64,000 nucleotides of DNA. Origin: Luteibacter aegosomaticola (GTDB taxonomy: Bacteria; Pseudomonadota; Gammaproteobacteria; Xanthomonadales; Rhodanobacteraceae). Each line of letters opens with the position of its first letter. The stretch's first letter is position 1. The position numbers and the translations under genes are program-made. A model generated the notes under the pieces. The model ran no database searches and was not told the origin of the DNA. It saw nothing but the letters and a program-made list of their open reading frames with translations. Shown piece by piece: positions 1 through 64,000 of the stretch. Location of the stretch: positions 868,001 to 932,000 of the forward strand of contig NZ_CP095741.1 in NCBI RefSeq assembly GCF_023078475.1, given 5' to 3'.

Positions 1-2
1 GC

Positions 3-860
3 CTGCGCAAGGAACTGGCCGAACGGTGGGGTATGCGTCCCGTCCCGGTCGCCGCCGGTGGTGGCGATAACGCGGCGGGTGCCGTGGGCGTTGGCATCGT
101 CCGCCACGGCCAGGCCATGCTTTCGCTCGGCACGTCCGGGGTGTACTTCGCGGTGTCGGACGGCTTCCGGGCCAGCCCTGAAACGGCGGTGCACAGTTTC
201 TGCCATGCGCTGCCGTCGACCTGGCACCTCATGTCGGTGATGTTGAATGCGGCAAGCTGCCTCGACTTCACCGCGCGCCTTACGGGGTATGCGGATGTGC
301 CGGCGTTGCTCGCTGACGCTGAACGGACCGGCTGGCGCCAGGATGGCCCGTTGTTCCTGCCGTACCTCACCGGCGAGCGCACGCCGCACAACGACGCCCA
401 TGCCCGCGGCTCGTTCACGAACCTGGGCCCGGATACCGAACGCACCGACCTTGCCCATGCCACGCTCGAAGGCGTGGGCCTGGGCCTTCTCGATGGCCTC
501 CTGGCGGTGGAGGGCACGGGGCTGGTGTCGGATCAGATCACCGTGATCGGCGGTGGCTCGCGCAGCCATTACTGGACCCAGATGCTGGCCGATATCCTCG
601 GCAAGCCGCTGGTGCTGCGTGCCGGCGGCGAGGTGGGGCCTGCATTGGGCGCTGCTCGCCTGGCGCGGCTGGCCGTAGAGCCCGATGCCTCGCTGGACGA
701 GGTCTGCCCCATGCCGGAAACGTTAGCCGTGCGTGAGCCCGATGCAGCGCGTCATGCTTATTTCCTGCAAACGCGCCACCCTCTGTTCCGTCGCTCCTAC
801 GAACAACTCAAGCCGCTGTATATCGACGCCGCCCTTGGCGACGCATTCCGCCCGTCCTGA
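3..860 (+). CDS. xylB: Xylulokinase, C-terminal part (5' end outside window)
   Basis: This is the C-terminal 285 codons of an FGGY-family sugar kinase; the frame is open to the left edge, so the start lies outside. Xylulokinase phosphorylates D-xylulose to xylulose 5-phosphate in the cytoplasm. Visible family marks are the AGGGDNAAGAVG stretch near residue 20, the LSLGTSG segment and the late GGGSRS and GEVGPALGAARLA segments of the actin-like ATPase fold. It lies 31 bp upstream of the xylose ABC transporter genes on the same strand, which supports xylulokinase over other FGGY kinases. The gene is intact as far as it can be seen. Confidence 0.9.
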   Translation: MRKELAERWGMRPVPVAAGGGDNAAGAVGVGIVRHGQAMLSLGTSGVYFAVSDGFRASPETAVHSFCHALPSTWHLMSVMLNAASCLDFTARLTGYADVPALLADAERTGWRQDGPLFLPYLTGERTPHNDAHARGSFTNLGPDTERTDLAHATLEGVGLGLLDGLLAVEGTGLVSDQITVIGGGSRSHYWTQMLADILGKPLVLRAGGEVGPALGAARLARLAVEPDASLDEVCPMPETLAVREPDAARHAYFLQTRHPLFRRSYEQLKPLYIDAALGDAFRPS

Positions 861-891
861 AAGGGCGATCCATAAGAAGATGGAGAACAGC

Positions 892-1905
892 ATGAAGCAA
901 AAGGCCCTACACACGTTGCTGGCCGTATCGATGGTGGCCGCAGGCGTCTTCGCGCCGCAGGCCCACGCAAGCAAGGACAAGCCGGTCATCGGCTTCTCGA
1001 TCGACGATCTGCGCGTCGAGCGCTGGACCCGCGACCGCGATTACTTCAAGGCGGCCGTCGAGGCCAAGGGTGGCACCGTTTCGGTGCAATCGGCCGATGC
1101 GAACGAGCAGAAACAGATCCAGCAGATCGAGAACCTCATCTCGCGCAAGGTCGATGTGATCGTCATCGTGCCGTTCAACGCCAAGACGCTCACCACGGTC
1201 GTGGCCGAGGCGAAGAAGGCGGGCATCAAGGTGATTTCCTACGATCGCCTCATCCTCAACGCCGACGTCGATGCCTACATCTCGTTCGATAACGAGAAGG
1301 TGGGCGAAATGCAGGCGAAGGGCGTGGTCGATGCCACCGGCGGCAAGGGCAACTTCTTCCTGCTCGGCGGCGCGCCGACCGATAACAACGCCAAGATCCT
1401 GCGCGAGGGCCAGATGAAGGTCCTCGATCCGCTGGTGAAGAGCGGCGCCATCAAGATCGTCGGCCAGCAGTGGACCGATGAGTGGCTGGCATCGAAGGCG
1501 CAGTCGATCATCGAAAACGCGCTCACGGCCAACAAGAACAACATCCAGGGCATCGTGGCTTCCAACGACGGTACGGCCGGCGGCGCCATCGCCGCGCTGA
1601 ACGGCCAGAAGCTCGCCGGCAAGGTGGCGGTCTCGGGCCAGGATGCCGATCTTGCCGCGGTCAAGCGCATCAAGGCAGGCACCCAGGCCATGACGGTGTA
1701 CAAGCCGATCAAGACCATCGCCACCGATGCAGCGAATCTGGCCGTCCAGTTCGCCAAGGGTGAGACCCCGAAGTTCACGTCGAAGATGAACAACGGTTCG
1801 AAGGACATCAACACCATCCTGCTCACCCCGACCCTGCTGACCAAGCAGAACGTCGACCTCGTGGTGAAGGACGGCTTCTACACCCAGGCGCAGGTCGGTA
1901 ACTAA
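892..1905 (+). CDS. xylF: D-xylose ABC transporter, periplasmic binding protein
   Basis: A 337-residue periplasmic sugar-binding protein that delivers D-xylose to the XylGH importer. Residues 1-25 form a Sec signal peptide ending in APQAHA. The mature part begins KPVIGFSIDDLRVERW, characteristic of XylF, and the type I periplasmic fold is visible in the DANEQKQIQQIENLI and ASNDGTAGGAIAALNG segments. The start at 892 is chosen because GGAG lies about 7 bases upstream and it places the signal peptide at the N terminus; an in-frame ATG at 880 has no such site. xylB ends 31 bp upstream; a REP pair and then xylG follow. Confidence 0.93.
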   Translation: MKQKALHTLLAVSMVAAGVFAPQAHASKDKPVIGFSIDDLRVERWTRDRDYFKAAVEAKGGTVSVQSADANEQKQIQQIENLISRKVDVIVIVPFNAKTLTTVVAEAKKAGIKVISYDRLILNADVDAYISFDNEKVGEMQAKGVVDATGGKGNFFLLGGAPTDNNAKILREGQMKVLDPLVKSGAIKIVGQQWTDEWLASKAQSIIENALTANKNNIQGIVASNDGTAGGAIAALNGQKLAGKVAVSGQDADLAAVKRIKAGTQAMTVYKPIKTIATDAANLAVQFAKGETPKFTSKMNNGSKDINTILLTPTLLTKQNVDLVVKDGFYTQAQVGN

Positions 1906-1918
1906 AGCGAACTCCCCC

Positions 1919-2013
1919 GTAGGAGCCCACCCTGTGGGCGACGCCCTTCGCCCAACCGCAACAGGCCCTGTTGCTCTTTCGCGAAAGGCGTCGCCCACAG
2001 GGTGGGCTCCTAC
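1919..2013. repeat. REP palindrome pair (CCCACCCTGTGGG family)
   Basis: Two inverted arms with the core CCCACCCTGTGGGCGAC surround a short spacer, forming a 95-bp imperfect palindrome between xylF and xylG. The same element recurs at 4800, 5559, 12045 and 27962. Placed within an operon, it could protect the upstream xylF mRNA and so favour the binding protein over the ATPase. That role is known for REP/BIME elements in other bacteria and is inferred here. Confidence 0.93.
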
Positions 2014-2050
2014 CACAGTGGGCTGGTCGCGTAGCTGAGGAAGTATCCAG

Positions 2051-3598
2051 GTGAGCGAATACCTGTTCGAGATGCGCAACATCGTCAAGGAGTTCTCCGG
2101 CGTGCGCGCGCTCAATGGCATCAACCTGGCCGTGCGGCCAGGCGAGTGCGTGGGCCTGTGCGGCGAAAATGGTGCCGGCAAATCCACCCTCATGAAAGTC
2201 CTTTCCGGCGTATACCCGTACGGCACGTGGGAAGGCGAGATCCTGTTCGATGGCAAGCCGCTGAAAGCGCACTCGGTGCGCGATAGCGAAGATGCCGGCA
2301 TCGTCATCATCCATCAGGAGCTGATGTTGGTGCCGCAGCTTTCCGTTGCCGAGAACATCTTCCTCGGCAATGAAATCCGCAAGTTCGGCGGCGTCATGGA
2401 TTACGACGCGATGTACGCGAAGGCCGAGGCGCTGCTGGCCCGGCTGAAGCTGAAAGACGTGAACGTCGCTGCGCCCGTCATGAACTACGGCGGCGGCTAC
2501 CAGCAGCTCTTCGAGATCGCGAAGGCACTGGTGAAGAATGCCCGGTTGCTGATCCTGGATGAGCCCTCGTCGTCGTTGACCTCGTCCGAGACGGATACGC
2601 TGCTGTCAATCATCGAAGATCTTAAGCGCGACGGCGTTGCCTGCGTCTATATCTCGCATAAGCTCGACGAGGTGGCGCGTGTCTGCGATACCGTCACGGT
2701 GATTCGCGATGGCAAGCACATCGTGACCAAGCCGATGAGCGAGATGACGACGCACACCATCATCACCGCGATGGTTGGCCGGGAAATCGAAAACCTGTTC
2801 CCGAAGATGGAGCACGATATCGGTGAGGTCATCTTCGAAGCAAAGCATGTCACCTGCTGGGATGTCGCCAACCCGAACCGCAAGCGCGTGGACGACATCT
2901 CGTTCCAGGTGCGACGCGGCGAGATCCTGGGTATCGCGGGCCTCGTCGGGGCAGGGCGAACCGAGCTGGTTTCGGCCATCTTCGGCGCTTACCCGGGCCG
3001 CTACGAGGCGGAGCTCGTACTCGAGGGTAAGCCGATCAAGGTGAAGAACCCCGAGCAGGCGATCAAGGCGGGCCTCTCGCTGGTGCCGGAAGATCGCAAG
3101 CGCCAGGGCATCGTTCCGTTGCTCGGCGTGGGTGACAACATCACGCTCGCCACGCTTTCGCACTATGCGCACGCGGGCCAGATCGACCGCCAGGCAGAAA
3201 TGCAGGTGGTCGACCAGGAGATCAAGCGCCTGCGGGTGAAGACGGCCAGCCCCGAACTCGCCATCCAGGGGCTGTCGGGTGGCAACCAGCAGAAGGCCGT
3301 GCTTACCAAGATGCTGTTGCCCGAGCCGAAAGTGCTGATCCTCGATGAGCCGACCCGTGGCGTCGATGTCGGCTCCAAGTACGACATCTACACGCTGATG
3401 TTCGAGCTGGCCGCGAAGGGCGTGGCCATCATCATGGTCTCGTCGGAAATGCCCGAGGTGCTGGGCGTGAGCGATCGCGTGCTGGTCGTGGGCGAAGGCA
3501 AGCTGCGCGGCGATTTCAAGAACGTTGGCCTGACCCAGGAGCAGGTCCTTGCGGCAGCGATTTCGCATGCCGCCGAAGGGCCCGCGCACGCGGCCTGA
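2051..3598 (+). CDS. xylG: D-xylose ABC transporter, ATP-binding protein
   Basis: A 515-residue cytoplasmic ATPase with two fused ABC domains, the normal XylG length. The first domain has Walker [10 protein letters not shown] near residue 37 and Walker [12 protein letters not shown]. The second has the usual degenerate loop [10 protein letters not shown], signature [11 protein letters not shown] and Walker [15 protein letters not shown]. It powers xylose uptake with XylF and XylH. The start is a GTG at 2051 with GAGGAA upstream. The gene lies between xylF and xylH; a REP pair separates it from xylF. Confidence 0.93.
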
Positions 3599-3637
3599 TC
3601 CATTCCACCATTCCACGCGTCACCAGGGAAGCCTTCC

Positions 3638-4783
3638 ATGCAGTCCCAGAAAATCCAGCAACTCTTCGTTCGTTACAAGATCCTCGCCCTGCTTATCGCG
3701 GTGGCGGTGATCTGGGTCTTCTTCCATGTGAAGACCGACCAGGCATTCATCACCCCGAACAATCTTTCCAACCTGTTCCGCCAGATGGCGATCACCGGCA
3801 TGCTGGCTTGCGGCATGGTGTTCATCATTATCGCCGGCGAGATCGACCTGTCGATCGGCTCGCAGCTCGGGTTGCTCGGTGGCGTCGTCGCCATCCTCAC
3901 CGTGAACATGGGCTGGGGCACCTGGCCATCCATCGGCGCGGTGTTGGTGCTGGGCATGCTGATCGGCGCGTTCAACGGCTTCGTGGTCACGAAGATGCGG
4001 GTGCCATCCTTCATCGTCGGCCTGGGTGGCATGCTCGCCTTCCGCGGCATCGTGCTTTACATCACGGGTAGCTCAACGATCGCGCCGGCGCCGGACGACC
4101 TGGTGCAGCTGGGCCAGGGCTTCGTTCCGGTGGGTCTGTCGCAGTGGGTGGGCGGCCTGATCTTCCTCGCCATGGTGGCCATCACGGTGCGCCGCCGCAT
4201 GCGCCGCACGAAGCTGGGACTGCAGCAGGCTGCGCTCTGGATCGATGTCGTCCGTCTTGTCGTGATCGGGGCCGTGATCTTTGGCTTCATCCGCATGCTC
4301 AATGATGCCAACGGCATCCCCATCCCGGTGATGATCCTGCTGGCGTTGCTCGCCGTGTTTACCTACGTTTCCACGCAGACCGTGTTTGGCCGCCACATCT
4401 ATGCAGTGGGCGGCAACATGGAGGCGACGCGCCTCTCGGGCGTGAACGTCGCCCGGGTGAAGCTGGTGGTCTTCGCGATCATGGGCCTGATGTGCGCCTT
4501 CGCTGGCATCATCACCGTGGCGCGTACGGGTTCCGGTTCACCCTCGGCCGGCACGGGCGGTGAGCTGGATGCCATCTCGGCGTGCTTCATCGGCGGCACC
4601 TCCATGCGTGGCGGTTCCGGCACGGTCTACGGCGCGCTGATTGGTGCGCTGGTCATGGCCAGCCTCGACAGCGGCATGCAGCTGATGGACGTCGACAACT
4701 CGTGGCAGATGATCATCAAGGGCGTGATCCTGGTACTCGCCGTATGGGTCGACGTGCTCTCCGGCAGCAACCGCAACGCCTGA
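3638..4783 (+). CDS. xylH: D-xylose ABC transporter, permease
   Basis: A 381-residue inner-membrane permease with about ten hydrophobic segments, typical of the BPD_transp_2 family of sugar permeases. Family motifs include IIAGEIDLSIGS near residue 65, VPSFIVGLGGMLAFRGI near 117 and the late AISACFIGGTSMRGGSG segment. It forms the channel for xylose import with XylG. AGGGAAG lies just upstream of the ATG. It follows xylG by 39 bp and ends the visible xyl operon; a REP pair lies directly downstream. Confidence 0.93.
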   Translation: MQSQKIQQLFVRYKILALLIAVAVIWVFFHVKTDQAFITPNNLSNLFRQMAITGMLACGMVFIIIAGEIDLSIGSQLGLLGGVVAILTVNMGWGTWPSIGAVLVLGMLIGAFNGFVVTKMRVPSFIVGLGGMLAFRGIVLYITGSSTIAPAPDDLVQLGQGFVPVGLSQWVGGLIFLAMVAITVRRRMRRTKLGLQQAALWIDVVRLVVIGAVIFGFIRMLNDANGIPIPVMILLALLAVFTYVSTQTVFGRHIYAVGGNMEATRLSGVNVARVKLVVFAIMGLMCAFAGIITVARTGSGSPSAGTGGELDAISACFIGGTSMRGGSGTVYGALIGALVMASLDSGMQLMDVDNSWQMIIKGVILVLAVWVDVLSGSNRNA

Positions 4784-4799
4784 TCCCCCACAACTAATC

Positions 4800-4894
4800 G
4801 TAGGAGCCCACCCTGTGGGCGACGCCGTTCGCGATATCGCCACAGGGCCTGTGACGTTTTCGCGAAAGATGTCGCCCACAGGGTGGGCTCCTAC
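4800..4894. repeat. REP palindrome pair (CCCACCCTGTGGG family)
   Basis: A 95-bp inverted pair of the same family as at 1919, lying between the convergent ends of xylH and the DUF4142 gene. It is well placed to act as a bidirectional mRNA end or stabiliser; no T-tract follows it, so it is not a classic intrinsic terminator. Confidence 0.92.
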
Positions 4895-4904
4895 GGGTGG
4901 CGGG

Positions 4905-5435
4905 CTACTTCTTGGGTAGGGCCTTGGCCATCTTGTAGTGTTCCTTGATGGTCGGTAGCGTTTCTTTTGCGAAGGCTTTCAGTGCGGGGTTGGAGCCTTT
5001 CTCGGCTTCTACCTCGAACATCGCCACGGCCTTCTCGTGGTCGGCGACCATCGTCTTCGCATACTCACGGTCGAAGTCCGTCCCGTTGAGCAGCTTCAGC
5101 GCGTTGAGCTCCTTCTGCGCATCCGGCACGGGTTCGGTCGTGGTGCTGTAGCCCTTGTCGCCATTGCGCAGGCTTACCAGCTTGTCATTGGCCTTGGTGT
5201 GGTCATCGACCATCTTCTGCGCGAACGCCTTCACCTTGGCCGACGAGGCTTGCTTCACCGCAAGCTGGCTGAGCGCGATCTCGCTGACGTTGGCGCCTGT
5301 CGCGTTCTGGTAGAACGCCGCATCGGTGGGCGTGCCGCCCTGGCTGTCCTTCTCCTGGGGCGCGGCTAGCGCGGCGAAGGGCAGGGTGGCAGCGAAGCTG
5401 GCCGCGAGCAGCAGGCGCGGGAGGCGAATGGCCAT
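4905..5435 (-). CDS. Exported DUF4142 (ferritin-like helical) protein
   Basis: A 176-residue exported protein of the DUF4142 family. Residues 1-22 form a signal peptide ending in ALAAP. The mature part is helical and carries family segments such as FYQNATGANVSEIALSQLA, KVKAFAQKMVDDHTKAND and DREYAKTMVADHEKAVAMFE, with acidic and histidine residues spaced as in ferritin-like bundles. The start at 5435 is chosen because it puts the signal peptide at the N terminus and has GGAGA upstream; an upstream extension of the frame is not supported. The function of the family is unknown; members are often linked to envelope stress or redox conditions. It is monocistronic, convergent with xylH. Confidence 0.85.
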   Translation of the reverse strand: MAIRLPRLLLAASFAATLPFAALAAPQEKDSQGGTPTDAAFYQNATGANVSEIALSQLAVKQASSAKVKAFAQKMVDDHTKANDKLVSLRNGDKGYSTTTEPVPDAQKELNALKLLNGTDFDREYAKTMVADHEKAVAMFEVEAEKGSNPALKAFAKETLPTIKEHYKMAKALPKK

Positions 5436-5508
5436 GGGGATGTCTCCGTGTGGAACGACCCCCGGTGTCTCATCCTGCCGATGAAACTGCCGTGACCTGC
5501 GCGGGTAT

Positions 5509-5541
5509 GAAACGAAAACGGGCACCCTCGCGGGCGCCCGT
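5509..5541 (-). terminator. Intrinsic terminator downstream of metK
   Basis: Read on the minus strand, a 9-bp stem (ACGGGCGCC with GGTGCCCGT, one mismatch) is followed by TTTTCGTTT. It lies about 125 bp beyond the metK stop, after a REP pair, and points the same way as metK. It also lies upstream of the DUF4142 gene and would insulate it from metK. Confidence 0.7.
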
Positions 5542-5558
5542 CTGAATCGCTATTTACT

Positions 5559-5654
5559 GTAGGAGCCCACCCTGTGGGCGACATCTTTCGCCACTAGCCC
5601 CACACGTCTTGTGGGTCTATCGCGAACGGCGTCGCTCACAGGGTGAGCTCCTAC
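5559..5654. repeat. REP palindrome pair (CCCACCCTGTGGG family)
   Basis: A 96-bp inverted pair located 12 bp downstream of the metK stop codon. The right arm differs by two compensating changes (TCACAGGGTGAGC), so it is a slightly diverged copy. It may form the 3' end structure of the metK mRNA ahead of the terminator at 5509. Confidence 0.92.
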
Positions 5655-5666
5655 CCGGCAGGCCTT

Positions 5667-6890
5667 TTAGGCCTTGCGTGCAGCCTTGCCACCCAGACCA
5701 GCCGCGTCGCGGAGGAGCTCGGCGCGGTCGGTCTTTTCCCACGAGAAGGCGGTGAAGGTGCTGCCATCGGCGGCCTTCACTTCGTACGGCTTGCGGCCGA
5801 AGTGGCCGTAGGATGCCGTCGCCTGGTACATCGGGTGTACGAGGTCGAGCATCTTGATAATGCCGAACGGGCGCAGGTCGAAGTGCTTGCGGACCAGCTT
5901 CTCGATCTTGTCGTCCGAGATCTTGCCGGTGCCGAAGGTGGTCACCGAGATCGAGGTCGGCTCGGCCACGCCGATGGCGTAGCTGACCTGGATTTCGCAG
6001 CGATCGGCCAGGCCGGCAGCCACGATGTTCTTGGCGACGTAACGCGCGGCATAGGCCGCCGAACGATCGACCTTCGACGGATCCTTACCCGAGAACGCGC
6101 CACCACCGTGACGGGCCCAGCCGCCGTAGGTGTCGACGATGATCTTGCGGCCGGTCAGGCCGCAATCGCCCACCGGGCCACCGATCACGAACTTGCCGGT
6201 CGGATTGATGTGGAACTTGGTGTCCTTGTGCAGGAGCTTCGCCGGCAGCACCGGCTTCAGGATAAGCTCGCGCACGCCTTCGATCAGGTCCTTCTGCTTC
6301 ACGCCCGGATCGTGCTGGGTGGAGAGCACGACGGCGTCGATGGCGATGGCTTCACCGGCTTCGTTGTAGCGCAGGGTGACCTGGCTCTTCGCGTCCGGAC
6401 GCAGCCACGGCAGCGGCGAGTTCTTCTTCTTGCGGATCTTCGCCTGCTGTTCCACCAGGCGGTGGCTCAGGTGGATGGCGGCCGGCATGAACTCGCTGGT
6501 TTCGTTGGTGGCGTAGCCGAACATCAGGCCCTGGTCGCCAGCGCCCTGTTCTTCCGGCTTCTTGCGGTCCACGCCCTGGTTGATGTCCGGCGACTGCTTG
6601 CCGATCAGGTTCAGCACGCCGCAGGTCTCGCCGTCGAAGCCGACTTCCGAGGAGTCATAGCCGATGTCGAGGATGACCTTGCGGGTGAGCGCTTCGAGGT
6701 CGATCCAGGCGCTGGTGGTGATCTCACCCGCGACGATGGCCACGCCGGTCTTCACCAGCGTTTCGCAGGCCACGCGAGCGCGCGGATCCTGCGCCAGAAT
6801 GGCGTCGAGGACGGCGTCGGAGATCTGGTCGGCGATTTTGTCCGGATGGCCTTCGGAGACCGACTCGGAGGTGAAGAGGTAGTTGCTCAT
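5667..6890 (-). CDS. metK: S-adenosylmethionine synthetase
   Basis: A 407-residue cytoplasmic enzyme that makes S-adenosylmethionine from ATP and methionine. Diagnostic segments are [20 protein letters not shown] near the N terminus, [10 protein letters not shown] (methionine/ATP binding) near residue 123, the P-loop-like [19 protein letters not shown] and the [11 protein letters not shown] segment. It is slightly longer than the E. coli enzyme, as is usual in xanthomonads. The start at 6890 matches the family N terminus and has GAAGGA 8-10 bases upstream. A small 5-bp stem (TATCC with GGATA) immediately upstream includes part of the ribosome site. A REP pair and an intrinsic terminator follow. 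Confidence 0.97.
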
Positions 6891-7184
6891 CGCGGGTATA
6901 TATCCTTCTTTACGGATAAAGAGATAAAAGAGCGCGCCATGATACACGCACCTGTGCCGGTTTGCAGCGGCAAGGGTACGCCCCGAGGGTGACGATTGCA
7001 TGGACATTCAGCCCCGTCGCCCGCGAACGTGCCTCCTCCGGGCGGGTGGGGTGCTGCGCCGGATCGGGCAAGATTTCATCCCCATTGCGTCGTTGTGATT
7101 GTCCTAAATTATTGATTCTCATGACTAACGCTACGCTGGGGCCAAATGCGCCACCATGGCGGCAGGCATCGGGCGGAGGCAGGC
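6891..7184. promoter_or_regulatory. Divergent intergenic region between metK and a glycosyltransferase
   Basis: This 294-bp stretch holds the 5' regions of metK (leftward) and the UGT-like gene (rightward). No gene was found in it. An AT-rich segment at 7104-7126 stands out in otherwise GC-rich DNA; read on the minus strand it contains TGAGAATCAATAAT, a weak partial match to a Fur box. No SAM riboswitch of a class I can recognise by eye is present ahead of metK. Confidence 0.4.
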
Positions 7185-8471
7185 ATGGCGGAACGGCACA
7201 TCGTGTTCGCGACGGTGGGGTCACAGGGCGACCTGTTCCCCCTGCTGGCCGTGGGCCAGGAGCTGGTCGCGCGCGGCCACCGCGTGACCGTGGGTGCCCA
7301 TGCGATCCATCGCGATGCGGTGCTGGATGCCGGGCTGGACTTCGTCATGGCCAGCGGCATCGCCGAGCCGGAGGACAAGGCGGCGTTCGCGGCGCGGGCA
7401 TTCCATCCGTGGCGCGGACCGCGCTTCGTGGTGCGTGACCTGGCGGCGGCCGATGTGGCGGCGAGCTATCACGCACTGAAAACCTTCTGCGGCGAAGCGG
7501 ATGCCGTCGTCACGACGACGCTGGCGTTCGCGGGCCAGATCCTGGGCGAGACCTTGCCCGTGGCGTGGTTCTCGGCGGTGCTTTCGCCGTCGGTGTTCCT
7601 GTCGCCGTTTGATCCACCGGCTACGGGTGTGGCGTGGCTTGATCGCTGGTTACGTGTGTCGCCGATGCGGGCGCGCGGGCTGGTGCGTCTGGTCGAGACG
7701 GTGACGAGCCCGTGGACGGCCGATGTGCGTGCTTTTCGCCGCCATCTGGGGTTGCCACCGGTTGCCGCCGGTGGCGATCCCTTCCATCGAGGGCAGCACG
7801 GGCGTGATGGGGTGCTCGCGATGTATTCGCCCGTGCTGGGCGCGTTGCCGCCGGATGCCCCTGCGGGGACGATCATGACGGGGCAGTGCCGCTATCTCCC
7901 ATCGGCAGATACGCTCGAGGCGGGATTGGCGCGTTGGCTTGATGAGGGGGCGCTCCCCGTCGTCTTCACCCTGGGCTCGGCGGCCGTGCACGCCGGCGAG
8001 ACCTTTCTCCGCGAGAGCATGGCCGCGGTGCGGCAACTGGGACGTCGCGCCGTCCTGCTCACCGGTTCACCTGTGTTGCGCGAGAAGCTGGGGCCTTTGG
8101 ACGATGACATCTTGGCTGTGGATTACGCACCCCACGGCGCGCTGTTCTCGCGAGCTTGCGCCGTCGTGCACCACGGAGGCATCGGCACCACCCACGAAGC
8201 ACTGCGCGCAGGCCGTCCGGCACTCGTTGTGCCCCACGGCTTCGACCAACCCGATAACGCTGCACGCGTGAAACGCCTTGGCGTAGGAGAGATCCTTCCC
8301 GCGCGACGCTACGACGCAAACCGCGCCGCGGCGAAGCTGCGCGTTCTGCTCGATGACGCGGCATATGCCACCCGCGCCGCCGCCATCGGCGCATCGCTCC
8401 GCGCCGAACACGGCGCCCGCGTGGCCGCCGATACGATCGAAAACGCCATGGAACGCAGAAACCCTCTGTAG
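7185..8471 (+). CDS. UGT-like (GT1 family) glycosyltransferase
   Basis: A 428-residue cytoplasmic GT-B glycosyltransferase. The N-terminal domain opens with TVGSQGDLFPLLAVGQEL, and the C-terminal donor-binding domain has HHGGIGTTHEALRAGRPAL and PHGFDQPDNAARV, the hallmark of UGT/RhlB-like enzymes that transfer sugars to lipids or small molecules. The natural acceptor cannot be told from sequence; rhamnosyltransferase RhlB and macrolide or sterol glycosyltransferases are the nearest known groups. The start at 7185 follows GGAGG at a 5-base spacing; an in-frame ATG at 7146 lacks a site. The stop codon TAG is the first part of a REP element. Confidence 0.82.
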   Translation: MAERHIVFATVGSQGDLFPLLAVGQELVARGHRVTVGAHAIHRDAVLDAGLDFVMASGIAEPEDKAAFAARAFHPWRGPRFVVRDLAAADVAASYHALKTFCGEADAVVTTTLAFAGQILGETLPVAWFSAVLSPSVFLSPFDPPATGVAWLDRWLRVSPMRARGLVRLVETVTSPWTADVRAFRRHLGLPPVAAGGDPFHRGQHGRDGVLAMYSPVLGALPPDAPAGTIMTGQCRYLPSADTLEAGLARWLDEGALPVVFTLGSAAVHAGETFLRESMAAVRQLGRRAVLLTGSPVLREKLGPLDDDILAVDYAPHGALFSRACAVVHHGGIGTTHEALRAGRPALVVPHGFDQPDNAARVKRLGVGEILPARRYDANRAAAKLRVLLDDAAYATRAAAIGASLRAEHGARVAADTIENAMERRNPL

Positions 8472-8493
8472 GAACGCGCAAGCGCGCTCCTAC
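8468..8493. repeat. Short REP hairpin supplying a stop codon
   Basis: A compact palindrome, GTAGGAACGCGC followed by GCGCGCTCCTAC, of the GCGCGC-type REP family but lacking the usual inter-arm spacer. Its bases 8469-8471 (TAG) are the stop codon of the glycosyltransferase gene, so the repeat overlaps coding sequence. It lies between convergent genes and could end both mRNAs. Confidence 0.85.
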
Positions 8494-8505
8494 AAGGGCT
8501 TGGTT

Positions 8506-9486
8506 TTACGCGAATCCAGCAATCGGGTGCGGCGCGTACGCCTCTTCCAACACCTTCATCTCATCCGCCGTCAGCTTCAGGCTCAATGCCGCGACAGCAT
8601 CATCGAGATGATGCGCCTTCGAGGCGCCGACGATCGGCGCGGTAATCCCCGGCCGCTGCGCCACCCACGCCAGCGCCACCTGCGCGCGCGGCACGCCACG
8701 CTCATCGGCGAGCTTCTTCACCGCCGCCACGATCGCGCGATCGGAATCTTCCGTCGCCTTATACAACGTGCCGCCGAACACATCCTTCTCTTGCCGTTCG
8801 CTCGACTCATCCCAATCGCGGGTAAGACGGCCACGTGCCAGCGGGCTCCACGGAATCACGCCGATACCCTGGTCCTGGCAGAACGGAATCATCTCGCGCT
8901 CTTCTTCGCGCTGGATCAGGTTGTAGTGGTCCTGCATGCTGACGAACTCTGTCCAGCCGTGCAGGCGTGAGGTGTAAACCATCTTCACGAACTGCCACGC
9001 GTGCATCGATGATGCGCCGATGTAACGAGCCTTTCCGGCCTTCACGACATCGTGCAGCGCCTCGAGTGTCTCCTCGATCGGCGTATGCGGGTCAAAGCGA
9101 TGGATCTGCAGCAGGTCGATGTAATCCGTGCCGAGGCGGCCCAGTGAATCATCGACCGACTGGAAAATCGCCTTGCGCGAGAGGCCTCCCGTGTTCGGCG
9201 CCTTGCGCCACGGGTAGAACGTCTTGGTGGCGATCACCAGCTCATCGCGCCTCGCAAAATCTTTCAGTGCGCGGCCCACGATCTCTTCCGACGTGCCATC
9301 GGAATACATGTTCGCAGTGTCGAAGGTGTTGATGCCGAGATCGAGCGCCTTGCGGATGAAAGGCCGGCTCTGCTCTTCGTCGAGCGTCCAGGCATGGTTG
9401 CCGCGCTCGGCCACACCATAGGTCATGCAGCCAAGGATCACCGGCGAAATATCAAGCCCGGTCTTGCCCAACTTCACGTATTGCAT
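8506..9486 (-). CDS. Aldo/keto reductase (YajO/YghZ-like)
   Basis: A 326-residue NADPH-dependent aldo/keto reductase with a TIM-barrel fold. The catalytic tetrad is visible: Asp and Tyr in DTANMYSDGTSEE, Lys in VIATKTFYPW and His in LQIHRFDPHTP. C-terminal cofactor-binding residues appear in PIVGASKAHHLDDAV. The N terminus MQYVKLGKTGLDISP is typical and GGAG precedes it. It probably reduces aldehydes or ketones in the cytoplasm; the physiological substrate is unknown. It is monocistronic and convergent with the glycosyltransferase gene. Confidence 0.9.
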   Translation of the reverse strand: MQYVKLGKTGLDISPVILGCMTYGVAERGNHAWTLDEEQSRPFIRKALDLGINTFDTANMYSDGTSEEIVGRALKDFARRDELVIATKTFYPWRKAPNTGGLSRKAIFQSVDDSLGRLGTDYIDLLQIHRFDPHTPIEETLEALHDVVKAGKARYIGASSMHAWQFVKMVYTSRLHGWTEFVSMQDHYNLIQREEEREMIPFCQDQGIGVIPWSPLARGRLTRDWDESSERQEKDVFGGTLYKATEDSDRAIVAAVKKLADERGVPRAQVALAWVAQRPGITAPIVGASKAHHLDDAVAALSLKLTADEMKVLEEAYAPHPIAGFA

Positions 9487-9576
9487 GGGGGAACTCCGTG
9501 TGGGTCATCAAAGGATGTTGCATAGCGTACATGGCCCTTGAAACCACGAACCCCAACCCCACCTGACAGGGAGCGC

Positions 9577-9605
9577 TTGCAGCCCCACGGGCCCAGGCGT
9601 ACGAT
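9577..9605 (+). promoter_or_regulatory. Sigma-70-type promoter for the EF-G paralogue leader
   Basis: A -35 element TTGCAG at 9577 and a -10 element TACGAT at 9600 are separated by exactly 17 bases. Transcription would start near 9612, about 20 bases ahead of a 31-codon leader ORF. The match is good but was found by eye only. Confidence 0.55.
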
Positions 9606-9631
9606 CCGCCCCCAATTCACCGAGATCCGCC

Positions 9632-9727
9632 ATGTCTGCCTGCAAGCACGCATTGATCCACCTGACTACGAACGCCCCATGGGCGCGTCGCGGGTGCGCG
9701 CGCGCCGTGGCAGGCCGTACGCCGTAA
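9632..9727 (+). CDS. Putative leader peptide (31 aa) upstream of EF-G paralogue
   Basis: A 31-codon ORF starting MSACKHALIHL and ending AVAGRTP, containing a single Trp followed closely by two Arg codons. It sits between a sigma-70-like promoter (9577) and an intrinsic terminator (9752). Bases 9690-9697 (GCGGGTGC), inside the ORF, are perfectly complementary to 9756-9763, the 5' arm of the terminator. They can instead be held in the loop of a local hairpin (9682-9687 with 9701-9706). This is the layout of an attenuation leader whose ribosome position selects between structures. The ribosome site is weak (GAGA). It could also simply be part of a short untranslated RNA. Confidence 0.5.
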   Translation: MSACKHALIHLTTNAPWARRGCARAVAGRTP

Positions 9728-9751
9728 GGCGCCGGACCTCGCAGCAACACC

Positions 9752-9780
9752 AAAAGCACCCGCAAGGGTGCTTTTTTTTT
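9752..9780 (+). terminator. Intrinsic terminator/attenuator ahead of the EF-G paralogue
   Basis: A perfect 10-bp stem (AAAAGCACCC with GGGTGCTTTT) closed by a GCAA tetraloop is followed by a run of nine or more T. It stands 25 bp beyond the leader ORF stop and 188 bp ahead of the EF-G paralogue, with no longer gene between promoter and terminator. An attenuator is therefore the simplest reading; a ~170-nt small RNA ending here is the alternative. Confidence 0.85.
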
Positions 9781-9967
9781 GTCCCGAATTTTCCCGAACC
9801 CCGAATTTCCAAGCCCGTTACCGGAGCACCGTGCCATGAAGAACTGCCGCGATCCCCGATCCTGACCCGTCCCCATCCACGCCAGGGGCGACGGGAAAGC
9901 CTCGGGGAATGCCTCGCTCGAAGACATGACGTCGAGCCCCTGGCGCCCTGAATGGAACCGTTTAACC

Positions 9968-12034
9968 ATGAGTACCCGCGAAACCACCATCCCCGTCGGC
10001 CGTTGGCGCAACCTCGGCATCATCGCCCACGTCGACGCTGGTAAAACCACGCTCACCGAGCGCCTCCTCTATAAGACCGGCACGATCCATCGCACCGGTG
10101 AGGTGCACGATGGCGCGACCACCACCGACCACATGGAACTCGAGCGCGAGCGTGGCATCACGATCGGCGCCGCCGCCGTGCGCGCGAACTGGACGCCGGA
10201 AGGTGGCCTGCCGCATCGCCTGACGCTGATCGACACCCCGGGACACATCGATTTCGCGATCGAAGTGGAACGTTCGCTGCGCGTACTCGACGGCGCCGTG
10301 GTCGTGTTCTCCGGCGTGGCCGGCGTGCAGCCGCAATCCGAAACCGTATGGCACCAGGCGCGCCGGCATGGCGTGCCGCTGATGGCGTTCGTCAACAAGA
10401 TGGATCGCCCCGGCGCGGATTTCGACGCGACGCTCGAACAGATGCGCGAGAAGCTCGGCGCCAACCCGTGGGTCGTCGCCCAGCCGGTGATCGAGGGTGA
10501 ACACATCGTGGGCCTCTACGACCTCGTCGCGGAGCGCACCTGGCTGTTCGACGAAAAGGGCACGCCGGTGATCACGCCGTGGACCGACGCGGAACGTGCG
10601 ATGCATGCGAATGCGCGCGCGGAACTCGTAGCGGCCGTGGCCGACAAGGACGAAGCCCTGGCGGAACTCTGGCTGGCGGAACAACCCATTGATGCGGCCA
10701 CGCTGACGGCAGCCCTGCGCCGCGGGACGCTGGCGGGCATCGGTCAGCCGGTGCTGCCGGGCTCGGCGTTCCGCAACGTCGGTATCGAGCCGCTGCTGGA
10801 TGCGTTCGTCGCGTATCTGCCTTCACCGGTGGATCGTCCGTCCGTGGTCGCACACACCGACAAGGGTGATGTGCAGGTCGCGCCCGATGCGAACGCCCCG
10901 TTCGCGGCACTCGTGTTCAAGGTGGTGAACCAGTCGCATGGTCCGCTGGCCTTCCTCCGCGTGTATTCGGGGCGCCTGCATGTGGGCGACGCCGTGTGGC
11001 ATAGCGGCACCGATCGCACGCAGCGCATCGGCCGCCTGGCAGTCGTGCGCGCTGACGACACCGAAGCGGTGGACATCGCCGAGGCGGGCGACATCGTCGC
11101 GATCATGGGCTGGAAGGACGTGGCTACCGGTGAAACGCTCGCCGATCCGCACCATGAACTGCGCCTGGAAACCATCCAGGCCCAGCCCGCGGTGTTGTCG
11201 TGGCGGCTCTCGCCGGAACGTTCGGCCGACCTGCTCAAGCTCGGCAACGGGCTGGCGCGCCTGGCGCAGGAGGATCCGTCCTTCCGCGTCAGCACCGATC
11301 CGGAAACCGGCGAAACCCTCGTCTGGGGCATGGGCGAACTCCATCTGGAAGTGATGGTGGAGCGCCTGCGCCGCGAATGGGGTGTGCAGGTGCGAACGGG
11401 TTCGCCGCGCGTGGCTTATCAGGAGACGCCGGCCCGTCCGTCGGGTCCGATCGAAGGCAAGCTCGCGAAGCAGACCGGTGGTAGCGGCCAGTACGCGCGA
11501 GTGGTGCTGTCGGTATCGCCGGTAGAAGGCGATGCGAACCGCTACGAGGATCGCACCACGGGTGGCGTGATCCCGAAGCAGTTCCAGTCGGCGGTGCAGA
11601 AGGGTGCGGAACAGGCCCTGCTGGAAGGCCCGCGTGGCTTCCCGGTGGTGGGCGCGGAAGTGCTCGTCCTCGATGGCCAGGCGCATGCCGTGGACTCGAA
11701 CGAAGGCGCGTTCCATCGTGCCGCGCAGATCGCGGTGAAGGCTGCCCTCGAGGCGACCGGTACCGTGCTGCTCGAACCGGTGATGCGCGTATCGGTGACC
11801 GCGCCGGGTGTGGCGGTGGGCGATGTGCTGGGCGACCTGCAGCGCCGTGGCGGCCAGATCGTGAACCTGACCGACAAGCAGGAACGCACGGAGATCGAAG
11901 CCGATGTGCCGCTGGCCCAGCTCGACGGGTACAGCACCGCGCTGCGTAGCCTGAGCCAGGGCCGCGCCGCCGCGACGGTAGCGTTCCACGCCTACCGCCC
12001 GGCCACGGTCCAAGAAGCCCGCAAGCAAGCCTAA
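9968..12034 (+). CDS. Elongation factor G paralogue (EF-G2-like translational GTPase)
   Basis: A 688-residue translational GTPase. All G motifs are present: AHVDAGKTTLTE (P-loop), RGITIGAAA (switch I), DTPGH, NKMDRPGAD and GSAF. Domains II-V follow, including GMGELHLEVMVERL and the C-terminal LGDLQRRGGQIV segment. It reads as EF-G rather than a TetM-type protection protein, but it is divergent and not in a ribosomal-protein (str) operon, so it is probably a second EF-G. Such paralogues may act in ribosome recycling, stress or resistance to translocation inhibitors. The start at 9968 fits the family N terminus; an in-frame ATG at 9926 is possible. A nine-codon mini-ORF at 9836-9865 lies between the attenuator and this gene. 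Confidence 0.88.
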   Translation: MSTRETTIPVGRWRNLGIIAHVDAGKTTLTERLLYKTGTIHRTGEVHDGATTTDHMELERERGITIGAAAVRANWTPEGGLPHRLTLIDTPGHIDFAIEVERSLRVLDGAVVVFSGVAGVQPQSETVWHQARRHGVPLMAFVNKMDRPGADFDATLEQMREKLGANPWVVAQPVIEGEHIVGLYDLVAERTWLFDEKGTPVITPWTDAERAMHANARAELVAAVADKDEALAELWLAEQPIDAATLTAALRRGTLAGIGQPVLPGSAFRNVGIEPLLDAFVAYLPSPVDRPSVVAHTDKGDVQVAPDANAPFAALVFKVVNQSHGPLAFLRVYSGRLHVGDAVWHSGTDRTQRIGRLAVVRADDTEAVDIAEAGDIVAIMGWKDVATGETLADPHHELRLETIQAQPAVLSWRLSPERSADLLKLGNGLARLAQEDPSFRVSTDPETGETLVWGMGELHLEVMVERLRREWGVQVRTGSPRVAYQETPARPSGPIEGKLAKQTGGSGQYARVVLSVSPVEGDANRYEDRTTGGVIPKQFQSAVQKGAEQALLEGPRGFPVVGAEVLVLDGQAHAVDSNEGAFHRAAQIAVKAALEATGTVLLEPVMRVSVTAPGVAVGDVLGDLQRRGGQIVNLTDKQERTEIEADVPLAQLDGYSTALRSLSQGRAAATVAFHAYRPATVQEARKQA

Positions 12035-12044
12035 AGGCGCACTT

Positions 12045-12141
12045 GTAGGAGCTCACCCTGTGAGCGACGCCGTTCGCGACGCCGCCACAGGGCCCGCGGC
12101 GGGTTGAGGCGAAAGATGTCGCCCACAGGGTGGGCTCCTAC
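12045..12141. repeat. REP palindrome pair (CCCACCCTGTGGG family)
   Basis: A 97-bp inverted pair between the EF-G paralogue and moeA. The left arm carries the compensated variant GCTCACCCTGTGAGC, like the right arm at 5559. It ends 17 bp before the moeA start codon, so any moeA promoter must lie within or upstream of it. Confidence 0.9.
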
Positions 12142-12158
12142 AGGGTAGGCTTGGCAAC

Positions 12159-13355
12159 ATGCTTACCTATGCCGAAGCACTTGCCGTACTGATGAACGAG
12201 GCCCACCCGCTCGAGACCGAGCGGGTGGGCCTTTCCGTGTCCATGGGCCGGATCCTCGCCGAACCGGTGCGCAGCCCGCTTTCACTGCCTTCCTTCGATA
12301 ACGCTGCGATGGATGGCTTCGCGATTCGCCAGGGCGAGGGCGACCTCCCGGTCGGCGCGGTCTTCACCATCGCCGGCATGCAGGCCGCGGGTGACCACAC
12401 CACCGCCTACCCAGGCGCCGAGGCATGCGAAATCGCCACGGGTGCCCGCGTACCGGATGGCTTCGATACCGTGATCCCCGTCGAGCGCTGCGAGCGCGAT
12501 GGTGAACGCGTTCGCCTGCTGCAGGCGGAAAAGCGTGGCCAGAACATCCGCGCAGCCGGAGGTGACGTCGGGCAGGGCGACACGGCGCTTCCCGCCGGCC
12601 GGCGTATCGACGCGGCGGCCATCATGCTGCTGGCCGCCTTAGGCATCGAGACGGTGCTCGTGCGGCGCCGCCCGCGCGTGGCCATCATCAACACCGGCAG
12701 CGAACTGCACGCGAGCGGTCCCTTGCCGGAAGGCGGCATCCACGATTCGAACGGGCCGTTCCTTGAAGCGATGCTGGCCACGTGGGGCGTCGAACTCCTC
12801 GCACGCCACCGGGTTCCGGATACAGGCGATGCCTTCCGCATAGCGGTCGAATCCATGCGCGCCAGCGGTGCCGATCTCATTCTCAGCACGGGTGCCGTTT
12901 CAGCGGGCCGCTTTGATTTCGTGCCTTCGGCGCTGGCCGCGATGGGCGCACGCGAGCTCTTCCACAAGGTAGCCATCCGTCCGGGTAAACCGATCCTCGC
13001 GGCGCGTTTCGACGGCGGCCCGCTGGTGCTGGGCTTGCCCGGCAATCCCATTGCCGTCGCCGTCGGCCACCGCTTCTTCGTGGCGCCCGTGCTGCGCGCG
13101 ATGGCCGCGCTACCACCCGAGGTACCCAGCCGCGTGCGTCTCGCCGAGAGCCACGACGTACGTCCCGGCCTGCAGCACTTCGCGCTGGGCCGGCTCGAGG
13201 CCGACGAAGCGGGCCGCCAGGTCGCCCGCGTGCAGCGCAACCAGGCCGCTTACCGCATCGTGCCGTTCACGCAGGCCAACGCGTGGCTGACGGCGGACAG
13301 TGCCTTTGGCGAGGTCGTCGATGCCTGGCCGCTCGACCCGGCGCACGCGCCGTGA
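12159..13355 (+). CDS. moeA: Molybdopterin molybdenumtransferase
   Basis: A 398-residue cytoplasmic enzyme that inserts molybdate into adenylated molybdopterin. Family marks are SFDNAAMDGFAI near residue 46, the ATGARVPDGFDTV segment, the GGDVGQGD segment, the MoCF-binding NTGSELHASG and SLTGAVS-like STGAVSAGRFDF, and GLPGNPIAV near the C terminus. It overlaps mobA (GTGA) and heads a cofactor operon that is convergent with fdhD and a molybdoenzyme gene. Confidence 0.94.
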   Translation: MLTYAEALAVLMNEAHPLETERVGLSVSMGRILAEPVRSPLSLPSFDNAAMDGFAIRQGEGDLPVGAVFTIAGMQAAGDHTTAYPGAEACEIATGARVPDGFDTVIPVERCERDGERVRLLQAEKRGQNIRAAGGDVGQGDTALPAGRRIDAAAIMLLAALGIETVLVRRRPRVAIINTGSELHASGPLPEGGIHDSNGPFLEAMLATWGVELLARHRVPDTGDAFRIAVESMRASGADLILSTGAVSAGRFDFVPSALAAMGARELFHKVAIRPGKPILAARFDGGPLVLGLPGNPIAVAVGHRFFVAPVLRAMAALPPEVPSRVRLAESHDVRPGLQHFALGRLEADEAGRQVARVQRNQAAYRIVPFTQANAWLTADSAFGEVVDAWPLDPAHAP

Positions 13356-13882
13356 TCGGGGTGATCCTCGCCGGCGGCCGTTCGTCGCGCATGGGCGAAG
13401 ACAAAGCGCTGTTGCGCGTCGGTGAGCGCACGTTGCTCGAGCGCACGCGGGACGTGTTGCTGGAAGCTGGCGCGGGTGCCGTCGTGATCAGCGGTGCAGC
13501 GCACGATGGCATCGCCGACCGCTGGCCAGATAAAGGTCCCATCGGCGGCATCGCCAGCGTGGTCGCCGAGCTGATTGATGACGAACTGCTCGTGGTCCCG
13601 GTCGACATGCCGCACCTGGATGCCGCCACGCTCGCGCCGCTACGCGATGAGCGGCGCATGCGCGCCACGCGTTGGGCGGGTCATCCGCTGCCTATGCGGC
13701 TCAGGCTGGATGGCACCACGCGCGCGGTCCTGGCCGAGTTCGTGGAGCTCGAGGGCAGGGCGTGTTCCGTTTCTGCCTTGCAGGCACGCATCGGCGTCGC
13801 CACGCTTTCCCTAGACCAGGTCGACACGACGGCGCTGGCCAACTGCAACACCCCCGATGAATGGCGTGAGGCGAATCCATGA
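13352..13882 (+). CDS. mobA: Molybdenum cofactor guanylyltransferase
   Basis: A 176-residue nucleotidyltransferase that converts Mo-molybdopterin to the guanine dinucleotide form needed by DMSO-reductase-family enzymes such as formate dehydrogenases. The N-terminal ILAGGRSSRMGEDKALL is diagnostic, and KGPIGGIASV and VPVDMPHLD follow. The start is a GTG at 13352 that overlaps the moeA stop as GTGA; it puts the glycine-rich loop at residue 6, as in the family. It in turn overlaps the next gene by four bases, showing translational coupling. The protein is somewhat short for MobA but carries the key segments. Confidence 0.88.
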   Translation: MIGVILAGGRSSRMGEDKALLRVGERTLLERTRDVLLEAGAGAVVISGAAHDGIADRWPDKGPIGGIASVVAELIDDELLVVPVDMPHLDAATLAPLRDERRMRATRWAGHPLPMRLRLDGTTRAVLAEFVELEGRACSVSALQARIGVATLSLDQVDTTALANCNTPDEWREANP

Positions 13883-14220
13883 GAGTGCAACTGGAGAACG
13901 ACACGATCCGTGTCCGCATCGATGAGGATGAACTGGCCGAACTGCTCGGCGATGTCGCCTTGCTCGGTTCCACGGCGTTCGGCCGCGCCTTCACCATGCG
14001 CTATGCGATCGACGCTACCGATGCGGGCCATTGCGCGCTGGAGGGCGATGCGCATGAGTGGCGCCTCGCCGTGCCGCGCGCCCAGCTCCTCGACCTCAAG
14101 GCACGCCTTCCCAGCAAGGACGGCCTCGTCTTCGACATCCCCGGCCACGACACCGTCGCGACCACCGTCCTCTTCGACGTCGACGTCAAAGACAGCATCA
14201 AACGCCGCCGTAACCCCTGA
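13879..14220 (+). CDS. Conserved hypothetical protein in the molybdenum cofactor operon
   Basis: A 113-residue soluble protein, start ATG overlapping the mobA stop (ATGA). It is acidic near the N terminus (RIDEDELAELLGD), with alternating hydrophobic residues that suggest a small beta-rich fold, and ends in a basic tail KRRRNP. It has no signal peptide or membrane segment. I do not recognise the family with certainty; the tight coupling to moeA and mobA suggests a role in cofactor delivery or in the formate-dehydrogenase-like enzyme encoded convergently, but this is only inference from position. Confidence 0.7.
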   Translation: MRVQLENDTIRVRIDEDELAELLGDVALLGSTAFGRAFTMRYAIDATDAGHCALEGDAHEWRLAVPRAQLLDLKARLPSKDGLVFDIPGHDTVATTVLFDVDVKDSIKRRRNP

Positions 14221-14252
14221 CGCCGCCGCACCCCGGACAACGCCGCACCCTT

Positions 14253-14320
14253 GTAGGAGCGCGCTTGCGCGCGATGGGTGCTTGCGGCAAGCCCCCGATC
14301 GCGCGCAAGCGCGCTCCTAC
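14253..14320. repeat. REP palindrome pair (GCGCGCTTGCGCGC family)
   Basis: Two inverted copies of GTAGGAGCGCGCTTGCGCGC around a short spacer, between the convergent ends of the mobA operon and fdhD. It probably forms the shared 3' hairpin of both mRNAs. Confidence 0.92.
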
Positions 14321-14334
14321 AAGGGCGGTTTACA

Positions 14335-15258
14335 TCAAAGCGGGGGGGAATAGATGCGTTCGGGGCGGCTATAGACGTTGAAGCGGCCGGGCCGGGCGAA
14401 ACCGACCAGGGTAAGGCCGCATTCGGTGGCCAGGCTGACGGCCAGAGCGGTGGGGGCGGAGATCGCAACCAGTACGGTCATGCCCGCCACGGCGGCCTTG
14501 GTCACCATCTCGTAGCTCGCGCGGCTGGTGATCAGGGCGAAACCTTCGCGCGGATCGATGCCGCGCCGGGTCATGGCGCCAATCAGCTTATCCAGTGCGT
14601 TATGCCGGCCCACGTCTTCGCGCACGACCATCAGCGACCCATCGGCCCGAGCCCATGCCGCGGCGTGTACCGAGCCGGTGAACGCGTTGATCGGCTGCTC
14701 CGCCCGGAGCGCTTCGAGGGCGCGTTCGATCGCGTCCGGTGACACGCTCGTGCCCGCGGCAACCGGCCGAGGGCGGCGAATCACATCTTCGAGTTCACGC
14801 GTGCCACAGATGCCGCAGCCACTACGTCCAGTCATCTCACGCGCGCCGAACGAGGAGGCCTCGTCAGCCGCCGCTTCGATGGCCACGGCCGTATCGGCCA
14901 TGGACCCCGCTTCGGCGGCCATGCGTTCAACGGCCGCCATGTTGGCTGCAGCGACGCTGGCATCCGTCGGAGCGCGGGTTCGCACATCGATCGAAATACC
15001 CTCGAGCATCTCGTGGATCTCGATCGATTCGATATCGCGCACATCGTCGACGCGGCTTTCCGTCAGCGCGAAACCGCGGGCGAAATCCTCAAGGTCGACC
15101 GGCGACGCCATCATCACCGCGAAGGGCTTGCCGTCGAAGTGCAGGGCCACCGGCACCTCTTCCGCCAGGCGGTCCTGGTCCTCGACGCGACGGCCGCGCT
15201 CGTAGCGCGTGACGGTGCGCCGTGCGCTACCGGCGGGTGGGGTCAGGTCATGCTGCAT
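14335..15258 (-). CDS. fdhD: Formate dehydrogenase accessory sulfurtransferase
   Basis: A 307-residue protein that transfers sulfur from IscS to the molybdenum cofactor of formate dehydrogenases. The persulfide-bearing motif CGICG is visible in RSGCGICGTREL. The GSVHAAAWARADG, VREDVGRHNALDKLIG and SRASYEMVTKAA segments are also typical. An alanine-rich stretch of about 35 residues (from TDASVAAANMAAVERMA to AADEASSFGA) precedes the cysteine motif and makes the protein longer than the usual ~270-280 residues. The start at 15258 overlaps the upstream molybdoenzyme gene by 11 bases. Confidence 0.93.
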   Translation of the reverse strand: MQHDLTPPAGSARRTVTRYERGRRVEDQDRLAEEVPVALHFDGKPFAVMMASPVDLEDFARGFALTESRVDDVRDIESIEIHEMLEGISIDVRTRAPTDASVAAANMAAVERMAAEAGSMADTAVAIEAAADEASSFGAREMTGRSGCGICGTRELEDVIRRPRPVAAGTSVSPDAIERALEALRAEQPINAFTGSVHAAAWARADGSLMVVREDVGRHNALDKLIGAMTRRGIDPREGFALITSRASYEMVTKAAVAGMTVLVAISAPTALAVSLATECGLTLVGFARPGRFNVYSRPERIYSPPL

Positions 15259-17584
15259 GGGTGGCCTTCTTCCGCCGCGGTGAGCCGGCTGGCTCCGTCG
15301 ATGCCACGATGCGCACCGGTACCGACTTGTAGGTGGGCGTGCCGGAATGGCTATCGTGGTTCTCCAGCGAGATAAGCGCGTTGCCTTCCGGGTAGTACAT
15401 GGCGACCGAGCCTTCGGCGATGTCGTAAGCGACGGCGGTGAAGCCGCGCACCGCGCGTTGGCGGCCATCCGCGGTGTTGCGCCCGGTGGCGAAGATATCG
15501 ATGCGGTCGCCATGCTTCAGGCCGCGCGCCGCGAGGTCGCTGGCGTGCATGAACACGACATCGCGCCGGCCGGTGACACCGCGGTAGCGATCGTTGAGGC
15601 TATAGATCGTGGTGTTGTACTGGTCGTGCGAGCGGATGGTAGTGAGCATGAGCCCGCCTTCCTCCACGCGGTCGTCTTCATCGAGGCCCCGCGCCAGCAG
15701 GAACTGGGCCTTCTTGCTCGGCGTCGCCCAGTCGCGCTCACTGGCGGCGACACGCAGGCGAAAGCCACCCGGCACGTTCACGCGCTTGTTGAAGTCAAAG
15801 AAGATCGGGAAGACCTTCTCGATATCGTCGCGAATCAGGTTGTAATCGCCCACCAGCGTGTCCCATGCCACACGGGTGTGCGGAAGAGCAGCCTTTGCGA
15901 TCCCGGCGACGATCCACGGTTCAGAACGCAGGTGCTCAGAGGCAGGCGTGAGCGTGCCGGCCGAGGCGTGCACCATCGACATGGAATCTTCCACCGTGAC
16001 GGCCTGCGGGCCGGTGGCCTGTTCGTCCAGTTCGGTACGGCCCAGGCAGGGCAGGATGAAGGATTCCTTCGCCAGCAGCAGGTGCGAGCGATTGAGCTTG
16101 GTCGCCACGTGCACGGCGAGATCGAGCTTGCGCATCGCCTGGAAGGTTTCTTCGGTATCCGGCATGGCGACGGCGAGGTTGCCGCCCAGTGCGATCATCG
16201 CCTTCGAGCGACCATCGCGGATGGCGAGGAGCGACGCGACCGCATCGTGGCCGTGTTCAACCGGTGGTTCGAAACCGTACGTGCGGCGAATGCCTTCGTT
16301 GAGATCGGCGTTCGGCTTCTCGGTGATACCCACCGTGCGATCGCCCTGCACGTTGCTATGCCCACGCAGCGGGCAGATGCCTGCGCCCTGGCGGCCGATA
16401 TTGCCGCGCATGAGCAGCAGGTTCGCGATCTGCTGGACGTTCTCGGTACCGTGCTGGTGCTGGGTGATGCCCATGCCGTAGCACACGATCACTGCCTTGG
16501 CCTTCGCATAGATGGAGGCGGCGTATTCGATTTCGCCGCGGGTCAGGCCACTCGTGCGCTCGATATCGGCCCACTCCGTGCCGCTCACGTCCGCGACCAG
16601 CGCATCGAAGCCTTCGGTGTTTTCCGCGATGAACGCGTGGTCGATCACCGGAGGAAGCCCGGCGTCGCGAGCGATGGTGTCCTCCTCCACGAGGTACTTC
16701 ATCATGCCCTTGAGCACGGCCACATCACCGCCGATCTTCACCTTGTAGTAGGTGGAGGCGATGCGTACCGATTTGCCCGTGAGCATCTCGGACGCGTGCT
16801 GCGGCGAGGTGAAGCGTTCGAGGCCACGCTCGGGCATCGGGTTCATGACCACGATGGGGACGCCGCGCAGGGACGCTTCACGCAGCGTGGAAAGCATGCG
16901 CGGGTGGTTGGTGCCGGGGTTGTGGCCGATGCAGAAGATGGCATCGCAGTGGTCGAAGTCTTCGAGCAACACCGTGCCCTTGCCCGAGCCCAGCGACTTG
17001 GGCAGACCGACGCTGGTGGCCTCGTGGCACATGTTCGAGCAATCGGGGAAGTTGTTGGTGCCGTACTCGCGAACGAACAGCTGGTAGAGGAAGGCCGCTT
17101 CGTTCGATGCACGGCCCGAGGTGTAGAACTCGGCCATGTTCGGATTGGGCAGCGCCTGCAGCGCGGCGCCGATACGGCGGAAGGCTTCTTCCCATGCGAT
17201 CGGCTGGAAGGTATCCGAGCCCGCGTCGTAGGCCATGGGATGGGTCAGGCGGCCCAGGCCCTCGAGCGTGTAATCGCTGAGCTTCCACAGCTCGGCCACG
17301 GTGTTCTTTGCGAAGAACTCCGGGCGCACACGCTTGGCGGTGGCTTCCCACGACACGGCCTTGGCACCGTTCTCGCAGAACTCGAACGACGAGGTCTCTT
17401 TCGGATCGGGCCACGCGCAGCCGGGGCAGTCGAAACCATGCGGCTGGTTCACCTTGTGCAGGGCGATGGATTCGCGCGCGATCGCCATTTGCCCACTCAG
17501 GGCACGGGCCACGGCGCCGAGGGCACCCCACCCGCCAGCAGGGCCGTCGTAATCGTCGATGCCGGGGACGCGCTTGTCGCTCAT
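15248..17584 (-). CDS. FdhF/YdeP-type molybdopterin oxidoreductase
   Basis: A 778-residue cytoplasmic enzyme of the formate-dehydrogenase-alpha-like (YdeP) family, which binds bis-molybdopterin guanine dinucleotide. The N-terminal FDCPGCAWPDPKE segment holds only part of the four-cysteine cluster of classical FDHs, as is normal in YdeP-like proteins. Other marks are SGRASNEAAFLYQLF, CHEATSVGLPKSLGSGKG, the cofactor-binding GHNPGTNHPRML and the C-terminal MYYPEGNALISLENHD. It lies in an operon with fdhD, opposite moeA/mobA, so all the cofactor steps are close by. The physiological substrate is unproven; E. coli YdeP is linked to acid resistance. No electron-transfer subunit is adjacent. Confidence 0.88.
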   Translation of the reverse strand: MSDKRVPGIDDYDGPAGGWGALGAVARALSGQMAIARESIALHKVNQPHGFDCPGCAWPDPKETSSFEFCENGAKAVSWEATAKRVRPEFFAKNTVAELWKLSDYTLEGLGRLTHPMAYDAGSDTFQPIAWEEAFRRIGAALQALPNPNMAEFYTSGRASNEAAFLYQLFVREYGTNNFPDCSNMCHEATSVGLPKSLGSGKGTVLLEDFDHCDAIFCIGHNPGTNHPRMLSTLREASLRGVPIVVMNPMPERGLERFTSPQHASEMLTGKSVRIASTYYKVKIGGDVAVLKGMMKYLVEEDTIARDAGLPPVIDHAFIAENTEGFDALVADVSGTEWADIERTSGLTRGEIEYAASIYAKAKAVIVCYGMGITQHQHGTENVQQIANLLLMRGNIGRQGAGICPLRGHSNVQGDRTVGITEKPNADLNEGIRRTYGFEPPVEHGHDAVASLLAIRDGRSKAMIALGGNLAVAMPDTEETFQAMRKLDLAVHVATKLNRSHLLLAKESFILPCLGRTELDEQATGPQAVTVEDSMSMVHASAGTLTPASEHLRSEPWIVAGIAKAALPHTRVAWDTLVGDYNLIRDDIEKVFPIFFDFNKRVNVPGGFRLRVAASERDWATPSKKAQFLLARGLDEDDRVEEGGLMLTTIRSHDQYNTTIYSLNDRYRGVTGRRDVVFMHASDLAARGLKHGDRIDIFATGRNTADGRQRAVRGFTAVAYDIAEGSVAMYYPEGNALISLENHDSHSGTPTYKSVPVRIVASTEPAGSPRRKKATHAA

Positions 17585-17753
17585 GGGCCTGATTCACAAG
17601 AGGTTCTGGTGTGCCGCCATTCTACGCCGGGCGCTCGGGGCGAAATAAACAGCCGCGTAAGGAAAGAACAAAAGATTCACGCGGATTTTTCGCTTGAACC
17701 CCCAACCTCCGCGCCGCTCGGCGTCCCTCCCCAGGCGCCACGGAACCCTCGCT

Positions 17754-18767
17754 ATGTCCATGCCACAGTCCCGGCTTGCGGCCGTCCACGCGTGCGCCCC
17801 GGCCCCGCGCGGCCTTGCCATTGGCGATATGCGTGGCCATGGGCGGGTGACCGCTGATGCCGCGCTTGCCTCGCTGGCACTCGATCGTCAGGCGGGGCTG
17901 CTGCGCCCATCCCATCCGGAGCGGGCGTTGCTGAGCCTGCAGATGGATGGGGATGTGCATTGGGTGAGTGCTTATGTGCCCGGCACGAACGTGCTGGAGA
18001 CCGTGGGCCACGCCGAGGGCGCCGAACTGCGCGTGGCCGACTTCATGGCCGTGGCCGAGGGCCGGCCGGGCCAGGCCGAGGCCGTGGCGGCGGGCCGTTT
18101 CGTCCGCATCATCACCTGCACCGAAGGCGAGGCCTCGTTCCGCCTCGTCTGCGCGGCGCAACTCGCCTCGGCGGGCAAGCACGAGGCCCAGGCGGTCGAT
18201 GGCTGGTATCTCGCGAGCTCCCGGCCGCTGGGCACGGGCGCCGACGTGGTCGCCACGCACGTGCGCCTGGCGGCGGGCGAAAGCGTCGCCTTCGTCATCA
18301 GCGGCACGCCGCTGGAAGGCGGCCCTGCGCTTTCCGCGACCGCCCTGCATGCGCTGGGCGAGACCATTCATTACTGGACCTGGTGGAGCGACCGCTGCCG
18401 TTACAAGGGCGAGGATTTCGATCAGCGCCTGCGTGACGCGCTGGGGCTGAAGCTTGCCTTCGGCGAGGGCACGTTCCATGCCGACGAGCCGGGCGTGGCC
18501 GGCTTCATGCCCGCCCCCCTGGGCAACGCCACCCGGGCCGCGGCCACCTTCCTTGCGCTGGGCTACCGCGGCGAGTGCGCGGCCTTGCTGGTCCAGGCCT
18601 ATGGTACGGAAGGCAGTGTTCACGACCGCTGGTCGTCCGATGCGCTGTTCCGCCAGACGCTCGAGGCTTACGTGCTGCGCTACGGCACACTAGGCCTCCC
18701 GGACGTCCTCCGCGCCGCCGCCGAGGCGCAAGAATCCATTGTGCAATGCACAAAATGCATGGCGTAA
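17754..18767 (+). CDS. GH15/trehalase-like N-terminal domain protein, apparently shortened
   Basis: A 337-residue protein resembling the N-terminal beta-sandwich plus the beginning of the helical region of bacterial GH15 glucoamylase/trehalase-like proteins. The pattern is RLAIGDMRGHGRVT-like opening, VRIITCTEGEASFRLVCA, then LHALGETIHYWTWWSDRCRYKG and a segment LGNATRAAATFLALGY. Full GH15 proteins of this type run to about 600 residues, and the catalytic acids are not evident, so it may be non-catalytic. The start at 17754 is one of two close ATGs. Its last 29 bases overlap the 80-bp control region of the next gene. The assignment is moderate; I am not certain of the family. Confidence 0.55.
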   Translation: MSMPQSRLAAVHACAPAPRGLAIGDMRGHGRVTADAALASLALDRQAGLLRPSHPERALLSLQMDGDVHWVSAYVPGTNVLETVGHAEGAELRVADFMAVAEGRPGQAEAVAAGRFVRIITCTEGEASFRLVCAAQLASAGKHEAQAVDGWYLASSRPLGTGADVVATHVRLAAGESVAFVISGTPLEGGPALSATALHALGETIHYWTWWSDRCRYKGEDFDQRLRDALGLKLAFGEGTFHADEPGVAGFMPAPLGNATRAAATFLALGYRGECAALLVQAYGTEGSVHDRWSSDALFRQTLEAYVLRYGTLGLPDVLRAAAEAQESIVQCTKCMA

Positions 18768-18818
18768 GCCGAAACATGCATAACGTGCATACCTGAAAGG
18801 CGGCGTATCGCGTTGTTC
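18739..18818 (+). promoter_or_regulatory. LysR-type control region upstream of the porin gene (copy A)
   Basis: An 80-bp block that matches 21203-21282 in length and layout. It contains the perfect palindrome TTGTGCA-A-TGCACAA and a second inverted repeat ATGCA-TAACG-TGCAT, both of T-N11-A LysR-box form. A 26-bp segment (18793-18818, beginning CTGAAAGGCGG and ending CGTTGTTC) is identical in both copies and probably includes the promoter. It lies 67 bp ahead of the OprB-type porin and partly overlaps the end of the preceding gene. Confidence 0.8.
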
Positions 18819-18884
18819 CCACGGGGCGGGGCCGCCAGCATCGCCCCCGCTTTCGCCGATTCAACGGCATGGGGACCTGATTCG

Positions 18885-20249
18885 ATGACGCTACGCCGCA
18901 CCACGCTCGCCCTTCTTGCCGCGCTCGCCGCTTCCGGCGCCGTCGCGCAGACCACGCCCGATAACGATACCCAGGCGCCGCGCCAGGCCACGCCGGCCAC
19001 GCCGGACGCGCCGAAGGGTAAGCAAGGCCCCGTCGACAAGCTTCGCGACGAAGGTATTTCGCTTCGCTTTGTCTGGGCGAACGATTGGGCAGCCAGCGTG
19101 CGCGGTGGCGAGCGACTCGGTGCGACCAATGGCGGTGGCGCCGTCGGCGGTGCCGATTTCGATATGGCCAAGCTTGCCGGTATCGAAGGCGGCAAGATCC
19201 ACCTCACCTTTTCGCGCTATTACGGCCACAGCGTCGCCGCCGACGATATCGGCGTGCTGCAGAAGATCCAGGGCTACTGGTATCCCAAACGCCAGTGGGA
19301 ACTGGCCCAGCTGACCTGGGAACAGGACTTCAAGGCGAGCCACATCAATGTGCTGGCCGGTCGGATCAATGCCACCTGGCAGTTCGGCCGCTCGACGTAC
19401 GGTTGCCGCTTCGTGAGCGCACCGGATTGCCCGTACCAGCTCACCAACACCTCGGGCGGTTTCACCGGCTTCCCGTACGTGAACTGGGGCGCGCGCGTGA
19501 AATACCAGCCGGATGCGCGCTATGTGTCGATCGGCGCGTTCGAGATCAACCCGGAGCGCCGTAACAACAACGGCCTGAACTTCGGCCTCAACGATTCCAC
19601 CGGCGTGCTGATCCCCGTCGAAGTGGGTTACGAAACCAGCTTCAAGACCGACCCGTATCCGAAGCACCTGAAGATTGGTGGCTGGTACAACTCCGCACCG
19701 TTCACCGATCCGGAACTCAACACGAAGGGCCTGCACCGCGGCCTCGTGGGCGGTACCGCGCGAAGCTACGACGGCGGCCGTTACGGCGTGTATGTGCTCG
19801 CCGACAAGGTGGTGTACAAGCCCGACCCAAACAGCGATACGCGTAACCTCGCCGTTTTCGCTTCCGCCACCGGCCCGCTGGATAACGCGGAAAACTACAC
19901 GCTGCAGTCGACGGGTGGTTTCCTCTGGACCGGCCTGTCGAGCGCCCGCCCGACCGACTCTATTGGCCTCCAGGCCACCTGGTTCCGTTTCAGCCGCAAG
20001 GCGGTGGGTTTCGAGGATGACCTGATCACCAGGAACAAGGGTGACGGGCACTTCAAGCGCGATGAGCTGATGACCGAGCTCAATTACACCTACAAGCTAA
20101 CCCCAGCGCTGCGGATCACGCCGAACCTGCAGTACATCGTGCACCCCGATGTCCTGGGCAATACGGTGGGCGTCAAGCGCGTACCGGCGAATGCGCTGGT
20201 GATCGGCCTGCGCGTCATGCTTTGGCTTGGCGGCCCCGGCAGCCAGTAA
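18885..20249 (+). CDS. OprB-family outer-membrane porin
   Basis: A 454-residue outer-membrane channel. Residues 1-21 form a signal peptide ending ASGAVAQ; a Pro/Thr-rich linker precedes the barrel. OprB-type features are the GGKIHLTFSRYYG segment, LQKIQGYWYPKRQWELAQLTWEQ and many alternating aromatic strands up to ALVIGLRVMLWLGG. OprB porins usually pass sugars, but here the gene is preceded by the same 80-bp control region as galD, so it probably admits the aromatic-derived acid used by the gal pathway. The start at 18885 follows GGGGA and places the signal peptide correctly. Confidence 0.85.
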   Translation: MTLRRTTLALLAALAASGAVAQTTPDNDTQAPRQATPATPDAPKGKQGPVDKLRDEGISLRFVWANDWAASVRGGERLGATNGGGAVGGADFDMAKLAGIEGGKIHLTFSRYYGHSVAADDIGVLQKIQGYWYPKRQWELAQLTWEQDFKASHINVLAGRINATWQFGRSTYGCRFVSAPDCPYQLTNTSGGFTGFPYVNWGARVKYQPDARYVSIGAFEINPERRNNNGLNFGLNDSTGVLIPVEVGYETSFKTDPYPKHLKIGGWYNSAPFTDPELNTKGLHRGLVGGTARSYDGGRYGVYVLADKVVYKPDPNSDTRNLAVFASATGPLDNAENYTLQSTGGFLWTGLSSARPTDSIGLQATWFRFSRKAVGFEDDLITRNKGDGHFKRDELMTELNYTYKLTPALRITPNLQYIVHPDVLGNTVGVKRVPANALVIGLRVMLWLGGPGSQ

Positions 20250-20286
20250 AACCCCCATAATCGAGTGACCCAGGCTGCCGCGCGCC

Positions 20287-21201
20287 GTGACCTTGGATCT
20301 GAAACATCTCCAGAGCTTCATCCGTATCGTCGAATTCGGCAGCCTCACGCGTGCCGCGGCGACCCTCGATGTCTCGCAATCGCTGCTCAGCCGCCAGGTG
20401 CGCCAGCTCGAAATCGAGCTGGGCACCCACCTGCTGGAGCGCAACGGACGCGGCGTGGTGCCCACCGAAGCGGGACGTGAACTCGTGGAGCATGGCCGCG
20501 GCATCCTGCGCCAGGTGGAGGTGGCCCGGCTTTCGCTGGGCCAGAGCCGCGGCGTCTACGCCGGCAAGCTGGCCATCGGCCTGCCCCCCAGCGTGGGCTC
20601 CGCACTGACCGTCGAACTGGTGATGCGCTTCCGCGAGCGCTATCCGCAGGCCCAGATCAGCGTGGTCGAAGCGCTCAGCGCGAGCTTGCTGGAATGGCTG
20701 CAGCTGGGCCGCCTGGATTGCGCACTGCTCTACAACCCCGCGGTGAACGCGAACATGCGTTTCCGCCACGTGCATTCCGAAGAACTCAACCTCATCGGCA
20801 CCACGCGCGACGGGCGGACGCTGCCCGACGCGGTACCGCTGGGCACGCTGGGCCAGTACCCGCTGATTATCCCTTCGCCGCTGCATTCGGTACGCCAGCT
20901 CATCGAAGCCGATGCCGCGCGTTACGGTGTGGCACTCGATATCCGCCTGGAAATCGATTCCGTGCGCTCGTTGCTCGATCTGGTGGAGCGGGGCGTGGGC
21001 TACGGCGTGCTTTCGCGCAACGCATTGCTCAGCCGCCGTGGCGAGCACGACCTGCGTGCGGCGCCCATCGTCATGCCGCAGATCAGTACCCGTCTCGTGG
21101 TGGCCACGCCCACCCAGCGCCCGACCAGCGCCATTACCGAAAAGGCGTTGGAGATCGTCGACGAGCTGATCAGCGAAGGCCGGCTCAACCCCGGTCGCTA
21201 G
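20287..21201 (+). CDS. LysR-family regulator (GalR-like) of the gal cluster
   Basis: A 304-residue transcription factor. The N-terminal winged helix-turn-helix is clear (LQSFIRIVEFGSLTRAAATLDVSQ), and the effector-binding domain follows, with LAIGLPPSVGSALTVELV and ERGVGYGVLSRNA. It lies between the porin gene and galD, and identical control regions flank its regulon on both sides (18739 and 21203). This points to GalR-like control of gallate/protocatechuate lower-pathway genes by a tricarboxylic intermediate, an inference from known GalR systems. The start is a GTG at 20287, 37 bp after the porin stop. Copy B of the control region begins two bases after its stop codon. Confidence 0.88.
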   Translation: MTLDLKHLQSFIRIVEFGSLTRAAATLDVSQSLLSRQVRQLEIELGTHLLERNGRGVVPTEAGRELVEHGRGILRQVEVARLSLGQSRGVYAGKLAIGLPPSVGSALTVELVMRFRERYPQAQISVVEALSASLLEWLQLGRLDCALLYNPAVNANMRFRHVHSEELNLIGTTRDGRTLPDAVPLGTLGQYPLIIPSPLHSVRQLIEADAARYGVALDIRLEIDSVRSLLDLVERGVGYGVLSRNALLSRRGEHDLRAAPIVMPQISTRLVVATPTQRPTSAITEKALEIVDELISEGRLNPGR

Positions 21202-21202
21202 G

Positions 21203-21282
21203 TTGTGCAATGCAACAATTGCATGCGATAGGCAAAGGCATGCAATTCACGCATAACTGAAAGGCGGCGTATCGCGTTGTTC
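21203..21282 (+). promoter_or_regulatory. LysR-type control region upstream of galD (copy B)
   Basis: The second copy of the 80-bp region seen at 18739. It opens with the same TTGTGCAATGCA, contains the inverted repeat TGCAA-CAA-TTGCA and the half-diverged ATGC...GCAT box, and ends with the 26-bp segment 21257-21282 that is identical to 18793-18818. The conserved ends with diverged middle suggest selection on regulator-binding and promoter bases. galD starts 58 bp further on. Confidence 0.8.
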
Positions 21283-21340
21283 GGGCAGCCCGGGGTGAGG
21301 ACCATCGTCCCTGTTCCTGGCATAGCGTGATGCAAACCCG

Positions 21341-22423
21341 ATGTCGCACGAAATTCCCTGCTGGTACATGCGCGGCGGCACCTCCAAGGGGCCGTTCTTC
21401 CGCGCCGCCGACCTTCCCGCCGATACCGCAACCCGCGATGCCGTGATCCTCGCCGCGATGGGCTCTCCCGATGAGCGCCAGATCGATGGCCTCGGCGGCG
21501 CCAAGCCGCTGACCAGCAAGACCGGCATCCTCTCGATCCCGACCGATGGCGCGGCCGATCTCGATTTCCTGTTCGGCCAGGTGGGTATCGCCGAGGGCAA
21601 GGTGGATACCACGCCGAACTGCGGCAACATGCTTGCGGCGGCGCTGCCGGCAGCCATCGAAGCCGGGCTTCTCGAAGCCGATGAAGGCACGACCACCCGC
21701 CGGGTCCGCACCGTCAACACCGGGGTGATCGCCGAGATCACGATCCAGACCCCCGGCCGTCGCCCGGTCTATGACGGCGACGCGCGTATCGATGGCGTAC
21801 CGCGTCCGTCCGCACCGGTGACCTGTGGGTTCCTCGACACCGAGGGCTCGCTCGCCGGCGCGCTGCTGCCCACGGGCAACCTGCGCGACATCCTCGATGG
21901 CGTCGAAGTCACGCTGATCGATAACGGCATGCCGGTGATGCTGATCGCTGCCGCCGACCTCGGCATCACAGGTGAAGAAAAGCCGGCCGACCTCGATGCG
22001 GACGCCGCGCTCAAAGCGCGCATCGAAGCGCTGCGCCTTAAAGCCGGTCCGCTGATGAACCTCGGCGATGTCTCCGGCAAGCCGGTGCCCAAAATTACCC
22101 TGGTATCGAAGCCGCGCCACGGCGGCGCGCTCGGTACGCGCACGTTCATTCCGCACGATTGCCACACGTCGATCGGCGTTCTTGGTGCGGTCACCGTGGC
22201 AACCGCCGCGGTGATGCCTGGCACCGTCGCCGCCGATGTCGCGGTGGCCGGGCAGGGCGACGCACGCACCTTGTCCATCGAACACCCCACCGGCGAATTC
22301 AGCGTGGAACTCGGCCTGGAAAACGGCCGTGTCGTCCGCGCCGCCTTGCTCCGCACCGCCCGCCTGCTCATGCGCGGCACGGTGCCGGTTTCCCCTTCGA
22401 TCTGGTCCGGCCCCGCCGGCTGA
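21341..22423 (+). CDS. galD: 4-Oxalomesaconate tautomerase (PrpF family)
   Basis: A 360-residue PrpF-fold isomerase that in gallate degradation converts the keto and enol forms of 4-oxalomesaconate. PrpF-family marks are IPCWYMRGGTSKGPFF at the N terminus, GSPDERQIDGLGGAKPLTSKT, the catalytic-cysteine segment TPNCGNMLAA and PSIWSGPAG near the end. The direct neighbours galB, galC and a LigI-like hydrolase make GalD the best fit over the 2-methylaconitate isomerase PrpF. It is the first gene of the operon behind control region B. The ribosome site is weak. Confidence 0.88.
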   Translation: MSHEIPCWYMRGGTSKGPFFRAADLPADTATRDAVILAAMGSPDERQIDGLGGAKPLTSKTGILSIPTDGAADLDFLFGQVGIAEGKVDTTPNCGNMLAAALPAAIEAGLLEADEGTTTRRVRTVNTGVIAEITIQTPGRRPVYDGDARIDGVPRPSAPVTCGFLDTEGSLAGALLPTGNLRDILDGVEVTLIDNGMPVMLIAAADLGITGEEKPADLDADAALKARIEALRLKAGPLMNLGDVSGKPVPKITLVSKPRHGGALGTRTFIPHDCHTSIGVLGAVTVATAAVMPGTVAADVAVAGQGDARTLSIEHPTGEFSVELGLENGRVVRAALLRTARLLMRGTVPVSPSIWSGPAG

Positions 22424-22448
22424 TACCCTCCCACGGAGTTCTATCCCC

Positions 22449-23171
22449 ATGTCCGAGAACAAGACTGCGCTGATCGTCAGCGCCCATTCCGCTGACTTCG
22501 TCTGGCGCGCCGGCGGTGCTATCGCCCTGCATGCCGAGCAAGGCTGGAAAGTGCATATCGTCTGCCTCTCGTTCGGCGAGCGCGGTGAATCCGCGAAGCT
22601 GTGGCGCCAGCCTGGCATGACGATGGACAAGGTGAAGACCGACCGCCGCGCCGAAGCGCAGGAAGCCGCAGGCATCCTCGGCGCGAGCGTGGAGTTCCTC
22701 GATATCGGCGACTACCCGATGCGCGCCGATCTCGATGTTGTCTTCCACCTGGCGAAGGTCTACCGCGAACTGCGCCCCTCGTTCGTGCTCAGCCATTCGC
22801 TGAAGGACCCGTACAACTTCGACCACCCGCTCGCCACGCATATCGCCCAGGAAGCACGCGTCGTCGCGCAGGCGCACGGCCACGATCCCGAAGTGCCGGT
22901 GATCGGCGCGCCGCCGGTGTACCTGTTCGAGCCGCACCAGCCGGAGCAGTGCGAGTGGAAGCCGGAGCTGTTCCTCGACATCAGCTCGGTGTGGGAAAAG
23001 AAGCAGGCCGCGTTCGAAACCATGCGTGCCCAGGAGCACCTGTGGGAGTACTACACCCGCGTAGGCCTCCAGCGCGGCGCCCAGGCGACGCGTAACTCCG
23101 ATTTCAAGATCAAGTACGCCGAGGCGTTCCAGCGCGTGTTCCCGCACGTGACCCAGGGCACGCTGGCATGA
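22449..23171 (+). CDS. galB: 4-Oxalomesaconate hydratase (PIG-L/LmbE fold)
   Basis: A 240-residue metal-dependent protein with the PIG-L deacetylase fold, used in gallate pathways as the hydratase that forms 4-carboxy-4-hydroxy-2-oxoadipate. The opening LIVSAHSADFVWRAGGAIAL holds the modified AHxxD metal site, and FVLSHSLKDPYNFDHPLATH supplies later histidines. FGERGESAKLWRQPG is characteristic of GalB. The start at 22449 follows GGAG and fits the fold's N terminus. It overlaps galC as ATGA-type coupling (23168-23171). A function as a sugar deacetylase is unlikely in this context. Confidence 0.9.
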   Translation: MSENKTALIVSAHSADFVWRAGGAIALHAEQGWKVHIVCLSFGERGESAKLWRQPGMTMDKVKTDRRAEAQEAAGILGASVEFLDIGDYPMRADLDVVFHLAKVYRELRPSFVLSHSLKDPYNFDHPLATHIAQEARVVAQAHGHDPEVPVIGAPPVYLFEPHQPEQCEWKPELFLDISSVWEKKQAAFETMRAQEHLWEYYTRVGLQRGAQATRNSDFKIKYAEAFQRVFPHVTQGTLA

Positions 23172-23860
23172 TGGGCGTCGTGGTTCGCAACCGTCCCTCC
23201 ATCACGCCGGAACAGGCCGATACGCTCGCCTCCATGGGCGTGGCTACCGTGCACGAGGCCCAGGGCCGCGTGGGGCTGTTCCTGCCGCCGATCACGCCGA
23301 TCCAGCAGGATCGCGCCATCGCCGGCTCGGCCGTCACCGTGCTGGCCCAGCCGGGCGATAACTGGATGCTGCACGTGGCGGTGGAGCAGTGCCGTCCCGG
23401 CGATGTGCTCGTCGTGGCCTGCACCACCGAGAACACCGATGGCATGTTCGGGGACCTGCTCGCCACCTCACTGATGGCGCGCGGGGTCGTCGGCCTGGTG
23501 ATCGATGCGGGTGTGCGCGATAGCGCCGAGCTGCGCCGCATGGGCTTCCCCGTGTGGGCCAAAGCCGTGCATGCGCGTGGCACCGTCAAGGCGACGCTCG
23601 GCTCGGTGAATGTGCCGGTGGTGATCGGCGGCCAGCTTGTGAAGGCCGGCGATGCGATCGTGGCCGATGATGATGGCGTCGTCGTGGTGCCGCACGCCTC
23701 GGTCGAACGCGCCATCGCGGCCTCGCGCAAGCGCGTGCTCAACGAAGAAGCCAAGCGCGAACGCCTTGCGGCGGGCGAGCTGGGCCTGGATATTTACGAA
23801 ATGCGCCCGCGCCTGGCGGAAGCCGGCCTGCGCTATGTGGACGACCTGCCGAATGAATAA
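23168..23860 (+). CDS. galC: 4-Carboxy-4-hydroxy-2-oxoadipate aldolase (RraA fold)
   Basis: A 230-residue class II aldolase of the HMG/CHA family, which splits 4-carboxy-4-hydroxy-2-oxoadipate into pyruvate and oxaloacetate. The segment GDLLATSLMARGVVGLVIDAGVRD contains the metal/substrate Arg-Asp pair (GVRDSAEL), followed by GFPVWAKAVHARGT and the usual GDAIVADDDGVVVVP. Membership of RraA alone would be ambiguous, but its position between galB and a LigI-like gene settles the role. It overlaps galB at its start and the next gene at its end. Confidence 0.9.
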   Translation: MMGVVVRNRPSITPEQADTLASMGVATVHEAQGRVGLFLPPITPIQQDRAIAGSAVTVLAQPGDNWMLHVAVEQCRPGDVLVVACTTENTDGMFGDLLATSLMARGVVGLVIDAGVRDSAELRRMGFPVWAKAVHARGTVKATLGSVNVPVVIGGQLVKAGDAIVADDDGVVVVPHASVERAIAASRKRVLNEEAKRERLAAGELGLDIYEMRPRLAEAGLRYVDDLPNE

Positions 23861-24734
23861 TCCGCTCAAGGGCTGCCTGCCGCCCGACCCGAACCCGACC
23901 AGGCCGCTGCAGGCGATGCCGCCGAAATCGTGCGACGCGCACTGCCATGTGTTCGGTCCGGCCGATCGCTTCCCGTACGCCCCGGATCGCAGCTACACGC
24001 CGCCGGACGCACCGTACGAACACCTCGTGGCCTTGCACGATTTCCTCGGCTTCGACCGCGGTGTGATCGTGCAGGCGAGCTGCCATGGTACCGATAACAC
24101 GGCGATGCTCGACGCCATCGCGCGCAGCAACGGCCGCTACAAGGGCGTGGCCATCGTCGATGACGGTATCGACGAGAAGGGCCTCGCGGTGCTCAACGAC
24201 GGCGGCGTGCGGGCCGTGCGTTTCAACTTCGTCCAGCACCTGGGTGGCCGCCCGGACATGAAGGTGTTCTGGCGCGTGCTCGACCGCGTGGCCGAGATGG
24301 GCTGGCACGTGGTGCTGCACCTGGATGCGCAGGACATCGTGGAACTGCAGGATGTGCTGGCGAAGATCCGTGTACCCTTCGTCATCGACCACATGGGCCG
24401 CGTGCAGGCCGCGAAGGGCGTGGAGCAGGAGCCGTTCCGCCTGCTGCTGGCGCTTATGCGCGATAATCCGCTGGCCTGGGTCAAGGTGTGCGGCGCCGAG
24501 CGCGTCTCGGTAGGCAAGCGCCCGTTCGATGATGCCATCCCGTTCGCCCAGGCCTTGATCGAGGCGGCACCGGATCGCGTGCTGTGGGGTACCGATTTCC
24601 CGCATCCGAACATTTCCAAGGATATGCCGAACGATGGTGGCCTCGTGGACCTGATGTTCCGCTTCTGCCCCGACGAGGCCCTGCGCCACCGCCTGCTCGT
24701 GGATAACCCCGCGCGCCTGTACGACTTCGCCTGA
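23853..24734 (+). CDS. ligI: 2-Pyrone-4,6-dicarboxylate hydrolase-like amidohydrolase
   Basis: A 293-residue amidohydrolase-fold enzyme, the normal length for LigI, which opens 2-pyrone-4,6-dicarboxylate to 4-oxalomesaconate. Diagnostic features are [20 protein letters not shown] near residue 27, [21 protein letters not shown] and the C-terminal metal/catalytic WGTDFPHPN. The ATG at 23853 overlaps the galC stop by eight bases. With galD, galB and galC it completes the path from the pyrone to central metabolites. No ring-cleaving dioxygenase is present in the window, so the pyrone or a related acid must arise elsewhere or be imported. Confidence 0.88.
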
Positions 24735-24745
24735 AGAGCGTGACC

Positions 24746-26032
24746 ATGCCCAATACCACCGCCCTCCCGCCAGCGCGCCCGCGCAAGCCGCTCTATCGCC
24801 AGCTCTACGTGCAGGTGCTGGTGGCGGTGGTCATTGGCGTCATCCTCGGTTACCTCTCGCCGAAGTACGCCGTGGCCATGAAGCCCTTCGGTGATGCGTT
24901 CATCGCGCTGATCCGGATGGTGATTGGCCCGATCATCTTCTGCACGGTGGTCACCGGTATCGCCGGCATGCGCGATATGCGCAAGGTCGGCCGTGTGGGA
25001 GGCAAGGCGCTGCTGTATTTCGAGGTTATCTCGACGGTGGCGCTGTTCTTCGGCCTGGTGGCGGGTCACATCTTTCATCCTGGCTCGAGTTTCAACGTCG
25101 ATCCCTCCACGCTGAAGTCGAATGAAGTCGCTTCGTTCGTGGCCCAGGGCCACAACATCGAATCAATCGATTTCCTGCTCAGCATCATCCCTACGACGTT
25201 TGTTAACGCGTTCGCCAAGGGCGATGTGCTGTCGATCCTGCTGATTTCCGTGCTGTTCGGCTGCGCACTGGCCGCTACGGGTGAGCGGGGCAAGCCGGTC
25301 TATGACGTGATCGAAGCCGGCGCGCAGGTGTTCTTCAAGATCGTCCACTACATCACGGCGGTGTCGTCGATCGGTGCGTTCGGTGCCATTGCCTTTACGA
25401 TCGGCAAGTACGGCGTGGTCGCACTCGTGCCGCTCATGGAGCTGATCGGCAGCTTCTACGTCGTGTGCATCATCTTCGTGGTACTGATCCTCGGCATCGT
25501 CGGGCGTATCTGCGGGTTCAGCATCATTCGCTTCTGCGGTTACATCCGGGACGAACTGCTGATCGTGCTGGGCACGTCGTCGTCCGAAGTGGTGCTGGCC
25601 CCGCTCATGCGCAAGATGGAAGAAGCCGGTTGCCCGAAGGAAACGGTGGGCCTGGTCGTCCCGACCGGCTACTCGTTCAACCTTGATGGCACGAACATCT
25701 ACCTGACGATGTCGATCCTGTTCATTGCCCAGGCGCTGAACATCGACCTGACCATCGAGCAGCAGATCACCGTGGCCATCGTGGGCATGCTCACCTCGAA
25801 AGGCGCTTCCGGCGTGGCCGGCGCGGCGCTGGTGATGCTCGCCTCCACGCTCAGCGTGGTACCGGTCGTCCCGGTCGCCGGCATGGTGCTGATCCTCGGC
25901 ATCCACCGCTTCCTCGGCACCGGGCTGGCCATGACCAATCTCGTCGGCAACGGCGTGGCAGCGATCGTGGTCTGCGCGTGGGAAAAAGAACTCGACCGCG
26001 AGAAGCTCGCCGCGGCCCTGAAGAAAGCCTGA
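24746..26032 (+). CDS. dctA: C4-dicarboxylate:cation symporter (DctA-like)
   Basis: A 428-residue inner-membrane carrier of the SDF (DAACS) family, exactly the usual DctA length. The re-entrant loop motif [13 protein letters not shown], the TM7 [10 protein letters not shown] and the HP2/TM8 [14 protein letters not shown] segments are present. DctA normally takes up succinate, malate and fumarate; as the last gene of a gal/lig operon it may import di- or tricarboxylates made from lignin-type aromatics. The ATG at 24746 is preferred over a GTG at 24740 because GAAGAG lies at a proper distance. Confidence 0.87.
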
Positions 26033-26043
26033 TCTTCGCCCTT

Positions 26044-26118
26044 GTAGGAGCGCGCTTGCGCGCGATCACCCGCCGCCTCACCGCTTCGTGAGGCGATCGC
26101 GCGCAAGCGCGCTCCTAC
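26044..26118. repeat. REP palindrome pair (GCGCGCTTGCGCGC family)
   Basis: Inverted GTAGGAGCGCGCTTGCGCGC arms flank a short spacer, 11 bp downstream of the dctA-like stop codon. It probably forms the 3' end of the gal operon mRNA. Confidence 0.92.
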
Positions 26119-26222
26119 AGGGGAATGGCAGGGCCGGCGGGCCCATTGTCGCTTCACAGGCAACACCCTATGTCCCCTCCCGAGGCTACCGCCGCCGTGC
26201 GGTAAGGGCCTAACCTGCCGTT

Positions 26223-26246
26223 GTAGGAGCGCGCTTGCGCGCGATC
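26223..26246 (+). repeat. Single REP unit (GCGCGCTTGCGCGC family)
   Basis: One unpaired arm lies 27 bp ahead of the NmrA-like gene. The rest of 26119-26273 holds no gene I can support. A lone REP so close to a start codon would fall inside the 5' untranslated region. Confidence 0.85.
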
Positions 26247-26273
26247 CGCGACTACGCAACAGGTAAGCCCCCC

Positions 26274-27041
26274 ATGAGAATCGTCGTGATAGGCGGTACC
26301 GGCCTGGTCGGCCGGCAGGTCGTTGCGCTCCTGGCCGCACGGGGCCACGAAGCCATCGCGGCATCCCGTGCGACGGGTGTGGACATCGTCACCGGTGTCG
26401 GCTTGCACGAGGTCCTGCGCGGCGCGCAGGTGGTGATCGACGCAAGCAATTCGGAAGCGCCTTATGGCGAGTCTTCCTATGCGTTCTTCAGCGCAGGTGC
26501 TCGCCACTTATTGGCGGCCGAAGCACAGGCCGGTGTGCGGCACCACGTGTCGATTTCCGTGGTAGGCACCGATCGCCTGCGTTCGAGTCCGTACTTCCGT
26601 GGCAAGGCGGCGGCCGAAGACATGATCCGCGCGTCCGGCGTCCCGTACACCATCTTGCACGCGACGCAGTTCTATGAATTCCTGCTGGCGATCATCGAGG
26701 CCAGTGGAGTGGCTGCGCAGGCGTTGCGGCTCTCGCCCGCGTATATCCAGCCGGTGGCATCGCGGGATGTCGCGGAAGCGCTGGCGCAGATCGCGTGTGG
26801 GCGGCCGCTGAATGCCACGGTTGAGCTGGCCGGCCCCGAGCGCGAGCGATTGTCGGTCATCGTAAAGCGCTTTCTGGAAGACATCGAATCACCCTACGAG
26901 GTGGTCGTCGACGCGGCGGAGCCGTATTTCGGCGCCGTCTTGGAAGAATCCTCCCTGGTTCCCTGCGCAGCGGCACAAACATGTACGGTCGGCTTCGCGA
27001 CCTGGCTGCACGAATCCGAGTACGCTCGGGCTCATTGGTAG
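26274..27041 (+). CDS. NmrA-like NAD(P)-binding oxidoreductase
   Basis: A 255-residue Rossmann-fold protein of the atypical SDR/NmrA group. The nucleotide-binding VIGGTGLVGRQVVALLAARGH opens the protein and SISVVGTDRLRSSPYFRGKAAAEDMI carries the usual second half. The Tyr/Lys pair of classical short-chain dehydrogenases is not evident, so it may sense or bind NAD(P) or act as a quinone-reductase-like enzyme. AGGTAAG precedes the ATG at 26274. The next gene starts 13 bp downstream on the same strand and may be co-transcribed. Its substrate is unknown. Confidence 0.82.
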   Translation: MRIVVIGGTGLVGRQVVALLAARGHEAIAASRATGVDIVTGVGLHEVLRGAQVVIDASNSEAPYGESSYAFFSAGARHLLAAEAQAGVRHHVSISVVGTDRLRSSPYFRGKAAAEDMIRASGVPYTILHATQFYEFLLAIIEASGVAAQALRLSPAYIQPVASRDVAEALAQIACGRPLNATVELAGPERERLSVIVKRFLEDIESPYEVVVDAAEPYFGAVLEESSLVPCAAAQTCTVGFATWLHESEYARAHW

Positions 27042-27054
27042 CGAGTACGGGCCC

Positions 27055-27927
27055 ATGAAACGCATCCTCCTGCAGTCCACCATTCCCACGACGGCCGACG
27101 ACTGGCATATCGGACGCTTCTCGCTGTTGCGCGAGACGCTGGCGAGCATCCGCGGCGAGGACGGCCAGGCATTGTTCGACGTCACCGCGCGCGATCGGGG
27201 GCCGGTCGACGCGCCGGATCCGGTGCTCGCCACGCTCGATACATCAGGCTACGACCAGGTGTGGCTCTTCGCCGTGGATGTCGGGGATGGCTTGAGCCCC
27301 GAGGATTGCGAAGCGATCGGTCGCTTCCGGCAGCGTGGCGGCGGCCTGTTCGTCGCCCGCGATCACATGGACCTGGGGAGCTCCGTGTGCACGCTGGGTG
27401 GCATTGGCGCCGCGCACTTTTTCCATTCAAGGAACCAGGAGCCTGATCCATCGCGGCATCAGATCGACGATACCGTGACCACGAATATCTCCTGGCCCAA
27501 TTACCACTCGGGCGCCAACGGCGATTTCCAGACGATCGAAGTGGACGGGCCGGTGCATCCCGTGTTGCGTGATAGCGCCGCGGCAGATGGCGCGCTGCGG
27601 CTCCTTCCTGCGCATCCGCACGAAGGCGCGGTGGGGAAGCCGGACAACGACGCCACCGCACGCGTCATCGCGACCGGGCGAAGCCAGGTGAGCGGTCGGC
27701 GCTTCAACATCGCCGTCGCTTTCGAGCCGCATGATGGCAACGGCCCTGCGATTGCCGAATCCACGTTCCATCACTTCGCCGACTACAACTGGGACCCGTC
27801 GCTCGGCTGCCCAAGCTTCGTGAGCGAAGCGCCCGGTGACGGTATTGCGGGCTCACCCGAAGCACAGCGCTCCATCCGCCTCTACGCGGAAAACATCGCG
27901 CGCTGGCTCGCACGCCTCCCGACCTGA
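27055..27927 (+). CDS. Class I glutamine-amidotransferase-like (ThuA-like) hypothetical protein
   Basis: A 290-residue soluble protein with a flavodoxin/GATase-like layout: an opening beta strand RILLQST, YDQVWLFAVDVGDGL, EAIGRFRQRGGGLFVARDH and later HPVLRD and FNIAVAFEPHDGNGP. The strands resemble ThuA-type GATase-like proteins, but no cysteine nucleophile is evident at the elbow, where VARDHMDLG stands instead. It is probably cytoplasmic. It follows the NmrA-like gene by 13 bp. I cannot assign a reaction. Confidence 0.7.
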   Translation: MKRILLQSTIPTTADDWHIGRFSLLRETLASIRGEDGQALFDVTARDRGPVDAPDPVLATLDTSGYDQVWLFAVDVGDGLSPEDCEAIGRFRQRGGGLFVARDHMDLGSSVCTLGGIGAAHFFHSRNQEPDPSRHQIDDTVTTNISWPNYHSGANGDFQTIEVDGPVHPVLRDSAAADGALRLLPAHPHEGAVGKPDNDATARVIATGRSQVSGRRFNIAVAFEPHDGNGPAIAESTFHHFADYNWDPSLGCPSFVSEAPGDGIAGSPEAQRSIRLYAENIARWLARLPT

Positions 27928-27961
27928 CGCGCAGAACCTCACAGCTCGTTCGCACCGCCCT

Positions 27962-28056
27962 GTAGGAGCCCACCCTGTGGGCGACATCTTTCGCGACGGC
28001 GCTGAAGACCCTGCGGCTTTTTCGCGAACGGCGTCGCCCACAGGGTGGGCTCCTAC
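27962..28056. repeat. REP palindrome pair (CCCACCCTGTGGG family)
   Basis: A 95-bp inverted pair between the convergent GATase-like gene and dusB. Its copy is nearly identical to those at 1919 and 4800. Confidence 0.92.
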
Positions 28057-28105
28057 AAAAAAGGGGCGGGGAGCGGTGTGAGGAAAAAGGGCGGGGAGCG
28101 GTGTG
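28057..28105. repeat. Two-copy GC-rich tandem duplication
   Basis: Two near-identical units of about 23 bp (A-run, then GGGCGGGGAGCGGTGTG) follow each other directly after a REP pair and end five bases before the dusB stop codon. It looks like a recent slippage or duplication; no function is evident. Confidence 0.8.
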
Positions 28106-28110
28106 GGCGG

Positions 28111-29097
28111 TCAGGCGGCCAGCGAGGTGCCGGTGGCCAGCGCGTCGAAGTAATCGCGGGTGAGGCTGAGCTGGGTAGCGGCGTCTTCGGCGCGGTTCAC
28201 CACGTGGCGGAACGCAGCGTTTTCCGGGCGATCCTTTGCGTACCAGCCGAGGTGCTTGCGCGCGATGCGCACGCCCATCACTTCGCCGTAAAAAGCGTAG
28301 AGATGTTCCAGATGGCCGACGAGGATGTCGCGCACTTCGTCGGGCGTGGGCTCGGCAAGATAGCCGCCGGTGGCAAGATGGTGGGCAATCTCGCGGAAAA
28401 TCCACGGACGCCCCTGCGCACCGCGGCCGACCATGACGGCATCGGCGCCGGTGGCGGCAAGCACTTCGCGCGCTTTGTCCGGCGTGGTGATATCGCCGTT
28501 TGCCAGGACGGGAATCGAGACGCTCGCCTTCACCGCCGCGATGGTGGCGTATTCCGCATCGCCTTCGTATTTGTCCGCGCGCGTGCGGCCATGGACGGCG
28601 AGCGCGGCGATACCGGCGTCTTCCGCGATGCGTGCGATGGTCAGTGCATTGCGGTTATCGCGATCCCAGCCGGTGCGGATCTTCAGTGTCACCGGGATAT
28701 CCACGGCTTTCACCACGGCATCGAGGATGCGCGCGACCAGCGGCTCGTCCTGCAGCAGCGCCGAACCCGACCACACGTTGCACACCTTCTTGGCCGGGCA
28801 ACCCATGTTGATGTCGACGATCTGCGCGCCGTTATCGGCGTTGTAGCGGGCGGCGTCGGCGAGCATGCCCGGGTCGTAGCCGGCGATCTGGACGCTCACC
28901 GGCTCCGGCTCACCATCGTGATCCATGCGCCGCAGCGACTTGCGGGTATTCCACAGGCGCGGGTCGGCGGTGGTCATCTCGGACACGGCGAGACCGGCCC
29001 CCATGCGCTTGCACAGGAGCCGGAACGGCTTGTCGGTGACACCGGCCATGGGCGCGAGGACCACGGCGGGCGCGATGGAATAGGGGCCGATACGCAT
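28111..29097 (-). CDS. dusB: tRNA-dihydrouridine synthase B
   Basis: A 328-residue FMN enzyme that reduces uridine to dihydrouridine in tRNA. Motifs are VVLAPMAGVTDKPFRLLC, the catalytic cysteine in INMGCPAKKVCN, LKIRTGWDRDNRN, LAVHGRTRADKYEG and the FMN-binding ANGDITTPDKA and VMVGRGAQGRPWIF. DusB is indicated by the N terminus MRIGPYSI and the overall length. In many gammaproteobacteria fis follows dusB; here a REP pair and a gene on the other strand follow instead. Confidence 0.93.
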   Translation of the reverse strand: MRIGPYSIAPAVVLAPMAGVTDKPFRLLCKRMGAGLAVSEMTTADPRLWNTRKSLRRMDHDGEPEPVSVQIAGYDPGMLADAARYNADNGAQIVDINMGCPAKKVCNVWSGSALLQDEPLVARILDAVVKAVDIPVTLKIRTGWDRDNRNALTIARIAEDAGIAALAVHGRTRADKYEGDAEYATIAAVKASVSIPVLANGDITTPDKAREVLAATGADAVMVGRGAQGRPWIFREIAHHLATGGYLAEPTPDEVRDILVGHLEHLYAFYGEVMGVRIARKHLGWYAKDRPENAAFRHVVNRAEDAATQLSLTRDYFDALATGTSLAA

Positions 29098-29117
29098 GAT
29101 CCGGCCATTTTACCCCC

Positions 29118-29184
29118 GTAAGAGCGCGCTTGCGCGCGATGGGGGCTTGCGGCGGCCCTGGATCGCGCGCAAGCGCGCTCCTGC
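29118..29184. repeat. REP palindrome pair (GCGCGCTTGCGCGC family)
   Basis: A 67-bp inverted pair with one point change in each outer arm (GTAAGAGCG and CTCCTGC), between dusB and the S8 protease gene. The GTAAG and CTGC changes do not compensate each other, so this copy is slightly degenerate. Confidence 0.88.
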
Positions 29185-29191
29185 AAGGGCC

Positions 29192-30511
29192 TCAGCGCTT
29201 GGCCAGGGATTTTTTGGGGATGGCGTCTACGGCGGCGGCCGCGTCGACCTGGACCAGACCGTTGGTCGGGGCGCTGGTGCGTAGCAGGATGTCGCGGACG
29301 CCGTTGGCGTCCAGGCCCGGGGCGACCGAAAGCAGCAAGGCCACGATCCCGCTGACGTGGGCCGTGGCCATCGAGGAGCCGGAGGTGAAGTCGTAGCCGC
29401 CGCCCGGCTGGGTGGTGAGGATGTCGTTGCCGGGCGCGCTCACCACGCCCGGTGGCGCGGGTCCGTTGGCGCTGCTGCGGACCACGATGACGCCGGGTGC
29501 GCTGTCCGGAAAGCCACCCACCTTGCCATCCGGCGGCAGGGCGGCGATGACAATGCGGCCCTGCGATAGTAGCTGCGCAAGCAAACGGCCTAACAGCGGA
29601 TCAGCGGGGCCGCCGAGGCTGAGGTTCACGATGCGCGCATCGGTGTCGTTCACCGCCGCGAGCGCCTTGGCCAGCGTGAAGGAATTGCAGCGCGCAGCGT
29701 TGCTGCCATCGGCGTACCAGCAGGCCTTGTAGACGCTGACACTCGCCTTCGGCGCCATGCCCACCATGCCCTGGTGGTTGTTGCCAACCGCCGCGATGAT
29801 GCCCGCGACTTCCGTGCCGTGGCGGTCGGTGCCAAAGGCCTTGTCGTTGTCGGAAACTTCGTCGCGAATCCCGGCGAGATGGCCCTTCAGATCGGGGTGC
29901 GAGGTATCGACGCCCGTGTCGACGACGGCTACCTGCACGCCATCGCCCTGGGTTACCGCGTGCGCTTCCGCCGCGTGCGTTTCAACGAAACCACGCTGCA
30001 GATCGGTGTACGGGTCGTTGTAGTGTTCTTCGTCGGTCGTTTGCGCTTGCGGTGGCGACGAATACACCGCGTATTCCTGCAGCGGCTGGGCAAGCTCCAC
30101 GCGCTGGTCTTTCGAGAGCGCAGCGATCAGCGTATCGCGATCCATGCCTGCCGGCGGGCGCAGCACGATGCAGTACACGCCGAGCGCGCGGATCGGCCAA
30201 CCACCCACTTCGTTCCACCCGTACTGGTGGCGCAGGTCGGAGAGGAGGGAACGCGCACGCTGCCCGGCACCGTAATTCGGCGCGGGTGCGTAGCCAAGCA
30301 AGCTGGAGCCCGCGTGCGTCGCCGCCGGTTCCAGGGGATTGGACACGGCCAGCACGATATCGCGCGAGCTATCCATGCTGGCGGCCACCGTGGCCGGATC
30401 CTGCGCTGCCGCCTGCGTGGGCGTGGTCGACGCCGCGCCGGCGGGCCGGGTGCTGGCGCAGCCCGCGAGTGCCGCCGCGCCCAGCATCAACAGGAGCACG
30501 CTTTTCTTCAT
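29192..30511 (-). CDS. S8 subtilisin-like lipoprotein protease
   Basis: A 439-residue serine protease with a lipoprotein signal (lipobox LAGC, Cys18), so it is probably tethered to an envelope membrane. After a prodomain-like segment, the S8 domain shows Asp198 in VVDTGVDTSHPD, His231 in DRHGTEVAGI and Ser380 in SGSSMATAHVSG. The strand that normally holds the oxyanion Asn (AAGN) reads AALPPDG, so that residue is altered. The start overlaps the anti-sigma gene stop by four bases, forming an operon with the sigma factor. It may process an envelope substrate or take part in the sigma pathway; this is inferred from position. Confidence 0.87.
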   Translation of the reverse strand: MKKSVLLLMLGAAALAGCASTRPAGAASTTPTQAAAQDPATVAASMDSSRDIVLAVSNPLEPAATHAGSSLLGYAPAPNYGAGQRARSLLSDLRHQYGWNEVGGWPIRALGVYCIVLRPPAGMDRDTLIAALSKDQRVELAQPLQEYAVYSSPPQAQTTDEEHYNDPYTDLQRGFVETHAAEAHAVTQGDGVQVAVVDTGVDTSHPDLKGHLAGIRDEVSDNDKAFGTDRHGTEVAGIIAAVGNNHQGMVGMAPKASVSVYKACWYADGSNAARCNSFTLAKALAAVNDTDARIVNLSLGGPADPLLGRLLAQLLSQGRIVIAALPPDGKVGGFPDSAPGVIVVRSSANGPAPPGVVSAPGNDILTTQPGGGYDFTSGSSMATAHVSGIVALLLSVAPGLDANGVRDILLRTSAPTNGLVQVDAAAAVDAIPKKSLAKR

Positions 30512-31158
30512 GGCGTCCCGGTGACCGGCTCGGCGAAGCGGATGCCGGCGCTGGTACGCAGACGATCGGAGGCCTGCTTCGCCGTGATCGATGCATCTTC
30601 AGACACGACGGTGAAGGCGCCCACGCCGTTCGGGCCATCCACCACGCGCAGGTGCTGCGCCTGGAGCAGTGCATTCCATGCCGACATGTTCATGCTCTTG
30701 TCCGGCACCACGTGGATCGCGCCGGCCGGCGCGGCCGGTGCATCGTTACTGAGCGTGCGGTAGGCGGCCGGCGCGGCGTGCTCCGGCGTCGCCCACAATT
30801 TCAGGCCCAGCGCACCGAGGCCGATGGCCTGCAACACCACGGCCGCAGCCAGGCTGCGCAGCAGCCAGCCGTGGCTGGCGGGGCGCTCGGGTGGCGCGGC
30901 CTGCTGCGGGTCATCGACATCGAGGCGCGCGAACAGGCGTTGCAGGCCCTGTTCGGCATCGAGTTCAAGTTCGGGCGGCAGCTGCACGGCGCGAGCGAGC
31001 TTCTGCTGCTGCTCGAACTCGGCGCTGCAGTTGTCGCAGGTGGCCAGGTGGCTGTTGAGCCAGGCTTCCTGTTCGCGGCTGGCGGTGGCCTGGAGGATCC
31101 AGGGCATCGCTTCCCAGGCGCGGGCACAGTCCCTGCCGGCTGGGGTGGGGCGGGTCAT
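30508..31158 (-). CDS. Zinc-finger anti-sigma factor (membrane-anchored)
   Basis: A 216-residue protein with the ZAS motif His37-x3-Cys41-x2-Cys44 (HLATCDNC) in its cytoplasmic N-terminal part, one membrane segment near residues 100-122 (LAAAVVLQAIGLGALGLKLW) and a periplasmic C-terminal domain with VVDGPNGVGAFTVVSED. This is the layout of anti-sigma factors that hold an ECF sigma at the membrane. It overlaps the sigma gene by four bases (ATGA) and the protease gene by four bases. The signal that releases the sigma factor is unknown. Confidence 0.85.
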   Translation of the reverse strand: MTRPTPAGRDCARAWEAMPWILQATASREQEAWLNSHLATCDNCSAEFEQQQKLARAVQLPPELELDAEQGLQRLFARLDVDDPQQAAPPERPASHGWLLRSLAAAVVLQAIGLGALGLKLWATPEHAAPAAYRTLSNDAPAAPAGAIHVVPDKSMNMSAWNALLQAQHLRVVDGPNGVGAFTVVSEDASITAKQASDRLRTSAGIRFAEPVTGTP

Positions 31159-31733
31159 GGCAGTTTCTCCTTGGACATGGCGGCTTCACCCGCCAGGCCC
31201 GGTAGTACGTTGCGCAGCTTCACGCGCGCGTGGAAAAGGCGTGCCTTCACGGTACCGACGGGGCATTGCATGATCGCCGCCACGTCATCGAGTGAATGCC
31301 CGATCCCGTAAACCAGTTCCACCACTACGCGCTGGTCGGCCGAAAGGCGCTCCATGCCCCGGCCCAGCCAGTCGCGCAGCTCACGGTCGTCACCGGGATC
31401 GTGCGAGGGAACACGCTCCTCGGGGACGCTATCCTCATCCACTGGCTCGCTGCCGTGCTGGCGCAGGGATTTGAGGCCGCAACGGTAGGCGATGCCCATG
31501 ATCCAGGTGGAGACCCGGGATTCACCCTGGAAGCTCGCCGCCTTCTGCCAGACGATCCAGAAGCAGTCGTTGATCACTTCTTCGATGATGTCGGGGCGGC
31601 GGGTCAGGCGGGCCAGGAACCGGGTGAGCCGGCCGTGGTAGCCGCGGTACATCACCGAAAGGGCCGCGCGGTCTCCTGCGGACATCCGCTGCAGCAGCTG
31701 GCGATCTTGGGCGTCGGTATCGGCCTGGGGCAT
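31155..31733 (-). CDS. ECF-type sigma-70 factor
   Basis: A 192-residue alternative sigma factor. Region 2 is seen in YRGYHGRLTRFLARL through EEVINDCFWIVWQKA; region 4 in LSADQRVVVELVYGIGHSLDD followed by the helix-turn-helix CPVGTVKARLFHARVKL. There are no extra domains. The start at 31733 is chosen because the sequence upstream in the frame has the composition of non-coding DNA. It heads a three-gene operon with an anti-sigma factor and a protease; autoregulation is usual for such operons but the promoter was not identified. Confidence 0.9.
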   Translation of the reverse strand: MPQADTDAQDRQLLQRMSAGDRAALSVMYRGYHGRLTRFLARLTRRPDIIEEVINDCFWIVWQKAASFQGESRVSTWIMGIAYRCGLKSLRQHGSEPVDEDSVPEERVPSHDPGDDRELRDWLGRGMERLSADQRVVVELVYGIGHSLDDVAAIMQCPVGTVKARLFHARVKLRNVLPGLAGEAAMSKEKLP

Positions 31734-31801
31734 GGTCTGGGTGTTACGTTCGGTTGCCTGGACCGTAAGTGCGCTCGAAGGCGCCAATGGTTGCCATGGC
31801 C

Positions 31802-32563
31802 TCAGAAGGTTAGCGCTACCGTGGCCGTCCAGGGGGAAACCCGCTGTTCCCCGCGGTTTCGCTCGCGGTTCGTGAACACATGGATCAGCTCGACACGCCA
31901 GCCATCCGCCTGCCAGACCAGCCCGCCATGGCCGTAGCTGTAGCGGTTGGGGCGGTTGGGATAGTACTGGCTGAGCGGGGCCAGGTACTGGGCCAGGCCG
32001 ATCCCACCGGTGGCTGAGACATGCCACGCCAATGGCCAGCGAAAGCCGAGATCGGCGGCGCCACGCAGGCCGCCACTGCGGTGGGCGAGCTTGATGGCCG
32101 AGACGCTGGCCGTGAGCACGTCGCGCCAGATCAGGCTGGCGCCGAGCTCGGTGCGGTCGTAGGTGCGTACGCCGGTGCCACCGCCGGGGTAGCGGTAATC
32201 GAGGAGGCCGGCCTGGACCTGCCAGTCGTCGGAAAGGGTCCAGGACTTCGCCACCTGGGCCAGGGTCTCCGCCAGCCGGCCCGGGTCACGGGTCTGGTAG
32301 CTGGCGGAAACGCCCAGCGACCAGCCATTGCGCGACACCCAACTGACCGCACCCTGCGCGATGGGCGCCGGCGGGGTCACGGCGACGCCGCGATCCACCA
32401 GTTGCGAGCTTACGGCCACGGTGCCGGTCCAGTCGCCGGCATGCGCGGGCAGGGCGCCTGCCGCGGAAAGCGCCACGAGCACGGCCAGCCGGCGTCGCGG
32501 CGTGGCGACGTCGCGGCGGGCCTCGGCCGTGCCTGGCTCGTGGGAGGGCAGGTTGTCTGGCAT
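31802..32563 (-). CDS. TorF/Gcw_chp-type outer-membrane barrel protein
   Basis: A 253-residue protein with a signal peptide after a charged start (RRRLAVLVALSAAGALPAHAG) and a beta-barrel of about ten strands. The opening VAVSSQLVDRGVAVTPPAPIAQGAVSW resembles the TIGR02001/TorF family of small putative porins. The last residue is Phe (VALTF), as required for BAM-dependent insertion. It follows the cytochrome c gene by 54 bp on the same strand, so it probably belongs to the b561/heme-barrel operon. Its substrate is unknown. Confidence 0.75.
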   Translation of the reverse strand: MPDNLPSHEPGTAEARRDVATPRRRLAVLVALSAAGALPAHAGDWTGTVAVSSQLVDRGVAVTPPAPIAQGAVSWVSRNGWSLGVSASYQTRDPGRLAETLAQVAKSWTLSDDWQVQAGLLDYRYPGGGTGVRTYDRTELGASLIWRDVLTASVSAIKLAHRSGGLRGAADLGFRWPLAWHVSATGGIGLAQYLAPLSQYYPNRPNRYSYGHGGLVWQADGWRVELIHVFTNRERNRGEQRVSPWTATVALTF

Positions 32564-32617
32564 CAGTTCGTCTTGCGCATCGCACGCCTTCGCACCGGCG
32601 CCGCGCTCGTTCCTTCC

Positions 32618-33019
32618 TTAGTGCAGCGTGGCCAGGTAAGACAACAGGTCGTCGAGGTCCTTTGCGTTGTCGAGGCCATCGTATTTCATCTTGGTGCCGG
32701 GATTCGCCTGTTTGGCAGGCTGCGATAGATACGTATGCAACTGTTCCGGCGTCCACGTCCAGCCGATGTTCTTCAGGGCATCGGAATAGCTGTAGTCGGG
32801 GAGGCTGCCGGATTTCCGGCCCACGATGCCAAACAGGCTGGGACCCTTCTTGTTGCGGCCCTCGGCGACGCTATGGCATTCGGCGCATTCGGATTTGAAG
32901 ACGTCCTGGCCTGCCTTGGCATCACCGGCGGTGGCGGGCAGGGGAGCCAGCAACCAGCCGGTGAGGAGGCCCGCGGCGATCAGGCGCGCGGGCAGGGTGG
33001 GGAGGTGTGGGGGAGTCAC
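32618..33019 (-). CDS. Periplasmic class I cytochrome c
   Basis: A 133-residue monoheme cytochrome. A Sec signal peptide (residues 11-31, ending LPATAG) precedes the heme site Cys45-x-x-Cys48-His49 (ECAECHS). The axial methionine is in NPGTKMKYDGL. The size and the KGPSLFGIVGRKSG loop match small c2/c550-type carriers. The start is a GTG at 33019, 20 bp after the upstream heme-barrel gene stop, with AGGAA upstream. It probably shuttles electrons in the periplasm between the cytochrome b561 and the outer-membrane heme protein. Confidence 0.9.
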   Translation of the reverse strand: MTPPHLPTLPARLIAAGLLTGWLLAPLPATAGDAKAGQDVFKSECAECHSVAEGRNKKGPSLFGIVGRKSGSLPDYSYSDALKNIGWTWTPEQLHTYLSQPAKQANPGTKMKYDGLDNAKDLDDLLSYLATLH

Positions 33020-33038
33020 TCGTCGGTTTCCTGCATGG

Positions 33039-34388
33039 CTAGAAGGCGATGCTCGCGGAGAGCGTGAAAGCGTTGAGGTCGGACGCATTGGTGCCGCGCA
33101 CGCCCGGTGGCGCACCGAACACGTTGGAGCTGCGGCCGTTGAAGCGGGTGACGCGGAACCACGTGGCGGCCAGCTTCAGGTTGCCCTTGGTGATCCAGCT
33201 ATCGTCCTTGCCGAACGGCGCCCAGAACAGCGTAAAGAGATTGATGGTGCTATCCGGGTTACCGAATGGCGGGAAGCGCACGTTGTCGTTATCGCCGGTG
33301 CTCTTCAGCTGCGAGACCTGGATGCCGTACGTCTGCTTGAACGTGTAGGTGACCGAGCCGACCTGGTCGCGTGCCGAGCCACGGTTCGACGCGAGCGAGC
33401 CGGGTACGAGCGGGTTGAGCAGGGCCTGGCCGTACTTGCGGCGCTCGTAGATGTTCACGTAGCTCGCTTGCACGATGTGCTCGCGGTTGCCGAGGTACTG
33501 GTAGGTCAGGTCGTAACCGAAGTCGTTGATGTTGTCCTTCGGTGCGCCGCGCGGCAGCTCGCGCTTCGTGGTCAGCCCCACCACGCCGGCCGAGAAGAAC
33601 TGCGTGCGCATGTCCTTCATGTACGCGAAGCGGAAATAACCGGTGCCACTGAGCTTGCCGGGGTCGCCGCCCAGCGAATAGCCGAGATCATCCTGCGTGC
33701 CGCGTTGGAACGAGCGGTAGGTGCCGGCTTCGGCGTACCAGTTCTTGTCGTACAGGGCGTACACGCTCGCGCCGATCACGCGATTCGTGAGCGTGTTGGG
33801 CGCGCCGGGGCTCAGCAGGGTGCCCGTGGCACCACCTGGTGCCAGGAATGACGCATTGGGGAGCACGCTAAGCGGGTCAGTGAAGCCCGGGCTGTTGTTC
33901 ACGGTGACACCGACGATCGTGTCCTTCCCGGCGATCTTCAGTTCCTTCGCGACATAGCGCAGGTCGACATTGCTGAGCCGCGTGTTGTACGTGTTGTGGC
34001 CGGTGTGATCCGCTTCCACTTTGACGTAGCCGCCGATGTTGTCGGTCAGGCGGCCCGCGAGATAAAGATCGCCTTCGCTGAGCGTGGTATCGCTCGGGCC
34101 GGTCTTCGGATTCACATGGCTTTCGGTGAGCTGCACCGCGACAGGGATCTTGGTGCCCTGGCCGTCGGTATCCGTATAGCCGTTCATCTTGAAGCGCATG
34201 CCGTAGGGCGTGAGCGCCGGGCCATAGGCGCCAGCGTGGCAATCGGCGCATGCCGAGCCGGTCTGCCGCGCGTACGCGGGGATCGCCTGCGCGGTGTGGC
34301 TCACGAACGACAAGACGAGCATAAGAGCCGCACACCACGCGGCGTGGCCGGAGGCGCGCGGTCGACGTCGGAACGGTAACAGTGGCAT
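33039..34388 (-). CDS. Outer-membrane beta-barrel with N-terminal c-type heme site
   Basis: A 449-residue exported protein. A signal peptide (residues 14-35) is followed by RQTGSACADCHAGAYG, a single CXXCH heme site (Cys47, Cys50, His51), then TPYGMRFKMNGYTD and about 400 residues of alternating amphipathic strands ending in Phe (ASIAF). The heme-plus-barrel layout belongs to an uncharacterised but widespread family and would place a heme at the periplasmic mouth of the barrel. The start at 34388 puts the signal at the N terminus; sequence further upstream in frame is the antisense of cytochrome b561. It lies between genes for a b-type and a c-type cytochrome. Confidence 0.82.
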   Translation of the reverse strand: MPLLPFRRRPRASGHAAWCAALMLVLSFVSHTAQAIPAYARQTGSACADCHAGAYGPALTPYGMRFKMNGYTDTDGQGTKIPVAVQLTESHVNPKTGPSDTTLSEGDLYLAGRLTDNIGGYVKVEADHTGHNTYNTRLSNVDLRYVAKELKIAGKDTIVGVTVNNSPGFTDPLSVLPNASFLAPGGATGTLLSPGAPNTLTNRVIGASVYALYDKNWYAEAGTYRSFQRGTQDDLGYSLGGDPGKLSGTGYFRFAYMKDMRTQFFSAGVVGLTTKRELPRGAPKDNINDFGYDLTYQYLGNREHIVQASYVNIYERRKYGQALLNPLVPGSLASNRGSARDQVGSVTYTFKQTYGIQVSQLKSTGDNDNVRFPPFGNPDSTINLFTLFWAPFGKDDSWITKGNLKLAATWFRVTRFNGRSSNVFGAPPGVRGTNASDLNAFTLSASIAF

Positions 34389-34426
34389 GGGATGGAACTC
34401 CTTGGGGTTAAGGTGGCGGCAGGCGC

Positions 34427-34981
34427 TCAGGCGCCCTTGCGTGGCCACATCCGGTGCAGCAAGCCGTCGCGACGGCCAAAGTGATGGAAGAGCGCGGCGC
34501 CGATATGCAGGCAGACCAGGCCGAGCAGGGCCCACGCGGCGTCGATATGCAGGGCCTCCAGGCGATCTGCCAGGTCGTCGTCCGGCGCGAGCAGGCGCGG
34601 CAGGGTCAGGCCGAAGAAGTGGACGTCGTGGTCGCCGGCGCCGCTCATCGCCCAGCCAATCAGGGGCATCGCCAGCAGCAACAGGTAAAGCGCCACATGG
34701 GTTGCCACGGCGGCGATATGCATCACGCGCGGCATGGGGCTGGGCGGTAGCCGCGCGGTACGCAGGCGCAGGACGACGCGGACGACGAACAGGACAAGCA
34801 CCAGCAGGCCGAAATGGCGGTGGCCTTCCAGCAGCCACATGCGCAGCGCGCGGCCCGACACTTCATCGCGGAGCAGAATCAGCGCGGCGGCGCCGATGAC
34901 GCACAGTACGGTGAGCCAGTGCAGCACGCGCAAAGAGCGCGGCCACGCTACCGGACGATCGTCTTGGGTGTTCCAGGCCAT
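34427..34981 (-). CDS. Cytochrome b561
   Basis: A 184-residue inner-membrane b-type cytochrome with four membrane helices. The heme-binding histidines appear in RVLHWLTVLCVIG, LEGHRHFGLLVLVLF, VATHVALYLLLL and LHIGAALFHHFGRRDGLL. The family oxidises quinol or superoxide at the periplasmic face. The start at 34981 follows GGGGAA at a good spacing. It is the first gene of a minus-strand run with the heme-barrel, cytochrome c and a TorF-type barrel, so it is the likely electron entry point. It is divergent from the fdtA operon. Confidence 0.9.
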   Translation of the reverse strand: MAWNTQDDRPVAWPRSLRVLHWLTVLCVIGAAALILLRDEVSGRALRMWLLEGHRHFGLLVLVLFVVRVVLRLRTARLPPSPMPRVMHIAAVATHVALYLLLLAMPLIGWAMSGAGDHDVHFFGLTLPRLLAPDDDLADRLEALHIDAAWALLGLVCLHIGAALFHHFGRRDGLLHRMWPRKGA

Positions 34982-35026
34982 GCAGGGCATTCCCCAGGGC
35001 GCCCGCCAGCCGGGCGACGCGTGACC

Positions 35027-35101
35027 ATGAGTGCCCGGGCGGGTGCCGAAAGGTTGCGCCCCTCCCCTGCGCAACCTTTTTCAGGGATGGCCCGCACTCA
35101 T
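35027..35101 (+). promoter_or_regulatory. Structured 5' leader with nested terminator hairpin, upstream of the polysaccharide operon
   Basis: A perfect 11-bp stem (AAAGGTTGCGC with GCGCAACCTTT, 35049-35079) followed by TTTTT-C is enclosed by a second stem pairing ATGAGTGC..GGGC (35027-35040) with GCCCGCACTCAT (35090-35101). The inner stem alone is a good intrinsic terminator on the plus strand, only about 50 bp ahead of fdtA. A 26-codon ORF (35027-35107) overlaps it. The layout suggests termination control of the downstream operon; a plain terminator for antisense transcripts is the alternative. Confidence 0.55.
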
Positions 35102-35132
35102 CCATGACCACCGCGGCACGCCGGGATTCGCC

Positions 35133-35570
35133 ATGGATATTGCTCGTATACCGTTCCAGACCCACGGCGACAGCCGAGGCATGCTCGTCGCCCTTGAAGG
35201 CGCGCGGGATGTGCCGTTCGAGATCCGCCGCGTGTACTACATCTTTGCCACCCAGGACGCCGTCCGGCGTGGCCAGCATGCGCACCGTTCGCTCACGCAG
35301 CTTGCTGTCGCCGTGCGCGGCTCGGTGACCTTCCTGCTGGATGACGGGACCGGCCCCGCCGAGGTGACGCTCGACGATCCGACCAGTGGCGTCCTGATCG
35401 GTCCCATGGTCTGGCGCGAGCTGCATCACTTCAGCGAAGACTGCGTTGTGATGGTGCTGGCCGACCAGTGGTACGACCCGACCGATTACATCGGGGACTA
35501 CGAGCAGTTCCTGCGCGAGGTCCAGTCGCCAGCCCGTCACGAGGTCGCCGGTGCATGGCCACGGCGCTGA
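35133..35570 (+). CDS. fdtA: dTDP-6-deoxy-hexulose 3,4-ketoisomerase (FdtA/QdtA-like)
   Basis: A 145-residue cupin that moves the keto group of dTDP-4-keto-6-deoxyglucose from C4 to C3, the first step to 3-amino-3,6-dideoxy sugars. WxcM/FdtA marks are GDSRGMLVALEGARDVPFEIRR, the metal-free cupin segment AHRSLTQLAVAVRGS and GPMVWRELHHFSEDCV with the DQWYDPTDYI tail. The start at 35133 fits the family. It overlaps the aminotransferase gene by 16 bases. The upstream enzymes RmlA and RmlB are not in this window. Confidence 0.88.
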   Translation: MDIARIPFQTHGDSRGMLVALEGARDVPFEIRRVYYIFATQDAVRRGQHAHRSLTQLAVAVRGSVTFLLDDGTGPAEVTLDDPTSGVLIGPMVWRELHHFSEDCVVMVLADQWYDPTDYIGDYEQFLREVQSPARHEVAGAWPRR

Positions 35571-36709
35571 ACATGCTCAGCCCGGTCAGCCGGGAGGATG
35601 TGCCGTTCCTCAGCCTGCGCGAGGTGAACGCACGTTACGCCGACCAGCTAAAGGCCGCAGCGGCACGCGTGATCGACTCGGGGCGCTATGTGCTTGGGGA
35701 CGAGGTCGCGGCCTTCGAGACCGAATTCGCCGCGTACTGCGGCACGCGTCACGCGGTGGGCACGGGCAACGGGCTGGATGCGCTGGCGCTCGTCCTGCGT
35801 GCGTGGCGTGAGATGGGCGAGCTCGTCGAAGGTGACGAGGTGATCGTTCCGGCGAACACGTTCATCGCCAGTTTCCTTGCCATCAGTGCGAATGGCTTGC
35901 AGCCGGTACCCGTGGAGCCCGATCCCGTGACGTTCACGCTCGATCCGGCACGCGTGGATGCGGCCGTGGGGCCGCGAACGCGGGTGATCATGCCGGTACA
36001 CCTCTACGGCCGCCTGGCCGACATGGCCGCACTGGGCGAGATCGCTGGCCGCCGCGGCCTGCTCCTGCTCGAGGATGCGGCGCAGGCACACGGCGCGCGC
36101 GAACACGGTGTGCGTGCCGGCGCGTTTGGTCATGCCGCGGCGTTCAGTTTCTATCCCGGCAAGAACCTTGGCGCGTTGGGTGATGCCGGGGCGGTGGTCA
36201 CCGATGACGACCAGCTTGCGGCGTATGTCACGGCCTTGCGTAACTACGGCTCCGAGGTGAAATACGACCACCCGATGCGCGGCGTCAATTCCCGCCTCGA
36301 CGAACTCCAGGCCGCGCTGCTGCGGGTGAAGCTGCCTCATGTCGATGCGGACACGAACCGCCGGCGCGAGATCGCCCGGCACTACCAGCAGGGGATCGTG
36401 CACCCAGGCATTGCCTTGCCTGAGCTTGTGCCCGGGGAAGCCCACGCGTGGCACCTCTTTGTTGTGCGCTGTGCGGCACGCGATGCGCTGCAGGCGCACC
36501 TGCGTGACCAGGGTGTCCAGAGCCAGGTGCATTACCCCGTGCCGCCGCATCACCAGGCGGCTTACGCCGAACTGGCCCATCGCTCCCTGCCCCTGACCGA
36601 GCAGATGCATCGCGAGGTGTTGAGCCTGCCCATGAGCCCGGTGCTCACCGATGCGCAGGTACAGCAGGTGATCGATGCCTGCAACACGTTCCCGGAGCAG
36701 TCCGCATGA
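35555..36709 (+). CDS. fdtB: dTDP-3-oxo-hexose aminotransferase (FdtB-like, DegT family)
   Basis: A 384-residue PLP enzyme that adds the 3-amino group to the FdtA product, giving a dTDP-3-amino-3,6-dideoxyhexose (Fuc3N or Qui3N type). Key features are GTGNGLDALALVLRAW, VIMPVHLYGRLADM, LEDAAQAHGA and the PLP lysine in FSFYPGKNLGALGDAG. GNYGSEVKYDH-like RNYGSEVKYDHPMRGVNSRLDELQ-type substrate segment follows. The ATG at 35555 has GAGG upstream and overlaps fdtA; an ATG at 35573 is possible. The gene overlaps wzx by four bases. Confidence 0.9.
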   Translation: MATALNMLSPVSREDVPFLSLREVNARYADQLKAAAARVIDSGRYVLGDEVAAFETEFAAYCGTRHAVGTGNGLDALALVLRAWREMGELVEGDEVIVPANTFIASFLAISANGLQPVPVEPDPVTFTLDPARVDAAVGPRTRVIMPVHLYGRLADMAALGEIAGRRGLLLLEDAAQAHGAREHGVRAGAFGHAAAFSFYPGKNLGALGDAGAVVTDDDQLAAYVTALRNYGSEVKYDHPMRGVNSRLDELQAALLRVKLPHVDADTNRRREIARHYQQGIVHPGIALPELVPGEAHAWHLFVVRCAARDALQAHLRDQGVQSQVHYPVPPHHQAAYAELAHRSLPLTEQMHREVLSLPMSPVLTDAQVQQVIDACNTFPEQSA

Positions 36710-37962
36710 ATATCGTGCGGGCGGGTGCATGGTCGGCGTTGGGTACGGCGGCACGGCTGGGTGCGGCTCTCGTCCTGGTCAAGCTGGTTGCTGCAACCGC
36801 CGGGCCGGCTGGCGTCGGTCGGCTGGGTCAGTTCATGAGCCTCGTCTCCATTCTTGCGGTGCTTGCGGGTGGCGGTATCAGCGCTGGCGTCGTGAAATAC
36901 GTGGCCGAGTACCGTGACGACCCGGAGCGGCTTTCACGCCTGCTCGCGTCCGCCCTCGGCTACGCGATGGTCGCGTCATGCATCATGGCGGTCGCGGCCC
37001 TGTGCTTTTCCCGGCCGCTGGCGGTCGCCCTGCTGGGTGATCCGGCGTACGCCAGCCTGGTACGTCTCCTGGCGTGCGCGCAGTTTGGCATCGCGCTGGC
37101 CAACTACATCCTCGCCGTGATCAACGGGTTCATGGACGTGCGCCGGCTGGCGCTGGTACAGGTGCTGGGTTCGTTCCTGAGCGTCGTGATGGCGCTGTGG
37201 CTGGCACACTGGCTGGCGCTGTATGGCGTGTTGCTCGCCGTTGTGGCCGGGCAGTTGCTCTGGCTGGTCGTCGGATTGCCCGCATGGTGGCGTAGCCCGT
37301 ATTTCCGTACCGGCATGCTGCGCATGCGCTTCGATGCGGCCATGGTGAAACGGCTCGCCGCTTTCTCGGCCATGAGTCTCGCCTCGGCATTGCTCTCGCC
37401 GCTGGTGAACATCGCCGTGCGCGACCACCTCGCGGCGAACTTCGGCTGGGATCACGTGGGTTACTGGCAGGCGGTGACGCGCGTTTCCGATGCCTACCTG
37501 CTGTTCTTCGTCACCGCGATCAACATCTATTACCTGCCGCGGCTCGCCTCCACGCATGATCGCACCGCGCTGATGGATGAGCTGAAAGCCGCGGCGCGCG
37601 TGCTGCTCCCCGCGGTGGTTGTGAGCGCGCTACTGGTTTACCTGCTTCGCGCCTGGATCACCGGGCTCCTTTTCAGTGCCGACTTCGGTCCGGCGAATGA
37701 CCTTTACGCGGCCCAGCTCGTGGGCGACGTGATGAAGATCGCGGCGTTCGTACTGTCGTACATCATGCTGGCCAAGGCGATGACGGGGCTTTACATCGTG
37801 TCCGAGTGCGTCTTCGCCATGAGTTACCTCGGCCTGGTCTACGTGGCCACGGCGGCTTACGGACTGCCGGGCGCGATGATCGCGTTTGCGCTGAATTATC
37901 TCGCCTACCTTGTTTTCAACCTGATCGTCGCGCGACGTTATCTCGGAGGGCTGCCTGCATGA
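36706..37962 (+). CDS. wzx: Wzx-type polysaccharide flippase
   Basis: A 418-residue inner-membrane protein with about 12 hydrophobic helices, of the MOP/PST flippase superfamily. The N terminus MNIVRAGAWSALGTAARLGAA and the mid-segment LAAFSAMSLASALLSPL resemble WzxE-like translocases that flip lipid-linked repeat units across the inner membrane. The overlaps ATGA with fdtB and ATGA with the next glycosyltransferase show tight coupling. Its place with wzy and wzz defines a Wzx/Wzy-dependent polymer. Confidence 0.88.
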   Translation: MNIVRAGAWSALGTAARLGAALVLVKLVAATAGPAGVGRLGQFMSLVSILAVLAGGGISAGVVKYVAEYRDDPERLSRLLASALGYAMVASCIMAVAALCFSRPLAVALLGDPAYASLVRLLACAQFGIALANYILAVINGFMDVRRLALVQVLGSFLSVVMALWLAHWLALYGVLLAVVAGQLLWLVVGLPAWWRSPYFRTGMLRMRFDAAMVKRLAAFSAMSLASALLSPLVNIAVRDHLAANFGWDHVGYWQAVTRVSDAYLLFFVTAINIYYLPRLASTHDRTALMDELKAAARVLLPAVVVSALLVYLLRAWITGLLFSADFGPANDLYAAQLVGDVMKIAAFVLSYIMLAKAMTGLYIVSECVFAMSYLGLVYVATAAYGLPGAMIAFALNYLAYLVFNLIVARRYLGGLPA

Positions 37963-38882
37963 GGACGCCGCCACTCGTATCCATCCTCATCCCCGCCTAT
38001 AACCACGAAGCCTTCGTGGAGCGCTGTCTCGACAGCGTGCTGGAGGATGGCTATCCGGCCAAGGAGATCGTCATCATCGATGACGGCTCCACCGACAAGA
38101 CCAGTGAGCGGATCCTCGCGTGGATCGACCGGCATGGCCATGAGATCAGCATTGAGTTCGCCCAGCGCGAGCACAAGGGCATCACGGCCACGCTCAACGA
38201 GCTGGCGGCGCGTGCGCATGGTGAGTTCTACCGCCTGGGCGCGAGTGATGATTACCTGTTGCCTGGCGGGCTGGATGCGCAGATGGCGTACCTCCTGGCG
38301 CACCCGCACAAGGGAGCCGTCATTGGCGATTCCATCGTGGTCGATCGCGACGGGCACCGCCTGCATGCGAGCGGGATGACCGAGCTTCACCATGCGGACA
38401 AGCGGCAGTACGCCACGGACCAGGGTATCCGCCGTGCGGTGATTACCCATTGGGCCGTAGGCGGTCCTGTCACGCTGCTGCGCCGCACCGCCCTGGAAAC
38501 GGTCGCACGCTGGACCGAAGGCCTGCGCATCGATGACTGGGATCTGTTCCTGCGCCTGGCTGCGCACGATGCGCTGGGTTTCATCGACGTGCCGGTATGT
38601 GCCTACCGGCTGCATGGCGCGAACTTCAGCAAGACGCGACACCGCGCCACGCGCATCGTGAATCTCGAGGAATCGCGCCAGGTCGCCATCCAGCGGATGG
38701 TCTTGTTCGATGAACCCTCGCGCACCTTGCTGCGCGCGCAGGTGCATTACATCGGTGCGAAGGTGGCCTACCTCCAGGGCAAACTCGCCACCGTCGCGCT
38801 GCGGCTCGCCTGCTATGCGTTGTTGCGAGCCTGGGCAGCGGTCCGGCCGGTGGCCGTCCACCCCCATGCGGAACGCGCATGA
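37959..38882 (+). CDS. Family 2 glycosyltransferase
   Basis: A 307-residue GT-A glycosyltransferase. Its N terminus has VSILIPAYNHEAFVERCL, VIIDDGSTDKTSER and the metal-binding region GASDDYLLPGG. GLRIDDWDLFLRLA follows and gives the catalytic-base region. The C-terminal part has amphipathic or hydrophobic helices (LRLACYALLRAWAAV) suited to membrane association. It probably adds one sugar of the lipid-linked repeat. The ATG at 37959 overlaps the wzx stop, and its own stop overlaps the next gene by four bases. Confidence 0.9.
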   Translation: MRTPPLVSILIPAYNHEAFVERCLDSVLEDGYPAKEIVIIDDGSTDKTSERILAWIDRHGHEISIEFAQREHKGITATLNELAARAHGEFYRLGASDDYLLPGGLDAQMAYLLAHPHKGAVIGDSIVVDRDGHRLHASGMTELHHADKRQYATDQGIRRAVITHWAVGGPVTLLRRTALETVARWTEGLRIDDWDLFLRLAAHDALGFIDVPVCAYRLHGANFSKTRHRATRIVNLEESRQVAIQRMVLFDEPSRTLLRAQVHYIGAKVAYLQGKLATVALRLACYALLRAWAAVRPVAVHPHAERA

Positions 38883-40018
38883 GACGCTTGCTCCGGCTGC
38901 CTTCCACGTACATCGCGTGGCCGATGCTGGTCGCGTGCGCGGTGACGGCGGCCATCTATGACTTGCCCGCAGGCTATGGCGATGGGTTGGTGTCGCTCGC
39001 GCTCGGCGCGACCGGCTCCTTGATCGCCGATGCCTTTGGCACCGACCGGTTGCCCGCATGGGCGGGTGCCGTCGCGGTCGACTATGCGGGGACGCGTGAG
39101 GGCTTCGTGGCGCTCGCGCTCGCCATGGGCGTGCTGGGCTTCTGCCTGCTTGATGTCACGCTGTTTCCGGTGGCGCTGATCCACGATCCTTCGCTGTACG
39201 CCACGATGGAAGGCGGCCACGAACACATTCGGCGCATCGCCGATATGTGCTGGATCCTTCCCGTCGTCGGCATGCTCTGCACGCACCACCGGCCGCTTCG
39301 CTATGCGCTCATCCTTGCGGGATTCGCCTTTCCCATCCTCGTCGTGGACCGTAACCGTCTGTTCGCCGCGGTCATTGGGCTGGCCATGGTGACGATGTTC
39401 CGCCGCGATCCGAAGCGGCCGCTGCCATGGCGTTCCATGCTGGTCCTTGGTCTGGCTGGCGCCACGGCATTTTCGCTCCTCGGCATCCTGCGTTCCGGCT
39501 CCGTCGATACCGTCGACCTGCCATTCGGCAAGGTCTACCGCGCCGCGCCAGCCGGGATTCAATGGTTGCTCCTGTATATCAGCGCGGGCCCCTACAACTT
39601 CGCTTCCATGATGGCGAAGGGCTTCCAGAATGCCGACATCCTGCTCGCCCAGATGGTGCCGGGGGCAGGTGCCGCGGCGACCGTGCTGCTGCCGCTGGAT
39701 GCCTCCAACGTCAACGTCGGCAGCGAATTCATGCCATTCCTCGTGGCCTGGGGCCCCGGCGGCGCGCTCGCGGCGATGGCCGTGCTCTATGCGCTGATGT
39801 GCTGGAGCGTACGCCGGTTCACGCGATCCCACTCGCTGTTCGCCCTGCTGGTCTTCCTGCGCATGGCCTACGTCTGCGTGATGGCGCCGTTCGCGCCCCA
39901 GGCGTTCATCTGGATGAACTTCGGCTTCCTCGGGCTGTGCCTTGTCCTGCAGGTGGTCGCGGCCTGGCTGCCCTCGCGGGCACGGGCCGAACCGCACGAC
40001 CTTACCCTCACTCACTGA
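38879..40018 (+). CDS. wzy: Wzy-like polysaccharide polymerase
   Basis: A 379-residue inner-membrane protein with about 9-10 hydrophobic segments and one larger external loop (FGKVYRAAPAGIQWLLLYIS to VPGAGAAATVLLPLD). This is the usual pattern of Wzy O-unit polymerases, whose sequences are poorly conserved, so the call rests on topology, size and its place between a glycosyltransferase and wzz. The start overlaps the previous stop (ATGA). Confidence 0.72.
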   Translation: MRRLLRLPSTYIAWPMLVACAVTAAIYDLPAGYGDGLVSLALGATGSLIADAFGTDRLPAWAGAVAVDYAGTREGFVALALAMGVLGFCLLDVTLFPVALIHDPSLYATMEGGHEHIRRIADMCWILPVVGMLCTHHRPLRYALILAGFAFPILVVDRNRLFAAVIGLAMVTMFRRDPKRPLPWRSMLVLGLAGATAFSLLGILRSGSVDTVDLPFGKVYRAAPAGIQWLLLYISAGPYNFASMMAKGFQNADILLAQMVPGAGAAATVLLPLDASNVNVGSEFMPFLVAWGPGGALAAMAVLYALMCWSVRRFTRSHSLFALLVFLRMAYVCVMAPFAPQAFIWMNFGFLGLCLVLQVVAAWLPSRARAEPHDLTLTH

Positions 40019-40031
40019 CGACGATATCCCC

Positions 40032-40946
40032 ATGCAACAGGACGAGATCTACCTTATCGACATGTGGCGGCTGCTGAGCAGGCAACGCTGGTGGTTCCTT
40101 GGCGTCTTCGTGATCGTGCTTGCGCTCGTCGTGGGCTACCTCGCCACGGCGAAGCGTCAGTGGGAAGTGGATGCCTGGGTGCAGGTGGGGCAGAACGGCA
40201 CGGCACCCGTGGGACAGGACCCGAAGCTTGAATCGCTGATCCGCGTGATGGAGCGGCTGAAGACGAATGGCTTCAAGAACGAAGTGCTCGCTGGCATCGG
40301 TATTCCCCTGAAGAGCCCTGAAGCCCGCTTGTACCGGGGCAGCATGAAGCTCGAGGCCCAGCCCTACGCCAACCTCATGCACATCACCGTGCGTGCTTAT
40401 TCCCCCGGCGATGCGCGCCAGCTGGCGATCGCCACCGTGGATCATCTGCGTGGGATCCACAAGTCGCTCGGTGTCGTTCCACTAGCCACGGCGCAAAAGC
40501 GCTTGCAGGAAATCGACGGCGAGCTGGACGCGGCGCTGGCTGACCGTGAGCGTCTGCGCGGTGAGCTGGGTGTCGGGCATGGCGATGGCGCGCTTGCCAG
40601 CTTCTCGCTAGCCGGCACCGACGCAGGCATCCGTGACCTGCAGCAGGCCCGCGGTGAGATCCGTACACGGCTGGAAGGCAACTACACCTTCGACACCTCC
40701 ATGCCCTGGCCGGTGCAGGTTTCGGAGGCGCCCGTGGTGCCGATGATCCCGCTGGTCGCAGGCCTGGGCGTACTGGGTGGCCTGTTGGCAGGCGTGCTGG
40801 TGTCGATCGCTGCGGATGCACGCCGCCGTTCAACCGCCGGGCCCGCAGAGGGCACTCACTGGGCAGATAACCCGTACGGCGGAGAACGCGATGACTACGA
40901 GGCACGACACGGCAGCGCGGACGCCGCTCGACATACGCCTGCATGA
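40032..40946 (+). CDS. wzz: Wzz-type chain-length determinant
   Basis: A 304-residue inner-membrane protein with a membrane helix near residues 23-43 (WWFLGVFVIVLALVVGYLAT), a periplasmic domain containing coiled-coil-like ATAQKRLQEIDGELDAALADRERLRGEL-type helices, and a second helix near 245-265 (MIPLVAGLGVLGGLLAGVLV). The Wzz N-terminal signature is EIYLIDMWRLLSRQRW. It sets the modal length of the polymer made by Wzy. No cytoplasmic kinase domain follows, so it is a PCP-1/2-like protein. Its last 56 bases overlap a methyltransferase gene. Confidence 0.85.
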   Translation: MQQDEIYLIDMWRLLSRQRWWFLGVFVIVLALVVGYLATAKRQWEVDAWVQVGQNGTAPVGQDPKLESLIRVMERLKTNGFKNEVLAGIGIPLKSPEARLYRGSMKLEAQPYANLMHITVRAYSPGDARQLAIATVDHLRGIHKSLGVVPLATAQKRLQEIDGELDAALADRERLRGELGVGHGDGALASFSLAGTDAGIRDLQQARGEIRTRLEGNYTFDTSMPWPVQVSEAPVVPMIPLVAGLGVLGGLLAGVLVSIAADARRRSTAGPAEGTHWADNPYGGERDDYEARHGSADAARHTPA

Positions 40947-41727
40947 AACCCAGCTAGCCTTCGATAGCGTGGCCGCTGACTACGACGGCCCACGTGGAAA
41001 CAACGAACTGATCCAGCGTATGCGCCAGACCTTGTGGTCGACGGTGCGCGAGGAACTCCCGGCGGGGTCGCGCCTGCTCGATCTCGGCTGCGGTACCGGC
41101 ATTGATGCGGTGGAGTTTGCCCGCAGCCGTTTCCAGGTGACGGCGAGCGACTGGTCGCCACGGATGGTGGAGCGCGCGCGTGAGCGTGCCGAAGCGGCAG
41201 GTGTCTCCGCGCGACTCAACGCCGTACACGTCGGTATCCAGGAACTCGACCAGATCGAGGGCGAGTTCGACGGCATCTATTCGAACTTCGGTCCATTGAA
41301 CTGCGCGCCCGACCTGCGCCGCGTAGCTGCCGAATGCGCGCGCCTGGTACGTCCCGGTGGGTCGCTGGTGTTCTCGGTGATGGGCCGGATCGTCCCGTGG
41401 GAAGTAGGCCATTACGCCATGCGCGGCCGCTTCCGCCGCGCGCTCGTGCGCGGTGCGCGTGGGGTTACCCCGGTGGGGATGAACAAACACACGATCTGGA
41501 CGTGGTACTACCTGCCACGCGAATTTTACGCGGCGTTCTCCGAGCACTTCACGCTGAGCCGCTATCGTGCGCTCAGCCTGTTCCTGCCGCCGCCGTACAT
41601 GGTGGATCGCGTGCGCCGGCGGCCTGCGTTCTACGAACGCCTGGGTCGCGCGGATGATCGTTGGGGTGGCTTGCCGCTGCTACGCGACATGGGCGACCAC
41701 TTCCTGATCGTGATGCACCGCCGTTGA
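40891..41727 (+). CDS. Class I SAM-dependent methyltransferase
   Basis: A 278-residue methyltransferase. The SAM-binding LLDLGCGTGIDAVEFA (motif I) follows an N-terminal HETQLAFDSVAADYDGPRGNN; motif II-like EFDGIYSNFGPLNCAPDL and motif III LVRPGGSLVFSVMG are present. The C-terminal half, with MNKHTIWTWYYLPREFYAAF and SLFLPPPYMVDRV, is shared with BioC/UbiE-like enzymes of surface-polymer clusters. GGAG precedes the ATG at 40891 at 7 bases. The substrate may be a sugar or a lipid head group. It overlaps wzz, and its stop overlaps the TTG start of the next gene. Confidence 0.85.
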   Translation: MTTRHDTAARTPLDIRLHETQLAFDSVAADYDGPRGNNELIQRMRQTLWSTVREELPAGSRLLDLGCGTGIDAVEFARSRFQVTASDWSPRMVERARERAEAAGVSARLNAVHVGIQELDQIEGEFDGIYSNFGPLNCAPDLRRVAAECARLVRPGGSLVFSVMGRIVPWEVGHYAMRGRFRRALVRGARGVTPVGMNKHTIWTWYYLPREFYAAFSEHFTLSRYRALSLFLPPPYMVDRVRRRPAFYERLGRADDRWGGLPLLRDMGDHFLIVMHRR

Positions 41728-42932
41728 GCGGGCGGCATGCCACGGGTGCGGTACTACGCGGCGCGATGGCGTTGACGTCCCGTGGGCTGCATCCACATGC
41801 GCCCGCGATCGATGGGGCGTACTTCGCGGACCGGCCGCCACGCCGCGCCGTGGAGATCGACCTGCGTGGCCACGTGGTGGTGCCTGCCTTTATCAACGGG
41901 CACGAGCACCTGCAGGTGAATGGCGTGCCACCCTTGCCCGGCGGGCAGGTATTCCCGAACAGCTACGCCTGGATCGATGCGTTCCAGGCACACTTCGACG
42001 CGCCTGACGTGCAGGCCGCGCTCGCGGTGCCGAAGGCTCTACGGATGCGCCACGGTGCGTTGAAGAACCTGTTGGCCGGCACGACCTGCGTCGTTCATCA
42101 CGATCCATGGCACGCGGAGCTGGACACCCCGGATTTCCCTGTCGCGCTGCTGCGGGACCACGGGTGGAGCTACGCACTGGGTGGTCCGGCCTTCGGCCCA
42201 CCGGTGCGTGAGAGCTACGCCGCCACGCCTGCGGACGCGCCGTGGATCATCCACCTGGCCGAGGGCAGCGACGCCGTCGCGCACGGCGAACTCGATGTAC
42301 TGGATGCGATGGGCTGCCTCGGCGCGAACAGCGTGCTCGTTCACGCCGTGGGGCTGGATGCTTCCGGCGTCGCGCGCGTGATCGACCGCGGCGCCGCCGT
42401 GGTCTGGTGCCCATCAAGCAACCGCAACCTGCTGGGCACGACGCTCGACCCGCGCGCGCTCGCCGCGGCGGGCCGCCTGACGCTAGGCAGTGATTCGCGC
42501 CTCTCTGGTGCCCGCGATCTCCTCGACGAACTCTGCGGCATCCGCGAGCGCGATGAACTCCCGGCATCCACATTACTCGGCCTCGTCACCACCGACGCCG
42601 CCCGCATCTTCCGCCTCGAAGGCCGCGGCACCCTGAACCCCGGCGCCCACGCCGATTTCATCGTCTGTAGGAGCGCGCTTGCGCGCGGTCGCCCTAGCGA
42701 CCACGCCACGCTCCTCGACCACCTCCGCCGCGCCGACCTCCGCGCCGTGGTCCGTGCCGGCCGTCCCTGTATCGCCGACCCCGACTTTGCTCCCTGGTTC
42801 GACGCCACCGGTGTGGAATCGATCGCCGTCACGCTCGACGGCCGCCCCAAGCTCATCGCCGCGGCGCTCGCCGACCCGGCGCTCATGGCCCTTGAGCCAG
42901 GCCTCGAGCGCGTGACAAGCAAGGTGCACTGA
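41724..42932 (+). CDS. Amidohydrolase-family protein with an in-frame REP insertion
   Basis: A 402-residue metal-dependent hydrolase of the amidohydrolase superfamily. Metal-binding residues are in VVPAFINGHEHLQVNG (HxH-like), IHLAEGSD and LVHAVGLD, and the catalytic Asp in LGSDSRLSG. The C-terminal beta-sandwich is GTLNPGAHADFIV. Family members deaminate purines or pyrimidine-like rings, or cleave amides. A TTG at 41724, overlapping the previous stop, is taken as the start because the family N terminus begins there; an ATG at 41766 is the alternative. A REP unit at 42667-42690 adds the peptide RSALARG within the C-terminal domain. Confidence 0.8.
   Translation: MSGRHATGAVLRGAMALTSRGLHPHAPAIDGAYFADRPPRRAVEIDLRGHVVVPAFINGHEHLQVNGVPPLPGGQVFPNSYAWIDAFQAHFDAPDVQAALAVPKALRMRHGALKNLLAGTTCVVHHDPWHAELDTPDFPVALLRDHGWSYALGGPAFGPPVRESYAATPADAPWIIHLAEGSDAVAHGELDVLDAMGCLGANSVLVHAVGLDASGVARVIDRGAAVVWCPSSNRNLLGTTLDPRALAAAGRLTLGSDSRLSGARDLLDELCGIRERDELPASTLLGLVTTDAARIFRLEGRGTLNPGAHADFIVCRSALARGRPSDHATLLDHLRRADLRAVVRAGRPCIADPDFAPWFDATGVESIAVTLDGRPKLIAAALADPALMALEPGLERVTSKVH
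42667..42690 (+). repeat. REP unit inside a coding sequence
   Basis: A GTAGGAGCGCGCTTGCGCGC arm lies within the amidohydrolase gene and is read as (C)RSALARG without a stop or frame change. It follows the final beta strand ADFIV, in a surface loop region by prediction. Confidence 0.92.
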
Positions 42933-42933
42933 G

Positions 42934-43638
42934 ATGGATACCGCCATCCCCACGCTCGATCCCGCGCCGGCCTATGCGCTCTGGGCTGCCTCGTACCCCG
43001 CGCAGGCGCACAACCCGGTCATGCATGCGGAAGAGCGCGCGATGCTCGCCCTCATGCCGCCGAGCCTGGATGGCGAGCGCGTCGTGGATGCTGGCTGCGG
43101 TAGCGGCCGTTATCTACGCCATGCGATGGCGCGCGGTGCCACCACCCTGGTGGGTGTCGACCTCTCGGCGCCGATGCTTGCGCGCGCCACCGCGCTGTTC
43201 GAACACGCGCCGGCGATGGCGCGCATCGCCCTTGCGCAAGGGGATCTCACGGCATTGCCGCTGCCGGATGCGAGCGCCGATGTGCTGTTGTGCGGGCTGG
43301 CCGTGGGCCACGTGCCGCAGCTTGAGCCGGTGCTTCGCGAATTCGCCCGGGTGACGCGGCCGGGCGCCACCCTGGTGGTCAGCGACTTCCATCCCGTGGG
43401 TGCCGCGCTGGGCTGGCAGCGCGATTTCCGCGCGGAAGGGCAACGTTATGCCGTCCGCCATGCCACTCACTACTACAGCCACTGGCATACGGCCTGCGCC
43501 CGCGTGGGCCTGGCCATCGACGCGGTCGCCGAGCCCATGCTCGACCCGGCGGATATCCCGCCGGGCGCCCGTTTCGATCCTGTGGCGCTGGATGTTCCCG
43601 TAGCGCTGGTGTTTCGCCTGCGCCGCCTGCCTGATTAA
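42934..43638 (+). CDS. Class I SAM-dependent methyltransferase
   Basis: A 234-residue methyltransferase of the BioC/UbiE type, with motif I VVDAGCGSGRYLRHA, VGVDLSAPMLARA, motif II DASADVLLCGLAVGHV and ATRPGATLVVSDFHP. It lacks membrane segments. It starts one base after the amidohydrolase stop (ACTGAGATGG), so it is co-translated. The opening APAYALWAASYPAQAHNPVMH is typical of cluster-associated methyltransferases; its substrate is unknown. Confidence 0.86.
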   Translation: MDTAIPTLDPAPAYALWAASYPAQAHNPVMHAEERAMLALMPPSLDGERVVDAGCGSGRYLRHAMARGATTLVGVDLSAPMLARATALFEHAPAMARIALAQGDLTALPLPDASADVLLCGLAVGHVPQLEPVLREFARVTRPGATLVVSDFHPVGAALGWQRDFRAEGQRYAVRHATHYYSHWHTACARVGLAIDAVAEPMLDPADIPPGARFDPVALDVPVALVFRLRRLPD

Positions 43639-43650
43639 CCGAACGACACC

Positions 43651-45156
43651 ATGTCCCATACCCTGCTGGTCAACCCGACGATCACCTCCCGCCAGGGCGC
43701 GCGCTTTCCGCTCGCGTTGCTGAACCTGTCGTCCGCGCTGGATCGCCACGGCCAGAGCACGATCGTCGATGGCAATGTCGACCGCGATGTCGTCGATGCC
43801 ACGCTGCGCGCCATCGCCACCCAGCGTGTGGATGCCGTAGGTATTAGTGTCATGGGCGGTCCGCAGATGGCGCCTTCCATCGAGGTGTCGAAGGCGGTGC
43901 GCGAGCATTTCCCGCACCTGCCGATCATCTGGGGCGGCTACTTTCCCACGCTATACACCGATACCGCGCTATCAGCCCCGTACGTGGATTACGCCGTGCG
44001 CGGGCAGGGCGAGGAAACCATGCCTGACCTCATCGCCGCGCTGGCGCGGCCGGATCGCGACGTCTCGCGCATTGCGGGCATGTCATGGAAGGATGCGGAG
44101 GGGAACGTCGTGCACAACCCGAACCGCAAGTTCCATCTCACCGACCCGGGCGTGGTGCTGCCGTACGACAAGCTGGGCGACCCCCGCCGTTACCTGGCCC
44201 GCACCTTTCTCGGTCGGCGTACCGCCGCGCACCAGGCGGCGATCGGTTGCCGCTTCCGATGCACCTTCTGCGGTGTGGCAGCCATGTTCGGCGGCACCAC
44301 GCAGCTTCCCGCGGCGGCACGCCTGGAGCGCGATCTCTCTTACCTGAAGCATCAACTCGGCGCGGATTCCATCCAGTACTTCGACCACAACTTCTTCGAT
44401 CGCGAGGAAGAGATGGTGCCGTTGCTGGAGGTCATGGCGAAGATGGAAATGCCGTGGTGGTGCTATGCGCGTTCGGACGCGCTGTTGAAGCTCTCCGAGA
44501 GCAGCTGGAAGCTGGTGCGCAAGAGCCGGCTGAAGATGGCGTACATCGGGGCGGAATCCCCGAGCGGCGCGATGCTGAAGGAGATCCGCAAGGGCACGCG
44601 CCCGGACCAGACGCTCGAAGTGGCCGAGCTGTGCCGGCGTCACGGCGTGATTCCGGAACTCTCGTTCATGGTCGCCCCGCCCGAGAACACCGAGGAAGAA
44701 ACCGAGCACACGTTCGAGTTCATCCGCGAATTGAAGCGGATCAATCCGGCGTCTGAAATCATTGTTTACATCTACACGCCGCTTCCGGAGAGCAGCAAGC
44801 ACGAGAAGGATCGTGGCAAGCGCGCGTCGATGCCGTTGCTGGATCTGAATGGTGAGCCGATGGTGTTTCCGTCTTCGCCGGAAGAATGGACCGAAAAGCG
44901 CTGGGTCGATTACGCGTGCCATGCGGATGCCCCGTGGCTTACCGACGACCTGCGCCGGCATATCCAGGATTTCGTCACCGTGCTGCGCTGCCGGTTCCCG
45001 ACCGTGCAGGACATGCGCTCACCGACGTGGGCCAAGCGTGGCTTGAGCGCGTTGGCCGCCTGGCGCTACCAGCGCCGTCGTTACGACAAGCCTTGGGAGC
45101 TGAACCTGGCCAATCGCCTCGTGAAGCTGCGCCTGCCGCAAGTCTCCGGTATCTAG
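43651..45156 (+). CDS. B12-binding radical SAM protein
   Basis: A 501-residue radical SAM enzyme with an N-terminal cobalamin-binding domain (residues 1-130: LLVNPTITSRQGARFPLALLNL, VDAVGISVMGGPQ, PIIWGGYFPTL) and a TIM-barrel with the cluster motif CRFRCTFC in IGCRFRCTFCGVAAMFGG near residue 207. YIGAESPSGAMLKEIRKGT is the usual third strand region. Enzymes of this type methylate unactivated carbons or perform other radical changes; the same layout is found in lipid and natural-product clusters. It stands among glycosyltransferases, so its target may be a sugar, a lipid carrier or a peptide. The next gene starts within 13 bases. Confidence 0.88.
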   Translation: MSHTLLVNPTITSRQGARFPLALLNLSSALDRHGQSTIVDGNVDRDVVDATLRAIATQRVDAVGISVMGGPQMAPSIEVSKAVREHFPHLPIIWGGYFPTLYTDTALSAPYVDYAVRGQGEETMPDLIAALARPDRDVSRIAGMSWKDAEGNVVHNPNRKFHLTDPGVVLPYDKLGDPRRYLARTFLGRRTAAHQAAIGCRFRCTFCGVAAMFGGTTQLPAAARLERDLSYLKHQLGADSIQYFDHNFFDREEEMVPLLEVMAKMEMPWWCYARSDALLKLSESSWKLVRKSRLKMAYIGAESPSGAMLKEIRKGTRPDQTLEVAELCRRHGVIPELSFMVAPPENTEEETEHTFEFIRELKRINPASEIIVYIYTPLPESSKHEKDRGKRASMPLLDLNGEPMVFPSSPEEWTEKRWVDYACHADAPWLTDDLRRHIQDFVTVLRCRFPTVQDMRSPTWAKRGLSALAAWRYQRRRYDKPWELNLANRLVKLRLPQVSGI

Positions 45157-45168
45157 GTGGGGTGGGGC

Positions 45169-46293
45169 GTGCGCGTCACCCAGCTCAACCTGCACACCGC
45201 GCCCGCTGGCGTGTCGCCGGCGGAACTGTTCGTGCGCTGGCCCTCGCTCGCGGATATTCCCGAAGCCGTGGCCGAGGGAGGGGCACGCGTCACGGTGCTG
45301 CAAGCTGCGCACGACGAAGCACGCTTCAGCCGCCACGGCGTCGACTACCACTTCTTTCCGGTCGGGGGTCTCGCGACAGCGCATGCGCGCGCCCGGCGCG
45401 TCGTCGAGCTGTTGCGTACCGGCGTGCCGGACGTGCTGCATATCCATAGCCTCGCCTGTGCGGAAGAGGCTTACGTGATCGCCCAGGCGATGCCGTCGTT
45501 ACCTCTCGTGTTGCAGGATCATGCCGACCGCGTGCCGGCGTGGTGGCGGCGCCCCGCATGGCGTCGCTGGTTGCGTAGCGTAGACGCCGTGGCATTCACC
45601 GCACCGTCGCTCGCGCAACGCTTCGACGTCGCCGGGCTCTTTCCGCCGACGATGCGTGTCTTCGCCATCCCCGAGTCCAGCTGCCGTTTCACGCCAGGGA
45701 GCCGCGAAATCGCACGAGAGGCTGCCGGTGCCAGCGGTGCGCCGCTCGTGGTTTGGGTGGGCCACCTCAACGAGAACAAGGATCCTTTAACCGTGTTGGA
45801 AGGATTTGCGCGCCTTGCGGCTCGGGTGCCGGCGGCACGGCTCTGCCTGCTCTTCGGCAGTGCCCCGCTGCGCGAATCCGTGCAGGCGCGCGTCGATGGC
45901 GACGACCTTCTCCGCGATCGCGTGTCGCTGGTGGGTCCGGTACCGCATGCAGCCGTGGAGACCTGGATGCGGGCGGCGGATATCTACGTCAGCGGTAGCC
46001 ACGCTGAAAGCTGCGGCTTCGCGTTGCTCGAGGCGCTCGCCTGCGGGACAGCGCCCGTCGTGACCGATATTCCGTCGTTTCGCGAACTTACCGGGAATGG
46101 CGCCGTAGGCCGGCTATACCCGGTGGCCGACGCCGCGCGCTGCGGGGATGCGCTGCTCTCGCTTGCGCGAAGCCCTTCACCGCGCGAACTCATCCGCGAC
46201 CATTTCCAGTCCCACCTTTCGTTTCGCGCCCTCGGCCGCCGCTGGGCCTCTGCCTATGCGCAGCTCGCATCCGCCGAACCGGTGCGCGCATGA
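45169..46293 (+). CDS. Family 4 glycosyltransferase
   Basis: A 374-residue GT-B glycosyltransferase. The N terminus VTQLNLHTAPAGVSPAEL opens a Rossmann-like domain, and the C-terminal donor domain has PLVVWVGHLNENKDPLTVLEGF, the GSAPLRESVQ region and the E-x7-E-type SHAESCGFALLEALACGTAPVVT. It probably adds a sugar to the lipid-linked repeat. The start is taken as the GTG at 45169, preceded by GGTGGGG; a GTG at 45157, next to the radical SAM stop, is the other option. Its end overlaps the next gene by four bases. Confidence 0.86.
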   Translation: MRVTQLNLHTAPAGVSPAELFVRWPSLADIPEAVAEGGARVTVLQAAHDEARFSRHGVDYHFFPVGGLATAHARARRVVELLRTGVPDVLHIHSLACAEEAYVIAQAMPSLPLVLQDHADRVPAWWRRPAWRRWLRSVDAVAFTAPSLAQRFDVAGLFPPTMRVFAIPESSCRFTPGSREIAREAAGASGAPLVVWVGHLNENKDPLTVLEGFARLAARVPAARLCLLFGSAPLRESVQARVDGDDLLRDRVSLVGPVPHAAVETWMRAADIYVSGSHAESCGFALLEALACGTAPVVTDIPSFRELTGNGAVGRLYPVADAARCGDALLSLARSPSPRELIRDHFQSHLSFRALGRRWASAYAQLASAEPVRA

Positions 46294-47489
46294 AGTTGGG
46301 CATCATCCTGCCAGGCGGCGTGGATCGCAGCGGCGAAGAGCGCGTGATCCCTGCTTTCCTCGCGCTCATCGAACGCCTGGCCCGCGAACACGAGGTACAC
46401 GTCTTCGTCTTCCACCAGGAACCGGAGCCCGCCCGCTGGATGCTCCGCGGCGCCCATATCCACAACATAGGCGACCACTGGCCGAGCGCTCCTGGTAGGA
46501 GCGCGCTTGCGCGCGATCAACCTCCGAGGTGGAGACGCCCCACCGGCTGGCTCCGCCTACGCACCACCTTAGCGATCCTCAAGGAACACCGCACCGCCCC
46601 CTTCAATGCCATGCAGTCCCTCTTCTCCGGCACCTGCGGCCAGGTCGCCGCCATCGCTGGCACCTTGCTGCGCATCCCGTACCACGTGCATATCGCAGGC
46701 GGCGAACTGGTCGCGCTCAACGACATCGGCTACGGCGGCCGCCGCCGTGTGCGTAGCCGCGTAAGCGAAGCCGCGGTGCTACGTGGCGCGGGTGGCGTCA
46801 CCGCCGCAAGCACGCCGATCCTCGAGTCGCTGCATAAGCTCGGCATCCACGCCACACGGATTCCGCTGGGCGTCGACCTCGACCGCTGGCGACCGCTTGC
46901 GCCACGCCCACGCACGCAAGACGCCATCAAACTCATCCACGTAGCCAGCCTCAACCCGGTGAAGGACCAGACGACGCTGCTGCACGCTCTTGCCTTGCTG
47001 AAAGGGAAGGGCGTGCGCTTCGACATGACCGTCGTGGGCGTCGATACCCTCAACGGACGGATCCAGCGGCTGGCGGAAGACCTCGGCCTCGCCGCCTGCG
47101 TTCATTTCATCGGCTTCCGCACGCAGTCCGCGCTACGCCCGTTGCTGGCCGATGCCGACCTGCTCGTCATGTCGTCCCGGCATGAAGCCGGCCCGCTGGT
47201 CCTACTCGAAGCCGCCGTCCTCGGGGTTCCCTCCGTAGGCACCGCTGTCGGGCACTACGTGGAATGGGCACCCCACGCGGCACTCACCGCGCCACCGGGC
47301 GACGCCCACGCCCTCGCCGACGCGATCGCACGTATCGCCCACGACGAACCCCTACGCCAACGCCTCGCGACGGCCGCCCACTACCGCGCCCAAACAGAGG
47401 ACGCCGACGCCACAGCTGCCGCCTTCATCCGCCAGTACGCCAGCCCCCGCCCCCAAAAAGCCGCCACCACCAACGCAGATCTTCTGTAG
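46290..47489 (+). CDS. Family 4 glycosyltransferase with an in-frame REP insertion
   Basis: A 399-residue GT-B glycosyltransferase: LGIILPGGVDRSGEERVIPAFL, the linker HVHIAGGELVALNDIG, the donor-site region IHVASLNPVKDQTTLLHALALL, ADLLVMSSRHEAGPLVLLEAAVLGVP and the E-x7-E pair. A REP unit at 46495-46518 adds RSALARD in the N-terminal domain near residue 70-76. The TAG stop codon at 47487 is itself part of the next REP element. Both insertions lie in loops and leave the conserved segments intact, so the protein is probably functional. It is the last gene of the polysaccharide operon. Confidence 0.85.
   Translation: MKLGIILPGGVDRSGEERVIPAFLALIERLAREHEVHVFVFHQEPEPARWMLRGAHIHNIGDHWPSAPGRSALARDQPPRWRRPTGWLRLRTTLAILKEHRTAPFNAMQSLFSGTCGQVAAIAGTLLRIPYHVHIAGGELVALNDIGYGGRRRVRSRVSEAAVLRGAGGVTAASTPILESLHKLGIHATRIPLGVDLDRWRPLAPRPRTQDAIKLIHVASLNPVKDQTTLLHALALLKGKGVRFDMTVVGVDTLNGRIQRLAEDLGLAACVHFIGFRTQSALRPLLADADLLVMSSRHEAGPLVLLEAAVLGVPSVGTAVGHYVEWAPHAALTAPPGDAHALADAIARIAHDEPLRQRLATAAHYRAQTEDADATAAAFIRQYASPRPQKAATTNADLL
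46495..46518 (+). repeat. REP unit inside a coding sequence
   Basis: A single arm of the GCGCGCTTGCGCGC family sits within the family 4 glycosyltransferase gene and is read as RSALARD, in the same frame and orientation as the copy at 42667. Confidence 0.92.
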
Positions 47490-47576
47490 GAGCGCGCTTG
47501 CGCGCGACATCTTTCGCCTCACGGCTCAGGCCCTGAGCTCTTCCGCAAAAGATGTTGCGCGCAAGCGCGCTCGTAC
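47486..47576. repeat. REP pair forming the left edge of the RHS island
   Basis: A 91-bp inverted pair. Its first 59 bases (47486-47544) match, in inverted orientation, 53881-53939 with two differences. Its TAG supplies the stop of the upstream glycosyltransferase gene. The right arm has one change (CTCGTAC). Confidence 0.9.
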
Positions 47577-47600
47577 AGGGGGCGTCGAGAAGGTACGGGA

Positions 47601-47753
47601 TCACCTCCCAGATCGATTCGCTATCCAACGTGAGAAGATGAGATAGGGGACCGCCAGAGCGAATAGTGCGAGCGTACCGAGTTTGTGTTCGAGCCAGTAG
47701 CTAGCGAAGCACAACGGGGTGGCGAATGCCGTGTAGATCCATACCCTCCTCAT
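47601..47753 (-). CDS. Small membrane protein (50 aa)
   Basis: A 50-codon ORF read on the minus strand, starting MRRVWIYTAFATPLCFA and ending SRWIANRSGR. Two hydrophobic stretches (about residues 5-20 and 26-41) with basic ends suggest a small two-pass or hairpin membrane protein. A GGA lies close upstream. It belongs to the RHS island and lies downstream of the two putative immunity genes on the same strand. It is too short for a family call and may be a remnant. Confidence 0.5.
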   Translation of the reverse strand: MRRVWIYTAFATPLCFASYWLEHKLGTLALFALAVPYLIFSRWIANRSGR

Positions 47754-47831
47754 TATTCCGTTACCCACCGTGGTAGCGTCATTGCGAGCCTCTCAGTCAA
47801 AGGACGCCGGTTGTCTGGCTGCAAGAGCCGA

Positions 47832-48287
47832 CTACGTACTTTCAACGAGAACCCCTGCCGAGCCGAGTTGATCTGTGATGTACGTTTCTACGAGGCGTGC
47901 GTTCCAGAATTCTGTCATGTCAATCTTTAAGGTCGTCGAGCGCGATGAGATAGAGAAGTATTCATTGTCTCGCTGTGCGCGGATGACGTCCGACCAAACC
48001 ACCTTCAACTTAATGATCCTTAGGTGTCGAATGGAAATTGATAGCTGACTGATTCCGGAGGCTGTAATTTCCACGGAGTAAGCCTCCACTGACTTCTTGA
48101 TGGCTGACAGCGGGAGGCCAAGGCAAACAAGGCCAATTGCGTGAAGCAGTGGCGCTTTGGCGGTGATCGCTACGGCGTGAAGCCATAACCCTCCGGCAAG
48201 AAACGCGAGGCTGGATGCGCTCACTACCAGCATCGAGATCTTGCTCGGAGAAATGTTTGTCCGCCCAGCTTCTTTCATGTGGCTCAT
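47832..48287 (-). CDS. Two-TM, PH-like membrane protein (candidate immunity protein 2)
   Basis: A 151-residue protein with two membrane helices (about residues 20-41 and 48-64) and a C-terminal domain whose pattern YSVEITASGISQLSI ... VVWSDVIRAQ ... LKIDM resembles a bacterial PH fold. It is a distant paralogue of the protein at 48572: same length, same helix positions, a shared W-[SV]-DV motif and a similar N terminus. The ATG at 48287 gives MSHMKEAG, matching MSHRMERS of the paralogue; a GTG at 48293 is possible. It lies downstream of the RHS gene on the same strand. The immunity role is inferred from position. Confidence 0.65.
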   Translation of the reverse strand: MSHMKEAGRTNISPSKISMLVVSASSLAFLAGGLWLHAVAITAKAPLLHAIGLVCLGLPLSAIKKSVEAYSVEITASGISQLSISIRHLRIIKLKVVWSDVIRAQRDNEYFSISSRSTTLKIDMTEFWNARLVETYITDQLGSAGVLVEST

Positions 48288-48571
48288 ATTCACTAGCGAC
48301 CGGCCCGTTCGTTTTTGTTAATACCTGACATCGGAATCGGTAGATCGACCTTTAAAGGATGCTCGGCTCTGTGCCGTTCGGCAGAACAAGAACTATCCCG
48401 GCCGAGGTCGCTTCGCCTACCGTGCGACGCGATCGATGTAACCCGCGAACAGCTGACGTTTGGAGCGACGACCAACGGATAGACAGTGGCTATCGTATGT
48501 GTGAGATCCATCTTGGTGTCGTCGGCTACGCTCCCAACACGGGATTAGCTCGACCCGCGTGGTTTCAGTAG
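48288..48571. other. Intergenic stretch between the two PH-like genes
   Basis: About 280 bp with less GC-rich composition. Short open frames exist on both strands but none has a ribosome site or recognisable content. It could be a decayed gene between two duplicated immunity genes. Confidence 0.35.
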
Positions 48572-49033
48572 TCAATGCGGTCGATCCGGGTTTGAATTCG
48601 CGGCCGAGAAGCGTTCATCGACGAACTTTGTGACGTCGTTTGATCGTAGATAGGCAGATAAATTGACGACGATCTTTCTATCTCGCGCGTTTACTATGAG
48701 AAGTATTCCAGCGAGCTCTACCGAGGTGACATCAACCCAACAGATTGTCTTTCTCTTCAGGGGTGGGAAAGAGCGCCAGGAGAACTGATGTTGTGCAATG
48801 GAGTCGTCAGAAAATCTCGTTGAGAACGTGATCGCCCATTTGATTGACATCCATGTAATAAAAATAATGACCGCGCCTGCGGCGAAATAACGAACATATG
48901 GTATGTTTGATTCTCCAGTTGCGATGCCCCAGAGCGGAATTCCAGCGAGCACGGAAATGATACCCAGAAAAATAATGCCGAGAATCCGGCTCGGCTGGGG
49001 CAAAGCAGTTGAGCGTTCCATTCGATGACTCAT
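48572..49033 (-). CDS. Two-TM, PH-like membrane protein (candidate immunity protein 1)
   Basis: A 153-residue protein with two membrane helices (about residues 17-38 and 46-66) and a C-terminal PH-like domain with CWVDVTSVELAGILLIV and KIVVNLSAYL. It starts four bases after the RHS stop codon, so it is probably co-translated with the RHS gene. That arrangement is typical for immunity proteins of RHS toxins. The base composition is lower in GC than that of most of the window. It is a paralogue of 47832. No known immunity family was recognised. Confidence 0.7.
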   Translation of the reverse strand: MSHRMERSTALPQPSRILGIIFLGIISVLAGIPLWGIATGESNIPYVRYFAAGAVIIFITWMSIKWAITFSTRFSDDSIAQHQFSWRSFPPLKRKTICWVDVTSVELAGILLIVNARDRKIVVNLSAYLRSNDVTKFVDERFSAANSNPDRPH

Positions 49034-49037
49034 TGCG

Positions 49038-52000
49038 TCAGTTCTCGCAGCCGCAATCGGGATTCGACGTCCCGGACGGGCCTGGTGCCCCGGAAGCAGT
49101 AGCGCCGCCGACGCCGCGTATCGTGTTGCCGACGGTTACGTTTAGCCGGATGTCTGCTGCGGCGTTACTTCTTGCAACCATTTGAGCCGAGGCCGCGGTC
49201 CCCGCCGTCCCGTATGGAAAGAATCTGACTGCGGGTCCGGCGATCGCGCCGCCGAGCGCGCCAGTCCCTACTGCCCACGCGGCGGTCCTGTCGAGTGACT
49301 CTCCTCCGTTTGCGACGTGAACAGCGTAGTTGCTCGTCGCTCCCACGCCCGCAGCACCCGCAGCCGCTACTACAGGACTCGTGGAGGCAAACATCGGGAG
49401 CGCTGCCCCCGATAAAGCGCCACCCGCTGTCGCAATACCTAGTTCGCGCCAACTGAACCGTTTACACCATTTGCTCCGGTACATGCCGACGAGTTGGATC
49501 GCTGCGTCGCCAGCGGCAGCCGTAGTGGCGCCTACGGCTGCCATCACGAGCGCGAAGACTGCAGGATTTCTGCCCGACGGGTCGATATATAAGAGTGGCT
49601 GAGCCTTTGCATAGAGGTAAGGATTGGGACCTCCCGCTAGTCCGATAGGATCGACCTGAATATATCGCCCAGTCACCGGATCGTAATCACGCGCCCCATT
49701 CGCATGCAGCCCCGTCAGGTTGTCAAACCGCTGGCCAGGGAATCGCATATCGAGCACGAAAGTCTTCCCATCACCGTCCGGATCCTCATTGGGAGGTGTT
49801 GAGCCGAACGGGTCGGCGTTGTGATACCAATTCCATACGACCTCGTTCCGCACGGGATCAAGCACCTCGCGGGGCGAGCCGAGGTGGCCCGGACCGACGT
49901 AGAAAAGCTTACCTCCATTCACGAGGCCCACAGGCATGTCGCCCATCCATATGGCTTGCTGCGTGACGTTGCCGGCTTCGTCGTAGTCGGCGATCCACTG
50001 CCCGGTCTCGTCGAAAAGCGTGAGGGTGGTCTTGGTCGTCGAGGCCACCTTTCGAGCGATGCGGTTGCCTTTGCCGTCATAGCCGTAGCTGACGAGAAGC
50101 TTCCCCTGCTCGCTGGCCGAGGCTAGGCGACCGGTGGCATCGTAGGTTAGGACGGCGCTCCCGATCTTCGTCAAATTGCCAGCGGCGTCGTATTCCCGTG
50201 CCTTTCCGTCGGCGCGCGTCAGGCGATGGGAGCCCGGCTGATAGGCATAGGCGTCGGTCAAGCCGTTGGCCCGGACGGCGAGGCGGTCGCCACTCAAGTT
50301 GTAGTCGAACGCACGCAAGCTTTTCCCGGTCTTGTCGTCCAAGACTTCATTGAGGTAGTTCAATCCGTCGTAGTCAAAAGCATAGGCATACGGTCGAGAA
50401 GCGTCCTTTCGAAGACGACCGCCTGGCGATGGATCAAGCCAGTACGACGAGCCCTTGGGATTGATAGCGCCCCAGCCCGTGAGCCGGCCGCCCTTGTCGT
50501 GGCTGTTTGAGAGATACCAGCCATTCGCGTACGTCCAGCTTTCGATGGTGTCGAACGGTCGATAGGCGACCTGGGTGATCAAGTCCTGGCGGTTGCCAGA
50601 TTGATCGACAGACACGCCATTGACCTTTCCATCGATGTCGTACCGATAGATCACCGTGGCGCCGCCCTCCACGCTCATGGTAGCGAGACGACCTGCAGCC
50701 GTGTAGCTATAGGCGATTCCCTTGCGCACGGTGCCCCATTGCTGGATCTTGCGACTGATGTTTCCCGCCGCGTCGTAGCAGAACACGGTGCTCGCCCGGC
50801 TTGTTCGCATCGAGGAGAGCATGCCGAGCCCATGCCGCTTGTCGCCGGGGCATGCGGCGTCAGGTGTGTCGTATATGAAGGTGGTATCCAACGTGGCATC
50901 GGAGTAGCGGAGCGTCAATGGCCGGCCGAGTGCATCACGGGACACGCGGAAGCTGCCGACGCCGGCGGGACCCTCGTGCCGGGATATCAATCCGGCGGCA
51001 TCGTACTCATCGTAGCCCTCGCCGCCGTCGGGGCTGTCGACGTGCGCCAGGTCACCCAGCCCTGTGGTGAGGTAGCGGGTGGTCAAGCCATCCGGGTCAG
51101 CGAGTGAGCTCACCTGATCGAGCGGATCATGGGTGGCTTTGATGGTGGCCTTGCGGCCATCCAGGTCACCGATTGTCTCCTGAAGCCGGCCAAGTGCGTC
51201 GTAACGCGCGCTGCTACGCAGGCCATCACCGTCGGTGGCACCGGTGGGGCGACCCACCTCATCGTAGGCGAAGCTTTCCAGGCCGGCATCGGCCCTTTGC
51301 TCGGTCGCCATGCGACCGAGGGCATCGAACGTTCGCTTGAGTTGTGCCTGTTGGAAGAAGCTGTCGTACGCTGTTTCGGTGGTGGGATTCCCCGCCTTAT
51401 CCAGCTCGATGAAGAGCTTGTGGTTGGACGGGTTGAACAACTTCACCAGCCGGTTGGCGGCGTCGTACTCGAAGCGAAGGGTCACGCCATCGGGGTCGCT
51501 GACGGACGTGATGTTTCCGCGTTCATCGTAAGTCAGGGACGTGGTAGCGATGGTGCCGTCAGCGCGCGCCTCTCTCGTCGCAGCGAGCCACCCACGCTTG
51601 GTGTACTCGTCTTCAATCAGCGTGCCGTTCGCCAAGCGCCTGGCAAGAACGCGGCCCGCCGGGTCATAACGCAGGACCTCGTCCTTGTGCCCGAGGGCAT
51701 TCTCGATGGAAGCAAGATCGCCCTTGCGGTAGTCACACGGGCCAGAAGCGCCACAGTTGGCGGCCGGCGCGGTACGGTAATTGTAGCGCCGGAGCACCGC
51801 CATACCCGCGGCATCACTGCGCGGACCTTCCTCTTGTAGGAGGCGTCCTTCGGGATCGTAAGTGAATTTCCAGGTCCGCGAGAGCGTGAGTGGGGCATCC
51901 TTCTGCGCCGGGTCGATGGCCGCCCATAGCTCGCGGCGCGTCAGATTGCCCGAGTCGTCATAGGTCAAACGCTCCTCTCGGCCGGGATATGTAATCCGCG

Positions 52001-53606
52001 CGGGAAGCATGAAGGTCGAGTGCCACTCCGTGCGTATGGTCCGCGCAAGCGGTGTGCCCGCGCCTTCGGTGCGGCTGGTCTGTCGGCCGTCTTCATCGTG
52101 CGTATATTGGGTAATGCGACCGTCGAAGTCGGTGGTGCGACTCGGCGCGCCCTGATCGTCATATTCCAGTTTGGAGAACGCCGCGCCGCAGCCGGCACCG
52201 CCAGGCTGGTCGACGCCTACCAGGCGGCGGACCCCCTTGACGTCGGCGTAGCGGTAGATGCGCTCAGTATTGAGGGCATCGGTGACTTTCACGTCGCCGC
52301 TTGCCTGTCGCGCGAGGAAGAATCGGTCTATACCATTGCTGTGCTCGCTACCAACGGCGCGACCCACCTTGTCGTATCGGAAGGTGGCGAAGCGAAGAAG
52401 TGATTCGTCAAAGATCCCGGTGAGGGCATGAGGGAGGTCTGCGCCGACGTAGGACGTCTCGTTGTACGTGTATCGCTGGGATTTTCCGTCCGCGTAGGTC
52501 GCTTCGACCAAATCGCTGCGGAGATCGCCGGGGCTCGAATAGGTGTACGAAACAGCTACGCCCGCATCGTCATGCACAGAGACAATTCGGCCGACGGCGT
52601 CGTAGGTGAATCGTAGTGATCGGCCCTGAGTATCGAATGCTTGAAGTGAATCGGCAGCATATTGCAGGCGGATGTGATCTCTAACACCGGGATTTATGTC
52701 CGTAAGAAGACCCTGGGCGCTGTAGTGTTCGACCAGGCCATTCTTGCCGTAATACATCCAACCATCGGCCATCCGCTCAAGGCGGCCGCGTGCATCGACG
52801 CTACTCTGATAGCGTCCATCTTTCAGCACGAACGGTATGCGTTCACCCGTATGACGAAGCAGGCGTACGGATGTGCCGTCATCTGCCACGAAAACCGAAC
52901 GGTCGTAGGTGCCACGCCAGTGGGCTCCCAGACGGGCCGTGGCTGGGATCGTCTTCCGGTCGAGGTCTGGGTTGGACGCGTCATCGAGAACCGCGCCGCT
53001 GTTGTAGTAGCGAGTAAAGCCAAGAGCGGAACCTCCGCTCGCGCCAATGTCGAGGACTTCTTGATACTTGTTGTTCAGCCCGGCATTGATCGGGTTTCCG
53101 ACGCTTGGACGGGTCAGGCAGTCGCCTGACCCCAGTTCCGACTGGCGCTCCGCGGCCTGCTCAGCGTCCCACGAGACTCGACAGACGATCTTATCGCCCC
53201 AGGCTGGATAAGGAGGCGCGAGGTTTCTGTTGGGATAAGGGCCCCATTCTTGATTGCCTTTGATGACGTACAAGGATGGAGGTGCGTCGCAGGTGAAGTA
53301 GTGATAGGCATACTTTGATTCAGTCAGTTCGCGACCCTGGGCATTCGTGTACCTGTATTCGGCGAAGTAGAGTGAATTGAAGTACCAGGTTCTTGTTAGC
53401 GTGCAACCGGTCCAGCCGCGTTCCTGGCACGCCTGTTCTGCCAGGGCAGTGCCGGCTTCGGTCACATCGGTATACCAAAGCGTCGGCAGCCCTTTTCGTG
53501 GGACTTCGTACTCTAGATACGGTCGGATGTCGACGGCGGTGGCCGTACTCGGCACGGCCACCGCAAGCGCGGAAATCCCGACGTAGTTTCTTAGTTTCCT
53601 TGGCAT
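49038..53606 (-). CDS. Sec-exported RHS-repeat protein with variable C-terminal tail
   Basis: A 1522-residue secreted RHS/YD-repeat protein. A Sec signal (residues 1-24) is followed by a Cys-containing domain, a DUF6531-like segment ([17 protein letters not shown] and GFTRYYNSG) and many YD repeats from about residue 300 to 1330. The RHS core is seen in [34 protein letters not shown] and [19 protein letters not shown]-type end. Beyond DPSGRNP, a ~170-residue tail is rich in Gly/Ala and hydrophobic helices and ends CGCEN; no nuclease motif is visible. GAGGAG lies 5 bases before the ATG. The two following genes may give immunity. Toxin activity is inferred from the architecture. Confidence 0.85.
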   Translation of the reverse strand: [1522 protein letters not shown]

Positions 53607-53880
53607 GTGTACTCCTCGCCCGTTGTACGAAAGGGCGCGGAGTCTAGGGCGTATTCGAGCGCTTCGTTTCTAGCACGCGGATTCTCAAATCGATGGATTG
53701 AGAATGTTAAGAGGCGTGCCAGAGGTAGATCACGAACTTACGCGTGAGCTGGAGTTCGGATGTCCTGAGTTCTCAAATTCTTCGTCAGTTCGGCGCTTCG
53801 CCGTTTCTTCAAGAGAGGCTGAGATTCTTCGGAATTGGTGAATGCGCGTTGCCTGGGGTTGCCTGCGTGGTGATGTCCTC
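53607..53880. promoter_or_regulatory. Upstream region of the RHS gene
   Basis: About 275 bp between the RHS start and the right REP. It is less GC-rich and holds two similar segments, GATTCTCAAATC and GTTCTCAAATTC, at about 53690 and 53770. No gene was recognised. It should carry the RHS promoter on the minus strand. Confidence 0.4.
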
Positions 53881-53939
53881 GGAAGAGCTGAGGGCCTGGG
53901 CCGTGAGGCGAAAGATGTCGCGCGCAAGCGCGCTCCTAC
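53881..53939 (-). repeat. REP copy forming the right edge of the RHS island
   Basis: A 59-bp copy, inverted relative to 47486-47544, with 57 identical positions. Only one REP arm and the inter-arm spacer are present; the second arm is missing and the match stops exactly where the island sequence begins. Confidence 0.88.
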
Positions 53940-53966
53940 AACGGGTGTTCCGGCAAGGGTGTCTGG

Positions 53967-55175
53967 CTAGGCGAGTTCGCCCAGGGCGGCGCGGACGACG
54001 TAGAGGGTGTCCATGCGCGGTACCGGGCGGGTTAGGCCGGTGATGAGGCGGGTGAGGTGGTTGCGGCGGACCCACGCCTGGCCTTGTAGCCATACCTGCG
54101 TGCGGAGCATGTCGGCGCGCTCTTCGCGGCTTTCCTGGGTGGGGCGGATGCGCTGGACGAGCAGCCGTGTGAGGTCGCCGGGCGTGCGTGACCATTCCGC
54201 GCCGGGGAGCAGGTTGAGCCACAGATGCGAGCACGAGACGCTGGTGATCGTCTGTCGGCGTGCCGCAAGGCGGAGCAGTGGCGGGCTGGTGCGACGCAGG
54301 TGGCGGAGCACGCTGCGCGGCACGGTGCCGGGGAAATAGCGCGCAGCGAGGCGCAGCGGCGGCCACGCCCACCACGGTAGTTCGCTCCCTTGCCACAAGG
54401 TGGCCCATTCATCGCGCGGCATGCGCCGTGCCAGCTGCGCGATATCGTGCAGATGAAGCAATCGCAGGCTGCGCCCGCACACGTTACCCGCGGCATGCAA
54501 CAGCAAGTGGGCCATCAGCGCACCGCGGTTAGGGTAAGGATTGATGCCTGGCTGCGCGTCGGCGGGCCAGATCTGTTCGGTGATATCCACGGTGCGTACG
54601 GGCAACCGCTCCTGGATGCGCGTATGCACTTCGATATTCACCGGCGTATCCCGGTGTTCGCCGAGACCGCGTACGGTCACGCCATCGCGCGGCTTGAACA
54701 CGCGATGTTTCCACTGCCGGAACGATTCCTCATAACCGAGTTCGCCGAGCAGCGCCTGCACCACGGGCACGTCGCGCGGGCGTACCAGCAGGTCGATATC
54801 GGCCATGGGCCGCTCACCCGCCACGTAGATGCCAAGCCCGTGCAACGTGGCGCCCTTCAGTGCCACGAGCGGCAACGCCATGCGCCGCGCGAGCTCATCG
54901 ATCGCGTTAAGCAACGCGGCGATGCGCTGCTGGCGAACCTCGACATGCTCGCGCTGGGTAGCGAGGAAATCCTGCCAGCCGTCGGGCGCCCAGGTGGAGA
55001 AGCCCGCCAGCAACGGTGACACGCCGTGCGCTACGGCGGCGGCGCCAGCGAGGCGCCACTCGAGCTCGCTCCACGCGGGCTGTGCCGTGCCGGAACGGCC
55101 CAGCGCGAGTTCCGCCGCCAGCGCCTCGGTGGTGAGGGCCAGGCCACGTTTCAGGACAGGCAGCGGCGGCAACAT
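53967..55175 (-). CDS. Nucleotidyltransferase-fold protein (NTP_transf_5 type)
   Basis: A 402-residue protein with a minimal nucleotidyltransferase core: PLVALKGATLHGLGIYVAGERPMADIDLLV supplies the paired acidic residues (DID), and LEHRDTPVNIEVH-like EHRDTPVNIEVHTRI the third. The rest is helical, ending RMDTLYVVRAAL. Proteins of this family occur in exopolysaccharide, exosortase and lasso-peptide clusters, often with HprK-related kinases, as here. The ATG at 55175 has GGAGG at a proper distance. It follows the radical SAM gene by two bases. Its substrate is unknown. Confidence 0.8.
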   Translation of the reverse strand: MLPPLPVLKRGLALTTEALAAELALGRSGTAQPAWSELEWRLAGAAAVAHGVSPLLAGFSTWAPDGWQDFLATQREHVEVRQQRIAALLNAIDELARRMALPLVALKGATLHGLGIYVAGERPMADIDLLVRPRDVPVVQALLGELGYEESFRQWKHRVFKPRDGVTVRGLGEHRDTPVNIEVHTRIQERLPVRTVDITEQIWPADAQPGINPYPNRGALMAHLLLHAAGNVCGRSLRLLHLHDIAQLARRMPRDEWATLWQGSELPWWAWPPLRLAARYFPGTVPRSVLRHLRRTSPPLLRLAARRQTITSVSCSHLWLNLLPGAEWSRTPGDLTRLLVQRIRPTQESREERADMLRTQVWLQGQAWVRRNHLTRLITGLTRPVPRMDTLYVVRAALGELA

Positions 55176-55177
55176 GG

Positions 55178-56617
55178 TCAGCACCCTCCGGTTGCGCGGC
55201 GGGCCCAGGCGGCCTGCGTGGGCTCGGCGTTACGGTGCATGTGCTCGCGCGCCAGGAGCTCGCACCAGTCATCATCGAGCGCATGGCCCGGGTCGGTCAC
55301 TTCGCGGTGCAGCAGGTCGCGGACTTCGCGGTAGAACGTCGTGTCATAGGCGCCCTGGAACATCATGGCGAGATCGCCGCTGTCGTCCCAGTGCGTCTTG
55401 CGCCCCAGTTGCGCGCGCACCTCCTCAAAGAACTTCGTGCCGGGCAGCGGGTAGGACACGCTGACGCCGATGTCGTCGGGTGCTGCGGCCTGCACGAGCG
55501 TACGTGTCGCCAACAGGTCATCGAGTTCTTCGCCCAGATAGCCCAGCTGGATGAAGAAGCCCACGCGGATGCCGCGCGCACCGAGGCGCTGCCGCGCGGC
55601 GATGAGATCGGGCACCTTCGTCCCCTTCGTCATGCGGTCGAGCACGCGCTGGCTGCCGCTCTCTGCGCCGATCCACGCTTCGACGCAGCCCGCCTGCGCG
55701 AGCGCGTTGGCCATGCGATCACTGGCAAGGTCGGCGCGGGTCTGGATCATGAAGGGGATGGAGCCGTTCGTGGCCTGCAGTTCATCCGCGAACGCGCTCA
55801 CCCAATCGATGTGGAATCCGAAAATATCGTCGGCCATCCAGATATGGTCGGGCGCGTACGTGCGCTTCAGGTAGGTCATCTCCGCCGCGACATCCAGCGG
55901 TGAGCGCTGGTTGTAGTGGTTGCCCCAGATCGGCTTGGCGCACCAGTTGCAGCGGAACGGGCAGCCACGTGAAGCGGCCATGTTCAGGCTGAAGTAGCCG
56001 TGGCGCTCCATCCAGAACTCGCGGTAGCGCGGGATATCGACCAGATCCCACGCCGGCAGGCCGGTGATTCGCGGATCGGGCGGGACGATGCCAAGGCGCG
56101 TCACGCGTGGGCCCGTGGGCGAATGCGTAGCGATACCGGGCAGGCCATCCGTCCATGCTTCAGAGCTGATTAGCGGATCGCGTTCCAGCCGATTGGCCAA
56201 CTCGATCAGCGCGCCGATACCTTCACCCGTAAGCACGGCGTCTGCGCCGGCATCGAGGAAAGCCTCCGGATGATCCGAGGCATCCGAGCCGGCAACCAGT
56301 ACGCGGGCACCATCGGCCTTGGCCTCGGCGATCATCCGGCACGCGGCCTCGCGCATGTTGCCCAGGCACATCTTGGTCAGGAAGTTGAAGTTGTCCTCGT
56401 AAAACACCACGAGAGCGGGGCGCTGGGCGCGGGCCACCGGCGCAAACTCTTCCACGCCCTCGGCCAGCATGGCATCGAACAAGCCCACCGCGTGGCCCAT
56501 GCGGCGCAGCAGGGCGGCGATCTGCAGGGTGGCCAGCGGCGGGTAGGGCTTGCCGCGGTCCCACTGCTTGCGGTCGTAGCGCAGGAAGTAGGAGTGGCCA
56601 ACGAGGATATTCAGCAT
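55178..56617 (-). CDS. B12-binding-type radical SAM protein
   Basis: A 479-residue radical SAM enzyme with an N-terminal cobalamin-binding-like domain (LNILVGHSYFLRYDRKQW, VLVAGSDASDHPEAFLDAGADAVLTGEG) and the cluster motif CPFRCNWC in ASRGCPFRCNWCAKPIWG near residue 215. EAWIGAESGSQRVLDRMTKGT follows. It ends with a helical segment DDWCELLAREHMHRNAE. It resembles anaerobic Mg-protoporphyrin cyclase/hopanoid-type enzymes but its reaction is unknown. It is divergent from the HprK-like gene, with a 132-bp shared promoter region. Confidence 0.87.
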   Translation of the reverse strand: MLNILVGHSYFLRYDRKQWDRGKPYPPLATLQIAALLRRMGHAVGLFDAMLAEGVEEFAPVARAQRPALVVFYEDNFNFLTKMCLGNMREAACRMIAEAKADGARVLVAGSDASDHPEAFLDAGADAVLTGEGIGALIELANRLERDPLISSEAWTDGLPGIATHSPTGPRVTRLGIVPPDPRITGLPAWDLVDIPRYREFWMERHGYFSLNMAASRGCPFRCNWCAKPIWGNHYNQRSPLDVAAEMTYLKRTYAPDHIWMADDIFGFHIDWVSAFADELQATNGSIPFMIQTRADLASDRMANALAQAGCVEAWIGAESGSQRVLDRMTKGTKVPDLIAARQRLGARGIRVGFFIQLGYLGEELDDLLATRTLVQAAAPDDIGVSVSYPLPGTKFFEEVRAQLGRKTHWDDSGDLAMMFQGAYDTTFYREVRDLLHREVTDPGHALDDDWCELLAREHMHRNAEPTQAAWARRATGGC

Positions 56618-56749
56618 GGGGTAAACGCCTTTCGCGTCATGCGGGTTAGGCGTGAGTGCCGCGCTGCGGTGGGCAGGTTGCCGGGCGCGGCGGCACAACC
56701 TTCGCCGGGCCCGCCGGCACCTACGGCGGTTATCCCGGCGATCTCGACC

Positions 56750-57781
56750 ATGGCCATCCCTGATCCATTCGATACCCCCGAGTTCGCCGCCGACCCGTTC
56801 GGCGAACGGATGCGCCTGGCTTACGCCCGGAGCTGGCCCGTGCTGGGCGCTTCATTCGTCTTCGCCAGCAACAGCGAGGCGCTGCTTGCGCTTGCCGCCG
56901 CGGCCTACGACGGCCTCCCGGCCCACCGCCTGGCGCCGGTACCGCCTGTGTTCCATATCGAGCTACGGCTCGTTCCGGCCTCCGCCAGCGGGAGCCATGG
57001 CGAGCCTGGGCCGGTGCAGACCTCGTCCGGTGGCGGCATGGTCATGGGTATGGTCGACGCATCGAACCATGTGATCGTCTCGCCCGCGCAGCGACGCGCC
57101 GTGGTCACGGTCTCCGAGGATCGCCTCGCCTATCCCTACCACGTGCGTTACGAGCTGATCGAATTCGCGGTGTACCTGCTGGCCGCACGTGGCCAGGACC
57201 TTGTTTCGCTGCACGCGGCCTGCATTGGCGGCGAAGGCCGTGGTGTCTTGCTGCTAGGGCCATCGGGTGCTGGCAAATCCACGCTCACACTGCAGGCCGC
57301 GCTCGATGGCTACGACGTGATGGCCGAAGACGGCGTCTTCGTGGAGCCGAAGCGGCTGCGCGCGACGGGCGTGCCCAATTACCTGCATGTCACTGACGAG
57401 AGTCTGCGCTGGCTGGATCCGGCCGCACGCCGTATGGTCATGGCGTCGCCGCGTATCCAGCGCCGCAGTGGCGTGGAGAAATTCGAGATCGACCTGCGCG
57501 CAGGCGCACTACGCCCCGCGCCCGAACCGCTGGACATCGTCGCCACCATCCTGCTCTCCGCGCAACGCACCGATGGCCCCTTGCTCGAACCGATCGCACG
57601 CGACGATGCGATGGTGAAGCTCGCCGCCGACCAGCCTTATGCGGCCCGGCAGCCGGGGTGGCGCCGCTTCGTGGACACGGCGTTGCTGCGTGGTGTGTGG
57701 GTACTGCGTCGCGGTGCCGATCCGCGGGCGACCCTCGAGGCGCTTGCCTCGTGGCTCAGCTTGCAGGAAGCGGTGGGCTAG
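56750..57781 (+). CDS. HprK-related kinase
   Basis: A 343-residue protein whose C-terminal half is an HPr-kinase-like P-loop domain: LHAACIGGEGRGVLLLGPSGAGKSTLT (Walker A residues 170-178) and MAEDGVFVEPKRL (Asp region). The N-terminal half lacks the HprK N-terminal domain. Such HprK-related proteins occur with PqqD-like proteins, NTP_transf_5 proteins and export systems, and some phosphorylate lasso-peptide precursors. Here the neighbours are a nucleotidyltransferase, a radical SAM enzyme and an ABC exporter; no PqqD-like gene was seen. The start at 56750 fits the domain layout. It is followed by the exporter gene with a two-base gap. Confidence 0.82.
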   Translation: MAIPDPFDTPEFAADPFGERMRLAYARSWPVLGASFVFASNSEALLALAAAAYDGLPAHRLAPVPPVFHIELRLVPASASGSHGEPGPVQTSSGGGMVMGMVDASNHVIVSPAQRRAVVTVSEDRLAYPYHVRYELIEFAVYLLAARGQDLVSLHAACIGGEGRGVLLLGPSGAGKSTLTLQAALDGYDVMAEDGVFVEPKRLRATGVPNYLHVTDESLRWLDPAARRMVMASPRIQRRSGVEKFEIDLRAGALRPAPEPLDIVATILLSAQRTDGPLLEPIARDDAMVKLAADQPYAARQPGWRRFVDTALLRGVWVLRRGADPRATLEALASWLSLQEAVG

Positions 57782-57783
57782 GT

Positions 57784-59466
57784 ATGCGCATGCCGACGGC
57801 CTGGCGTGGGCTGCTGGCGTTGCTGCCGCAGGGCGAGCGTTACTCCATCGTGGCGTATGCGTTGCTATCGGCGGGTGCGGCGGTATGTGGCAGTGTCTCC
57901 GCCGTACTGCTCGTTCCCCTCGTGCAACCCGGCCATGCGGTGCCCTTCGCGAGCGATGACGTTCTCACGAACGCGGGCTGGTTCGCCGTGAGCGGCGTGC
58001 TCTTCGCGCTTCTGCGTTGGCAGGCCGCCCGGCTGGGCGCGGCGCAGGTTGCCCGATTCGCCGTGCGTTTGCGCCGCGATGTGCACGCGCACTTGCTGGG
58101 GGCGACGCTGCCGGGGCTCGCGGGTTCGAGCTCGGCGGAGATCGCCAACGTGCTCACCTACAACAGCGAGCTTCTCGTGCAGGGTTTCAGCGCGATGCAA
58201 CAGCTGGCGGTAGCGGTACTCACGGCCTTGGTGAGCATCGCCTTCGCGCTGTGGATATCGCCGACGCTAATGCTCGCCATACCGGCGCTCCTGCTGGCCA
58301 TCCTCATCACGTCGCGTATCGCGGGTCGCGAATTCGCCGACGTAAGTCGCCGCTACGTTACCGACATGACCGGTCTGTTCTGGCACAGCGAGGATTTCCC
58401 GCGGCGCCTGCGCCATGTGCGTTCGTTCGGTCGCGAGGCGGCGGAGCGGGCAAGCTACGGCGACGTGTCGGCCCGGCTTGGCGAGGGATACCGGCGCCAG
58501 CTCGAGCTGGTGGCCTCGAGCCGCATGGTGCTGGAGCTCGGCGCGGCGCTGGGTATCCCGGCGGTATTCGTCCTTGCACAGCGCTGGCATGGCGTGGACA
58601 GCGCCGCCCTTATCGCGGTCGGTCTGCTTCTGGCGCGCCTCCTGCCGTATCTCGTTTCCACTCGGCAAGGTTTCCAGCAACTGCGTTCCGCGGAGCCGGC
58701 GCTCGCGCTGTGGCAGCGCTACATGGCGCTCGATGCACGCACACCACCCGTTCCCCTTGAGGACGCAAACGGCGAGGTGGTGATCCATCATCTGCGCGTG
58801 AAGCCGCCGCGCGAAGGCCTCACGCTGGAGGGACTGCGACTGCGCCCCGGCGAACTCATCCTCGTCACCGGTGCCTCCGGCATCGGCAAGAGCAGCCTGG
58901 TCGATGCCTTGTCGGGCATGGCGGTACCGGAAGCGTTCACGGCGACGCGCGATGGCGCACCACTGGCCTTCGCCGCGTGGCAGGCACACGTGGCCCGCGG
59001 CGCGTATGTGAGCCAGGGCGTGCGTCCCTGGCAGCACACCGTGCGCGACGTGCTGGCCTGGGCGGATCCCGACGCTTCCGAAACCACGCTCCATGAAGTC
59101 CTGCGCACGGTGGGCCTGGATCAGCGGGTCGACGCGTCAGGACAGGGTCTCGACCTTGCGGTGCAGGGCGCTGATAGCCGCCTCTCCGGCGGCGAGCTGC
59201 AACGCCTGATGCTCGCCCAGGTCATCCTGCGCCGGCCGGTGCTGGCGGTGCTGGATGAAGCTACCAGCGCGCTGGATGCCGCAGCAGAACTGGCCGTGCT
59301 GGCCGGCGTGCGGGCAAGCCTGCCGGGCGCGGTGATCGTGGTGGTGGCTCACCGCGATGCGGTGGCGGCCCTGGCCGATGTGCATGTGAACGTGCTCGGC
59401 GATCGGGCGAACGTAGAGACGCTCCCTCCCATTCGGACTATTGTTCCTTCACGCCGGCCGGCCTAA
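57784..59466 (+). CDS. ABC exporter (fused membrane and ATPase domains)
   Basis: A 560-residue half-transporter: about six membrane helices in residues 15-310 followed by an ATPase with Walker A GASGIGKSS, Q-loop region YVSQGVRPWQ, signature LSGGELQRLMLAQ and Walker B VLAVLDEATSALD. It resembles MsbA/peptide exporters of the ABCB type but the Walker A Gly-Ser-Gly-x-Gly-Lys-Ser is modified only slightly, so ATP use is expected. There is no peptidase C39 domain. It starts two bases after the HprK-like gene and probably exports the product of this neighbourhood. Confidence 0.87.
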   Translation: MRMPTAWRGLLALLPQGERYSIVAYALLSAGAAVCGSVSAVLLVPLVQPGHAVPFASDDVLTNAGWFAVSGVLFALLRWQAARLGAAQVARFAVRLRRDVHAHLLGATLPGLAGSSSAEIANVLTYNSELLVQGFSAMQQLAVAVLTALVSIAFALWISPTLMLAIPALLLAILITSRIAGREFADVSRRYVTDMTGLFWHSEDFPRRLRHVRSFGREAAERASYGDVSARLGEGYRRQLELVASSRMVLELGAALGIPAVFVLAQRWHGVDSAALIAVGLLLARLLPYLVSTRQGFQQLRSAEPALALWQRYMALDARTPPVPLEDANGEVVIHHLRVKPPREGLTLEGLRLRPGELILVTGASGIGKSSLVDALSGMAVPEAFTATRDGAPLAFAAWQAHVARGAYVSQGVRPWQHTVRDVLAWADPDASETTLHEVLRTVGLDQRVDASGQGLDLAVQGADSRLSGGELQRLMLAQVILRRPVLAVLDEATSALDAAAELAVLAGVRASLPGAVIVVVAHRDAVAALADVHVNVLGDRANVETLPPIRTIVPSRRPA

Positions 59467-59501
59467 CGTCGGTGGCGACGACAGCGGGGGGGACCGCCGA
59501 C

Positions 59502-59702
59502 ATGGTAGCCAGGCACACGATCTGTACTCTTTTCACGGGCATGGCGCTCGCGCTGGCCTGTGGCGCGGCCGGTGGGCTCGGCCAGCCCTCGTTCGATACG
59601 CTCGCGGCACGTCACCGCCCCGATCCCTGGCATAGCGACCCCTGCGGCCCCTATCGACCCATCGCGGGGATCTGCCGGATGCTGCGTCCCGTCAGAAGTT
59701 AG
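59502..59702 (+). CDS. Small exported protein (66 aa)
   Basis: A 66-residue protein downstream of the ABC exporter. Residues 1-25 look like a signal peptide (HTICTLFTGMALALACGAAGG). The mature part is short, with PDPWHSDPCGPYRPIAGICRML, three prolines around two cysteines that could form a disulfide. GGGGGGA lies 9 bases before the ATG. The gene lies 35 bp after the exporter stop. It could be a small secreted protein or an exported peptide; there is no evidence for a precursor role except position. Confidence 0.55.
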   Translation: MVARHTICTLFTGMALALACGAAGGLGQPSFDTLAARHRPDPWHSDPCGPYRPIAGICRMLRPVRS

Positions 59703-59748
59703 CCCCCCAAGTGGGCTAGGCTAGGTCCCCATCACCTGGGGAGTCCCT

Positions 59749-60393
59749 ATGCGCTGCCTGCTCGCTGTCGCAACGCTATCGATGTTTACCGCCATGCCCG
59801 CGTTCGCGGGCCGCATCGCCATCGAGGTGGTCGACCCCGCGGGCAAGCCCATCCCCGATGCGGTGGTGACGCTCGCGCCGAACGCCGGCACGCCCGCCCG
59901 GTCACCGGCGGCGGAAACACGCTACGTCGACCAGAAAGACGAAACCTTCATCCCGTACGTGACGGCGATGCGCACGGGCGACAGCGTGGTGTTCCGTAAC
60001 AGCGACATCACCCGGCACCACGTGTACTCGTTCTCGGCACTCGAGAAATTCGAATACATGCTCGCGCCGGGGGAAAGCTCGACGCCGCTGGTGATGAAGA
60101 ATCCCGGTAATGCCGCCGTCGGCTGCAACATTCATGACCACATGCTCACATACCTCTATGTCACGAAAGACCAGGAGATCGCGGTGACCGACGCGAAGGG
60201 CAGGGCAAGTATCGATGGCGTGGCTGCTGGTCCGTACACGGCGCACGCATGGCACCCGCAGCTACGCCCCGGTATCACGCTGCCCATCCAGGGCGTGACG
60301 GTGGCGGAAGGCTCGCCGACCACGCTGCGTTTCGTGCTTGCGTTGTTGCCAAACCCGCGCGGGCCCATGGATCGCGAGCACATCGGGTACTGA
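59749..60393 (+). CDS. Periplasmic cupredoxin-like (methylamine-utilisation-type) copper protein
   Basis: A 214-residue exported protein with a signal peptide (residues 1-20, ending AFAG) and a cupredoxin domain. Type I copper ligands are visible: a histidine in ITRHHVYSF and the cluster CNIHDHM (Cys-x3-His-x2-Met) in NAAVGCNIHDHMLTYLY. The opening IAIEVVDPAGKPIPDAVVTL is a typical strand pair of this family. The protein is soluble, so it would carry electrons or copper in the periplasm. It is the first of three genes; the next starts 8 bp downstream. Confidence 0.88.
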   Translation: MRCLLAVATLSMFTAMPAFAGRIAIEVVDPAGKPIPDAVVTLAPNAGTPARSPAAETRYVDQKDETFIPYVTAMRTGDSVVFRNSDITRHHVYSFSALEKFEYMLAPGESSTPLVMKNPGNAAVGCNIHDHMLTYLYVTKDQEIAVTDAKGRASIDGVAAGPYTAHAWHPQLRPGITLPIQGVTVAEGSPTTLRFVLALLPNPRGPMDREHIGY

Positions 60394-60400
60394 GCCGCCC

Positions 60401-62737
60401 ATGCGGGTGCCCGGTTTCCGCACGCGGCTGGCGTTGTTCTTCGTCGCCACCCTCGTCTTCGTGCAAGGCGTCACGGCCGTGCTCGGCTATACGGTCGCGC
60501 GCCAGGAGCTGGTGCAGGAAGGCGGCCGGCAGCTCGCGGCGAACGCTCGGGCCTTCGTCGCGCAGATGAACGACCTCTCCGCCAGCGTGGCCAGCGGCGT
60601 GCAGATCATGTCGCTGGATTACGGCTTGCGCTCTGCGATCGCGGCCAGCGATCGCGACACCATCCTTTCCGTGCTGCGCAACCATGGCCGCCGCGTGGGC
60701 GCGTCGCGCATGCAGCTGCTGCACCTGGACGGGACGGTGCAGGTAGATACCGCGGGTGCTGACGAGGGCAAGCCATTCACATGGCCCGACCTGCTCGCGC
60801 GTGCGTACGATGAACGCACCGCGGCGATCGTGGTGTCGGGCGGCAAAGCCTCGTGGATCGTCGTCGTGCCGGTGTATGCGCCGCAGCCCGTGGGGCTCGT
60901 GGTGGCAAGCATTCCGGTCGATGACGCGCTCATCGCGCACATGCAACAGCTTTCCGCGTTGCCGCGCGACGTGGAACTGGCGACACCGGTGACGGACGGC
61001 TATACGGTGATCGCGCGTGGCAGCTCGCATTCCGAGCTGACGGCGCAGTACCAGGGCGCGGGGCTACACCTGCCGTCCGAACCGCGCCTTGCCCGCATCG
61101 CGGGCCGTGAATACCTCGTGCTGGCGCAGCCCCTCTCGCAACCGCGTGGGGGCGGCGCGGTGTACGCCGTGCTCGGTTATTCGCTCGATGATGCCTTGCA
61201 TCCGTTCCAGCCGGTGTGGAACGCGTGGCTGGCCTTGTTCCTGTTGGCGCTCGGTGCGGGTTTGCTCGTGGCATGGCTGGTGGCCCGCGGCGTGTCGCGG
61301 CCCGTGGAGGCCCTGGCCGCGTCGGCGCGGCGCATTGCCGGCGGCGATTACCATGATGCGCCGGATGTGCGCCGGCGTGACGAGATCGGTGAGCTCGCGA
61401 CGGCGTTCCGCACGATGGGCGACGCCGTTCGCGAACGCGAATTGCGCATTCGCCATCAGGCCCTGCACGACGACGTCACTGGCCTGCCCAACCGCGCGGC
61501 GGCCGAGGACGCGATCGACAGCGACCTCGCCTCCGCGCCGGGTGAAACGGGGGCGCTCCTGATTGTCGGTGTGACCCGTCTGCCGGACATCGTAAAAACC
61601 GTAGGCCATGCGCTAGCCGACCGGCTTATGCGCGACGCCGGTGAGCGCCTGTGCCACGTGGCCGGCCAGCAGTTCGTCGGCCGCGCCACGGACACCCAGT
61701 TCGCGGTGTGGCTGCGCGGTGCCGATCGTGCCGAAGCGATCGCCGCGGCGTTCCGCATGGTGGATGCGCTGGGCCAGCCGTACCAGGAAGCCGATGTGAG
61801 CATGGACATGGGGCCGGCGGTGGGCATTGCGCTGGCTCCGGCGCACGGTGAGCGCGCGGCCCCGTTGCTCCGGCGTGCCGAGGTCGCGGAGTTCGCGGCG
61901 TTGCGCTCAACGCGCGGCGTCGATGTGTATGACCCGCAATCGGATCCGCACCGGCCCGAGCGGCTGTCGCTCATGAGCGAGCTGAGGGCGGCCATCGACG
62001 CCGATGCGCTCGAACTCTGGTTCCAGCCCAAGCTCCATCTGTCCGACGGCCGGGTGGATGCCGCCGAGGCGCTGATTCGCTGGCACCGCCCGGGCCGCGG
62101 CATGGTGCCGCCCGAGCTGTTCATTACCGTGGCCGAGGAGACGGGCAACATCGGCCGGCTCACCCGCTGGGTCCTGGCCCACGGCATCGCCCACGCGGCC
62201 GAGCTGGCCCACGCCGGCCACGCCGTGCGCGTGTCGCTGAACCTGAGTGCCCGCGATATCGGCGATCCGACGCTGCCCGACCGGGTGGCGGAGTTGCTGC
62301 ACGCGCACGGGGTCCCGCCCACGGCCATCGCGCTCGAGGTGACCGAAAGCGCCGTCATCGGTGAACCCGAAGCCGCCCTTCAAGTCCTCCGCCGGCTCGC
62401 CGATATGGGTATTGAGATGGCGATCGACGATTTTGGCATCGGCCAGACCTCGTTCGCTTACCTGCGCCGGCTGCCCGTCCGTGAACTGAAGATCGATAAG
62501 ATGTTTGTCCAGCACCTCGCCACCGACCCCACCGACCGGACCATCGTGCGTTCGCTGGTGGAGCTCGGCCATCGCCTGGGGTACCAGGTGACGGCCGAAG
62601 GTGTCGAGGATGCGGAGAGCATGGCCTTCCTCGCTGCGGCGGGGTGCGACCACGCCCAGGGATTCCATATCGGCCGCCCGACGGATTTTGCTTCCTTCGT
62701 GGCGCGCCTGGGAGCGCGGGGGCCGGGTGGGGCGTGA
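60401..62737 (+). CDS. Cache-HAMP-degenerate GGDEF-EAL c-di-GMP phosphodiesterase
   Basis: A 778-residue inner-membrane sensor. An N-terminal membrane helix, a periplasmic Cache-like domain (about 30-280), a second helix and a HAMP domain (RGVSRPVEALAASARRIAGG) precede a GGDEF-like domain in which the motif is replaced by ATDTQ, so cyclase activity is unlikely. The EAL domain is complete: EALIRW, NLSARDIG, LEVTESAVI, DDFGIGQTS, KIDKMFV and AEGVED. It should hydrolyse cyclic-di-GMP in response to a periplasmic signal. It lies between the copper protein and an outer-membrane barrel and overlaps the latter by four bases. Confidence 0.9.
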   Translation: MRVPGFRTRLALFFVATLVFVQGVTAVLGYTVARQELVQEGGRQLAANARAFVAQMNDLSASVASGVQIMSLDYGLRSAIAASDRDTILSVLRNHGRRVGASRMQLLHLDGTVQVDTAGADEGKPFTWPDLLARAYDERTAAIVVSGGKASWIVVVPVYAPQPVGLVVASIPVDDALIAHMQQLSALPRDVELATPVTDGYTVIARGSSHSELTAQYQGAGLHLPSEPRLARIAGREYLVLAQPLSQPRGGGAVYAVLGYSLDDALHPFQPVWNAWLALFLLALGAGLLVAWLVARGVSRPVEALAASARRIAGGDYHDAPDVRRRDEIGELATAFRTMGDAVRERELRIRHQALHDDVTGLPNRAAAEDAIDSDLASAPGETGALLIVGVTRLPDIVKTVGHALADRLMRDAGERLCHVAGQQFVGRATDTQFAVWLRGADRAEAIAAAFRMVDALGQPYQEADVSMDMGPAVGIALAPAHGERAAPLLRRAEVAEFAALRSTRGVDVYDPQSDPHRPERLSLMSELRAAIDADALELWFQPKLHLSDGRVDAAEALIRWHRPGRGMVPPELFITVAEETGNIGRLTRWVLAHGIAHAAELAHAGHAVRVSLNLSARDIGDPTLPDRVAELLHAHGVPPTAIALEVTESAVIGEPEAALQVLRRLADMGIEMAIDDFGIGQTSFAYLRRLPVRELKIDKMFVQHLATDPTDRTIVRSLVELGHRLGYQVTAEGVEDAESMAFLAAAGCDHAQGFHIGRPTDFASFVARLGARGPGGA

Positions 62738-63918
62738 CCAGGCGGTCGTACCTCTTCGCGCTCGCCATCACCCTCGGCTTTGCCTCCCTCGCCCACGCGC
62801 AGGAGGTGAAGGTGCATGCGTTCGCCGATGCGCGTCTGGTCGATGCACCGGACGACACCAGCTTCATCGATAGCGGCCCCGGCCGCACACGCTATGGCGA
62901 TGACGCGCACGGCCTGCGCTTCGGCGCGGCCGGCATCGTCGTGACCGCGCAGATCACGCCCGCCGTATTCGCCCTGGCCGACGTGCAGGTGCAGCGCACC
63001 GACCACAACGACTGGCAGGTGCCCGAGGTCTACGTGCGCTACCGGCCGCTGTCGCTCAGCGCCTGGCGTTTCGCGCTAAAGGGAGGCGTCTACTTCCTGC
63101 CCATTTCGCTGGAGAACGATGGCATCGGCTGGACCAGTCCGTGGACCATCACGCCGTCCGCGATCAACAGCTGGGTGGGCGAAGAGATTCGCGGCATCGG
63201 CGTGGATGCCCACGAGGAGTGGCGCGGCGAAACCGGCACGGCGACGTTTGGTGGTGGCCTGGTGCGGCATAACGATGTCGCGGGCCAGGCGCTCGCGGCA
63301 CGTGGCTGGTCGCTGAGCGATGTCACGCTGGGCCTCGGCGGCCGGTTGCCCGAGCCGGACGATGAAGGCGGCCACGAACGTTACGCGCCGTACCAGTCCG
63401 TCGGCGGGCGCACCGGGTGGTACGCCGACGCCGGCTGGGCCTCGCCTCGCGGCTTCCAGCTGCGCGTGCTCCGCTACGAGAACCGGGCCGATCCCGCAGC
63501 CTCCCGACTGTATAACGGCGACGAGCACCTGTACGCGTGGCGTACCCATTTCTGGTCGCTCGGCGCCGAGCTGGAGACCGGTCCGGTCACCTGGATCGCC
63601 CAGGACATGGATGGCGATACCGAGGCCTGCCCGCCGTATCGCTGTTTTCGCTACCGCTTCCAGTCCGCCTTCCTGCTGGCCGGCTGGAACCGGGGCGCGT
63701 GGCGCCCGACTTTGCGCTACGAAACCTTCCGCACCTGGGCCGACGGCGAGCGTGGGCACGCGCTCACCGCGGCGTTGAACTGGCGGCCACTGGACTGGCT
63801 GCGCCTGACCGCCGAATGGCTTCGCGTGGACGCGAGCCGGGCGGGTCGTTTGGACTTCGGCCTGGCACCCCGCGAGCGGGGCAACCAGGTGCAACTACTG
63901 GCGCGGTTGTTGTACTGA
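62734..63918 (+). CDS. Outer-membrane beta-barrel protein
   Basis: A 394-residue protein with a signal peptide (residues 1-22, ending ASLAHA) and a barrel of amphipathic strands such as VYVRYRPLSLSAWRFALKGGVYF and LLAGWNRGAWRPTLRYETF; it ends in Tyr (ARLLY). It resembles uncharacterised porin-like proteins. The start is a GTG at 62734 that overlaps the EAL gene stop. The three-gene set of copper protein, c-di-GMP phosphodiesterase and barrel suggests that a periplasmic copper or redox state is linked to c-di-GMP and to outer-membrane permeability; this is inference. Confidence 0.78.
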   Translation: MTRRSYLFALAITLGFASLAHAQEVKVHAFADARLVDAPDDTSFIDSGPGRTRYGDDAHGLRFGAAGIVVTAQITPAVFALADVQVQRTDHNDWQVPEVYVRYRPLSLSAWRFALKGGVYFLPISLENDGIGWTSPWTITPSAINSWVGEEIRGIGVDAHEEWRGETGTATFGGGLVRHNDVAGQALAARGWSLSDVTLGLGGRLPEPDDEGGHERYAPYQSVGGRTGWYADAGWASPRGFQLRVLRYENRADPAASRLYNGDEHLYAWRTHFWSLGAELETGPVTWIAQDMDGDTEACPPYRCFRYRFQSAFLLAGWNRGAWRPTLRYETFRTWADGERGHALTAALNWRPLDWLRLTAEWLRVDASRAGRLDFGLAPRERGNQVQLLARLLY

Positions 63919-63985
63919 CCGCACACCCTTTATCGTGGCGCCGCGGGCACCCGCCCGAGCCACATCGCTGAGACCGAGGCATCGC

Positions 63986-64000
63986 GTGGAGCTGGACATC
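63986..64000 (+). CDS. Possible start of a downstream gene (truncated by window end)
   Basis: A GTG at 63986 preceded by GAGG at 6 bases opens a frame reading VELDI to the window end. Too little is visible to name it. Confidence 0.3.

Follow-up and report, generated by a model that had tools for sequence, protein, structure and literature searches.

A candidate two-stage, ribosome-operated leader in front of an EF-G paralogue in Luteibacter and related genera

Duplicates of elongation factor G (EF-G) are common and their purpose is mostly unknown. In the 64,000-nt window analysed here (the whole stretch of Luteibacter aegosomaticola DNA, in whose coordinates all positions are given), a promoter-like site, a 31-codon open reading frame, an intrinsic terminator and the gene for an EF-G paralogue follow one another in this order. 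We propose, with a probability of roughly 75% and on the strength of comparative sequence analysis, that these 390 bases constitute a two-stage leader operated by ribosomes and serving one EF-G paralogue, in which transcription attenuation through ORF1 would be followed by a translational layer composed of ORF2 and a pseudoknot. The relevant features are as follows.

9577..9605, + strand: promoter-like site, -35 TTGCAG at 9577-9582, 17-bp spacer, -10 TACGAT at 9600-9605
9632..9727, + strand: ORF1, the 31-codon leader ORF (MSACKHALIHLTTNAPWARRGCARAVAGRTP)
9673..9685, + strand: hairpin H1 (CGCCC/GGGCG, 9673-9677 with 9681-9685), 5' of the antiterminator and overlapping a protector arm
9682..9706, + strand: protector hairpin proposed earlier, 9682-9687 with 9701-9706, complementary in the window
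9690..9697, + strand: antiterminator (AT), GCGGGTGC, within ORF1, pairing with 9756-9763
9752..9780, + strand: intrinsic terminator, hairpin 9752-9775 with 10 pairs, GCAA loop and T-run; its 5' arm contains 9756-9763
9823..9865, + strand: ORF2, MKNCRDPRS, with Shine-Dalgarno GGAG at 9823-9826, ATG at 9836 and TGA at 9863-9865
9866..9945, + strand: H-type pseudoknot, stem 1 9866-9871 with 9890-9895, stem 2 9880-9889 with 9936-9945
9968..12034, + strand: EF-G paralogue, 688 aa, intact GTPase motifs, ATG at 9968

A first, sequence-only reading of this DNA had named the promoter with 17-bp spacing, the 31-codon ORF, the terminator and the GTPase gene, and each of these is present in the sequence. 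The promoter-like site is absent from the list of a strict promoter scan because it has 7 of 12 consensus matches and 9 were required. Across the 57 leaders described below, the best-scoring promoter site averages 8.1 of 12 matches (6.5 in shuffles) and carries a TTG -35 in 56, under a scoring that favours TTG; in several leaders it lies 40-66 nt 5' of the ATG and may be spurious.

The paralogue scores 701.2 with the EF-G model TIGR00484, above the curated cut-off of 659.4, and 376.8 with the tetracycline ribosomal protection model NF012153 (NCBIfam tet_protect), below the cut-off of 775; a tet(M)-like identity was rejected on the latter values, and the gene fits EF-G. For two members, bacterial EF-Gs rank as the best solved relatives, with mitochondrial ribosome-releasing factor 2 and TetM/TetO behind them, and a tree of 12 paralogues and nine other EF-Gs places the paralogue apart from canonical fusA. 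Second EF-G copies have likewise been described in Gammaproteobacteria, namely EF-G1A and EF-G1B of Pseudomonas aeruginosa, which are 84% identical (PMC3832671), and spdEFG2, named in Stenotrophomonas, together with gcEFG2 in 45 Gammaproteobacteria (PMC4342817); the copies here are 46% identical, and, unlike here, leader control is not described in the available portions of those two reports. A search of the literature on the Xanthomonas, Stenotrophomonas and Lysobacter gene returned nothing tied to the present paralogue: in the portions available, elongation factor G is a table entry in PMC7688217 and one among the proteins of a small-RNA study in PMC3039613, GreA is the only match in PMC8745565, and PMC3150367 mentions neither Xanthomonas nor Stenotrophomonas.

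The leader stands in front of the EF-G paralogue in 57 genomes of two families, comprising 23 Luteibacter, 5 Tahibacter-like and 29 of 198 sister-family genomes, the last including Xanthomonas, Lysobacter, Luteimonas and probable Stenotrophomonas. From genus to genus the neighbouring genes change and the leader and paralogue remain linked (11 flanks, inspected by eye). Compared with Xanthomonas cissicola fusA, 16 of 17 sister-family genomes scored 83-88%, the remaining one had no match, and two Tahibacter-like genomes scored 78-79%. No plasmid copy was found, as the 57 plasmid records retrieved were all below 60% identity, with the ten rows listed at 45-48%. Rfam gave no match at gathering score in the window, and lax scans of 9480-9980 and of 12 of 56 relatives gave sub-gathering matches only. 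Used as a DNA query, the leader of the window returned short matches, of 24-45 nt, elsewhere.

The core of the first stage is the pairing of 9690-9697 (GCGGGTGC) with 9756-9763 (GCACCCGC), which the sequence-only reading had described as an 8-nt perfect complement and which is indeed exact. In 200 dinucleotide shuffles of 75 nt, a 7/7 match to the first seven bases of the terminator arm arose in 5.5% for the window, where the statistic allows G-U and thus differs from an exact 8-nt Watson-Crick match; for the full set of 57 leaders, chance equals or betters the observed match in 12% on average. A single genome therefore proves little, and it is conservation that carries the case. At least five of the seven pairs are kept in all 57 leaders (seven in 47, six in nine, five in one), and the antiterminator is located 63-76 nt 5' of the terminator arm without exception. 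A terminator was likewise found in every leader, six Stenotrophomonas-like rows that the T-run rule of one scan had excluded being regained in another, and in each the antiterminator and the terminator 3' arm compete for the same 5' arm. Within the 34 non-Luteibacter rows the terminator stem is 100% paired, with two-sided change at two pairs.

The covariation sought among related genomes takes the form of a compensatory change in one clade. A U-A pair between antiterminator and terminator arm has become C-G, with both partners altered, in seven of eight Stenotrophomonas-like genomes (group g28), a change held by 7 of the 34 non-Luteibacter rows; genome G646 holds a U-G intermediate, and in this clade the antiterminator and both terminator arms have all changed together. 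The change is confined to one clade and probably reflects a single event. In alignment A3 two pairs show two-sided change, which does not exceed shuffles (457 of 500 as high); only the count of such cells does. The sequence-only reading had named a lack of conservation of ORF, complementarity and terminator among relatives as a refutation; instead, the 57 leaders retain all three across both families, which supports a transcription-attenuation leader.

ORF1 is tied to this switch by position. All 57 leaders have an ATG 45-75 nt 5' of the antiterminator with a frame open across it, and the distance between the two is 2 mod 3 in 23/23 Luteibacter (56 or 59 nt) and 0 mod 3 in 34/34 others (54-66 nt), such that the frame relative to the antiterminator is preserved inside each group despite length changes. 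The antiterminator is typically decoded as R-G-C-A in Luteibacter versus G-R-V-R in the other genera, and since the frames differ it is conserved as RNA. The ORF1 peptide is weakly constrained, with pN/pS at about 0.75-0.9 and above 1 in group g302. A universal +X+ (Arg/Lys-X-Arg/Lys) stall motif was considered and rejected, R.R being present in 31 of 34 non-Luteibacter sequences (R-V-R in 24, where it coincides with the RNA-constrained antiterminator) and [RK].[RK] in 15 of 23 Luteibacter.

How the antiterminator is withheld appears to vary between lineages. The competing hairpin of the sequence-only reading (9682-9687 with 9701-9706) can pair in the window, but does not form when the window's leader is folded to minimum energy. 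Across Luteibacter it is 89% paired and shows no covariation, and one of its pairs is disrupted in 10 of the 23 genomes. Hairpin H1 has 100% of cells paired in 23/23 Luteibacter (equalled by 16 of 500 shuffles) with one pair altered on both sides in two sequences, and its counterpart outside Luteibacter is 86% paired; the candidate protector of the other genera, P1, is 94% paired with one pair altered on both sides. The protector is not the same from genus to genus. When Luteibacter leaders were folded up to the terminator arm, the mean probability of pairing between antiterminator and terminator 5' arm (AT:T5) was 0.07-0.09 for the bare leader, 0.09-0.32 with the ribosome edge at AT-15 to AT-9, and 1.00 with all sequence 5' of the antiterminator masked. 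Cover corresponding to a ribosome at about ORF1 codons 5-8 or 13-15, if its footprint extends 15 nt beyond the P-site codon, frees the antiterminator in these folds. In other genera AT:T5 is favoured even in the bare leader (0.46-0.89). The expected effect of ribosome cover is therefore borne out at some ribosome positions in Luteibacter, but not at others, nor in the other genera, which favour the antiterminator when ribosome-free; given this and the varying protector, the sign of the control is something that we infer. With the spacer between antiterminator and arm shuffled, AT:T5 stays at 0.79-0.96, so the order of the spacer contributes little, and the window's fold from antiterminator to arm does not surpass shuffled sequence (z -0.37). 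Once the 3' arm is included, most leaders have the terminator arm paired downstream (<0.2 in 5/57).

The sequence-only reading overlooked a second module, consisting of ORF2 and the pseudoknot, which is present in 56 of 57 leaders. ORF2 was found by motif in 55 and by eye in one more (G155); G123 is without ORF2 and without the second stage. It usually has nine codons, its Shine-Dalgarno sequence is kept, and its stop normally abuts stem 1 of the pseudoknot (it is shifted off stem 1 in G701 and G149), which in turn ends a short distance 5' of the EF-G ribosome-binding site. Outside Luteibacter, stem 1 is 97% paired with two-sided change at 7 of 10 pairs, a level reached by 0 of 500 shuffles; stem 2 is invariant in the 34 sequences, which makes covariation there impossible. 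Covariation of the pseudoknot within Luteibacter is slight, its score being matched by 203 of 500 shuffles. A model of the module (R1) was built from the 34 non-Luteibacter leaders. Run with strict filters and with 18-24 candidates scored per genome, it gave one match apiece in the 29 paralogue-bearing sister-family genomes, the source of most training sequences, and, more tellingly, one weak match (25 bits, E 0.0096; G567) in the 169 sister-family genomes without the paralogue. No strong match before other genes was found in this search; the weak ones (G567, 25 bits, and G066, 27 bits) are taken as chance, and R1 fails on Luteibacter (0/12).

Taken as a mechanism, the antiterminator and the terminator 3' arm would compete for the 5' arm, the winner being set by the place of the leading ribosome on ORF1 as the terminator arm is transcribed. 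With a ribosome stopped 5' of the antiterminator, that strand would stay free and transcription would continue into the EF-G gene; with a ribosome on the antiterminator, the terminator would form; and in Luteibacter a ribosome-free leader would fold the antiterminator away, again with termination. In the second stage, a ribosome on ORF2 would open stem 1 and alter EF-G initiation. Through both stages a spare EF-G would be made under slow translocation, termination or recycling. A narrower version, which we regard as tentative and somewhat unlikely, is that the leader gauges EF-G function at both of its jobs, with ORF1 reporting slow translocation and ORF2 failed termination or recycling, and back-up EF-G made only when both permit; a ribosome lingering at the ORF2 stop would open stem 1, and feedback would act through factor activity rather than through an antibiotic or amino acid.

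Three other explanations were weighed. H-type pseudoknots near start sites occur in riboswitches and ribosomal protein leaders, and the switch between antiterminator and terminator could be real and yet respond to the binding of a protein or small molecule (a ribosomal protein, the EF-G paralogue or a pseudoknot ligand), the ORFs being secondary. The invariance of stem 2 in 34 sequences and the weak peptide constraint speak for this, but the start codons, the frame of ORF1 to the antiterminator and the usual nine-codon length of ORF2 are preserved, the antiterminator lies inside ORF1, and an Rfam match at gathering score is absent, such that we consider it quite unlikely. That the leader amounts to a plain upstream terminator with chance complementarity and no regulation is barely conceivable: the 5.5% frequency in one genome and the abundance of short ORFs in GC-rich DNA would allow it, yet conservation in 57/57 and the compensatory change contradict it, and only an alignment artefact could rescue it.

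Highly improbable, too, is that the terminated transcript (about 9612-9780) acts in trans as a small RNA, with EF-G reached by ordinary readthrough. Its length of about 170 nt, strong terminator and long U-run fit such an RNA, and the Listeria rli80 attenuator has also been termed a small RNA (available portion of PMC6310831). Against this, all 57 leaders stand before the EF-G paralogue, the R1 model, which covers the ORF2-pseudoknot part, is without a strong match elsewhere, and the antiterminator is altered jointly with its own terminator, as a cis switch requires.

If the two-stage, ribosome-operated reading holds, a dedicated and conserved leader that apparently senses ribosomes suggests that the paralogue serves conditionally, being produced at times of faltering translation, and the leader gives a direct handle on its purpose. 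It would also widen the reach of leader attenuation beyond resistance genes, to a core elongation factor of Gram-negative bacteria, widely studied genera included, and add a tandem design in which a transcriptional switch is followed by a mini-ORF and pseudoknot.

Attenuation leaders of this type are known at other genes; a literature search returned no report of such a leader for an EF-G gene. In tet(M), an EF-G-like GTPase also lies downstream of an attenuating leader, the difference being that the gene here falls below the tet_protect cut-off. In repY-repZ of IncI/IncB plasmids, translation of a short leader ORF governs a pseudoknot adjoining the main start site; the likeness to our mini-ORF and pseudoknot is one of design, and the target there is a plasmid replication gene. 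The remaining comparisons refer to the portions of the cited reports that were available. The PA5471.1 leader of armZ in P. aeruginosa (PMC13041342) is likewise a gammaproteobacterial leader-peptide transcription attenuator responding to ribosome stalling, but its target is an efflux-pump anti-repressor and no translation factor. The obgE leader, in the same species under azithromycin (PMC8297930), similarly has a uORF and premature 3' ends before a GTPase gene, the ends being fewer under the ribosome inhibitor; unlike here, the authors put them at the start codon rather than at an intrinsic terminator, and the portion available mentions neither fusA nor EF-G. The vmlR leader of Bacillus subtilis (PMC9226507) shares the uORF, anti-antiterminator, antiterminator and intrinsic terminator, the two layers of transcription and translation attenuation, and control of a translation factor acting on ribosomes; it differs in being Gram-positive, in serving an ABCF ATPase and, as described in the abstract, in having one uORF, a second mini-ORF with a pseudoknot not being described in that portion. 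Finally, the hflXr/rli80 leader of Listeria (PMC6310831) has a terminator/antiterminator switch before a homologue of a ribosome-splitting factor and a short ORF overlapping the anti-antiterminator, which we count as likenesses; there the ORF encodes 14 aa with an RLR motif, the control is single-stage and the target belongs to the HflX family, whereas in our leaders not every ORF1 carries R-X-R, and it is the antiterminator itself that the ORF contains.

The gene behind the leader encodes an EF-G paralogue (P0001, 688 aa) in a genome of 5.09 Mb (G000), in which the window spans 868001-932000 of contig C1. It scores 701 bits against the EF-G model TIGR00484 (above the cut-off of 659), is ~46% identical to the canonical fusA of the same genome with GTPase motifs intact in a side-by-side comparison, and has its closest named relatives in Luteibacter. 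Identity as a tetracycline protection protein was ruled out (377 vs. a cut-off of 775). A tree built from 12 chosen paralogues plus 9 other EF-Gs sets the paralogues apart from the rest by a branch supported at 100/100. At a search threshold of E <= 1e-190 or stricter, the paralogue was carried by all 23 Luteibacter genomes, by 5 of the 8 in the Tahibacter-like genus g14, and by 29 of 198 in the sister family; matches in samples of the class (3/369) and phylum (5/398) came solely from these groups. Carriers include Tahibacter harae (G065), Xanthomonas sp. AmX2 (G708), Lysobacter enzymogenes (G695), L. silvisoli (G584), L. antibioticus (G679), Luteimonas panaciterrae (G666), Montanilutibacter psychrotolerans (G570), and the four genomes of genus g308. 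The assignment of genus g28 to Stenotrophomonas is purely an inference from the presence of Stenotrophomonas proteins at ~60% identity among the paralogue's relatives. Protein P0003, filed under Bacillus sp. NP157, probably belongs with the Luteibacter-group genome G033 and is thus probably a misnamed public record.

Leader comparisons rest on all 57 paralogue loci, with none left out unless stated. The elements named in the sequence-only reading, including the leader ORF (ORF1, 9632-9727), the antiterminator strand within it (AT, 9690-9697) and the terminator (9752-9780), were all found in the window where it had placed them. An aldo-keto reductase gene lies upstream on the opposite strand; directly upstream, the plus strand thus offers no gene for this terminator to serve. 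A 7/7 match to the terminator arm, counting G-U pairs, has a 5.5% chance of occurring within the tested 75 nt of the window, which left the AT:arm complementarity for relatives to decide. Leader ORF, complementarity, and terminator, on whose conservation the earlier proposal depended, were kept in all 57 leaders: ORF1 comprises 29-36 codons and ends 25-36 nt ahead of the terminator arm, and AT and the 5' arm of the terminator pair at 7/7 bases in 47 leaders, 6/7 in 9, and 5/7 in 1. In 7 of 8 g28 genomes the arm changed from GCACCC to GCGCCC together with a change of AT from GGGTGC to GGGCGY, while in the eighth (G646) the arm change is present and gives a U-G pair with AT; this compensatory change is counted as probably one event, because all eight genomes belong to one genus. 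Across the 34 non-Luteibacter rows of alignment A3, pairing reached 100% in the terminator and 95.4% in AT:arm, where one pair shows two-sided change in 7 rows. When AT was taken jointly with P1, the counterpart of the protector hairpin outside Luteibacter, the 14 cells with two-sided change exceeded all 500 shuffles; the 2 pairs with such change showed no excess (457/500 as high). In the 23 Luteibacter rows of alignment A6, AT is nearly invariant (98.9% paired), making covariation impossible there.

The frame of ORF1 is offset from AT by 2 mod 3 in 23/23 Luteibacter leaders and by 0 mod 3 in 34/34 others, which is why AT typically reads R-G-C-A in the former and G-R-V-R or E-R-A-C in the latter. 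That the AT bases are kept across two frames argues that they are held by RNA pairing, with the frame itself held within each group. The ATG-to-AT distance is 56 or 59 nt within Luteibacter and 54, 57, 60, 63 or 66 nt elsewhere, the 63-nt value of six g28 leaders being the effect of a second in-frame ATG. Upstream of AT, amino-acid constraint on ORF1 is weak, with pN/pS at 0.76 for Luteibacter, 0.90 for the remaining leaders pooled, and 1.17 for g302. Of the three frames, the true one has the lowest pN/pS in each large set, by a narrow margin outside Luteibacter (0.90 vs. 0.97), and it ties in the f2oth set. The best-kept residues lie close to the start (Cys-Lys-His in 21/23 Luteibacter leaders, Pro-Leu-Leu in 33/34 others), and the codon ATA follows Leu-Leu in 23/34 non-Luteibacter leaders. 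In six Stenotrophomonas-like leaders (L161, L163, L145, L165, L166, L167), 7 nt separate the end of a -10 box TAGAAT from an ORF1 ATG; a leaderless transcript may therefore serve for ORF1 translation there. In the window (~9712-9735) and in many of the 57 leaders, a small hairpin loop contains or adjoins the ORF1 stop codon (by eye, uncounted); this hairpin could shorten the antiterminator loop.

The protector hairpin originally proposed (9682-9687 with 9701-9706) did not hold in its exact 6-bp form: it is 89% paired in Luteibacter, one pair fails in 10/23 leaders, and it is absent from the fold of the window's bare leader, in which the terminator is formed (z = -2.09). The inner 5 bp alone reach 98% pairing in Luteibacter, but two-column shifts pair fully. 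Outside Luteibacter, pairing is 94% in a 6-bp hairpin whose 7-nt loop is AT. Directly upstream of AT and overlapping the protector arm, hairpin H1 (9673-9685) is 100% paired in Luteibacter and 86% elsewhere, and two competing hairpins with putative roles upstream of AT are therefore likely.

AT:arm probabilities, which are equilibrium estimates rather than kinetics, were computed for transcripts ending before the terminator 3' arm. The Luteibacter mean was 0.07-0.09 for the bare leader and 1.00 with everything 5' of AT masked. With the ribosome edge at AT-30 to AT-21 it was 0.80-0.93, at AT-18 0.51, at AT-15 to AT-9 0.09-0.32, and at AT-6 to AT 0.86-1.00. In Luteibacter the estimates thus agree with readthrough from a covered leader for several upstream ribosome positions, though not for AT-15 to AT-9; in the other groups all tested upstream positions favour readthrough. 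Bare values in the latter were 0.46-0.89, collapsing solely when AT itself was covered; the ribosome-free leader may therefore behave differently from group to group. Shuffling AT reduced the probability to 0.08-0.14, and shuffling the spacer still left 0.79-0.96. The isolated AT-to-arm stretch of the window forms AT:arm, yet is no stabler than shuffles (z = -0.37). Once the 3' arm is included, most leaders have their terminator arm paired downstream; the probability of this is <0.2 in 5/57 (Xanthomonas, Lysobacter, Tahibacter).

The terminator is followed by a Shine-Dalgarno sequence and a mini-ORF, ORF2, of 9 codons in 50 of 55 leaders measured (10 in 3, 7 in 1, and 14 in 1); in G155 it has a variant start motif, read by eye. 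Among those measured its stop is TAG or TGA, never TAA, and normally adjoins stem 1 of an a-b-a'-b' pseudoknot, with the exception of an earlier stop in G149 and a lost stop in G701. Over the 34 rows of alignment A4, pairing in stem 1 is 97.1% and two-sided change affects 7/10 pairs, a count reached by 0/500 shuffles; stem 2 is invariant (GCCAAC/GTTGGC). In contrast, stem 2 reads GCCAGGGG/CCCCTGGC in the 22 Luteibacter rows of alignment A5, where 95.0% of pseudoknot cells are paired (30/500 shuffles), 3 pairs show two-sided change (23/500), and 203/500 shuffles attain the covariation score. The Luteibacter genome G123 (L030) is without the entire ORF2-pseudoknot module, with the EF-G start within ~40 nt of the terminator, and is a natural single-stage variant.

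A covariance model of this module, trained on 34 non-Luteibacter leaders, matched exactly the 29 paralogue-bearing genomes plus one weak match among 198 sister-family genomes, and 5 Tahibacter-like genomes plus one weak match among 147; matches to its own training set are expected, and the near-absence of others, within the filters used, is what counts. It found 0/12 Luteibacter, which are too distant. Because flanking ORFs differ between genera (11 loci, by eye), leader and paralogue look like one unit.

In the proposed mechanism, transcription would start near 9612, and the point that the first ribosome has reached on ORF1 would set the choice between AT:arm and terminator. Long transcripts would then expose ORF2, and a ribosome there would open stem 1 and alter initiation on EF-G, whose ATG lies ~100 nt beyond ORF2 in the window. 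Slow or stalled translation is the most likely trigger predicted. By analogy, with a terminator present and an antiterminator exclusive with it, the leader would work like a leader-peptide attenuator, in which ORF1 translation, protector, and ribosome dependence are predicted. The ABCF factor gene vmlR is under combined transcription and translation attenuation (PMC9226507), hflXr sits behind the rli80 attenuator (PMC6310831), and the principle is shown in a gammaproteobacterium for armZ (PMC13041342) and perhaps for obgE (PMC8297930). No report of a leader-controlled EF-G was found among the matches listed, in the portions seen, in openly licensed literature on EF-G leader peptides, attenuation or paralogues; gammaproteobacterial EF-G duplicates have been catalogued, with regulation not mentioned in the excerpt available (PMC4342817).

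Molybdenum cofactor genes (MoeA, FdhD) and a molybdopterin oxidoreductase lie 3' of the paralogue (12159-17584), and a MoeA look-alike also occurs there in three other Luteibacter loci (L030, L035, L055; by eye). The motif GTAGGAGC occurs in 21 copies in the window vs. 1.06 expected, for example:

12045-12052, plus strand, copy of GTAGGAGC
12134-12141, minus strand, copy of GTAGGAGC

Several copies form plus/minus pairs 60-90 bp apart, one of them just after the EF-G gene, and these pairs are REP-like palindromes.
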